Positions 1 through 37,653 of a DNA stretch of 37,653 bases are shown here, piece by piece; position 1 is the stretch's first letter, and every line of letters begins with the position of its first letter. The notes under the pieces are model-generated. The model was given only the letters and a program-made list of their open reading frames with translations. It ran no database searches and was not told where the DNA came from. Source of the DNA: an uncultured Alphaproteobacteria bacterium (lineage in GTDB: Bacteria; Pseudomonadota; Alphaproteobacteria; HIMB59; GCA-002718135); contig CACNHX010000011.1 of assembly GCA_902620425.1 (NCBI GenBank), positions 1 through 37,653 of the forward strand. The letters run 5' to 3'. Position numbers and translations under genes: made by a program.

Positions 1-259
1 AATGAAAATAATTTAATTTAAATGACCATGTAGAGGTTACAAGACAGAGAAAAAACATGACATACAAAACTTCTTTTTGAAATTCTGGAGCTTCTTTTTT
101 CTTAAAATGTAAATAATAGAGCCAAGAAGCTATAATGATAGAAATAAAGAGAAATAATCCGCTTTGTAGATATTCAAATTCTATATTGATACTAAAAGAT
201 AAAGCTAAAACGATAAAATAGGATGTTAAAAATAATATAACTCTTGATAAAGATTCCAT
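1..259 (-). CDS. Partial membrane protein, C-terminus beyond left edge
   Basis: An open frame reads leftward from ATG at 259-257 and runs off the window without a stop, giving the first 86 residues. It begins MESLSRVILFLTSYFIVLAL and contains about three hydrophobic stretches (roughly residues 5-25, 33-50 and 66-80) separated by a short charged segment with KKKEAPEFQKE. It looks like a small integral membrane protein of unknown function. Its ATG overlaps the TAA of the upstream gene (TAATG), so the two are very probably cotranscribed and translationally coupled. I recognise no family. Confidence 0.6.
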   Translation of the reverse strand, partial: MESLSRVILFLTSYFIVLALSFSINIEFEYLQSGLFLFISIIIASWLYYLHFKKKEAPEFQKEVLYVMFFLCLVTSTWSFKLNYFH

Positions 260-1104
260 TAATGCTCCCTGCAATTTTGTAAATTATTAGTTTCCAAAAT
301 AAAATCATATAATTGACCAGACCAAGAATATAATTTTGTATCTTCACAATTTGAAAAGTTGGTTTTTAAATCAATTAACTCTAAAATATTATTTTGATAA
401 TCTCTTTTAGCTGAATACCAAAAGGCTCCTCCTCCATAAAAATAGCTTTTTGAATGTGTGGCAATATAATAATCATCATGAAATTCTAAAATTCCATCAT
501 AAAGATATAAAAAATCTTTAGTATTAATATCGAATACAATATTTTTAATATGAGTTGACTCTAATAATTGAATATGGATTTTGTTATCTAAAGTTTTTAT
601 AAAATTCGCTTTGTGTCCATAAGAATTATATAAATCATAGATGTACCAATAATTATCATCTACAAATAAAATTGAATCTTCATCAAGGTAACATCTTTCA
701 CCACAAACTACTCTATTAAAGTTTGTAATGTAAGATTTATAATAACTCAAATCATGTGAAACTTTAATCCTAGGATTGTTTAAAAAATTAACTGGGTAAT
801 TAGTAATCTTATTTTGAAATTGTTCCCTTAGACATTCTAAATCAAGATTAGAACTAGTATAAATTCCTAGCCAATAATCTGGATCTTTTTCTTTGTGAAA
901 AAAATAACTATCAATTTTACCTTTTGAACATTTATTTAAATCATGTTCAATCATCATTAAGTCAATCTCTCTTGGCAACTCGTAATGAGCTAATAAAGGT
1001 GTGGCACTTAAGAGGAGTTTTAAAATGATTAATTTTATAATTTTATAATGAATATTTTTTTGACTCAGTGCCACAGAAATATTTCTATTTATTAATTTAG
1101 GCAA
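259..1104 (-). CDS. Hypothetical secreted or membrane-anchored protein
   Basis: This 281-residue protein is of unknown function. The first codon is TTG; a GTG at 1074 is an equally plausible start. Both keep the hydrophobic segment IIKLIILKLLLSATPLLA at about residues 22-39, which resembles a signal peptide, with likely cleavage before HYELPRE. The mature part is rich in Tyr, Asp and Asn and has six scattered cysteines, including a CGERC pair near the middle, compatible with disulfides in an exported protein. It is followed immediately by the partial membrane gene at the left edge. I recognise no domain. Confidence 0.55.
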   Translation of the reverse strand: MPKLINRNISVALSQKNIHYKIIKLIILKLLLSATPLLAHYELPREIDLMMIEHDLNKCSKGKIDSYFFHKEKDPDYWLGIYTSSNLDLECLREQFQNKITNYPVNFLNNPRIKVSHDLSYYKSYITNFNRVVCGERCYLDEDSILFVDDNYWYIYDLYNSYGHKANFIKTLDNKIHIQLLESTHIKNIVFDINTKDFLYLYDGILEFHDDYYIATHSKSYFYGGGAFWYSAKRDYQNNILELIDLKTNFSNCEDTKLYSWSGQLYDFILETNNLQNCREH

Positions 1105-1199
1105 ATTCGGGTTCTAAATATGTTTAGATTAAGATTTGTTCTTAATATTACCTTAATGATTTCTCATTTTTATCAAAATTTATTTTTATAGAAGTTTTA

Positions 1200-1949
1200 G
1201 TGGCACCAGTTATCAAAAGAATTATAATTTTTCTATTCTCCCTCCTTATTATTGTGCTCCTTCTAGCTGGTGCTGCTAAAGGGGATCAATTATTAAGTTC
1301 CAAAGAATTTATTAAAAAAGAACTGCCCCTTGATCAGGGAAATGACAAACTTATTATTACGGAAGCACAAGAATATCCGAAAAGAACATTTTATTTTGAT
1401 CCTTTAGTTGTTTTTGATGAACAAGATGAGGTGAGTTTATGTGGGTATGAGCTTACGACAGTTGATTTTACAGGAACAAGGATAGTTGTAAGCCTTTACG
1501 CTGCTCTTTTTGATGATGCACCAGCAATTATCAATTATGTAAGATTAGAAACGTTACAATTAACACCTTTTGATAAAGAGCTATCCTTTAGTGATATGAA
1601 AAAATTAGAACTCTATCCCTACACAATGGAAATTATAAAAAATAATACTTTATTTGAATCTCTTGAACGAAATAATTCCATTGCAAGTGCCATTATTCAT
1701 GAATCATCGAATAATTATCTCTCAAATAAAGGTAAAATCTTAAAAGAATTTTATATGGGTGGATACGACTTACACGTAGAGTTTATTAGAGGATACCCTG
1801 TTCACATTCCTATTCCACAAAATATTAAATTTTTAAATGCTAAAATTGATCTCATTGACCACTGTCTTATAGAACTAAGAAAGAATGAGAGAAAAACTAA
1901 GATACCTGAAGAGAACATTTTAAAAGAAGCATCTTATAGAATTCAATAA
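1200..1949 (+). CDS. Hypothetical membrane-anchored protein
   Basis: A 249-residue protein starting at GTG, with a single N-terminal membrane segment (about residues 6-25, IKRIIIFLFSLLIIVLLLAG) and a mainly hydrophilic remainder that probably lies in the periplasm. No lipobox cysteine follows the segment, so a lipoprotein is unlikely. Two cysteines remain, one in SLCGYEL and one in DHCLIEL. It diverges from the gene at 259-1104 across a 95-bp AT-rich gap. I recognise no family and assign no function. Confidence 0.55.
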   Translation: MAPVIKRIIIFLFSLLIIVLLLAGAAKGDQLLSSKEFIKKELPLDQGNDKLIITEAQEYPKRTFYFDPLVVFDEQDEVSLCGYELTTVDFTGTRIVVSLYAALFDDAPAIINYVRLETLQLTPFDKELSFSDMKKLELYPYTMEIIKNNTLFESLERNNSIASAIIHESSNNYLSNKGKILKEFYMGGYDLHVEFIRGYPVHIPIPQNIKFLNAKIDLIDHCLIELRKNERKTKIPEENILKEASYRIQ

Positions 1950-1989
1950 ATCTATTTAAAACATAATTAAAAACTATTATTATTAAATT

Positions 1990-2379
1990 ATGTCTAACCC
2001 TTTTATTTTAATAGCAAGAATACGTGTAAAAGAAGGTAAGGTTGAAGAGTATCTCAAGATAGCAAAAGAAGCTGATGACGCCGTTAATTCATCAGAACCA
2101 GATATGCTGATCCATACTTTTGATCAAGATCCAACAGATCCCCTAGAATTTACCTGGAGTGAAGTCTACCGTACAAGTGAGGCAATGGTTCATCACATTA
2201 ACAACCCTCCTGTTGTAGCTTATGTAGAAAAACATCAAGAAATAGCAGATAAATTTGAAATAGAAGTTTATGGTAATATTACTAATGAAACAATCAAAGC
2301 AATTGAAGCTTTAAATGTCCCTTTCAAGCACTTTAAAACAACAGAAGTTGGTTACATAAGAAAGGAAAAATTTATTTAA
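1990..2379 (+). CDS. ABM-type dimeric alpha/beta-barrel protein (putative quinol monooxygenase family)
   Basis: This 129-residue protein opens with the pattern typical of antibiotic biosynthesis monooxygenase (ABM) domains: FILIARIRVKEGKVEEYLKI, then a helix, then TFDQDPTDPLEFTWSEVYRT and a second helix (AMVHHINNPPVVAYVEKH). Members fold as ferredoxin-like dimers; some oxidise quinols or phenols without a cofactor, others degrade haem, and many have no known substrate. The C-terminal 30 residues extend beyond a minimal ABM domain. It converges on the GYD-domain gene across a hairpin terminator. The fold call is good; the substrate is unknown. Confidence 0.75.
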   Translation: MSNPFILIARIRVKEGKVEEYLKIAKEADDAVNSSEPDMLIHTFDQDPTDPLEFTWSEVYRTSEAMVHHINNPPVVAYVEKHQEIADKFEIEVYGNITNETIKAIEALNVPFKHFKTTEVGYIRKEKFI

Positions 2380-2391
2380 TTTAATGAAAAA

Positions 2392-2413
2392 AAGCACTCT
2401 AGTTTGAGTGCTT
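2392..2413. terminator. Bidirectional intrinsic terminator
   Basis: An 8-bp perfect stem, AAGCACTC (2392-2399) with GAGTGCTT (2406-2413), closes a 6-nt loop. It is flanked by an A-run on the left, which is the U-tract for the minus strand, and by CTTCTTAAATT on the right. It lies between two convergent genes, so it can stop transcription from both sides. Confidence 0.8.
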
Positions 2414-2419
2414 CTTAAA

Positions 2420-2737
2420 TTAAGAAGTAGGAGGAGAAAAATCTACTTTATTTCCCATTTCTCTTACTTTGTTTAAATCAACTGACTCTAAAGTTACTGC
2501 TTCTGTAAGAGTGCCTGCTGCTTTTGCTTTTAAAGCACATGCAGCCATACTTTCAAATGACTCTGCCTCTGCAATCATGACAAAATCATACTGACCTCTT
2601 GTTATATGATAATCAATTAATTTTCCTCCAACACTGCTAACCATTTTTTCCATAGCTGCTTTTCTGTCTGAGTCTCCATTAATGATACCATCTGCACCTT
2701 TTTGAGAATAAATACCAAGTGATACAAAAATTGACAT
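2420..2737 (-). CDS. GYD-domain protein
   Basis: A 105-residue single-domain protein resembling the GYD family (PF08734), named for a Gly-Tyr-Asp-type motif; here the corresponding position reads GQYDFVMIAEAES. The pattern is strand (FVSLGIYSQKG), helix (RKAAMEKMVSSVGG), strand pair (KLIDYHITRGQYDFVMIAE), helix (FESMAACALKAKAAG) and final strand (TLTEAVTLESVD), that is, a ferredoxin-like dimeric barrel. The ribosome-binding site GGAGGA lies just upstream of the ATG. It diverges from the SnoaL-like gene at 2973. Biochemical function is unknown for the family. Confidence 0.8.
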   Translation of the reverse strand: MSIFVSLGIYSQKGADGIINGDSDRKAAMEKMVSSVGGKLIDYHITRGQYDFVMIAEAESFESMAACALKAKAAGTLTEAVTLESVDLNKVREMGNKVDFSPPTS

Positions 2738-2822
2738 TTAATATCCTCCTTTCAATTTAATTATAAATTATAATAGAATTTTTTATTAAAAATTTATCAA
2801 GATCAACAATCTTTTTATTTAT

Positions 2823-2922
2823 AAACCTAAAAGGTTTGAATAACTATTCGTCAATATTTATTATTTTTTATTAATAATATTATTTTTACTTAACTTAATT
2901 ATTATTCAATAATAGAATATTC
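2823..2922. promoter_or_regulatory. Divergent promoter region with several short palindromes
   Basis: The 235-bp gap between the divergent GYD and SnoaL-like genes is extremely AT-rich and holds a run of short inverted repeats: AAACCT/AGGTTT (2823-2837), GAATA/TATTC (2838-2849), ATTATT/AATAAT (2901-2913) and GAATATTC (2915-2922). Such sites could be operators or promoter elements for both genes. In sequence this AT-rich, chance palindromes are common, so the call is tentative. I could not identify a convincing -35/-10 pair. Confidence 0.3.
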
Positions 2923-2972
2923 ATAAAATTGTAAAATTTTAATTTTAGATTTTACTAATCAAAAGGAGATTT

Positions 2973-3293
2973 ATGTTATTTGAAAAATTACAAAAAGCAT
3001 TTGAAGAAAAAGATGCTAAAGCTCATAGAGCTCTCTTTCATGATGACCATGAATTCATCAGTCATAAACAAAATAAAGTTTTTAAAAAAAGTGAAGGAAG
3101 CGAAGAACAAACATTAGAAATGTTCAATAATATTACTCAAGATAAAGTTCGTTGTATTTATGAAAATGATGAAATTTTAGTTACACATCGCTTTAATACT
3201 TATGCATCTGGAGATAAAGAAGCTTTAATGATGGTTGCATTAAAAAAAGATGGATTAATTTGGCGAACAGAGACTGGCGCTACAGAAATGTAA
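2973..3293 (+). CDS. SnoaL/NTF2-like small protein
   Basis: A 106-residue protein with the layout of the SnoaL/NTF2-like cone fold: N-terminal helix (LFEKLQKAFEEKDAKAHRAL), a loop with FHDDHEFISH, a helix (SEEQTLEMFNNI), then beta strands (VRCIYENDEILVTHRFNTYA, EALMMVALKKDGLIWRTETG). The family includes small hydrolases, isomerases and non-enzymatic binding proteins, so no substrate can be named. A strong AAAGGAGA site sits 7 bp before the ATG. It is followed by two barrel-type genes on the same strand after 25 and 66 bp, probably one transcript. Confidence 0.7.
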   Translation: MLFEKLQKAFEEKDAKAHRALFHDDHEFISHKQNKVFKKSEGSEEQTLEMFNNITQDKVRCIYENDEILVTHRFNTYASGDKEALMMVALKKDGLIWRTETGATEM

Positions 3294-3318
3294 ATAAACT
3301 TATTTTAAGGAGGATTTT

Positions 3319-3642
3319 ATGAAAAAAGGATATTGGGTTGGACAAGTAAAAGAAATTAAAAATGAAGAAAAATGGGGACAATATTTAGAGAAATTTATGA
3401 ATATTGTTGCTGAGGAGGCAGAAAAGAAATCAGGAAATTTTGTTCCTACAGCTAGCAGTGAACCAAAGTTCTATATTCAAAAGAATTTTGATTTATTATA
3501 TTCAGCAGTTGTTGAATTTAATAGCGTACAAGATGCAATAGATGGTTACAATGATCCTCGTTATCAAGAAGCTTTGGCACAATTAGGTGAAAATAAAGAG
3601 GATGTTGTTGTGAGAAATTTGGTAATTATAGAAGCAAATTAA
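3319..3642 (+). CDS. DUF1330-family small protein
   Basis: A 107-residue protein similar to DUF1330 (PF07045): MKKGYWVGQVKEIKNEEKWG with the typical opening strand 'GYWV', a helix (GQYLEKFMNIVAEEAEKK), the strand region around FYIQKNFDLLYSAVVEF, then the characteristic segment SVQDAIDGYNDPRYQEAL ahead of the final strand VVRNLVIIEA. The fold is again a ferredoxin-like dimeric barrel. AAGGAGG lies just before the ATG. Function in this family is unknown; related members sit with degradation genes or stand alone. Confidence 0.8.
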   Translation: MKKGYWVGQVKEIKNEEKWGQYLEKFMNIVAEEAEKKSGNFVPTASSEPKFYIQKNFDLLYSAVVEFNSVQDAIDGYNDPRYQEALAQLGENKEDVVVRNLVIIEAN

Positions 3643-3708
3643 ATAACTAAAAGTAATTAACTATAGACTAATATATTCAAATTAAAGAAATAGAAAAAAG
3701 GACGTATT

Positions 3709-3978
3709 ATGAAAATTATTATGAATGTTAAATTAAAAGAAGGTTATGAAAAATGGAAAAATCTTTTTCTCAGTGTTGATACTCATAGAGAAAAATATGG
3801 AATAAAAGTTTTAGCATATGGCCACCCTAAAGATGATGAAACTAAAATTTATCAAGTTTTAGAGATTGAATCGATGGAAAAAATGCAAGCAGCAATGCAA
3901 GATCCAGAATTAGCAAAACTTAGAACTGATGCGGGTGTTGATTTAGATAGCCAAGAATTAGTTTTCTTGGTCGAGTAG
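3709..3978 (+). CDS. Small dimeric alpha/beta-barrel-like protein
   Basis: An 89-residue protein: strand KIIMNVKLKEG, helix YEKWKNLFLSVDTHREKYG, strands IKVLAYGHPKDDETKIYQVLEIES, helix MEKMQAAMQDPELAKLRTDAG and final strand SQELVFLVE. The 'MQAAMQDPELAKL' segment is the usual second helix of ABM/DUF3764-like proteins. It resembles the 85-residue protein at 14183-14440 in length and layout. It is probably cotranscribed with the two genes upstream and ends just before a hairpin terminator. No function can be assigned. Confidence 0.7.
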   Translation: MKIIMNVKLKEGYEKWKNLFLSVDTHREKYGIKVLAYGHPKDDETKIYQVLEIESMEKMQAAMQDPELAKLRTDAGVDLDSQELVFLVE

Positions 3979-4007
3979 ATTAATAAAAAATAACACACTA
4001 TATATTT

Positions 4008-4049
4008 ATGGGGTATAAAGCCTTCTCCACTGAGGGAGTTTTGCCCCAT
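4008..4049. terminator. Probable bidirectional hairpin terminator
   Basis: ATGGGG (4008-4013) pairs with CCCCAT (4044-4049), and inside it CTCC (4025-4028) pairs with GGAG (4035-4038) around a 6-nt loop. A short T-run follows on the plus strand. It lies between convergent genes ending at 3978 and 4054. The internal loop is large, so the structure is less clean than a textbook terminator. Confidence 0.55.
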
Positions 4050-4053
4050 TTTC

Positions 4054-5262
4054 CTACTTAAAAGTTTTTTTACCCTTTTTGGTTAACTGATCACGTATTT
4101 TTTTTCTATCCTTACTTTTATCTAAGTCTTTATCCCAATCTAGTTTGTTTACTTCGGTGGCAACCCATGTTTTGATATCATCTTTATTACTATTAGATTT
4201 TTTACTAATGTCTTTAGTAATTTTATTTATAAGAGTATTAATAATTCTATCTCGTTTACCTTGATCATCATTTGTTTCATACTGACCAACTATTTGATTA
4301 CCATCATCTGGGTCATCAGGATTTGTTTTAACAACATCAATTTCTTGTTTTTGAATATAGTTACAATCAAATAATTGAAGTTTATTACATGATTTTTCTG
4401 CTTTCATTCCTTCATAGTGCATAACTTGATCACCATTTTCACCCTGACTATACAAGCCAAATCTAAATTTTGGTCCCATTTGATATTCATTTTTGTTCTT
4501 TACAATTTTTGATATAGTTTTTCCTTCAAAGCGATAAATAAGCTGATCATTTAACCAAAGTTTTATTTTTCCATCTTCTTGATCAGTCCAATTAATATTT
4601 AATAAGACAGTGTGCCATTTACCCTTCACATTATTAAGGGGAATTATTCTTTTATAATCACTACCATCACATAGAGAAACTCCTGATCGGCCCACATAAA
4701 TTCCATCATAACGCCAAGAAAAAAAGAAACTCATTTCAGGGCAAGCAACATTAAATTCATCTATTGTTTGCGTAGTAAGCAAACTCCTTGTTAATTTTTC
4801 ATGTTCAAGATCCATTTTAAATTGACCTATATGAACAAAATCTCGCATATTTTTGGGCCCATCGGATGCAGGATCGATATAGAAAGACCAAGTATACCAA
4901 TATTCACCTAAATGACCTCTTATTTTTTCACCAGTTATAGGATCAAAGAAACCAAGTTCAGAACGACCAATAAAAGTTTTTTCTTTTCTATTACAATCTT
5001 CAGCACCACAATCTTCTAGTCTTTTTTCAAAACGCAAAGAATATTCATTTGTTTTTGTAACTTTATTATCATATCGAAGAGCCCAAGGGTTTTGATGTAT
5101 TCTAGTATGTGTTTCTATTGGGCCCCAAAATCCAGTATCATAGGGATATTTAATATTTTCCTCAAATTTAAAAATATATTTATCATCAAGAAATTTCTTA
5201 GGTAGATCTTTAGCATAAACACTGGATGAAATTAAAAATAGAAAAAATATAATTCTATACAT
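4054..5262 (-). CDS. Secreted polysaccharide-lyase-like protein
   Basis: A 402-residue protein with a clear signal peptide (MYRIIFFLFLISSSVYA, cleaved before KDLPK). The central part resembles the heparin lyase I-like polysaccharide lyase family (PF14099): RSELGFF, then GEYWYTWSFYIDP, FVHIGQFKM, KGKWHTVLLNINW, DGKIKLWLNDQLIY and PKFRFGLYSQG, the beta-jelly-roll strands typical of these lectin-like lyases. Such enzymes cleave acidic glycans by beta-elimination outside the cytoplasm. From about residue 325 a Lys/Asp-rich, low-complexity tail follows (DPDDGN through KGKKTF). It stands 77 bp from the GMC oxidoreductase stop, on the same strand. Activity and substrate are not provable from sequence alone. 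Confidence 0.7.
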   Translation of the reverse strand: MYRIIFFLFLISSSVYAKDLPKKFLDDKYIFKFEENIKYPYDTGFWGPIETHTRIHQNPWALRYDNKVTKTNEYSLRFEKRLEDCGAEDCNRKEKTFIGRSELGFFDPITGEKIRGHLGEYWYTWSFYIDPASDGPKNMRDFVHIGQFKMDLEHEKLTRSLLTTQTIDEFNVACPEMSFFFSWRYDGIYVGRSGVSLCDGSDYKRIIPLNNVKGKWHTVLLNINWTDQEDGKIKLWLNDQLIYRFEGKTISKIVKNKNEYQMGPKFRFGLYSQGENGDQVMHYEGMKAEKSCNKLQLFDCNYIQKQEIDVVKTNPDDPDDGNQIVGQYETNDDQGKRDRIINTLINKITKDISKKSNSNKDDIKTWVATEVNKLDWDKDLDKSKDRKKIRDQLTKKGKKTFK

Positions 5263-5339
5263 TAATAGCTTTTATATAATGCTCTAAAGAATATGTAAAA
5301 AATTATTTTCTAAATTTAAAATATATTAGATTAAACAAA

Positions 5340-6944
5340 TTATCGTGACTGTAATAATATATCAGTAGCCTTATCTGCTATTGCCATAGCTGGAGCATTA
5401 GTATTAGCACCGACAATTGTTGGCATCATCGATACATCAAAAACTTTTAAATTTTTTATTCCCTTCACTTCAAGTTTTGTATTTAAAACTGCCATATCAT
5501 CATTATCTTTACCCATTTTACATGTGCCAACAGGGTGCCAATTGGTTTTGATCATTTTTTTTGAATAATTAATGAGATCTTTATCTGAATTAATAGATTG
5601 ACCAGGAACTGTTTCTTCTAAAACAATATCAGATAAAGGTTTTGTTTGAATAACCTTTCTTGCAAGCTTTACCGCATTTAACATAACATTCATATCATCT
5701 TCATGACTTAAGAAATTTGGATCTATAAGAGGTAAATCTAATGGATCAGAAGATTGAATTCTAACCTCACCTCGTGATTTTGGATTCATTAGACAAGATG
5801 TAAGAGTTAAACCGTGATCAGGTTTTATGCCTTTTGTATCTCTATCGGTATACATTATCGGCACGCAATACAGTTTAATTTTAGGATCTTTTTTATCTTC
5901 TAAATTTTCTGGATTAAAAAAAGAGCAACTATCAACACCTTGAGATCGAACAGGGCCTGAATTAAACAATAAATACTGAATTCCATTTTTTATCATTCGC
6001 CATCCTTCATCTTGTTTATAATAACTATAACCAGGTTTTACTCTCGAGATAACAGGAACTTCATGATGATCTTGCAAATTTTTACCTACACCTTTTAAAT
6101 TTTCAATTACTGGAATATTAAATTGTTGTAATTGCTCTTCTTCCCCAATTCCGGAATGCATCAAAATTTTAGGTGTTACGTATGCTCCTGATGTTAAAAT
6201 AATATCATTCGCAAAATATTTAGTTGGTTTACCATTTGATATACATTCAACACCAATTGCTTTTTTTTGATCAAGAATAACTTTTGTTACAATAGAACTA
6301 GTTATGATTTCTAAATTTTTATTATTAGTTTTTGATTGTAAAAAAGCACTGTACACATCACATCTTTTGCCATTGCCAATGGTGTATTGCATAGTTCCTA
6401 CACCATATTGATCACCGTCATTGAAATCATCATTATAAGGTAAACCCATGGCTTGCATTGTTTTGATATATAAGTTTGAACCTTCTACAATATAACCAGG
6501 ATCAGAAACTTTTAAGTTACCATTGTTTCCGTGATATTCATTTTGAATACGCTGATTATCTTCTAGTTTAACAAAATGCTTTAGTAAAGAGTTCCAGTTC
6601 CAATTACTATCATCACTCTCCTCTTCCCATTTATTATAATCTGAAGGTTTGCCTCGCATGTAAACCATACCATTTACTTTTGAACCTCCACCAAGTGTTT
6701 TGGCTTGTGCTATAAAATGCTGACGGTTATTTAATTGTTTTTGTGGGATAGACTCATAAAATTTTAAGAATGGACTATTTTCTAAACCCTTAATCCAACC
6801 AGCAGGCATTGATAAAAGTAAATTATTGGATTTAATTCCTTCTTCTAAAATTAAAACAGAAGCACCATGCTCAATTAATTTTGTTGCTGTAATAATTCCT
6901 GATGTTCCACCACCTGCAATTATAAAATCATATTTTTTTGCCAT
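5340..6944 (-). CDS. GMC-family FAD-dependent alcohol/choline-type dehydrogenase
   Basis: A 534-residue glucose-methanol-choline oxidoreductase. The N-terminal FAD-binding motif is IAGGGTSGIITATKL (residues 9-23) with acidic end LILEEG; the GMC signatures GGGSKVNGMVYMRG (about 85-98) and TSGAYVTPKILMHSGIG (about 251-267) are present; the C-terminal active-site region has NWHPVGTCKMG (His about 470) and GANTNAPAMAIADKA (Asn about 514). Length fits choline dehydrogenase-like members that oxidise primary alcohols and pass electrons to the respiratory chain. No betaine aldehyde dehydrogenase or choline transporter is nearby, so the substrate stays open. It is transcribed toward the lyase-like gene. 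Confidence 0.9.
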   Translation of the reverse strand: MAKKYDFIIAGGGTSGIITATKLIEHGASVLILEEGIKSNNLLLSMPAGWIKGLENSPFLKFYESIPQKQLNNRQHFIAQAKTLGGGSKVNGMVYMRGKPSDYNKWEEESDDSNWNWNSLLKHFVKLEDNQRIQNEYHGNNGNLKVSDPGYIVEGSNLYIKTMQAMGLPYNDDFNDGDQYGVGTMQYTIGNGKRCDVYSAFLQSKTNNKNLEIITSSIVTKVILDQKKAIGVECISNGKPTKYFANDIILTSGAYVTPKILMHSGIGEEEQLQQFNIPVIENLKGVGKNLQDHHEVPVISRVKPGYSYYKQDEGWRMIKNGIQYLLFNSGPVRSQGVDSCSFFNPENLEDKKDPKIKLYCVPIMYTDRDTKGIKPDHGLTLTSCLMNPKSRGEVRIQSSDPLDLPLIDPNFLSHEDDMNVMLNAVKLARKVIQTKPLSDIVLEETVPGQSINSDKDLINYSKKMIKTNWHPVGTCKMGKDNDDMAVLNTKLEVKGIKNLKVFDVSMMPTIVGANTNAPAMAIADKATDILLQSR

Positions 6945-6996
6945 ATATAAATTTTTCTATTTTAATTTTTTACGTGTTTCTATATTTAATATCAAG

Positions 6997-7191
6997 ATGA
7001 AAACTTTAATAGTTAAAGCAGATGATGGAAGAGAATACCATGTAGATGACCCCAATCGCTTTTATCAGCATCTTATAGATTTTCACTCAGATAATAATAT
7101 TGGTAATAATAGTGTCCATGAAGAAAATGGCTATTACTTTACAGTAACACCCTCATTTTATGATACTGTAAAAAAGTTTATAGAAAAATAA
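6997..7191 (+). CDS. Small hypothetical protein (64 aa)
   Basis: The frame is open further upstream, but that part overlaps the GMC gene on the other strand. The ATG at 6997 gives a compact 64-residue protein, MKTLIVKADDGREYHVDDPN and onward, ending in YDTVKKFIEK. It looks soluble, with a predicted strand-turn-strand start and amphipathic C-terminal helix. It is 18 bp ahead of the metalloprotease-like gene and probably cotranscribed. No family recognised and no good ribosome-binding site, so moderate confidence. Confidence 0.5.
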   Translation: MKTLIVKADDGREYHVDDPNRFYQHLIDFHSDNNIGNNSVHEENGYYFTVTPSFYDTVKKFIEK

Positions 7192-7209
7192 ATATACAAT
7201 TAAAAATCT

Positions 7210-8181
7210 ATGCATCGATATTTTTTGATACCCTTTATTGGTTTTTTTCTAATTATTAGTATCATTATGATTTATCTTCAATTTGTAAATGAGGATTGGA
7301 AATTTTTAGTACCCAAAATTAAACTTCCAGATTCTTGCAACAATAATAATAAAGTTGAATTTGTTATACATAAGAGTGATATTAATCAGAATAGATCATT
7401 TAAAGATGAAAAAGATGTATATAATGGCAATCAATTTCATCCAATCCTTTTACTACCATGTGAAAGAGAGGATCGTCTTTATGATGTAAATAAAAATATA
7501 GAAGCATCCCTTCTAGCTATTAATAATTGGTTTGAAAAAAAAACAAATAATCAAACAATTAGATTTGATAAAAAAATTAATGGAAATTTTGATGTAACTT
7601 TTTTGAGAGTTAATAAAACTATGGATTGGTTTGGCGATTTAGAAACTAAAGATGAGGACGTCGATATTACCGAAGTGTCTGAGAAAATTGAAAAAATTAT
7701 TAATGATAATAGTCATTTCTTTAATAATTTTTCTTCAAAAAAATTTATTATTTTTTTTGAAGGTTGGGAAAAAAGAAAATATATTGATTATGATATTTGT
7801 GGAAAATCAAGATTTGATGGAAACATAGCAATTTACTACACATACTCTAGATTTAAAAAATACATTGGTGATGATTTAATTTTATCAAATAATGATAGAA
7901 TATTTTCTTGCACTCACAAAGATCATTTAAATGATAAAAATGATGTAACTTTTGGTGATGCAGAAGCAACAATTTTACATGAAATGATTCATTCATTAGG
8001 TTTTCCTGCAAAATGTTCAACTAATAATAAATTCTTTCATGTTAATGATAATAAAAATGATGTTATGCACAATCAATCAGGAAAAAAATTTTTAGATTAT
8101 AATAATGATGATTATTATGATCACGGATTAGATAATTGCCCTGATTTAAAAAATAGTAAGTTTCTGAAAGAATTATTGTAG
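7210..8181 (+). CDS. Membrane-anchored zinc metalloprotease-like protein
   Basis: A 323-residue protein with an N-terminal membrane segment (about residues 4-23) and a large probably periplasmic part. Residues 257-264 read HEMIHSLG, the HExxHxxG zinc-protease motif seen in metzincins. NDVM at about 283-286 could be the methionine-turn. The usual third ligand, three residues after the motif's Gly, is Ala here (GFPA); His277 (KFFHVND) is a candidate replacement. A C-terminal DYNNDDYYDHG could bind calcium. Seven cysteines suggest disulfides. It ends 5 bp from the convergent EamA gene. The protease call is a family-level inference and activity is uncertain. Confidence 0.6.
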   Translation: MHRYFLIPFIGFFLIISIIMIYLQFVNEDWKFLVPKIKLPDSCNNNNKVEFVIHKSDINQNRSFKDEKDVYNGNQFHPILLLPCEREDRLYDVNKNIEASLLAINNWFEKKTNNQTIRFDKKINGNFDVTFLRVNKTMDWFGDLETKDEDVDITEVSEKIEKIINDNSHFFNNFSSKKFIIFFEGWEKRKYIDYDICGKSRFDGNIAIYYTYSRFKKYIGDDLILSNNDRIFSCTHKDHLNDKNDVTFGDAEATILHEMIHSLGFPAKCSTNNKFFHVNDNKNDVMHNQSGKKFLDYNNDDYYDHGLDNCPDLKNSKFLKELL

Positions 8182-8186
8182 TTAAA

Positions 8187-9122
8187 TTATGTTCTAAGAG
8201 TAGTTTTGGATACAACTAATTCCTCACGCTTATTTTCTCTGAATACAACAAAGATACCACTTACCATAATAAGAAAAATACCAATAAATGAGTTTATATC
8301 TGGTACTTCAGAAAAAATAATAATTCCAATTATTATAGCAAAAATTAAATGGACGTACTCAGTTATACTATTAACTAAAGGTGATCCTACTCTGTATGCT
8401 GCAATCAAACAAAATATCCCAAGACTTCCAGTTGTAGAAATGAAAAGTATTAATCCAATAAATTGAAGATCATTAAGTATCCAGGGATTACTAAGAATAG
8501 AAAAAATTGATAAATTAAAGTCTGAATTATGTAATAAAATACTTATTGCACTTCCTCCAACAAATGCACCTATATAAATATGAAAAGTTTGTTGAAATAA
8601 ATTATCATTTTTTGAAGTTTTTTTTGCCAATGTCATCGATAATGCATAGGTGGCTGCAGCAATTATTGGAAATAACATATAAATATTTATGTCATTAAAT
8701 TCTGGCTTAATGATTAAAAGTGTACCACTAAAACCAACAAAGATTGAAAATATTCTATTCAAGCCAATTTTTATATTCAAAATAAAGTAGGAATAAATAG
8801 TAATAAAAAATGGACTCACAAAAAACAAACTAGTTGCTTCCGCTAGAGTAATTTCGCTTAACGAAATAAAAAATAAGGTAAAGCCAAAGAAGAAGGTGGA
8901 ACCTCTAAAAATAGCAATATAAGGGTGTGCTGTTCCAAAGAATATTGGTTGTTTTGTATAAATTAAATAAAGGCATAACAAAGAAAATCCTACTACTCCT
9001 CTAAATACGAGTATTTGCATTAAAGAGGCATCATGAATGGTGTATTTAATTAAAACATCCTGGGTAATGATGAATAACATCCCCACAATAATTAAAATAA
9101 GACCCTTTATGTTATTATTCAT
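8187..9122 (-). CDS. EamA/DMT-family transporter
   Basis: A 311-residue membrane protein with about ten hydrophobic helices in two repeated halves, the layout of EamA (DMT) exporters and permeases. The first half has the typical KYTIHDASLMQILVFRGVVG and IFRGSTFFFGFTLFFISLSE, and the second half repeats the motif near TGSLGIFCLIAAYRVGSPLV. Members move amino acids, nucleotides or other small metabolites across the inner membrane; substrates cannot be read from sequence. It stands alone on the minus strand, convergent with the metalloprotease-like gene and divergent from the hydroxylase gene. Confidence 0.9.
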   Translation of the reverse strand: MNNNIKGLILIIVGMLFIITQDVLIKYTIHDASLMQILVFRGVVGFSLLCLYLIYTKQPIFFGTAHPYIAIFRGSTFFFGFTLFFISLSEITLAEATSLFFVSPFFITIYSYFILNIKIGLNRIFSIFVGFSGTLLIIKPEFNDINIYMLFPIIAAATYALSMTLAKKTSKNDNLFQQTFHIYIGAFVGGSAISILLHNSDFNLSIFSILSNPWILNDLQFIGLILFISTTGSLGIFCLIAAYRVGSPLVNSITEYVHLIFAIIIGIIIFSEVPDINSFIGIFLIMVSGIFVVFRENKREELVVSKTTLRT

Positions 9123-9185
9123 ATAAATTTTCTTAGAGTAATTTAGGTATTAGTTTAGAAAAAAAAATAATATATAATTATTTTG

Positions 9186-10205
9186 ATGATTTTTTATCTT
9201 GTAACACCGCTAATATTGATTTTTGCTAGTTCTTTAGGATTAATCATTAATCCATCTTGGTCAATTTCACCTTTTATTTGGGTTTTCATATTAGTGCCAA
9301 TTATTGACCTTGTATTACCTTACTTAAGTAAAGATGATGTTGAGCTAAATGAAAGTGTATTTCACAATTTTTCTATTTTAATCGTACTCCCCTGCATTTT
9401 ATTTTTAATTATATTTGGTTTAATTATTGTTTCTGACTCCACTATCACTTTATTAACCGCTGCAGCTTTAGGAGCAGCTGTAGGTATGTCTGGCGGTTCT
9501 ATCGGCATTACAACTGCCCATGAACTTATTCATCGGAAAAATAAATTTATGCGCGGTATAGGAGTATTCTTACTAGTTTTATGTTGTTATGGCCATTTTC
9601 GAATTGAGCATATTTATGGTCATCATTTAAATGTAGCTACTAAAGAAGATCCTGCTACAGCTAGAAGAGGAGAAAATTTTTATTTTTATTTTATTCGCTG
9701 TGTAATCAATAGTGTGATTTCATCATGGAATATTGAAAAAAATATTCTTGATAGAAAAAGATTAAAGACTTTTAGTTTCCAAAACAGAATGATTCATTAT
9801 TTTGTATTAGAATTTTTATTTTTATTATTTGCTTATTTAATTGCCGGTATGAATGGTTTAATTTTTGTTATCTTTCATTCTTTTGTTTCCATAATCTTAT
9901 TGGAGTTAGTAAATTATATTCAGCATTATGGTTTAGAAAGAAAAAAAGAAAATGGAAGGTATGAAAGATTTACAGATTTACATTCTTGGAATAGTCGTCA
10001 CATCTCTGCTAATTGGTCGACATTTAATTTAGGTCTTCATGCTGAACATCACCAGAGCGCATCTAAGCCCTACCCTCTTTTATCTCAAGAAGAAAAAGCA
10101 ATAGAGATGCCTGCTAATTACTCAATCATGTTAATAATGGCTTTAATCCCTCCTTTGTGGTTTTTTGTGATGGATAGGAAAATAGATAATCTAAAAACTA
10201 TTTAA
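9186..10205 (+). CDS. AlkB-like membrane di-iron alkane/fatty-acyl hydroxylase
   Basis: An integral membrane non-haem di-iron protein of about 339 residues. An in-frame TTG sits directly before this ATG. All histidine boxes of the alkane 1-monooxygenase branch are present: HELIH (about 113-117), EHIYGHH (142-148) and LHAEHH (285-290), plus the HYG motif NYIQHYGL (244-251) that separates AlkB types from desaturases. Known members hydroxylate medium- or long-chain alkanes or related terminal methyl groups with electrons from rubredoxin. The third box has LGLHAEHHQ where classical AlkB has LQRHSDHHA, so the substrate may differ. No rubredoxin or rubredoxin reductase gene lies in the window. The ion channel gene follows after 6 bp. 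Confidence 0.85.
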   Translation: MIFYLVTPLILIFASSLGLIINPSWSISPFIWVFILVPIIDLVLPYLSKDDVELNESVFHNFSILIVLPCILFLIIFGLIIVSDSTITLLTAAALGAAVGMSGGSIGITTAHELIHRKNKFMRGIGVFLLVLCCYGHFRIEHIYGHHLNVATKEDPATARRGENFYFYFIRCVINSVISSWNIEKNILDRKRLKTFSFQNRMIHYFVLEFLFLLFAYLIAGMNGLIFVIFHSFVSIILLELVNYIQHYGLERKKENGRYERFTDLHSWNSRHISANWSTFNLGLHAEHHQSASKPYPLLSQEEKAIEMPANYSIMLIMALIPPLWFFVMDRKIDNLKTI

Positions 10206-10211
10206 TTTAAT

Positions 10212-10901
10212 ATGATAGATTTTTTTTCTAAGTTGAAAGATAATCGTATTTTTCAATTTTCTGTTGTTGTTATAATTATATTAAATGCCATTCTTATTGG
10301 GGCTACAACATATCAATTAGATCCTATATTTTTAAATACTATTCACTTACTTGATTATGCAATCACTGTTTTCTTTGTTATTGAAATTTTAATTCGCTTT
10401 ATAGGAGAAAAAGAAAAGAAAAATTTCCTTAAAGATGGTTGGAATGTATTTGATACAATCATTGTAGCAATTTCATTAATTCCAATTCCAAATAATTCTA
10501 GTTTTTTAGTTCTACGTCTTCTTCGTATTTTTAGAGTGTTACGATTGATATCTGTCATTCCTGAATTAAAAAAAATTATAGAAGCTATTCTTGCTTCTAT
10601 AAAAAGAGTTTTTTTTGTCAGTCTACTTTTGTTCATTATTCTCTATATTTATGCAACAATGGGTTCAATATTATTTGGTGAAGATGATCCAGAACGATGG
10701 GACGATCTTGGAATATCCCTAATTACCCTTTTTCAAGTTTTAACGTTATCAAGTTGGGAGAATGTAATGCTCCCTATGCAAGCAATCTACTGGTGGTCTT
10801 GGATATATTTTTTTAGTTTTATTGCGATTTGTTCTATTACAATCTTAAACTTAGTCATTGCGATTTTAGTTGATGTAGTTAATCATCAAAATGATAAATA
10901 A
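10212..10901 (+). CDS. Single-domain voltage-gated cation channel (BacNav-like)
   Basis: A 229-residue six-helix channel subunit of the ion-transport family (PF00520), expected to work as a tetramer in the inner membrane. S1-S3 lie at roughly 13-33, 43-63 and 76-91. S4 has arginines every third residue (R102, R105, R108, R111). S5 is at 131-153, the pore loop at 165-190 and S6 at 195-222. The pore reads ITLFQVLTLSSWENVMLPM; known sodium channels such as NaChBac/NavAb have TLESWS(M), so the filter Glu is replaced by Ser180 and a Glu appears at 183. The usual long C-terminal coiled coil is missing: the chain stops right after S6 at VDVVNHQNDK. Its end overlaps the next frame by 11 bp. Confidence 0.85.
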   Translation: MIDFFSKLKDNRIFQFSVVVIIILNAILIGATTYQLDPIFLNTIHLLDYAITVFFVIEILIRFIGEKEKKNFLKDGWNVFDTIIVAISLIPIPNNSSFLVLRLLRIFRVLRLISVIPELKKIIEAILASIKRVFFVSLLLFIILYIYATMGSILFGEDDPERWDDLGISLITLFQVLTLSSWENVMLPMQAIYWWSWIYFFSFIAICSITILNLVIAILVDVVNHQNDK

Positions 10902-12900
10902 TTTTATGTTTAAATTAATATCATTACTAACTTTATTTTTTTTAATAGCAAAAAACTCACTTGCAATTAATCAAGATGTTTATGAAAAAGCTAAAATTAA
11001 TAAAATTAATTTATCTGGCTGGTATATAAATGACTCAAATAAAGTAAATGATGGAAGATATTTTCTTCCAGGTATTAAATTTATTAAAAATATTAGAAAT
11101 CAATTTAAAGATAATTTTTTTTTTATTACTGGTTTTGCTTGGGTAGATTTTGATAATAACAACACTCAAGATATCATTTTTGTAGGTGAAGGTCACAGAT
11201 GTGGTAGTGGAAATACAACTGGTGAAAATCTAGAGCAAGAAGGAAGAAGGGGCTGTTCAGTTCAGGATATAAAAATGTTAAATGCTATTAATCCTCCTGT
11301 CTTAACATTTTTACAAAATCCAAAAAAACAAAATATAATATTTAAAGATAATTTATTTGACTGGAATAATGAATTTAGTCAAGATATTGGATATGGTTCT
11401 ACCTTAGCAAGATTAATTATAGCTGATTTTAATAATGATAATGTTGAAGATATTTTTATTGCTAATGCACAAGTTCAAATAAGAAATAAAAAATATGAAT
11501 ATATTGGGCCAAATCACTCTCTAATTTCAACAGATAAATTAAATTGGAAACAAAGTAACCATACTGGATTTAAAACTGAAAAAAAACAAAAAATTTATAT
11601 TGGTTTTTCTCATGGTTCAACATCAGGCGATATAGATAATGATGGTGATATTGATATTATAACAACAGAATTTAAAGGAGCCGTTTGTCATTTTAATGAT
11701 GGTAAGGGTAATTTCAAAGCAAAAATATGTGCAAATCAACAGGGATTTGCCGTCACTGCTGCTGATTATAATAATGATGGCAATTTAGATCTAATAATTT
11801 CTGGAGATCATTATAATCCAAAATTCAATGAAATTTCTCCTTCTGGTTGGAAAGGTGATCCAGGTAAAAATAGAATTTCAGTTTTTTATGGTAACGGTAA
11901 AGGCAAATTTAAAAGACAAAAAACTGAAATTGAACCAGTTTATACCTTAGGTGGAAAGTTTATGTTTTCTCAAGTTGTTGATATGATTTCTTGGGATTTT
12001 GATAATGATGGAGATGTAGATTTCATTAGTTCAGTTGTTGGGCCGTTTTACTCATCAAGTGCATTTGCAATTTATGAAAATATAGGAAATGGAAAATTTA
12101 AACTTAAAAATAGTTTATTATTTCCTGGTGTTGAACCTAATCCTGCTTGGGCAGATCCAAAAAAATGGGCAAAAGAAATAAAAGATGAATACAGTCATCC
12201 CTATAATTCTTATTGTAATAGAACTGCTTTAATAGATGTGAATAATGATAACTTAATGGATGCAATCTGTGTAAATGGAAATTTAAATAAACATACTAAT
12301 TGGTTTTTTATAAATAAGGGAGATTTAATTTTTGAAATGGTAGATCCATCTTTTGTAGAAGATAAAGGTTGGGTATTTTTTTATGATAATTTAAAAGGAA
12401 AAAAAGTAGAAGGTATTGATTTCACAAAGATAAAAAAAATTAACGATCAAGAATTGAAAAATTATAACTTACTGAAAAATTCAATATATTTTTCTTCAAT
12501 AGAAGCGGAAATGATTGGAGGTAAAAATTTTAATATAGATATTGATAATAATTATTATATTTTTGACGCACTTTTTGAAAAAGATGAAATTAAGTTTCCT
12601 GTTACTTTATGTACTCAATATTATCCTAAATTTACTTTTATAGGCAATAGAGTTGGTTTCAATTATGGAGAGGGTTTTGGCAATATTTCGAAATTAAAAA
12701 AATATGGAACTGGAGGATGTGGAAATCAAAACACTGGATTTCTGGGACACTGGCATGATGAAGCTAATGAATTATCAAATGAAACTGATTTATTTCCTTT
12801 TCTAAGAGAGATTGAAAGTAAATGGAATGAAGTTTTTAACAATTTACCTTTTTTAACAGCTGAAGAACAAAAAAATATTGTTGAAAATTGGATTAATTAA
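10891..12900 (+). CDS. Secreted FG-GAP/VCBS-repeat beta-propeller protein
   Basis: A protein of up to 669 residues; a second ATG at 10906 gives MFKLISLLTLFFLIAKNSLA, a clean signal peptide, and avoids overlap with the channel gene, so it may be the true start. Six calcium-loop motifs of the FG-GAP/VCBS type occur at about 86 (DFDNNNTQD), 179 (DFNNDNVED), 247 (DIDNDGDID), 292 (DYNNDGNLD), 369 (DFDNDGDVD) and 449 (DVNNDNLMD), as expected for an integrin-alpha-like propeller. The C-terminal 200 residues match no domain I know. Likely periplasmic or surface located; a role in adhesion or binding is only an inference from the fold. Confidence 0.75.
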   Translation: MINNFMFKLISLLTLFFLIAKNSLAINQDVYEKAKINKINLSGWYINDSNKVNDGRYFLPGIKFIKNIRNQFKDNFFFITGFAWVDFDNNNTQDIIFVGEGHRCGSGNTTGENLEQEGRRGCSVQDIKMLNAINPPVLTFLQNPKKQNIIFKDNLFDWNNEFSQDIGYGSTLARLIIADFNNDNVEDIFIANAQVQIRNKKYEYIGPNHSLISTDKLNWKQSNHTGFKTEKKQKIYIGFSHGSTSGDIDNDGDIDIITTEFKGAVCHFNDGKGNFKAKICANQQGFAVTAADYNNDGNLDLIISGDHYNPKFNEISPSGWKGDPGKNRISVFYGNGKGKFKRQKTEIEPVYTLGGKFMFSQVVDMISWDFDNDGDVDFISSVVGPFYSSSAFAIYENIGNGKFKLKNSLLFPGVEPNPAWADPKKWAKEIKDEYSHPYNSYCNRTALIDVNNDNLMDAICVNGNLNKHTNWFFINKGDLIFEMVDPSFVEDKGWVFFYDNLKGKKVEGIDFTKIKKINDQELKNYNLLKNSIYFSSIEAEMIGGKNFNIDIDNNYYIFDALFEKDEIKFPVTLCTQYYPKFTFIGNRVGFNYGEGFGNISKLKKYGTGGCGNQNTGFLGHWHDEANELSNETDLFPFLREIESKWNEVFNNLPFLTAEEQKNIVENWIN

Positions 12901-12944
12901 ATTTTCATTTATATATACAATCTAAAAATTATTGAAAAAAAATC

Positions 12945-13037
12945 ATGGAATAGGCATTAATTAAGCAATTACATTGGATTATGTTACTTCTTATCTCGAT
13001 TGCTATCCTTGTTGATGTTGTAAATCATCAAAAATAA
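12945..13037 (+). pseudogene. Chimeric remnant: start of the 13614 gene fused to end of the ion channel gene
   Basis: A 31-codon remnant. From ATG 12945 it aligns codon for codon with the start of the membrane protein gene at 13614: ME*ALIKQLHWIMLLLIS against MKERLFKPLHWIMLILIS, with an in-frame TAG at codon 3. It then switches to IAILVDVVNHQK and stop, matching the C-terminus of the channel gene ending at 10901 (IAILVDVVNHQNDK). The channel-like part differs mostly at synonymous positions, so it probably came from a diverged paralogue. This looks like a deletion joint between paralogues of the two flanking genes. Confidence 0.7.
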
Positions 13038-13146
13038 CCTGTAAAAATTACATAAATCTTCAAAAATTAATACTTATATGCTAATTACTAAAACAAATTA
13101 TAGCAGTTGTAGATTATCTGCATTAACAAAACTACAGGGAGGTATA

Positions 13147-13596
13147 ATGTTTGATAAAAAAGACGATAATTCAAATTCAACACCTGATGTATTTAGACCT
13201 GCTAAGGGATCTGCAAAAGTTGTAATTGGTCACGGTGTAACAATTAATGGCGAAATTAAAAAAGCTGATGAAGTTCAGATTGATGGTGAAGCAGATGTTA
13301 CTATGAAAACTGATAATGTAGTTATTGGTGCTACTGGAGATTGCAAAGGTAATATAGAAACACATAATGCTGACATCTGGGGAAAATTTGATGGTGAAAT
13401 AAAGGCTTCAGGTACTTTAACAATCCAAGAGCAAGGAGTTGCTTCTGGAGACATCGAATACCAAAACTTACAAATTAAGCTTGGCGGTCAAATTAGTGGT
13501 GATATTAAAAAATCTGATAAGATTCAACCTATTAAAAAAGACTCAAAACCATCAGAAGAAAATAATTCATTACAAGAAGCAATTAAAAAAGATTAG
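13147..13596 (+). CDS. Bactofilin (polymer-forming cytoskeletal protein)
   Basis: A 149-residue bactofilin (PF04519). The frame is open upstream to 13078, but AGGGAGGT lies just before ATG 13147, and the family core starts shortly after. The core (about residues 20-120) is a right-handed beta-helix of short repeats: KVVIGHGVTINGEIKKADEV, then VTMKTDNVVIGATGDCKGNI, DIWGKFDGEIKASGTLTI and KLGGQISGDI. Flanking tails are disordered and charged. Bactofilins self-assemble into filaments without nucleotide and often organise cell-wall enzymes or cell shape. The gene ends 17 bp before the following membrane protein gene, which may be a partner. Confidence 0.9.
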   Translation: MFDKKDDNSNSTPDVFRPAKGSAKVVIGHGVTINGEIKKADEVQIDGEADVTMKTDNVVIGATGDCKGNIETHNADIWGKFDGEIKASGTLTIQEQGVASGDIEYQNLQIKLGGQISGDIKKSDKIQPIKKDSKPSEENNSLQEAIKKD

Positions 13597-13613
13597 TAAT
13601 TACATTTGTTAGT

Positions 13614-14018
13614 ATGAAAGAAAGATTATTTAAACCTCTACATTGGATTATGTTAATCCTTATCTCTCTTGATTTTATTGATACATCTTATCGAATTACG
13701 TATGGATATTTTTCTGGTCAAGGTGTGCAACCACCTGTAGGAGATTTTAATGTTCAACTTTCCACTTTGGATTTTATTGTGGGCATAGTTTTTCAATTAG
13801 CGATCGCTTACACAATTTATATGTTGTACAGTATGAAAAGAAGTGGCGGATATTATTTTGTAGGTTTAAATATTCTTTTTGTTATTTACGGATTTGTTAT
13901 TGGTCCGTTTAGCACATTATCAGCTGGAGAAGTATTACCTCTTATTGCCGGCTTTATGGTTTTCTATATTATTTTAGTTATTGGAATACCGTATTTGTAT
14001 TCTGACAAATATGAGTAG
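13614..14018 (+). CDS. Small four-helix membrane protein
   Basis: A 134-residue integral membrane protein with about four hydrophobic helices (roughly 9-25, 49-70, 82-100 and 105-127). It opens MKERLFKPLHWIMLILISLD and ends on a short charged tail (YLYSDKYE). I recognise no family. It lies 17 bp after the bactofilin gene and is probably cotranscribed. A degenerate copy of its first 18 codons occurs at 12945, showing that this gene once had, or recombined with, a paralogue on the other side of the bactofilin gene. Confidence 0.65.
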   Translation: MKERLFKPLHWIMLILISLDFIDTSYRITYGYFSGQGVQPPVGDFNVQLSTLDFIVGIVFQLAIAYTIYMLYSMKRSGGYYFVGLNILFVIYGFVIGPFSTLSAGEVLPLIAGFMVFYIILVIGIPYLYSDKYE

Positions 14019-14133
14019 AAACTATTAATTCTCTAATTGTAATTGAATTTTAATATTTAAATATTATTTTAATTATAAACGATTTGACTCTATTGCGGTT
14101 TACAAGCAGCTAAAATGAGATACGTATAAATTT

Positions 14134-14171
14134 ATCCTCCCATTAAGAAAAATGGTGAGGATATTTTTTTT
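14134..14171 (+). terminator. Hairpin with T-run directly before a ribosome-binding site
   Basis: ATCCTC plus CCAT (14134-14143) pairs with ATGG and GAGGAT (14152-14155 and 14157-14162) with one bulged T, followed by an uninterrupted T-run to 14171. This is a strong intrinsic terminator shape. It ends immediately before AGGAGA (14172-14177) and the ATG at 14183, so it is either the terminator of the bactofilin unit or an attenuator in the leader of the next gene. Confidence 0.7.
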
Positions 14172-14182
14172 AGGAGATAATT

Positions 14183-14440
14183 ATGAATTTATGTGTTGTA
14201 TCCAAAGGATCTTTTACGAAAAAAGATTACATGGAATTATATAATTTTTTTAAAGATGATATTGCCAAATATACAGATGCGTTTGATATGGCTTTTGTTA
14301 AAGATGGCCACGTGATGATTATGTGTAATGTTACTGATGAAGAAAAATTTTACGCTTTATTTGACGATCCAAAATCAAAAGAATTTGATTCAAAATTTAA
14401 TAGCACAGATACAGTCTATTCTTTGCAAAAGGTAGAATAG
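14183..14440 (+). CDS. Small dimeric alpha/beta-barrel-like protein
   Basis: An 85-residue protein with strand LCVVSKGSF, helix KKDYMELYNFFKDDIAKYT, strands AFDMAFVKDGHVMIMCNVTD, helix EEKFYALFDDPKSKEFDSKF and final strand TVYSLQKVE. This is the same layout as the 89-residue protein at 3709-3978 and resembles DUF3764-like barrels. AGGAGA sits 5 bp before the ATG and a terminator-like hairpin lies just upstream. Its stop is directly adjacent to the ureG stop on the other strand. Function unknown. Confidence 0.65.
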   Translation: MNLCVVSKGSFTKKDYMELYNFFKDDIAKYTDAFDMAFVKDGHVMIMCNVTDEEKFYALFDDPKSKEFDSKFNSTDTVYSLQKVE

Positions 14441-15052
14441 TTATAATCCACCTTGAGATGTTAAGAAGTCAGAAATTTTTTCAATTCCGTTATTATTTTT
14501 CATTTCACCAAAAATGTAAGGCAAACCATTTCTGGCTTCGTTCACATCTTCTTTCATTTGCTCTAAATCAACATTAACATATGGAGCTAGGTCAACTTTA
14601 TTAATTACGAGTAAATCAGACTTCCTAATTGCTGGTGCTTTTTTTCTTGGTATATCCGCACCTTGAGCCACATCAATCATATAAATTGTTAAATCAACTA
14701 ATTCAGGACTAAAAGTTGCTGCTAAATTGTCACCACCTGATTCAATAAGTATTAATTCGAGATCTGGAAATTTCTTTTTCATTTCATCTACTGCAAGTAA
14801 ATTAATGGAACAATCTTCTCTTATAGCAGTATGCGGACATCCGCCAGTTTCCACACCCTTTATTCTATCTATAGGAAGAACCTGCGCTTTCATTAAATAT
14901 TCAGCATCTTCAGTTGTATAAATATCATTTGAAATAACGGCCATAGAGACTTTTTTTGATAAATGACGACATAATGCTTCTGTTAAACTTGTTTTACCAG
15001 TACCTATTCCGCCACCAATTCCAACTTTTAAAGGTCCATTTATATTATTCAC
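14441..15052 (-). CDS. ureG: Urease accessory GTPase UreG
   Basis: A 203-residue SIMIBI-class GTPase that powers nickel delivery into urease. The P-loop is [13 protein letters not shown] (about residues 11-23), where most UreG proteins have GPVGSGKT. The nickel-binding motif is intact ([11 protein letters not shown]), as are ESGGDNL and the guanine-specificity motif NKVDLA. There is no His-rich N-terminal extension. The start is GTG, overlapping the ureF stop (GTGA), which implies translational coupling. Last gene of the urease operon. Confidence 0.97.
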
Positions 15053-15684
15053 GTTAAATAAATCCTTGAGTCTAAATATTCATGCTTAATTGCATAAATA
15101 TCACCAATAAAAAAACTTGAACCTATATCTTTAAAAGTCAGCTTATCTGAATGACTTAAAAATTCTTGAATTTGATTAATAAAAATAACATTAAGACTCT
15201 GTCCATCTTTTTGAGACATTGGGATATGTTTTACACATACATTTATTAAATTAGAAATAAATGATTGTAGATAAAACTTAATTAAATCATCAAACTTAAT
15301 ATTAAAATGTAATCCAGCTTTTGCTAAACAATATATAAATGATGTGTTTTCAGGTAAAGATAATTCCCAACTATCTTTCATGATTTTACGAAAAGAATTT
15401 CCCATATCTATCATTTCTATTTGCCTTTCTTTAGAAGAAGCACTTGCTAAGATTAATTGATTAATTTCGTCACCTTTGTAAATAGACTTAATAAAAATAT
15501 AGTCATTTCTTAATGTTCCATAAAATAAAAGGGCATCTAAAAATTCTTTAACATCATTATTATTTTTAATTTTTTTATCATCAATCAGAGCTTCTAAACC
15601 ATGAGAGTATGCGTAAGAACCAATAGGAAAAGAAGATGAAAACCATACTTGTAATATTTGATGAGGATCTTTAAATTTTTTCAT
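15049..15684 (-). CDS. ureF: Urease accessory protein UreF
   Basis: The reading frame is open upstream to 15750, but that part overlaps ureE; ATG at 15684 starts one base after the ureE TAA and gives the expected [14 protein letters not shown] and a 211-residue protein. Family signatures are the [16 protein letters not shown] segment near the N-terminus and [19 protein letters not shown] in the middle. UreF is an all-helical scaffold that bridges UreD to UreG and gates GTP-dependent nickel transfer in the cytoplasm. It overlaps ureG by 4 bp. Confidence 0.95.
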
Positions 15685-15685
15685 T

Positions 15686-16129
15686 TTAATGTTTGTGGCT
15701 ATGTGTTCTGCCCATACCATAAGCACCACCTTCAGGTTTAAATTTTTCAAAAACTTTTTTTACATTTCCGTGTAATTTTAGAACCATATCAAGAATTACA
15801 GCATCATCTTGAATAAGAATTCTGTTTTCTTCAATTTGACATGGCAGATGTCTATTTCCTATGTGCCATATGATTTGCTTTAAATTATCACCCGTTATTT
15901 CAATTAGATTTTCTTCTTTAGATATAACTTTAATTAATTTTCCATTGTCTAATTCAAAATAATGATTTTCATCAACACTGACGGTTTCTTCAAGATTAAC
16001 TAAAAATTCAGTACCGTTATTTGCTATAAGTTTTTTTCTACGAATAAATCTTTCTTCATAAGATAGTGAAATTTCATCAAATGCTTCTTTATCATTATTG
16101 TGATGAATAATTTTGAATGAAGTATCCAT
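15686..16129 (-). CDS. ureE: Urease accessory nickel metallochaperone UreE
   Basis: A 147-residue UreE. It has the N-terminal strand-rich domain (SLSYEERFIRRKKLIANNGT) and the conserved metal-site region WHIGNRHLPCQ at about 88-98, followed by LKLHGNVKKVFEKFKPEGGAYG. The C-terminal tail is short with three histidines (RTHSHKH), not the long His-rich tail of Klebsiella UreE. It hands nickel to UreG. It is separated from ureC by one base and from ureF by one base. Confidence 0.95.
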   Translation of the reverse strand: MDTSFKIIHHNNDKEAFDEISLSYEERFIRRKKLIANNGTEFLVNLEETVSVDENHYFELDNGKLIKVISKEENLIEITGDNLKQIIWHIGNRHLPCQIEENRILIQDDAVILDMVLKLHGNVKKVFEKFKPEGGAYGMGRTHSHKH

Positions 16130-16130
16130 T

Positions 16131-17837
16131 TTAGTACATAAAATAACGTTGAGCTAAAGGTAGTGTTTCAGCTGGCTCACAAGTAATTAATTCACCATCT
16201 GCTAAAACTTCATAAGTTTCTGGATTCACTTCGATTTTTGGACAATAATCATTTAACATCATATCTTTTTTAGAAATTTGTCTAATATTTTTAACTGGCA
16301 ATAAAGATTTACTAATTCCAGAATTTTTGAATGAATTTTTATCAAGAGATGCTTTACTTACAAATGTTGTGGTAGATTTTTCTAATGATTTTCCAAAAGA
16401 AGAAAACATTGGTCTAGAATACACTGGTTGAGGTGTTGGAATAGAAGCATTCGGATCACCCATTTGCGCGCAAGCAATACTTCCACCTTGCAAAACCATT
16501 TCAGGCTTAACACCAAAAAAAGCTGTGTCCCAAATGACAATATCTGCACGCTTGTTCTTTTCGATACTTCCAATATGATCTGAAATACCATGAGCAATTG
16601 CAGGGTTAATTGTATATTTAGCTATATAACGTTTAACACGTAAATTATCATTATTACCTTGCTCTTCCTTTAATTGTCCCCTTTGAACTTTCATTTTATG
16701 TGCGGTTTGCCATGTTCTAATAATAACTTCACCAACACGACCCATTGCTTGACTATCAGATGCAATAATTGAAAATGCACCCATATCATGCAGTATATCT
16801 TCAGCAGCAATGGTTTCTTTTCGAATACGACTTTCAGCAAATGCAACATCTTCAGGTATTGATTTATCAAGGTGATGACAAACCATTAACATATCTAAGT
16901 GTTCCTCAACTGTGTTAACTGTATAAGGTCTTGTTGGGTTTGTTGAAGATGGAATAACATATTCTTCACCACAAACTTTTATAATATCTGGTGCATGACC
17001 TCCTCCTGCTCCCTCTGTATGAAATGCATGAATAGTTCTTCCATTAATTGCTTTTATCGTACTCTCTACAAATCCACTTTCATTCAATGTATCAGTGTGA
17101 ATCATAACTTGAATGTCATGTTCATCAGCTACATTTAAACAATTATCGATAGCTGCTGGAGTTGTACCCCAATCTTCATGAAGTTTTAATGAACTTGCTC
17201 CAGCAATTACTTGTTCTTCCAGCGCTTTGGGTAATGAACTATTTCCTTTTCCTGCAAAAGCTAAGTTCATAGAAAAAGCATCAGCAGATTGTATCATTCT
17301 CTCTATGTGCCATGGTCCTGGTGTAACAGTCGTTGCTAAAGTCCCATGAGCAGGACCAGTTCCGCCTCCGAGCATCGTTGTTATGCCTGAGTGAAGTGCA
17401 TCATCAATTTGTTGAGGGCAAATAAAATGAATATGACTATCAAAACCTCCAGCTGTTATAATTTTTCCCTCACCCGCAATTATTTCTGTTCCAGGTCCTA
17501 TAATAATATTTACATTTGGTTGTGTGTCTGGATTACCAGCCTTTCCAATCTCATTAATTAAGCCATCTTTAAGACCAATATCAGCTTTATAAATTCCATT
17601 TACATCAACAATTAAAGCGTTTGTTATAACTGTATCGACAGAACCGTCTTGTCGAGATACTTGAGACTGACCCATTCCGTCTCGGATAACTTTACCTCCA
17701 CCAAATTTTACTTCTTCACCGTATGTTGTTAGATCTTTTTCTATTTCAATAAAAAGTTCAGTGTCAGCAAGTCTAATTTTATCTCCAGTTGTTGGACCAT
17801 ACATATCAGCATAAGCATCTCTTTTTATTTTTTTCAT
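16131..17837 (-). CDS. ureC: Urease alpha subunit (catalytic)
   Basis: A 568-residue urease alpha subunit; it hydrolyses urea to ammonia and carbamate with a di-nickel centre. All active-site residues are present, one position later than in Klebsiella numbering: His135 and His137 (FDSHIHF), carbamylated Lys218 with His220 (LKLHED), His247 (HTDTLNE), His273 ([10 protein letters not shown]), flap His321 (VCHHLD) and Asp361 (ASDSQAMGR). It ends with the conserved aromatic tail QRYFMY. Its ATG overlaps the ureB stop by one base. It looks fully functional. Confidence 0.99.
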
Positions 17838-18145
17838 TACAATTGACCCATCACTTTTTTATTAAAACCAAATATCTTTCTATTTCCCGTTATTGGAATT
17901 AATTCTACATCTTTTGATTGACCGGGTTCAAAACGAACAGCAGTACCAGAGGGTATGTCTAAACGCATACCATTAGATTTTTCTCTATCAAATTTTAAAT
18001 ATTCATTTGTTTCAGCAAAATGATAATGACTACCGACTTGAATTGGCCGATCTCCACTATTTGAAACTTTTAAAGTTATTGATACTCTTTCATTATTCAA
18101 ATTAATGTCACTATTTTGTTTTGTTATTATTTCACCAGGTTTCAT
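17837..18145 (-). CDS. ureB: Urease beta subunit
   Basis: A 102-residue urease beta subunit. It begins [17 protein letters not shown] and carries the conserved [15 protein letters not shown] segment, [16 protein letters not shown] and ending [10 protein letters not shown]. It packs against UreA and UreC in the trimeric holoenzyme. Beta and gamma are separate genes, the usual bacterial arrangement outside Helicobacter. The start overlaps the ureA stop by one base and its stop overlaps the ureC start. Confidence 0.98.
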
Positions 18146-18447
18146 TATCTTATCGGTTTATGTACTGTTACTAATTTTGTTCCATCTGGAAATGTTGCTT
18201 CTACCTGCACTTCAGAAATCATATCTGGAATACCATCCATGCAATCTTCTTTTTTTACTACGTGTGCACCTGTTTCCATTAATTCTGATACCATTTTTCC
18301 ATCTCTTGCACCTTCTATGACAAAATCTGTTATCAACGCTATAGCTTCTGGATAATTAAGTTTAACACCTCTTTCTAAACGTTTTCTGGCAACATTAGCT
18401 GCCATACTCACCATCAACTTATCTTTTTCTCTTGGTGTTAATTTCAT
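18145..18447 (-). CDS. ureA: Urease gamma subunit
   Basis: A 100-residue urease gamma subunit, starting [20 protein letters not shown] with the conserved [15 protein letters not shown], followed by [18 protein letters not shown] and ending [14 protein letters not shown]. It abuts ureD (stop at 18448) with no gap and overlaps ureB by one base, so the cluster is tightly coupled. Confidence 0.98.
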
Positions 18448-19242
18448 TTATAGATCCCAACTTTTTGGTAGTTTATCATTTATTACATTTTTCATAATAA
18501 AATTCAGTGTTTTTTTTAAATCATAATTATCTTCGGCTAAGCACCTTATTACAATCTTATCATCAAATTTTGTCATTTCACAATAATGATTTTCTAAGTT
18601 TTTTGTAACTTTACTTAATTCAGATTCAAGTTGATGAATAATATCACCAAAAATTAAAATTGTTGATAAAGATGATTGATTATCAAATGTATAATTGTTT
18701 TTAAAATTATTAATCGTTGATCCTTTTATATTAATTGCTTCAAAATGCTTTATTGTAGAATTCTTTAAAATTTTCCATTGATCAAAAAAAGAAATATTTT
18801 TAATTTTTTCAGACATTGCTTTTCTTCCAAAAATCGTAGTTTCACAAAAAATCAAATTAGAATTATTTGATATATTAATATTTATTCTTCTTCTTAATTT
18901 TGAATTATCAAATAAAATTAACTCTTTGGGTAACCAATACAAAGTTGAATTATTTAAATTGATATTTATATCTACTGTAGCAGGATCACCTATTCCTGAA
19001 TAAATTTTTTCAGCAGCTTGCGTACAAATACATAATTCAGAATTATGAATTGTAGCATTAATTTCAATATTATCATTACAAGTAATTCCTCCTGCAGTAT
19101 TAATTAAAACTAATTCATTATTATCATTATAATTATTTGGATTTAAAATTTTACAACAACCACTTTGAAAAAATTTTTTAAAATTATTATCAAATAATTC
19201 AATACTAATTTCACCTTTTGACCTTTGAAGTAATTTGTCCAT
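18448..19242 (-). CDS. ureD: Urease accessory protein UreD (UreH)
   Basis: The first gene of the urease operon, 264 residues from ATG 19242 (a TTG at 19251 is an alternative). It is more divergent than the other subunits but keeps the UreD landmarks: GCCKILNPNN, LINTAGGITCNDN (usually NTAGG..GGD) and TQAAEKIYSG (canonical TQAATKVY). UreD binds apo-urease directly and forms the nickel channel with UreF and UreG. The protein is rich in Asn, Ile and Lys, reflecting low GC. No urea transporter gene precedes it; a tRNA gene lies about 50 bp upstream. Confidence 0.92.
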   Translation of the reverse strand: MDKLLQRSKGEISIELFDNNFKKFFQSGCCKILNPNNYNDNNELVLINTAGGITCNDNIEINATIHNSELCICTQAAEKIYSGIGDPATVDININLNNSTLYWLPKELILFDNSKLRRRININISNNSNLIFCETTIFGRKAMSEKIKNISFFDQWKILKNSTIKHFEAINIKGSTINNFKNNYTFDNQSSLSTILIFGDIIHQLESELSKVTKNLENHYCEMTKFDDKIVIRCLAEDNYDLKKTLNFIMKNVINDKLPKSWDL

Positions 19243-19290
19243 AATAATCAATTAAGTATAATCGAAACAAAATATATGAAAATGAATATT

Positions 19291-19367
19291 TGGCGTGCCC
19301 GGCATGATTCGAACATGCGGCCCCCAGATTAGGAATCTGGTGCTCTATCCTACTGAGCTACGGGCAC
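19291..19367 (-). tRNA. tRNA-Arg (anticodon CCU)
   Basis: On the minus strand this 77-nt stretch folds as a full cloverleaf. The acceptor stem pairs GTGCCCG with CGGGCAC; the D-arm is GCTCAGTAGGATAGAGC; the anticodon stem CCAGA/TCTGG holds loop TTCCTAA with anticodon CCT (reading AGG); and the T-arm contains GTTCGAATC. A 3' CCA is encoded (19291-19293) after discriminator G. It sits between the urease operon and the sugar transport operon. No integrase or repeated 3' end is seen, so it does not mark an obvious island. Confidence 0.97.
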
Positions 19368-19374
19368 TCCTTAT

Positions 19375-19659
19375 TTAATTTTTATGATTTAATGTTACTT
19401 CACCAGTCTTTGTATCAACAACATCAAAAGTTTTTTCATTATTACTCATTCTTTTAGCTCTAGCTGCTGAAGCTCGTTCCATTGCATCATTATCGGCATA
19501 TAGAGATATGGCCATTACAGTTGTATCACTTGCCCGTATTTGTAATAATTGTTGTGCCTCAGGAAATTCACTTGGTGCTTTTGCTGAATAATCTTTAATA
19601 GACTCATCAGCATCTTCTTTAGATTTAAAGTTAATTGTTGTTATTCTTGCTACTGTCAT
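19375..19659 (-). CDS. Small ABM-like dimeric alpha/beta-barrel protein
   Basis: A 94-residue single-domain protein: strand ARITTINFKS, helix KEDADESIKDYSAKAPSEFP, strands QQLLQIRASDTTVMAISLYA, helix DNDAMERASAARAKRMSN and final strand TFDVVDTKTGEVTL. It fits the ABM-like ferredoxin fold. A strong AAGGAGGA site precedes the ATG. It follows the sugar permease gene by 23 bp and is the last gene of that operon, only 7 bp before the tRNA. A link to the imported sugar is possible but unproven. Confidence 0.7.
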   Translation of the reverse strand: MTVARITTINFKSKEDADESIKDYSAKAPSEFPEAQQLLQIRASDTTVMAISLYADNDAMERASAARAKRMSNNEKTFDVVDTKTGEVTLNHKN

Positions 19660-19682
19660 TTTTCCTCCTTCATTTTTTTTAA

Positions 19683-20513
19683 TTATTTAACTGCTCCTTC
19701 AGTTAAACCAGATACAAAATATTTTCCAATAAATACAAATAATAATATCACTGGTAAACTTGCAAGAACAGCTCCAGATAATAAAAAACCCCAATCAATT
19801 TGATATTGACCAACAATTCCAGCTAAACCAACAGGTAAGGTTTTTAGATCATCGCCACTTATTAATATTGACGCAAAAAGATATTCTGTCCAAGAAATAA
19901 TAAAGCAAAAAATTGCTACACTCGCTATACCTGGGGCAGCTAGAGGAACAATAATTCTAGAAATTACGATATATCTAGATGCGCCATCAATATATGCCGC
20001 CTCCTCTATCTCATTAGGAATTAATTTAAAGAAAGCTTTTAACATCCAAACTGCAAAAGGAGTGGCAAATAAAACATTAACAACAATCAAAGCAAAATAA
20101 CTGTTAAGAAGATTTACTTTTGCAAACAATAAATAAATAGGTACTAATAAAATTACTCCCGGAAAAGCATAAGTAACTAGAAGCGAGTATTCTACAAATT
20201 TATTTCCATAAAATTTAAGTTTATGTAAGCCATAAGCTGCCGATACAGATAAAATGATTGAAATTATCATAGAAGAAAATGAAACTATTAAACTATTTTT
20301 TAAATATATAAAAAAATCTGAATTAAATAATATTTTATTATAATGCTCTAAAGTAAAAGATCTCGGAATAATAGTTGTAGATGTAGCAATAATTTCTTCA
20401 GGGCTTTTAAAAGATGATGTGATTATCCAAAAAAAAGGAAAGAAAAAAATAAGTATTATTAATAATAAAGATAAGCTTAAAAATATAAGTTTAATATTAT
20501 TTTCTTTAATCAT
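19683..20513 (-). CDS. Sugar ABC transporter permease (MalG/UgpE-like)
   Basis: A 276-residue inner-membrane permease of the carbohydrate uptake CUT1 type with six helices. The EAA loop that contacts the ATPase is well conserved: EEAAYIDGASRYIVISRIIV with PLAAPGI following. The N-terminus FPFFWIITSSFKSPEEI is typical of MalG-like subunits and the C-terminus ends at GLTEGAVK as in the family. It overlaps the upstream permease gene by 8 bp. No ATP-binding subunit is encoded nearby. Confidence 0.93.
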   Translation of the reverse strand: MIKENNIKLIFLSLSLLLIILIFFFPFFWIITSSFKSPEEIIATSTTIIPRSFTLEHYNKILFNSDFFIYLKNSLIVSFSSMIISIILSVSAAYGLHKLKFYGNKFVEYSLLVTYAFPGVILLVPIYLLFAKVNLLNSYFALIVVNVLFATPFAVWMLKAFFKLIPNEIEEAAYIDGASRYIVISRIIVPLAAPGIASVAIFCFIISWTEYLFASILISGDDLKTLPVGLAGIVGQYQIDWGFLLSGAVLASLPVILLFVFIGKYFVSGLTEGAVK

Positions 20514-21387
20514 CTTCTTTTGGCGCCATGGATTTGATAAATATTATTGAGAATAGTAATAACAAAAAGCTAGTAACTATTGATAAGGTCGCAGCTTGAC
20601 TAATTCTAAATTTAGTAAAAGCTGTTTCATATATTAATAATGGTAAGGTAGTTGTAGCACTTGAGGGTCCACCCTTTGTGATTAACCATATAATGTCAAA
20701 TATATTAAATGATAATAATGTACCAACTAGACCTAAAACAAAAAGAACACTTTTAAGGTTTGGAAATGTAATGAAAAGAAATTGTTGAAAAAAATTAGCT
20801 CCATCAACTTTAGATGCATCATACATTTCCCTATTTATGGAATTAAGTCCAGAAAGAATAATTAATGCTAAAAAAGGACTCCAACGCCATGAGTTTATTA
20901 GAACTAAACTTATAAAAGCTTTATTAGGAGAACTAAAGAAACCCGTTGCTTCATCTAATAATCCAATATCAATTAAAACTGAATTTATTACACCACTACT
21001 ACTACTTAACATTAATTTCCAAATAACAACAACAACTACTGTTGGAATAATAAATGACAAAATAATCCAATTAGCCATAATTTTTTTACCAGGGAATTTA
21101 TAGTTAATAGTTAAGGCAATAGTGAATGCAAAAAATGTCTGACAGATTGCATTACCAATTATCCAATAGAAACTATTCAATGAAGCATTTAAAAATTTAG
21201 ATTTACCAAATAGTTTTATGTAGTTATCAATACCTACAAATTTTCCTGATGTACCTATTATCTTGACATTAAATAAACTTAATTCAAATGCTATATAAAT
21301 TGGAACTAAAATAATAAGGGAAATCCAAATAACTAATGGAGATACAAACAACCAGCCTTCAATATTATTTTTTTTCACAGAAATCAC
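20506..21387 (-). CDS. Sugar ABC transporter permease (MalF/UgpA-like)
   Basis: A 293-residue permease partner, six helices, with the EAA-type loop MYDASKVDGANFFQQFLFIT followed by FPNLKS. It starts at GTG 21387 (second choice GTG 21378). The start lies at the foot of a 10-bp hairpin whose 3' arm contains the likely ribosome-binding site AGAGG, so translation may be held below that of the binding-protein gene just upstream. It forms a heterodimeric channel with the 19683 permease. Confidence 0.93.
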   Translation of the reverse strand: MISVKKNNIEGWLFVSPLVIWISLIILVPIYIAFELSLFNVKIIGTSGKFVGIDNYIKLFGKSKFLNASLNSFYWIIGNAICQTFFAFTIALTINYKFPGKKIMANWIILSFIIPTVVVVVIWKLMLSSSSGVINSVLIDIGLLDEATGFFSSPNKAFISLVLINSWRWSPFLALIILSGLNSINREMYDASKVDGANFFQQFLFITFPNLKSVLFVLGLVGTLLSFNIFDIIWLITKGGPSSATTTLPLLIYETAFTKFRISQAATLSIVTSFLLLLFSIIFIKSMAPKEDD

Positions 21388-21409
21388 AGCACCTCTAATA
21401 GAGGTGCTG
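21387..21409 (-). promoter_or_regulatory. Intercistronic hairpin overlapping the permease ribosome-binding site
   Basis: On the minus strand CAGCACCTCT pairs perfectly with AGAGGTGCTG (10 bp, 3-nt loop). It lies between the sugar-binding-protein stop and the first permease start. The 3' arm includes AGAGG, the only ribosome-binding-like site near the GTG start, and the start G itself closes the stem. No T-run follows, so it is not a classical terminator. Such hairpins often protect the binding-protein mRNA and lower permease expression. Confidence 0.7.
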
Positions 21410-21421
21410 AAAAGTTTTTAA

Positions 21422-22693
21422 TTACTCAATAGCTTCAGTCATTATTTCCATACCTTCACTAACTGCATCTTTTGCACTTTTGCCATCGATTAAAGTTAGT
21501 TGAAGAGTTTGAGCCAATAAATTCTGAGCTGATATAGATGATATGCTTGTAAAAGTATTACCATTCGTAAAACCAAATAGACTTCCTCTTGTTGAATTGT
21601 CTAACATTGTTTCTACTTGTGATTTATATTTTACAACAACTGGATCATCCCAATAAGTTGAATCTTTACTCCCAGCTTCAGTTATTGGTAAAAATAATCC
21701 TGGCTCCATGTTGATAAATCTTCCATAATTGCCAGGCTCCATTAAGAAACTTAGAAACTTTTTAGAAGCTTCCATTTTTGCCTCATCTGCTGTCATTATC
21801 ATTGCAGAATTTACATATGAAACAGTTCCAGCTCTATGAGCTTTACCATTTGCGTGAGGTATTTGAATTACACCTAAGTCACTAGCATCTCCACCAGCTT
21901 GTGAATCATATGTAGAGATAACAGTAAACTGTAATATCATTGCACAACCTTTACTTGCAAAACAAGCTTCAGCTTCACCCCAAGTCCAGTTTGCTGCATC
22001 AGGAGCTGAATATTGATATAATTCTTTATAAACATCGTATGCTGCTACAGTTTGAGGATTATCAAATCTCAAAGTACCATCAGAATTATAAATTTCTTCC
22101 GCACCTGAATTAACCATGAAACTATAGATTGTTTGATCGGTATAAAGTTGCTTATTGCCAGGAAGACCTATTCCATAAACACCATCTTTAGTTAAAGCTT
22201 TTGCAGCTTTCTTTAAATCAGACCAAGTTTTTGGTGGTTCAATTCCAGCGGCTTCAAAATCACTTTTTCTATACCATAGTGATAAACCCATGTTCCATAA
22301 AGGAACAGCCCAAGTATGACCATTATAAGTATATTGATCGAGTGCTTTTTGGTAAAAACCATATTTTGAATCTAACTCTGCAACAAAATCCTCAACAGGT
22401 TGTGCTGCACCCATATCAGCAAGTATGGGTGTAAAATCTGGAATACCAACTAATATTTCTGGTGCAGTTCCAGCAGCAACTGATGCAGGAGCTTTGGCGT
22501 AAATTTCACCCCAGTTTTGAACTTCTTGCGTTACATTAATATCTGGATTAGCAGAATTAAATTCATCAATTAATGTTTGAATTCTATCTACTCTATGTGG
22601 AACACCTTCCATATGCCAAAAAGTAACATTTGTTACAGCATAAGCATTCAAAGAAAATAGAATTGTAATAAAAAATAATAAAATTTTATTCAT
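21422..22693 (-). CDS. Extracellular sugar-binding protein of ABC transporter (CUT1)
   Basis: A 423-residue periplasmic binding protein with signal peptide MNKILLFFITILFSLNAYA. The mature start VTNVTFWHMEGVPHRVDRIQ, then LIDEFNSANPDINVTQEV, and the central YTYNGHTWAVPLWNMGLSLWYRK are typical of MalE/UgpB-like proteins. WSDLKKAAKALTKDGVYGIG matches the family's second lobe. GAGGAAAA precedes the ATG. Between kinase and permease genes it forms one unit with them. The ligand is probably a sugar, polyol or oligosaccharide; it cannot be named from sequence. Confidence 0.93.
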   Translation of the reverse strand: MNKILLFFITILFSLNAYAVTNVTFWHMEGVPHRVDRIQTLIDEFNSANPDINVTQEVQNWGEIYAKAPASVAAGTAPEILVGIPDFTPILADMGAAQPVEDFVAELDSKYGFYQKALDQYTYNGHTWAVPLWNMGLSLWYRKSDFEAAGIEPPKTWSDLKKAAKALTKDGVYGIGLPGNKQLYTDQTIYSFMVNSGAEEIYNSDGTLRFDNPQTVAAYDVYKELYQYSAPDAANWTWGEAEACFASKGCAMILQFTVISTYDSQAGGDASDLGVIQIPHANGKAHRAGTVSYVNSAMIMTADEAKMEASKKFLSFLMEPGNYGRFINMEPGLFLPITEAGSKDSTYWDDPVVVKYKSQVETMLDNSTRGSLFGFTNGNTFTSISSISAQNLLAQTLQLTLIDGKSAKDAVSEGMEIMTEAIE

Positions 22694-22764
22694 TTTTCCT
22701 CACTTAATTTATGATTAATATTTAAATATCAATATACTAATATTATCAACTAAATTTGCGACTT

Positions 22765-24252
22765 TCACCAAATATTATTCAATGACTCTCTTAATTTTTT
22801 ATATTTTTGATATTTATTATTAAGATATTTGGATTGTTTTCTTTGGGGTGTGTAAATATGACCAATATTTTGGTGATTGTTAATTAATTTTTTTAAATCT
22901 TTTTTATGCAAATAACTATCAATTAAAAATGCAATACCTAACGCACCTAGTTCGGAATTAGATAAAATTTTAACTTTAATATTTAAAACATTTGAAATTA
23001 ATTGAGGTAAAATTTTACTCTTTGATGCACCTCCTGCAAGATAAAGACTGTCTTTGGTTTTAATTTTATTCGCGTAACAATCTTTAATAGATAATGCTAA
23101 ACCTTCATAACAAGCAGTCATAATATCAAAATTATTATGATGTGGTAAAATTCCAAAAATTTCAGCTTTAGAATTTAAATTTACAAATGGAGATATAGAT
23201 CCTCCATAATTTATATAAGGAAGAAAAATCAATGAATTTTCTGGATATTTAAAAGTTAAATATTTTTTTTCAAAATTATTAATTATTTTTATTTTATCTG
23301 TATAATTTTTTGAGTTTTTATAAAAATTATCTATAACCCAATCAAAATTAGTTGTTCCTGCAACGTTTATTTTAGTCTCTAACCATGTGTTATTTAAAGA
23401 AGCAAAAAATAAGCCTGAGCCGTCTTTAGATATTTTTGAAGTATTTTTAACTATAATATTATGACATGTAGTTCCAATAATACTTATTTTTTTATTATGA
23501 TTAATTCCACCAGCTCCTAAAATAGAAGCTATTACGTCACCACATCCTATTATAACTGGGGTATTGATTTTTAAAGTAGTTAATTTTGATGCACTTTTAG
23601 TAATGTATCCGCCTAATTCATTTGATTTTTTTATTTCTGGGAACAGTTTAAAATATTTACAACTTAGTTTAAAAATTTTGAAAATTTTTTTTGATAATTT
23701 TTTATTTTTTATATCTCCTGGATATACTGAAACTTCAGTTTCATCATTATTTATATTCCCTGTTAATTTAAATCTTAACCAATCTTTACAAGTTAGGATG
23801 TATTTTATTTTCTTTAAATTTTCTTTTTCAAATTTAGTCATCCACTTTAGTATAGGTACAGTACATCCATATTGCACAATAGAGCCTGTGATTTTATAAA
23901 TTTGATCAAATATTTTTTTATCAGTAAAAATTTTTTGACTTCTTGTATCATTCCACAAAATAGCATTTCTTACTGGTTTATTCTTATTATTTATGGACCA
24001 AAACCCAACCATATTTCCGGTTATGCCTAAACCAACAATTGATTGTGACTGAATTTTAGATTTTTTTATTAAAAGTTTGATACACTTTGCGGTAAGTAAC
24101 CAAAATTTTTCCATTTCAATTTCAGATTTACCATGTTTATCAGTTACTACTGGATTTTTTATACTATAAGAATTTATTTGTTTAAAATTTGAATTGAAAA
24201 TTACAGTCTTAATTACTGAAGTCCCAGCATCAATTGCAAGATAATATTTCAA
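22765..24252 (-). CDS. FGGY-family carbohydrate kinase
   Basis: About 495 residues of the FGGY sugar kinase family, which phosphorylates pentuloses, polyols or related sugars with ATP. Start chosen at TTG 24252, which gives MKYYLAIDAGTSVIKTVIFN with the ATP-binding motif directly at the N-terminus; a GTG at 24291 would overlap the small gene upstream. Other landmarks are GLGITGNMVGFW, AILWNDTRSQ (substrate-binding Asp), VIIGCGDVIASILGAGG and the C-terminal YLAGGASKSKILPQLIS. Low similarity to any single subgroup prevents naming the sugar. The binding-protein gene follows after about 70 bp. Confidence 0.88.
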   Translation of the reverse strand: MKYYLAIDAGTSVIKTVIFNSNFKQINSYSIKNPVVTDKHGKSEIEMEKFWLLTAKCIKLLIKKSKIQSQSIVGLGITGNMVGFWSINNKNKPVRNAILWNDTRSQKIFTDKKIFDQIYKITGSIVQYGCTVPILKWMTKFEKENLKKIKYILTCKDWLRFKLTGNINNDETEVSVYPGDIKNKKLSKKIFKIFKLSCKYFKLFPEIKKSNELGGYITKSASKLTTLKINTPVIIGCGDVIASILGAGGINHNKKISIIGTTCHNIIVKNTSKISKDGSGLFFASLNNTWLETKINVAGTTNFDWVIDNFYKNSKNYTDKIKIINNFEKKYLTFKYPENSLIFLPYINYGGSISPFVNLNSKAEIFGILPHHNNFDIMTACYEGLALSIKDCYANKIKTKDSLYLAGGASKSKILPQLISNVLNIKVKILSNSELGALGIAFLIDSYLHKKDLKKLINNHQNIGHIYTPQRKQSKYLNNKYQKYKKLRESLNNIW

Positions 24253-24268
24253 ATTCTGTCTCTTAAAT

Positions 24269-24448
24269 TTATAACCACGAGTAACCAACACAAACTAAAG
24301 CTATAATTAAAAAAAAATTCATAATTCTTTTTCTATTTTTTATCTGCTGATCATTTAATTCTTTATTTCTAGAGAGATAATATACGTAACATCCAATTGC
24401 AAAAGCTACAAATCCTCCTAAATAAGCATACCATTGCAAGTCAGTCAT
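24269..24448 (-). CDS. Small two-helix membrane protein (59 aa)
   Basis: A short open frame that begins ATG at 24448 and ends TAA at 24271-24269. The 59 residues form two membrane helices (about 7-25, YAYLGGFVAFAIGCYVYYL, and 44-58) joined by a charged loop with RNKELNDQQIKNRKR, the look of a real small membrane protein. It lies 16 bp ahead of the chosen kinase start and opens the sugar kinase-transporter unit, divergent from the aldo/keto reductase. Function unknown. Confidence 0.6.
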   Translation of the reverse strand: MTDLQWYAYLGGFVAFAIGCYVYYLSRNKELNDQQIKNRKRIMNFFLIIALVCVGYSWL

Positions 24449-24497
24449 TTATTTAATTTATATATTATTATATAAAATTTTATAATTATTTTTAAAC

Positions 24498-25526
24498 ATG
24501 CGTTACAAAGCTAACTCGAAAAGATATCAAAAATTAACCTACAGAAGGTGTGGAAATAGCGGATTACTTTTACCTCCTATTACCCTTGGTCTTTGGCATA
24601 ACTTTGGTGGTAATAAATCTATGTCAAAAGAAGCAAAGAAGATGCTTTTTAGAGCATTTGATAGAGGTATAACTCATTTTGATTTAGCAAATAATTATGG
24701 TCCACCAGCTGGATCTGCAGAAGAAAATTTCGGCAGAGTTATGAACTCAGATTTTAAAAAATACAGAGACGAAATGATAATTTCAAGTAAAGCAGGCTAT
24801 CATATGTGGGATGGTCCATATGGTGAATGGGGTTCAAAAAAATACTTAACTGCAAGCCTTGATCAAAGTTTAAAAAGAATGAAACTAGAATATGTAGATA
24901 TATTTTATTCTCATCGTTTTGATCCATTAACACCGTTAGAAGAGACAGCAGATGCATTAGCACAATCAATTACAAGTGGTAAAGCTTTATATGTAGGAAT
25001 TTCATCATATAGCTCAAAACAAACAATTAAAATGAACAAGTTATTAAAAGATAGAGGGGTTAGTTGTTTAATTCATCAACCATCTTACTCCATGATTAAT
25101 AGATGGGTGGAAAAAGATTTATTATCTACATTAAAAAAATTAGGTATAGGCTGTATTGCATTCTCTCCTCTTGCCCAAGGAATGTTATCGGGAAAATATT
25201 TAAAAAAAATACCTAAAGTATCAAGGATTTCAGATAATTCATCACTTGATAAAAAAATGATTACAAAAAGTTATTTATTTAAAATTAAAGAGTTAACAAA
25301 AATTGCAAATAGAAGAGGACAATCTTTACCTCAAATGGCTCTTTCATGGATACTTCGTCATCCTACCATGACATCCGCTCTAATTGGCGCAAGAACAGTT
25401 AAGCAATTAGATGAGTGTTTAGATAGTCAAAATAATCTAATTTTTAGTAATTCTGAATTAAAAGAAATAAATAAATATGCAAAAGAAGAAAAAATTAATC
25501 TTTGGGCTAAATCTAGCAAAGATTAA
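24498..25526 (+). CDS. Aldo/keto reductase (YghZ-like)
   Basis: A 342-residue NADPH-dependent aldo/keto reductase with the full catalytic tetrad: Asp62 (THFDLANNYG), Tyr67, Lys98 (SSKAGYHMW) and His139 (FYSHRFDP). The insert GYHMWDGPYGEWGSKKYL is characteristic of the YghZ group, in which E. coli YghZ reduces L-glyceraldehyde 3-phosphate. The C-terminal SALIGARTVKQLDECL is the cofactor-binding end. It starts the plus-strand half of the sugar locus and is 8 bp from the next gene. Confidence 0.92.
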   Translation: MRYKANSKRYQKLTYRRCGNSGLLLPPITLGLWHNFGGNKSMSKEAKKMLFRAFDRGITHFDLANNYGPPAGSAEENFGRVMNSDFKKYRDEMIISSKAGYHMWDGPYGEWGSKKYLTASLDQSLKRMKLEYVDIFYSHRFDPLTPLEETADALAQSITSGKALYVGISSYSSKQTIKMNKLLKDRGVSCLIHQPSYSMINRWVEKDLLSTLKKLGIGCIAFSPLAQGMLSGKYLKKIPKVSRISDNSSLDKKMITKSYLFKIKELTKIANRRGQSLPQMALSWILRHPTMTSALIGARTVKQLDECLDSQNNLIFSNSELKEINKYAKEEKINLWAKSSKD

Positions 25527-25534
25527 TTATTTTA

Positions 25535-26464
25535 ATGAAATCAAATATTTTAATTACTGATAAACTACTCAATGATTACACTAGTATTTTTAAAAAAAAA
25601 TTTAGTATTGATTGTTTGTGGAAAATTAAAAGCAACATAAATTACAATAAATACACAGGTATAGTTGTTACTGGAGGTTTTAAAACTAATAAAAGGTTTT
25701 TATCTAATTTTAAAAATTTAAAAATTGTCTCAGTATTTGGTGTTGGATATGATGGTGTAGACATTGAATATTGTAAAAATAATAATATTATTGTTACTAA
25801 TACACCAAATGTCCTTACAGATGATGTCGCTGACTTAGCATTGGGTTTAATGATTTCATTATCAAGAAAAATTGTTTTAGGTCATGAATATACTTATCAG
25901 AAAAAATGGATGCAAAAACCATTTAATTTAACACAAAGTTTAACAAATAAGACAATAGGAATTGTTGGTATGGGGGCAATTGGTAAAGCTTTTTCAAAAA
26001 GAGCAGAAAGTCTACTGATGAATATTTTTTATCATGGACCAAATAAAAAAAAAGTAAAATACAAATATTATAAAAATTTAAAACAAATGGCAAAAGCAAT
26101 AGATATAATGGTTATTACGTGTATTGGTGGTAAATCGACTAAAAATATAATTAATAAAGAAATAATTTCATCATTAAAAAAATCCTCTCTCATTATTAAT
26201 GTTTCAAGAGGATCAGTTATTGATGAAAAATATTTACTTTATGCATTAAATAAAAATACAATAACTGGTGCTGCTCTTGATGTTTTTGATAGTGAACCAA
26301 AAATCAACAAAAAATTTTTTAAATTAAAAAATGTTATTCTCTCTCCTCATAATGCTAGCGGAACTATAGAAACAAGATTGAAAATGGCAATTATGAGTTG
26401 TGATAATTTATATAGTTTTGTAAAATATTCAAAAGTTAAAAATAAAGTAACTATTAAAAAATAG
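25535..26464 (+). CDS. D-isomer-specific 2-hydroxyacid dehydrogenase
   Basis: A 309-residue NAD(P)-dependent dehydrogenase of the D-2-hydroxyacid family, acting on glyoxylate, hydroxypyruvate or sugar-derived 2-ketoacids. Nucleotide-binding motif GIVGMGAIGKAF (about 142-153); catalytic Arg225 (NVSRGSVID), Glu254 (FDSEP) and His272 (LSPHNASGT). The N-terminal half contains VFGVGYDGVDIEYC. Its place between a sugar reductase and a sugar dehydrogenase suggests a step in degrading the imported carbohydrate. The exact substrate is not deducible. Confidence 0.92.
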   Translation: MKSNILITDKLLNDYTSIFKKKFSIDCLWKIKSNINYNKYTGIVVTGGFKTNKRFLSNFKNLKIVSVFGVGYDGVDIEYCKNNNIIVTNTPNVLTDDVADLALGLMISLSRKIVLGHEYTYQKKWMQKPFNLTQSLTNKTIGIVGMGAIGKAFSKRAESLLMNIFYHGPNKKKVKYKYYKNLKQMAKAIDIMVITCIGGKSTKNIINKEIISSLKKSSLIINVSRGSVIDEKYLLYALNKNTITGAALDVFDSEPKINKKFFKLKNVILSPHNASGTIETRLKMAIMSCDNLYSFVKYSKVKNKVTIKK

Positions 26465-26500
26465 TATTGTAAATTTAAAAATTATAAATAAATTTAGGAT

Positions 26501-28006
26501 ATGAGATTAAGATTTTATTTTCTTGGAATATTATTGTTATTTCTAGTAATTAATTTTATTTTTGACTTCAAAATAACGAATGTTCAAACGAATGATCAAA
26601 TAAAAAATTTTGTTTATAATTATATTCTTCCACATAAAAATTCTGTCAAATTAGAAAAGCAAATTAAAGAGTTAAGAAAAGATCGTAACCAAATCGATAA
26701 AAGAAGAATTTTATATGAGGAAGCTTTTCAAGATTTGATGGAAGATAGGCCCTATCTTGAATATGACAGTCTTTTACTAGAAAAATTATTAACACAATAT
26801 GATCCGTATGAATTTGATATTAGTTTGATAAATAATTCTAGTAATCTTGAATATAGTTATAATTCAGAACATAGCTTTTCAAATAACACTATTGATGTAA
26901 ATATTTTTGGCCCAACATCAAATATATTTATGTATGGCATAGCAAATCAATATCCTGGAAGTGGATATTTAGAAATTCATAATGATAATTTAATCATTAT
27001 TTCTGCAAGTGGAATTTTAGGATTTTCAAATATTGAAATAAATAACATAAAGAGTGATCTTTTTTTTCAACAAATTAAAACAAATATCAGCGAATTTATT
27101 GGTATAGAGCAATTTAAAAAATCCCGAATTCATGATTTTGATTGGCTTGAAGGAGGATGGTTTTCTGTAAAAGACATTGAAATTTACAATGATGAAATTT
27201 ATGTTTCTTATACAAGAGAAGTTTCTAATAATTGTTGGAATACAAGTTTAATTTATGGAAAAATGAATTATCAATTTATTGAATTTGATAATTTTTTTAC
27301 TTCTGAAGAGTGTGTGCATTTTTATGATAATATTGATGAAGAATTTAATGCTCATCAATCAGGTGGTAGAGTAATCAGTTTAGAAAATGATAAAGTATAT
27401 TTTTCTACTGGTGATTTTAGAAGCAGGCACCGAACTCAAAAAATAGATAGTATGTTTGGTAAAGTTATTGAGATCGATAAAGTTTCTAGAAATTATAAAG
27501 TAATTAGTATGGGTCATAGGAACCCTCAAGGTTTATATTATAATAAAGAAGATAATTTTTTAATAGAAGCTGAGCACGGACCTCAAGGTGGAGACGAAAT
27601 AAATATAATTAAACTAAATCAAAAAGAAATCCCAAATTATGGATGGGCAATTTCTAGCTATGGAGAACATTATGGCGGTGCGAATGCTTCATATAATCAG
27701 AAAACATATGAAAAATATCCACTTTACAAATCTCATTCTGATTATGGTTTTATTGAGCCAATTAAATATTTTGTTCCTTCAATTGGTATTTCACAGATTG
27801 TAGGTTTAGATAAAAAAAACCATTATGTTGTTGCCTCATTAAAAGATAGTTCACTTTATTTTTTTGAACTAAAGGATAATACAGAAATAATAAATATGAA
27901 AAGAATTGAAATAGGTGAGAGAATTAGAGATATGATTAAGTATAATAATGAATTATATTTATTTTTAGAAGATACGGCATCATTTGCACAAGTAATTTTA
28001 AAATAA
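26501..28006 (+). CDS. PQQ-dependent sugar dehydrogenase-like protein, membrane anchored
   Basis: A 501-residue protein with an N-terminal membrane anchor (about 5-21), a charged possibly coiled segment (48-72), and a beta-propeller similar to soluble aldose/sorbosone dehydrogenases (PF07995). Landmarks are GGRVISLENDKVYFSTGD (288-305), GHRNPQGLYY (338-347), EHGPQGGDEIN (358-368) and NYGWAISSYGEHYG (379-392). These match the PQQ and calcium sites of the family; catalytic activity is inferred. Reaction expected in the periplasm, oxidising an aldose C1 or similar. No PQQ synthesis genes are in the window. Confidence 0.8.
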   Translation: MRLRFYFLGILLLFLVINFIFDFKITNVQTNDQIKNFVYNYILPHKNSVKLEKQIKELRKDRNQIDKRRILYEEAFQDLMEDRPYLEYDSLLLEKLLTQYDPYEFDISLINNSSNLEYSYNSEHSFSNNTIDVNIFGPTSNIFMYGIANQYPGSGYLEIHNDNLIIISASGILGFSNIEINNIKSDLFFQQIKTNISEFIGIEQFKKSRIHDFDWLEGGWFSVKDIEIYNDEIYVSYTREVSNNCWNTSLIYGKMNYQFIEFDNFFTSEECVHFYDNIDEEFNAHQSGGRVISLENDKVYFSTGDFRSRHRTQKIDSMFGKVIEIDKVSRNYKVISMGHRNPQGLYYNKEDNFLIEAEHGPQGGDEINIIKLNQKEIPNYGWAISSYGEHYGGANASYNQKTYEKYPLYKSHSDYGFIEPIKYFVPSIGISQIVGLDKKNHYVVASLKDSSLYFFELKDNTEIINMKRIEIGERIRDMIKYNNELYLFLEDTASFAQVILK

Positions 28007-28009
28007 TTT

Positions 28010-28972
28010 GTGTTAAAAATAAATGATAAATGGGTTTGGGATTTCTGGTTAGCAAATGATAATAACAAATGGTACTGTTATTTTTTACAAGCAGATAAAT
28101 CATTAAAAGATCCAGATTTACGACATAATAATGTTACTCAAGGTCTTGCTACCTCGAAAGATTTAATCAACTGGGATTATTATGGAACAGTTTTATCACC
28201 TTCAAAAAAAGAAAATTTTGATGATTACACAGTGTGGACAGGATCAATATTAAAAGAAAATTCTAAATGGCATTACTTCTACACTGGAAGAAATAAAAAA
28301 GAAAAAGGTGTTAAGCAAAGAATAGGTCATGCAGTAGGTAATTCCCCCTACTCTTTTGAAAGATGTGGTAATGGGTTAGCTTTAGATTTAGATCCGGATA
28401 TTTACATGGAATTTACTGAAAATGGGTTTTGGAAAGATGAAGCTATGAGAGATCCATGGGTAATGAAACATCCTAAAGAAAATAAATATATTATGGCATA
28501 CACAGCAAGAGCATCAATAGATGATGATCCTTACCAATGTGGGGTTATAGGGATGGCAGAATCAATCAATCTTTATGATTGGAAATCAAGCAAACCACTT
28601 TTTGGAGGATTATTTAGTCAACTTGAAGTACCTCAAATATTTCAAGTAAATAATAAATGGTATTGTTTATTTTGTAATCATCCTGAAGATTGGTCTGATG
28701 AATTTAAAAAAAATTATAACGGTCCTATTAGACGAGGTACGCATTATTTAATATCAGATAACCTTGATGGCCCATGGGAAATTGCACCTGGATCTTTTTT
28801 AACTTCAGAAGCTGAAGTAGAATTATATGCTGGAAGAATTTTACAAATAGAAAAAGATTATTTTTTTATGGCTTTTTTACATGATGATAAAGACGGAAAT
28901 TTTATAGGTAAGATCTCAGATCCTATACCTTTGTCTTTTAATTCTGAAGGAATTATGAGTTTAAATATTTAG
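28010..28972 (+). CDS. GH32-like five-bladed beta-propeller glycoside hydrolase
   Basis: A 320-residue protein starting at GTG, 3 bp after the previous stop. It has the three acidic motifs of the GH32/GH43/GH68 beta-propeller clan: VWDFWLAND with Asp11 near the N-terminus, MRDPWV with Asp148 and LEVPQIF with Glu206 (GH32 has ECP). Other lines such as SKDLINWDYYGTVLSP and VWTGSILKE are typical blade turns. No signal peptide, so cytoplasmic: it would act on an imported oligosaccharide or glycoside. Subfamily and linkage are uncertain. The stop overlaps that of the convergent SDR gene. Confidence 0.75.
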   Translation: MLKINDKWVWDFWLANDNNKWYCYFLQADKSLKDPDLRHNNVTQGLATSKDLINWDYYGTVLSPSKKENFDDYTVWTGSILKENSKWHYFYTGRNKKEKGVKQRIGHAVGNSPYSFERCGNGLALDLDPDIYMEFTENGFWKDEAMRDPWVMKHPKENKYIMAYTARASIDDDPYQCGVIGMAESINLYDWKSSKPLFGGLFSQLEVPQIFQVNNKWYCLFCNHPEDWSDEFKKNYNGPIRRGTHYLISDNLDGPWEIAPGSFLTSEAEVELYAGRILQIEKDYFFMAFLHDDKDGNFIGKISDPIPLSFNSEGIMSLNI

Positions 28973-29823
28973 ATATAATTTTTCCAAGAGTGCTCAGGTT
29001 TGAAACCTAAAATATTTTTTGCTTTCTCATTACTCAATATTGTTTTATTTTTTCCAATATCACCCTTAATATTAATCTTTGGAAATACTTTGTCTAAAAG
29101 TGATTTATTATCTTCTTCCATAACAGTATCATCAGCAGCTATGATAAAATGATCTGCACCTTTTAATTTGCTTTCCATAGCTAATAAACAAGCTTGTGCA
29201 ACATCTCTAGCATCAATATATCCCCAAAAATTCCATTTTCTTAAAAATGGATCATTTTGAAATGATTTAAATTGTTTGTAATCATGTTCTTCCATAATAT
29301 TAGAATAACGGAGACCAAAAATTTTCATTTCAGGATTTCTCCTACAAAATTGTCTTGCCATTTCTTCACCCATTACTTTAGAAAGTGAATAGCTTGACTC
29401 CGGACGTGGGTCATATTCTTCATCAACAGGCACATAAGGAGGATATGTCTCAAAAGGTAAACCTAAAACTGTTTCACTTGATGCCCAAACTATATTATTT
29501 ATTTTCATCACTTTAGATGCTTGAAAAATATTATAAGTGCTCAAAGTATTGGTTCTAAAAGTTTTATTATTAGTTTTTAAGCCAGAAGCAGGAATTGCAG
29601 CTTGATGTATAACTGCATCGATTCCATTAATACGATCATCTATTTCAGATACAGACTCCACAGCTTCTCCAAAATTTTCTAAATCGACTTTTGTAAAAGG
29701 AACTTCCAACTCTGGATGATTTACTAAATCTACATTGAAGACATTATAATTTTTTTTTAATAATAGTTTAATTGTTGCTCTACCAGCTTTACCTGAGCCT
29801 CCAGTAACTAAAATATTTTTCAT
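28969..29823 (-). CDS. NAD-dependent epimerase/dehydratase-type SDR
   Basis: A 284-residue extended short-chain dehydrogenase. Rossmann motif TGGSGKAGRA (7-16), Tyr145/Lys149 in YSLSKVMGE with SSETVLG providing the serine, and IDARDVAQACLLAME in the substrate half. Resembles uronate dehydrogenases and sugar-nucleotide epimerases; length favours a free-sugar or sugar-acid dehydrogenase. It faces the plus-strand sugar genes and overlaps the GH32-like stop by 4 bp, probably part of the same locus. Confidence 0.85.
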   Translation of the reverse strand: MKNILVTGGSGKAGRATIKLLLKKNYNVFNVDLVNHPELEVPFTKVDLENFGEAVESVSEIDDRINGIDAVIHQAAIPASGLKTNNKTFRTNTLSTYNIFQASKVMKINNIVWASSETVLGLPFETYPPYVPVDEEYDPRPESSYSLSKVMGEEMARQFCRRNPEMKIFGLRYSNIMEEHDYKQFKSFQNDPFLRKWNFWGYIDARDVAQACLLAMESKLKGADHFIIAADDTVMEEDNKSLLDKVFPKINIKGDIGKNKTILSNEKAKNILGFKPEHSWKNYI

Positions 29824-29894
29824 TTAATTCACTTTAATAACTTTTTTATAAAGAATCATCAATTTTATGATTATTATGTTTTAAAGGAGATTTT

Positions 29895-30326
29895 ATGGCT
29901 GAATATATCTTAGAAGCAGGAGGAACAATGGCTTTCACATTCCATGTTTTATTTATGCTTTTTAATTTATTTATTATCTATCAATTTTATTTCAACGATA
30001 AATTTTTTAATGAATTGGGATTTTCAAATGAGGAACCTAAGTTAGTTTTTAGAGGGCCATTAGGTGCAGTTTTTTTAACAATGCTGCTAATGTCTATTTT
30101 ACTAACTTTTGATGTTACTGGAAATACTTATGAAGAAAATGTAGTGCAATATAAATTTTGGTATTCATTTTTGTTTATGCTTTTTGCTATAGCTTTAATT
30201 AGTTCAGTAGTTAGATATTTTAATCTTGTAAATAATTATGGAATCACTCCAAATATAAGAGGTGTTATGTTTCCACTAGTTGGACTTGTTTTAATAATTC
30301 TTAGAACAATATTTGAAGGATATTAA
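29895..30326 (+). CDS. Four-helix membrane protein of unknown function
   Basis: A 143-residue integral membrane protein with hydrophobic helices at about 11-33, 53-73, 90-107 and 120-137 and short polar loops (FSNEEPK, TGNTYEENVVQ). AAAGGAGA stands 6 bp before the ATG. It is a single-gene unit ending in a strong terminator hairpin. No family recognised. The following two genes on the other strand also encode 130-residue four-helix proteins, but I see no clear sequence similarity. Confidence 0.65.
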   Translation: MAEYILEAGGTMAFTFHVLFMLFNLFIIYQFYFNDKFFNELGFSNEEPKLVFRGPLGAVFLTMLLMSILLTFDVTGNTYEENVVQYKFWYSFLFMLFAIALISSVVRYFNLVNNYGITPNIRGVMFPLVGLVLIILRTIFEGY

Positions 30327-30333
30327 TAAATTA

Positions 30334-30355
30334 CAAGCGGTTTAATAACCGCTTG
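30334..30355. terminator. Bidirectional terminator hairpin
   Basis: A perfect 9-bp stem CAAGCGGTT (30334-30342) with AACCGCTTG (30347-30355) and loop TAAT, between convergent genes ending at 30326 and 30358. Flanks are AT-rich (ATTTAATT on the right) rather than long T-runs, so termination strength is uncertain, but position and stem are convincing. Confidence 0.75.
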
Positions 30356-30357
30356 AT

Positions 30358-30750
30358 TTAATTAAAATAACTTCTTATTCTATTTCTAGATGCAAAATGT
30401 AAAATTAAAGAAACTATAAATAAAAATAGAACAAAATAGTATTCTCTATATTCAACTTTACTGGTGTAAAAAACAAATAAACAACAGATTGTAAATGATT
30501 TAATATAAATTTCTAAAAACTGAATAGGATAAAGTTTTTCTGATTGAAAAAAAAGATATCTAAAACCAAAGTAAGCAAAAGTTAGAAATACAGCTAATCT
30601 AACTGAAGTAATTCTATGATATGGTATTTCTTTCTTCTCAACTATATTGAATGGAAAATAGATAGTTACACCCATAATTTCTGCAATTACAAACACTATA
30701 GCCCATAAACTTAATAAACCAATTATAATTTTAGCTAAAGTTTTTACCAT
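30358..30750 (-). CDS. Small membrane protein
   Basis: A 130-residue protein with about four membrane segments (roughly 5-29, 52-68, 83-97 and 103-120). It opens MVKTLAKIIIGLLSLWAIVF and ends in a basic tail (RNRIRSYFN), so the C-terminus is probably cytoplasmic. I recognise no family. It lies 112 bp downstream of the next membrane gene on the same strand and ends next to the shared terminator. Confidence 0.6.
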   Translation of the reverse strand: MVKTLAKIIIGLLSLWAIVFVIAEIMGVTIYFPFNIVEKKEIPYHRITSVRLAVFLTFAYFGFRYLFFQSEKLYPIQFLEIYIKSFTICCLFVFYTSKVEYREYYFVLFLFIVSLILHFASRNRIRSYFN

Positions 30751-30862
30751 AATTAAATTTATGGTCTTTTTTTTACAAGGGTTTTGACCAACCTAATTAT
30801 GATATTTTAACTAAATTTTAATAAAAAATACATAAATATTGATTTGATTGCAGAAAACTAAG

Positions 30863-31255
30863 TTAAAAATTATCTTTAATTGGAGAAAAATATAAAAGAA
30901 TTAAAATTGCGCCACTAATTAAACCGCCTATTTGATCCAGCATACCACTAAAAGCAGTATAGATAACAGAGCCACTAAAATAATTTAGAACTATGCCAGC
31001 TACTACTAAAAATAAATACAGTGATTTGCCGTAAGAGATAAATCTATAAAGTAAATTTAAAGTAAATAGATATAGAAAGAATAAACTAATAGATAATATT
31101 CGAGAAAAATTTTCAAAATTAGATAATAATCCATCATTTAAATTTTCATAAAGATTAGAAATTTCAGAAGGTTGATACATAGATGATATAACCATTAAAA
31201 TTATAACAATAAAGTCTGCTAAAATTAAATTTTTAAAAATTTTTTCAATCTCCAT
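30863..31255 (-). CDS. Small membrane protein
   Basis: A 130-residue protein with four hydrophobic segments (about 9-25, 51-73, 77-97 and 105-124) and an acidic loop between the first two (YQPSEISNLYENLNDGLLSN). The final GGLISGAILILLYFSPIKDNF is typical of a short terminal helix. Downstream of the ATP-grasp operon on the same strand but separated by 109 bp from the barrel gene. No known family or function. Confidence 0.6.
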   Translation of the reverse strand: MEIEKIFKNLILADFIVIILMVISSMYQPSEISNLYENLNDGLLSNFENFSRILSISLFFLYLFTLNLLYRFISYGKSLYLFLVVAGIVLNYFSGSVIYTAFSGMLDQIGGLISGAILILLYFSPIKDNF

Positions 31256-31364
31256 AATAACTAAATGTTCTAATTATATTTATACTAATTTAGTTATCTA
31301 GCATGAAAATTACAATAAGATTATTTTAAACTATTTATAAAGGATTTAGAGTTTAAAATTATAT

Positions 31365-31727
31365 TTACCACATAGACTGGATAACATCTGAACTATTGAT
31401 TTTAACTAAGTTTTCACATTTACTTTCAAAATCACTCAAATCATCTCTAAAAGTTGCTCCATTATTTTGCGCTTGCTCAAAATGATTATCTATTCCTGCT
31501 TGATTTTCATAAACCTCTGTTAGGATCAGAGACATATTGCCTGTTTTATTTCCATCTTTAAATTCAGGCCCTAAAGACCAATTTAACATTAGAAGTGCTT
31601 TATCACCTTCCTTTGTATGTGTTTCCTTCATCCATTTCGTATGATCTTCTGCAATTCTTTTTGCAATATCTTTAAGTTCAGGTTTAAAAATCCATAAATA
31701 CTGAAGTTGTTTTTTATTTTGAAACAT
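31365..31727 (-). CDS. ABM-like dimeric alpha/beta-barrel protein
   Basis: A 120-residue single-domain protein: strand LQYLWIFKPE, long helix LKDIAKRIAEDHTKWMKETH, strands ALLMLNWSLGPEF and MSLILTEVYEN, helix AGIDNHFEQAQNN, and final strand ENLVKINSS. It fits an ABM-like ferredoxin fold. AAAGGAGGAAAT precedes the ATG. It follows the transglutaminase-like gene by 54 bp and could be the fourth gene of that operon or a separate unit. Function unknown. Confidence 0.65.
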   Translation of the reverse strand: MFQNKKQLQYLWIFKPELKDIAKRIAEDHTKWMKETHTKEGDKALLMLNWSLGPEFKDGNKTGNMSLILTEVYENQAGIDNHFEQAQNNGATFRDDLSDFESKCENLVKINSSDVIQSMW

Positions 31728-31781
31728 ATTTCCTCCTTTTTAAAAATAATACTAGTAAGTTAAGAAAATATTTCAAACAAA

Positions 31782-32621
31782 TTATTGTTGAGAATTATTT
31801 TCCAATGTTTGTACATGAATATCTAAGTTTTCTATAACTGCATCATTATTAATATTTCCATAAAAAACACCTTTAATAGGTGATGCGTAACTTGCATCAA
31901 GCCCACAAGAAACACGGACATATCTTTCATCAGGACTACATTTGTTTGTCGGGTCAAATCCTACCCATCCTAAATCATTAATATAAAACTCAGCCCAAGC
32001 ATGAGTAGATTGAAATTCTGAAGAATGAGAATTGTTGTGCATATAACCATTTACATATCTAGCAGGAATTCCTAAAGTTTTTGCTGCTGCAATCATAATA
32101 TGTGCTTGATCCTGACAAACTCCCTTTTTCTGATTAAATGCTTCAATTGCTGTTGTTTGATTATTTGTTGTTAAAGGTTTGTATTCAATTTTTTCAGCTA
32201 CTAGATTCATCAGATTATGAGATGTTTCTAGATTTTCATTTTCATTAAAACCATTTTTAGCTTCAATAGCTAAATTTTTTATATCCGCATTTGCTTTTGT
32301 TAAATTTGATTCTCTTAAATAAACTAAAGGATCTATTTTATCAGAAGCACTCTGGTAAATTCCTTTTGTATCAAATGTTTCAACTTTTCCAAGAACTGTA
32401 AATTGTATTTTTTTCACCTTGTTTGTATTTGTAAAACTTTGAATATTATTAGCCTCACCATCCTGATAAATTTTTGATTTTTTGGCTGAATCATTATGGA
32501 CATTCCACTCTAAAATTTTAAGACCATTATATTCTGAAGGATGCAGTTTAGTGGTTTGAATTAATCCCGCAACTGGATTTTTATATTCATACTTAGTTGT
32601 GTGTTCGATTATTAGTTCCAT
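31782..32621 (-). CDS. Transglutaminase-like protein of the ATP-grasp/alpha-E operon
   Basis: Start chosen at ATG 32621, one base after the alpha-E stop; it gives MELIIEHTTKYEYKNPVAGL, the start of the bacterial transglutaminase-like N-terminal domain, and 279 residues. The papain-like triad is Cys169 (KGVCQDQAHIM), His207 (STHAWAEFYI) and Asp223 (GWVGFDPTN). Such domains cleave or form amide bonds. Family members almost always sit with circularly permuted ATP-grasp and alpha-E genes, as here, and are thought to process a peptide or protein substrate made or modified by the ATP-grasp partner. The substrate is not known. Confidence 0.92.
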   Translation of the reverse strand: MELIIEHTTKYEYKNPVAGLIQTTKLHPSEYNGLKILEWNVHNDSAKKSKIYQDGEANNIQSFTNTNKVKKIQFTVLGKVETFDTKGIYQSASDKIDPLVYLRESNLTKANADIKNLAIEAKNGFNENENLETSHNLMNLVAEKIEYKPLTTNNQTTAIEAFNQKKGVCQDQAHIMIAAAKTLGIPARYVNGYMHNNSHSSEFQSTHAWAEFYINDLGWVGFDPTNKCSPDERYVRVSCGLDASYASPIKGVFYGNINNDAVIENLDIHVQTLENNSQQ

Positions 32622-32622
32622 A

Positions 32623-33558
32623 TTAATTAAAAAACTCCTTATGTATTTCGTTATCAACACTAGATATTTTTCTAATAAATTGTGTTACAAATTGATGAAG
32701 TCCATATTCAACAATAGTTTCTATTTTTTCTTCTTGAATTTTAGTATTTAGATCTTTTAAATTATTATAAATTCTTCCAACTTTTTCTGGACTGCATCTT
32801 AGGTTAGTTAAATGTTTAACAATATTCTGAATACAAAAACTTAAAGATCTAGGGCAATTATTATTTAGAACTAAAAAGTCAGCAATTTTGGTTGCGGTAA
32901 TATTACCATCGTATGCCCATCTAAAAGCTCTAAAAGAAGATAAAGAGCGAAGCAATATACTCCATTGCATATTATCGATATTACCACCCACATATTGAGG
33001 CTTAGGTAATAAAACAAAATACTTTACATCTAATAATCTGGCAGAATTATCTGCCCTCTCAATAAATAAACCAAGAAAAAGAAAATTATAACCATCATTT
33101 CTCAGCAAAGAACTTAATGATCCTCTAAATAAGTTTACTTGTTCTATTGTCCACTCTGTCAGATTAGGTAAATCAGATTTTGTAAATTTTTGTTCTTTTA
33201 AGTTTAGTATCTCTTGATAAGTTTTATTAATTGCTAACCAAGACTCAGGGGTAAAGGAAGTTCTAACTACTAATGCGTTATTTCGTGCATTAAGAATACA
33301 ATTGTAAACAGATGAAGGATTACTTTCATCAAAAAATAAATAATCTTCCACATTTTTCTGTTCAATTGTATCATATTTATTTTTATACCCCTCAATTGCT
33401 CCAGCAGCAGATAAAACTGATTCCCATTCATTGTTATAACCACTTGGATTTGGAAAAAGAGACATTCTATAACCAACATCTAAAAGCCTGGCTGTAGTTT
33501 CAGCTCTTTCCATATAACGACTGATCCAATATAGATATTCAGCAGTTCTACTTAACAT
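32623..33558 (-). CDS. Alpha-E domain protein
   Basis: A 311-residue all-helical protein of the alpha-E family (PF04168). It has the hallmark start MLSRTAEYLYWISRYMERAE followed by TTARLLDVGYRMSL, and the second copy-like segment LFLGLFIERADNSARLLDVK at about 166-185; the conserved 'ER(A)(D/E)N.AR' core recurs in both halves. Its biochemical role is unknown, but it is invariably linked to ATP-grasp and transglutaminase-like genes. It lies 9 bp after the ATP-grasp gene and 1 bp before the transglutaminase start, so the three are one translational unit. Confidence 0.93.
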   Translation of the reverse strand: MLSRTAEYLYWISRYMERAETTARLLDVGYRMSLFPNPSGYNNEWESVLSAAGAIEGYKNKYDTIEQKNVEDYLFFDESNPSSVYNCILNARNNALVVRTSFTPESWLAINKTYQEILNLKEQKFTKSDLPNLTEWTIEQVNLFRGSLSSLLRNDGYNFLFLGLFIERADNSARLLDVKYFVLLPKPQYVGGNIDNMQWSILLRSLSSFRAFRWAYDGNITATKIADFLVLNNNCPRSLSFCIQNIVKHLTNLRCSPEKVGRIYNNLKDLNTKIQEEKIETIVEYGLHQFVTQFIRKISSVDNEIHKEFFN

Positions 33559-33567
33559 TTTTATTCC

Positions 33568-34974
33568 TCATTCAGCCAAAACCCATGTGTCTTTCACACC
33601 GCCTCCTTGGCTAGAATTTACAACAAACGATCCTTCATTCATTGCAACTCTAGTTAAGCCACCAGAACTTAATTGAGCTTGCTCTCCAATTAAACAAAAT
33701 GGACGTAAATCTACCCTTCTTCCCTCAACTTGATTTTTGATTAGTGTTGGTGAAAATGAAAGATCAAGTAAAGGTTGAGCTATATATCCCTTTGGATTTG
33801 TTGAGAGTTTTGTTTTAAATTCATCTATAGAGGATTTAGAAGATTTTGGACCTATTAACATCCCATAACCTCCAGATCCATCAACCTCTTTTACGACAAG
33901 TTCATTTATATTATCTAAAACATATTTTAATTCTTGTTCTTTTTCGCAATTCCATGTTTCAACATTATCTAAGATTGGTTGTTCGCCTAAATAAAATTTG
34001 ATCATCTCAGGTACATAAATATAAATTGCTTTGTCATCAGCTATGCCTGCTCCAGGAGCTGAACAGATATTGACACCACCTGTTCTATAAACATCCATAA
34101 TGCCTGGAATACCAATTACAGATTGAGGATTAAAACATAGAGGATCTAAAAAATCGTCATCTATTCTTCTGTAAACAACATCTACTCTTTTTGGACCATC
34201 AACTGTTTTCATATAAAGATATTTTCCTTCAACAAATAAATCTGTTGATTCAACCATTTCAATACCCATTTGATCAGATAAAAAACTATGTTCGTAATAA
34301 GCGCTATTTAAAGGACCAGGTGTAAGTAACACACATACTGGTTCTGGATTTTCACATTTAATAGGAGCCAAGCTCATCAAGGTTTGCAAAAGTCTTGTTG
34401 GGTAGTCATCTATTGGTGTTACTCTATTGTTATGAAATAAATCAGGAAACATTCGCATCATTATTTCTCTATTTTCTAGCATGTAAGAAACACCACTTGG
34501 TGTTCGACAATTATCTTCTAAAACAAAATAATCATTGGGGCCTGTTCTTACTAAATCAATACCAATTATAGGACTATAGATATCTCTAGGAGGAGAAAAA
34601 CCAAACATTGAAGGTTCAAAAGATTTTTTTTTGTAAATAATTTCTTTAGGAATTATATTAGCTTTTATTATTTCACCTTGATTATAAATATCAGCAAGAA
34701 ACGCATTAAGTGCTTTAGCTCTTTGGATTACTCCTCTTTCTAATCTTAACCATTCAGTATAGGTAAATATCCTTGGAATTAGATCAAACGGAATAATTCT
34801 TTCTCTTGCAGTTTCGTTATTTGTAGAAAATGTAATTCCAATATTTCTAAAATGAGTTTCAGCTTCAGCATTCTTTTCAAGAATAACTTTTGAAGTCATT
34901 TGATCTAACCAATCATTAATATTGTTATAATGATTTCTTATAACTGATTCAGATTGATACATTTCATTAAACAT
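33568..34974 (-). CDS. Circularly permuted ATP-grasp protein (predicted amide ligase)
   Basis: A 468-residue protein of the circularly permuted ATP-grasp type 2 family (PF04174/PF14403). Landmarks are IPFDLIPRIFTYTEWLRLER (about 61-80), GIDLVRTGPNDYFVLEDNCR, RTPSGVSYMLENR, VVKEVDGSGGYGMLIGPKSS and the C-terminal VDLRPFCLIG with SSGGLTRVA. ATP-grasp enzymes activate a carboxylate with ATP and join it to an amine. Start taken at ATG 34974, which shares its A with the TGA of a 20-codon leader ORF; a TTG precedes it in frame. First full gene of the trio; its 5' leader has two glutamine-riboswitch-like elements. Confidence 0.93.
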   Translation of the reverse strand: MFNEMYQSESVIRNHYNNINDWLDQMTSKVILEKNAEAETHFRNIGITFSTNNETARERIIPFDLIPRIFTYTEWLRLERGVIQRAKALNAFLADIYNQGEIIKANIIPKEIIYKKKSFEPSMFGFSPPRDIYSPIIGIDLVRTGPNDYFVLEDNCRTPSGVSYMLENREIMMRMFPDLFHNNRVTPIDDYPTRLLQTLMSLAPIKCENPEPVCVLLTPGPLNSAYYEHSFLSDQMGIEMVESTDLFVEGKYLYMKTVDGPKRVDVVYRRIDDDFLDPLCFNPQSVIGIPGIMDVYRTGGVNICSAPGAGIADDKAIYIYVPEMIKFYLGEQPILDNVETWNCEKEQELKYVLDNINELVVKEVDGSGGYGMLIGPKSSKSSIDEFKTKLSTNPKGYIAQPLLDLSFSPTLIKNQVEGRRVDLRPFCLIGEQAQLSSGGLTRVAMNEGSFVVNSSQGGGVKDTWVLAE

Positions 34975-35036
34975 CAAGAAGTAAACCTCTTGAGGTGTGA
35001 ATAAAATATCTTTTTATTATCTAACTTTTTAACCAT
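34974..35036 (-). CDS. Putative 20-codon leader ORF overlapping the ATP-grasp start
   Basis: ATG at 35036 opens a frame of 20 codons (MVKKLDNKKI, then FYSHLKRFTS) ending in TGA that overlaps the ATP-grasp ATG as TGATG, a usual coupling arrangement. AAGAAAGG lies 12 bases upstream and could serve as a weak ribosome-binding site; it falls in the loop of a hairpin whose 3' arm covers the ATG. The peptide is basic. It may be a regulatory leader, a small substrate peptide, or chance; no homologue is recognised. Confidence 0.4.
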   Translation of the reverse strand: MVKKLDNKKIFYSHLKRFTS

Positions 35037-35084
35037 AGTTATAACAAACCTTTCTTATCCGTTATAATTCATGCTTAGCTATGG
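35033..35084 (-). promoter_or_regulatory. Large imperfect hairpin, candidate riboswitch expression platform
   Basis: CCATAG (35033-35038) and CTATGG (35079-35084) form an outer stem; TTATAAC (35039-35045) and GTTATAA (35061-35067) continue it inward with an 11-nt bulge on one side. On the minus-strand RNA the loop is purine-rich (GGATAAGAAAGG) and the 3' arm holds the leader ORF start. It lies 19 bp downstream of the second riboswitch. No T-run follows, so translational rather than transcriptional control would fit. Confidence 0.5.
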
Positions 35085-35102
35085 AAATTAATAATAAGAT
35101 CC

Positions 35103-35153
35103 GCGTTCCTTCAGCTTTAGCCTACTTCCGATCTGTAAAACAGATTGAACGAT
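35103..35153 (-). ncRNA. Glutamine riboswitch (glnA RNA type), downstream copy
   Basis: Read on the minus strand from 35153: ATCGTTCA, stem P2 ATCTG/CAGAT with loop TTTTA, then CGGAAGTAGG, P3 with loop TAAA, and GAAGGAACGC. CGTTC and GAACG form P1. This matches the glnA RNA consensus as I remember it (CGUUCA - CGGAAGUAGG - GAAGGAACGC), a three-stem junction known to bind L-glutamine. It lies about 130 nt before the ATP-grasp start. An alignment to Rfam glnA RNA would confirm it. Confidence 0.88.
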
Positions 35154-35167
35154 TTAATAACTTGCAT

Positions 35168-35220
35168 GCGTTCCTTCAACTTTCGTTTACTTCCGTTTTG
35201 AATTATTCAAAATGAACGAT
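35168..35220 (-). ncRNA. Glutamine riboswitch (glnA RNA type), upstream copy
   Basis: Second copy on the minus strand from 35220: ATCGTTCA, P2 TTTTGAA/TTCAAAA with loop TAA, CGGAAGTA, P3 AAC/GTT with loop GAAA, then GAAGGAACGC. The core bases are identical to the downstream copy, while P2 and P3 differ by paired, compensatory changes, strong evidence for a selected RNA structure. The copies are offset by about 65-67 bp. Tandem arrangement is known for this class and makes the response to glutamine steeper or more graded. Confidence 0.88.
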
Positions 35221-35275
35221 GAAATTTTAATAATAAAATTTATTTATTTTTAAAAATGAATTTCATAATTATTTG

Positions 35276-35294
35276 ATATGCATTTTTTGCATAT
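35276..35294. promoter_or_regulatory. Perfect palindrome between pcs and the riboswitches
   Basis: ATATGCA (35276-35282) and TGCATAT (35288-35294) form a 7-bp inverted repeat around TTTTT. It lies 29 bp after the pcs stop and about 55 bp upstream of the first riboswitch. It could be a weak terminator for pcs or an operator at the promoter of the ATP-grasp operon. With an A/T-rich stem and no T-run beyond the arm, neither role is secure. The remaining bases from 35221 to 35322 are AT-rich and I find no clear -35/-10 pair. Confidence 0.35.
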
Positions 35295-35322
35295 ACAAAA
35301 TAATATTGAATTACTTACGGTT

Positions 35323-36030
35323 TTAATAGTCTTTTATTGATCTAAGAAAACAAATATAAATAAAATAGCCCGTACAAATTAACCATATTAAAAGAACAAT
35401 TGTATCATTTATAATTAAGTTTATTTCTGATTTTGTTACTAATCGCAGTGTTGTTGCTGCCCAAACAACAGTAAAAAAAATCGTTAAATTTCTAAATGAT
35501 TTTACTCTTAGTGGATGAACAAACTTCCATGGAACGAATGTCAATACTGATAGAATAATTATCACAATTAGGTTTATCCATTCATTCGTATTTAATATAA
35601 AGAAATATAAAACCACAACATTCCAGACTGCAGGAAATCCTTGGAAATAATAATCATCCGTTTTCATATTAACGTTGATAAAAGTGTACAAAGAAACTCC
35701 AAATATAAGAGCAGGCATAATCATTTCAAAACCTGATGGCACCATCTGAAACCAATAAATCATTAAAGCTGGGTTAATAACGTAATTTAGATAATCAATA
35801 ATGGAATCTAAAATAATCCCATCTAGATTTGGTGCTTTTTCTTCAACTCCAACCTTCCTAGCTAATGTTCCATCAACTCCATCTACAAGTAAAGCCATAC
35901 CAAGCCATAAAAAGCTACCAACTTGGTCATTATTTAATATTGATATTAAAGCAAGAAAACCAAGTATAGCTCCAGAGCCAGTGAAGGCATGAACACCCCA
36001 TGCAGATATTTGATCTTTATCAACTTTCAT
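35323..36030 (-). CDS. pcs: Phosphatidylcholine synthase (CDP-alcohol phosphatidyltransferase)
   Basis: A 235-residue membrane enzyme that condenses choline with CDP-diacylglycerol to make phosphatidylcholine in one step. The CDP-alcohol motif is spread over DGVDGTLARKVGVEE and NLDGIILDSIIDYLNY (about 50-84), with the enlarged spacing typical of Pcs rather than PgsA/PssA. FQGFPAVWNVVVLYF (about 129-143) and the segment VPWKFVHPLRVKSFR (about 166-180) are further Pcs features. About eight membrane helices. This enzyme is common in alphaproteobacteria. Choline would have to come from uptake; no such gene lies nearby. Confidence 0.9.
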   Translation of the reverse strand: MKVDKDQISAWGVHAFTGSGAILGFLALISILNNDQVGSFLWLGMALLVDGVDGTLARKVGVEEKAPNLDGIILDSIIDYLNYVINPALMIYWFQMVPSGFEMIMPALIFGVSLYTFINVNMKTDDYYFQGFPAVWNVVVLYFFILNTNEWINLIVIIILSVLTFVPWKFVHPLRVKSFRNLTIFFTVVWAATTLRLVTKSEINLIINDTIVLLIWLICTGYFIYICFLRSIKDY

Positions 36031-36126
36031 AAATGATGTTGGTCTTTATCATTAAAATAAAAGAAAATAAAATTTTTGAAAAAAAAAGTAGAAAAATTAA
36101 GGTTTTAAACGATTTTAAAATTAGAC

Positions 36127-36504
36127 TTATAATAAGTTTATAATATCACTATCTCCTTCAGCAAAATTATAATTTTTAAATTCATTTTTTGTAACCCAAG
36201 CAGAGTCTTCGTGTTCACTTAAAATAATTTCACCATTAGCATGAGAGCAAATATAATAATGTAATTTCACATTTATTTTATCATCTTGGTAATTTTCTTC
36301 ACCTAATTTATTTTTAATATTTATTTCTATATTAAGTTCTTCTTCTATTTCTCTTTTAAGTGCATTTTCAAATGATTCCCCTTTTTCGACTTTTCCACCT
36401 GGAAATTCCCAACTTAATCCCATATGTTTATTTCTATTTCTTTGAGCAATAAAATATTTATTATCTTTTATTATTATTGCTGCAACAACATTGAATTTAT
36501 CCAT
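36127..36504 (-). CDS. MutT-like Nudix hydrolase
   Basis: A 125-residue Nudix protein. The Nudix box GKVEKGE(SFENALK)REIEEELNI covers about residues 37-59 (GX5EX7REUXEEXGU, with Asn at the last Gly). The start NVVAAIIIKDNKYFIAQRN and MGLSWEFPGGK are typical of MutT, which hydrolyses 8-oxo-dGTP to prevent mutation; other (d)NTP substrates are possible. The ATG overlaps the photolyase-like stop (TAATG), so the two probable DNA-protection genes are cotranscribed. pcs follows after 96 bp. Confidence 0.88.
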   Translation of the reverse strand: MDKFNVVAAIIIKDNKYFIAQRNRNKHMGLSWEFPGGKVEKGESFENALKREIEEELNIEINIKNKLGEENYQDDKINVKLHYYICSHANGEIILSEHEDSAWVTKNEFKNYNFAEGDSDIINLL

Positions 36505-37653
36505 TAATTGGTATTATCACGAATAAACTGATTTGCTTTCTTTATTATATGATTTTTCCTCTCTGCATTCATTTTATCATAGATATTGACCATCATATTT
36601 AAACGTGGATTAGATTGAAAAAATTTTCTATTTTTATTAATAAAACGCCAATACAATCCATCCATAATATCATTCCAATTCCCTCTTTTAAAATTCATCA
36701 TTTTCATAAAATAACTTGAACCACATATATAAGGTTTGGTACTAAATATACCTCCATCACTAAACAATCCCATACCATAAACATTTGGTGACATTACCCA
36801 ATCAGAGCTATCAACAAACATTTCCATAAACCAATTATAAACTTCATTAGGTTTAATTTCGCATAAGTTCATAATGTTACATAAAACCATTAGTCTCTCA
36901 ATATGATGGGTGTACCCATATTTCTGAGCATTTTTAATTGAGTGATCTAAAGGATCTAATCCAGTTGTACCGTCATACCATTTTTTAGTAAGAGAATTTT
37001 TATGTTGAAAGAAATTATTTTCTTCTAATTGTTGATCGTAATTTTGGTAAATTCCCCTAATGAATTCTCTCCATCCAATAATTTGCCTAATATAACCTTC
37101 ATAAGAATTAATTTTAATTATATTTTCAACTTTTCTTACTCTATCAATTATTAGTTCTGGTGTTAATAAACCTAAATTAATCATGGGGCTTAGTGCACTA
37201 TGGAATAAAAAATTATTGTTAGTATCAACTGCATCTTCATAATCACCAAATAAATTAAATTTTTCAATAATAAAATAATCTAACCATTTAACAGCATCAT
37301 CATAAGTTGTAGGTAGCCAAAAATTATCAACTTGGCCTGGGTGATTTTTAAAAATTGTATCTATTTGTTGTTTTAAAACTTTTGTATGCTTTGTTTCTTT
37401 TGCAGTAATCATTTCTGGTATTTTAATATCTTTAGGGAGTTTTTTTCTGTTATCTTCATCAAAACTCCATTTTCCACCTTTTGGTTTATTATTTTCCATC
37501 AAAATATCTATTTTTGCACGGGCAATTTTATAAAAATTTGCCATAAAAGGTTTTTTTGTTTTACTTAAATAATTTTTAAATTCATCTCTTGAATTTAAAA
37601 ACATAGGTGATTGTATAAAAGTTAATTTAATCTTATTTTTTTTACATAAGGTG
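36504..37653 (-). CDS. Photolyase/cryptochrome-related protein (DPRP/PhrB family), N-terminus beyond right edge
   Basis: The frame is open through the right edge: before MFLNSRDEFKNYL it continues upstream with KIKLTFIQSP, which fits the family's 'F-x-SPMFL-SREEF' region, so the ATG at 37604 is not the start. About 382 residues are visible, roughly the C-terminal three quarters of PF04244-type bacterial (6-4) photolyases. Landmarks are KPFMANFYKIARAKIDILM, GGKWSFDEDNRKKLPK, IIGWREFIRGIYQ, HHIERLMVLCNIMNLCEI and WVMSPNVYGMGLFSDGGIF. The segment after STKPYICGSSYFMKM lacks the CxxC and following Cys that in Fe-S members ligate a [4Fe-4S] cluster. Flavin-dependent DNA repair or light sensing. 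Confidence 0.85.
   Translation of the reverse strand, partial: TLCKKNKIKLTFIQSPMFLNSRDEFKNYLSKTKKPFMANFYKIARAKIDILMENNKPKGGKWSFDEDNRKKLPKDIKIPEMITAKETKHTKVLKQQIDTIFKNHPGQVDNFWLPTTYDDAVKWLDYFIIEKFNLFGDYEDAVDTNNNFLFHSALSPMINLGLLTPELIIDRVRKVENIIKINSYEGYIRQIIGWREFIRGIYQNYDQQLEENNFFQHKNSLTKKWYDGTTGLDPLDHSIKNAQKYGYTHHIERLMVLCNIMNLCEIKPNEVYNWFMEMFVDSSDWVMSPNVYGMGLFSDGGIFSTKPYICGSSYFMKMMNFKRGNWNDIMDGLYWRFINKNRKFFQSNPRLNMMVNIYDKMNAERKNHIIKKANQFIRDNTN

Follow-up and report, generated by a model that had tools for sequence, protein, structure and literature searches.

Tandem glutamine riboswitches as the probable control of an ATP-grasp, Alpha-E and transglutaminase operon in marine Alphaproteobacteria

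The locus and its leader

The window, i.e. the whole analysed stretch of 37,653 nucleotides from an uncultured alphaproteobacterium, carries on its minus strand a trio of genes behind two aptamers of the glutamine riboswitch family. Pfam bears out the gene order given in the earlier note, with a circularly permuted ATP-grasp followed by an Alpha-E protein and a transglutaminase. In the direction of transcription, the features are:

35323..36030, minus strand: CDP-alcohol phosphatidyltransferase, upstream neighbour outside the system (Pfam PF01066, E 2.1e-06)
35165..35220, minus strand: glutamine riboswitch aptamer 1 (RF01739; cmscan 66.0 bits, E 1.2e-12)
35157..35168, minus strand: 5' strand of the probable helix P0 (CATGC-A-AGTTAT) in the inter-aptamer linker (RNAalifold on 90 distinct tandem leaders; duplex shuffles)
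35100..35153, minus strand: glutamine riboswitch aptamer 2 (RF01739; cmscan 63.7 bits, E 5.5e-12)
35069..35084, minus strand: post-aptamer element CCATAGCTAAGCATGA, containing the 3' strand of P0 (ATAGCT-AA-GCATG, 35082-35070; leader alignments)
34974..35036, minus strand: leader ORF of 20 codons, its stop overlapping the ATP-grasp start (TGATG)
33568..34974, minus strand: circularly permuted ATP-grasp ligase-like protein, CP_ATPgrasp (PF14403 E 4.4e-153, PF04174; PDB relative 3n6x, E 4.6e-175)
32623..33558, minus strand: Alpha-E protein (Pfam PF04168, E 2.1e-86)
31782..32624, minus strand: transglutaminase-like protein (PF01841 E 1.3e-24, PF08379; PDB relative 3isr, E 1.4e-13)

For the ATP-grasp gene, the ATG at 34974 was picked by us as the start, while the mechanical ORF begins at a TTG at 34977. 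The transglutaminase ORF reaches back to a GTG at 32660; its start is presumably the ATG at 32624, which overlaps the Alpha-E stop. Its sequence contains GVCQDQ, STHAWAEF and FDPTN, which we take to hold the Cys, His and Asp of the transglutaminase motif.

Scanning the whole window against 4227 families (cmscan) gave two minus-strand RF01739 matches, each over the full length of the model (1-53) and far above its gathering score of 35 bits, so that the tandem glutamine riboswitches proposed from the letters alone are borne out. The range first noted for them, 35103-35220, falls 3 bases short at one end, since aptamer 2 reaches 35100. Both copies share CGTTCA, CGGAAGTA and GAAGGAACGC, and the paired changes between them in stems P2 and P3 are present in the sequence as described. 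In a set of 90 different tandem leaders, the stems P2 and P3 vary mostly in pairs in both aptamers, with several standard pair types around a conserved junction, the letters of which were in part demanded by the pattern used to collect the leaders; some non-standard pairs also enter the P2/P3 counts, partly due to alignment gaps. P1 is invariant in this set, most of it having been demanded by the same pattern. As full-length members of the family, the aptamers would be expected to bind L-glutamine.

The first base of the P0 5' strand comes right after the P1 3' strand of aptamer 1. RNAalifold on the 90 leaders pairs the linker with the post-aptamer element, in a helix that encloses aptamer 2 and abuts P1 of aptamer 1. 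In the window, the energy of this duplex was equalled or beaten by 8 of 2000 mononucleotide and 42 of 2000 dinucleotide shuffles, making it the weakest case, as in the other four leaders examined the linker shuffles equalled the duplex energy only 1 to 9 times in 2000. The genome has three exact copies of a 15-mer of the element, each at a riboswitch locus, and one unrelated site with two mismatches, and the glnA leader carries the variant CATAACTAGAGCATGA. P0 is almost invariant; its few changes (U-A/U-G, A-U/G-U) are consistent with pairing, and none is a trusted compensatory one, so the helix joining linker and element is considered probable rather than proven. Two-sided changes in upper P0 were left uncounted, being an artefact of the difference in linker length in the alignment.

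The same 38-kb contig holds a urease alpha-subunit gene, ureC (16131-17837, minus strand), besides the trio (31782-34974). A match to RF02514 (5_ureB_sRNA; 17403-17687, plus strand, 101.1 bits) lies antisense to it and probably reflects the conserved urease coding sequence, not an sRNA gene. According to the available text of PMC3597751, correlations across marine metagenomes had already tied the domains of the trio to urea genes.

Occurrence of aptamers and trio across lineages

The genome (1.54 Mb, 90.8% complete) contains eight RF01739 aptamers, arranged as four tandem pairs. The three pairs outside the window sit before glnA, itself directly after glnB, and before two ammonium transporter (amtB) genes. 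These leaders closely resemble that of the trio, the aptamers being 17-18 nt apart and followed by a post-aptamer element of the same type. Among 101 genomes, searched with filters that miss some weak matches, RF01739 was found in 60: this one, 59 of 60 of the same genus and 0 of 40 from another family of the same order. The host of these RNAs is probably the marine genus AG-337-I02, a name used within the order HIMB59, also called AEGEAN-169 or SAR11 clade V (PMC8692485 and PMC12965618, both as far as their text was available).

Part of the hits of this search, those at ATP-grasp genes being left out, gave 60 further genus regions with 64 riboswitch clusters, 63 of which precede glnA (31) or an ammonium transporter (29 tandem, 3 single). 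The tandem clusters keep a P1-to-P1 gap of 17-18 nt. The last cluster (L259, around 1392, plus strand) is a tandem riboswitch with no downstream gene called on its strand, either an orphan or the remainder of a lost gene. The three single aptamers (L215, L244, L274) stand before a distinct type of ammonium transporter with 28-31% identity to those of the window genome; tandem copies are therefore not obligatory in the genus. The control elements that the trio has in common with glnA and amtB support the tie to nitrogen status drawn in the earlier note, and suggest that the trio is controlled together with ammonium uptake and glutamine synthesis.

The ATP-grasp gene was found in 45 of 81 genus genomes, the other 36 being mostly incomplete. 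Aptamers stand at all 43 of these genes that have a leader, namely the window, the 40 loci fetched from the other 44 genomes, and G027 and G008 (both pairs); in G055 and G108 the contig starts inside the gene. By regular expression, the 40 fetched loci comprise 38 pairs and two singles (L113 and L120, where the contig starts there), and Alpha-E and transglutaminase genes are present at all 40. A second set of 80 named loci, overlapping with the genus genomes, comprised 37 of the own group, 16 from Pelagibacteraceae and 27 of Rhodobacteraceae type. The same expression found aptamers at 36 of the 37 own-group loci (35 pairs, one single; L163 starts inside the gene), at 0 of the 16 Pelagibacteraceae loci, two of which have less than 70 nt upstream, and at 0 of the 27 Rhodobacteraceae-type loci. 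Nor did the covariance model detect an aptamer when run on 10 of the Pelagibacteraceae loci and 10 of those of Rhodobacteraceae type.

Within 385 genomes of the class, RF01739 matches occur in six: two of the own genus and four of a second family, here f10, with one aptamer each. In 11 of 11 f10 genomes the sole aptamer found lies 41-42 nt before the ATP-grasp start with the complete trio downstream, so that their glnA is left without a detected aptamer. In one f10 genus of 13 genomes, aptamer and ATP-grasp gene are both present in the same 10 and both missing from the other three. Flanking genes in f10 vary while the aptamer remains; a homologue of an aminotransferase lies behind the trio at 5 of the 11 loci, three of which also have glnB and glnA in reach. 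Operons without the elements whose motifs stay with the upstream gene, the outcome that would have spoken against the earlier note, were seen neither in the genus (43/43) nor in f10 (11/11). The aptamer-trio link that it proposed holds in these two lineages and fails in Pelagibacteraceae and Rhodobacteraceae-type loci, which makes it lineage-specific.

In a tree of 29 chosen ATP-grasps, the window protein groups with Pelagibacteraceae (98/99), not with f10. A single clade of the riboswitch-bearing proteins of both lineages, chosen for testing after that tree had been seen, was rejected (AU p 0.0013). Since the two do not group, the association either arose twice or was lost in Pelagibacteraceae. 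Family f2 of the same order, whose genomes gave no RF01739 match, has a different ATP-grasp (L312-L318, 48-49% identity); in 7 of the 10 genomes searched, an Anbu-like gene lies upstream of it in divergent orientation. The set viral_contigs gave 0 exact matches to the tandem-linker pattern; glutamine riboswitches have been reported from Pelagibacter and OM43 phages in the accessible part of PMC9004378.

The Pelagibacteraceae trios carry another element. The palindrome TGTCAAWTTGGCA occurs within one mismatch at -58 or -59 in 13 of the 14 leaders of usable length and with two mismatches at -58 in the fourteenth. Within two mismatches it is found in 0 of 36 own and 0 of 27 Rhodobacteraceae-type leaders, and mononucleotide shuffles match it within one mismatch in 1 of 1400. 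Four Pelagibacteraceae genomes hold 26 sites with up to one mismatch, vs 8 for the reversed control. These lie before the ATP-grasp gene (4/4), amtB (4/4) and glnB-glutamine synthetase (3/4), with P-II, glutamine synthetase and transporter each confirmed by Pfam on one palindrome-linked example. The remaining 15 comprise four inside an sdhC-like gene, four near an sdhB-like gene (one mismatch, in all four of L287, L294, L295 and L299) and seven scattered, the sdh names being our reading of the sequence and not from a family search. The palindrome presumably resembles NtrX sites. One regular expression found no sigma-54-like site upstream of the trio in nine Rhodobacteraceae-type loci, where NtrC control may nevertheless act.

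Direction and level of control

The proposed mechanism starts with each aptamer binding L-glutamine. The linker would pair with the element behind aptamer 2, and this pairing would fold both aptamers, together with the RNA ahead of the start codon, into a single unit. At high glutamine, the ligand-bound structure would cut translation of the leader ORF and, by coupled translation, that of the trio; at low glutamine, the trio would be made along with glutamine synthetase and the ammonium transporters. The role of the trio would then be that of an effector in nitrogen limitation, and its most likely activity would be to rework or release amide bonds in peptides or proteins. Taken as a whole, this explanation of a translational OFF switch is the one we consider likely.

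Translational control is favoured because no terminator-like site was found between the aptamers and the leader ORF; the single terminator-like hairpin (34993-34974) falls at the start of the ATP-grasp gene. In all 41 leaders of the genus (the window and the 40 fetched loci), a leader ORF of 16-25 codons is kept whose stop falls between 6 nt before and 8 nt after the ATP-grasp start. As translational coupling expects the stop at that place, we read the ORF as a coupling device. It might instead encode a precursor peptide modified by the trio, with the riboswitch governing peptide supply, and its presence in every leader, together with a positive net charge of the peptide in 39 of 41, would suit such a role. 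The peptide is not conserved, however, being almost entirely different between sub-lineages, and the changes by codon position (24 third, 20 first and 19 second in 23 leaders) give no clear third-position excess. The 41-42 nt between aptamer and ATG in f10 also leave little room for such an ORF, and the position of the stop is the one predicted by coupling. A precursor peptide is therefore quite improbable.

The direction of switching was modelled by comparing the openness of ribosome sites and start codons with the aptamers enforced:

Window-type leader-ORF ribosome site: less open in 0/41, more open in 7/41
ATP-grasp start ribosome site: less open in 18/41, more open in 8/41
f10 ribosome site: less open in 9/11, more open in 1/11
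glnA ribosome site: less open in 25/32, more open in 3/32
glnA start codon: more open in 26/32, opposite to its ribosome site
amtB_a ribosome site: less open in 6/18, more open in 6/18
amtB_b ribosome site: less open in 8/13, more open in 1/13

The models are mixed and partly contradictory. As they yield no single answer, the OFF reading rests on the logic of the regulon: by analogy with glnA and amtB, with which the trio appears to be co-controlled, glutamine probably switches the trio off. It also draws on the Anbu protein of nitrogen-limited Pseudomonas putida, which lies in operons with such a trio and rises under this limitation according to the available text of PMC5666114 and PMC6376114. 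Part of the nitrogen link offered as new in the earlier note was thus known already. Should glutamine turn the trio ON, as in the case of cyanobacterial gifB, the enzymes would act in nitrogen excess, for example in nitrogen storage or in modifying assimilation proteins. The two types of glutamine riboswitch tested in cyanobacteria do turn on with glutamine, as stated in the portion of PMC6316151 that was accessible, which counts against OFF, and the modelled leader-ORF site and glnA start codon both lean this way. Against it stand the closely similar leaders before glnA and amtB, which cells need when nitrogen is short, the rise of Anbu in P. putida and the f10 ribosome site, predicted to be less open in the bound fold. 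We consider an ON switch unlikely, albeit the strongest of the alternatives. Riboswitch classes include ligand variants, and the RNA could be one that binds another, glutamine-like ligand. Both aptamers fit the RF01739 consensus over its full length, however, and the remaining tandem pairs of the genome precede genes for glutamine and ammonium, making a variant ligand more improbable still than the precursor peptide. Finally, the aptamers could be a relic or serve another transcript, standing before the trio by chance; the 36 genus genomes without an ATP-grasp gene and the tandem leader L259 might be cited in favour. Such a reading is largely refuted by aptamers and trio standing together throughout two lineages whose ATP-grasps fall apart in the tree, and by the aptamer staying in f10 while its neighbours differ, so that chance is hardly credible.

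With the OFF switch preferred, the earlier idea of the trio making a nitrogen-rich peptide becomes doubtful, since enzymes under an OFF switch would appear under nitrogen shortage, a condition that suits salvage more than storage.

Related systems and biological meaning

According to the available text of PMC2864571, glnA RNAs in marine sequences had already been seen in tandem and in front of glnA, PII and ammonium transporter genes. The window leader belongs with these through its full-length matches over the cut-off and through the nitrogen genes behind the related leaders. It differs in its target, an amide-ligase trio (cyanobacterial genomes lying outside this comparison of targets), in its alphaproteobacterial host, and in the added leader ORF and proposed helix P0. 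The literature searched, which left out most subscription papers and included some sources in part, held no earlier report of a glutamine riboswitch before an ATP-grasp trio; a literature search also found no paper on Pelagibacter transglutaminase and nitrogen limitation. Tandem glycine and SAM-II/SAM-V riboswitches likewise place two aptamers in one leader. Compared by layout only, from sources available in part, the window leader differs in using one class twice, with the proposed linker-downstream helix enclosing aptamer 2. We regard as new the target, the hosts, the probable P0 helix and the leader ORF kept in frame in 41 of 41 leaders.

The locus shares the order of its ATP-grasp, Alpha-E and transglutaminase genes with the Anbu operon, but the window trio comes without Anbu. 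Among Rhodobacteraceae-type homologues (62-64% ATP-grasp identity), 25 of the 27 trios are followed by Anbu. At the 37 own-group, 16 Pelagibacteraceae and 11 f10 loci, several of them clipped by contig or fetch ends, no Anbu gene was seen next to the trio, and a PF00227 search of the 90.8% complete genome found HslV as the only proteasome-family match.

The physiological role of the trio is described as unconfirmed in the accessible text of PMC6376114. Because it sits behind glutamine aptamers, which in f10 are the only ones found per genome, this role narrows to nitrogen economy. The same 2018 review that describes the cyanobacterial switches (PMC6316151, available in part) restricts glutamine riboswitches to cyanobacteria and knows the glutamine synthetase, PII and transporter cases from environmental sequences only; cellular hosts can now be supplied for these glnA RNAs. 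The trio would come under three forms of control, a tandem glutamine riboswitch, a single one, and a putative regulator palindrome common to amtB and glnB-glutamine synthetase. The evidence is evenly balanced on the broader proposal that makes the Anbu-less trio a core effector of nitrogen limitation in ocean alphaproteobacteria, with at least these three control forms, and the P0-coupled OFF unit a new architecture. In these bacteria, one nitrogen gene set would stay together while its regulator changes.
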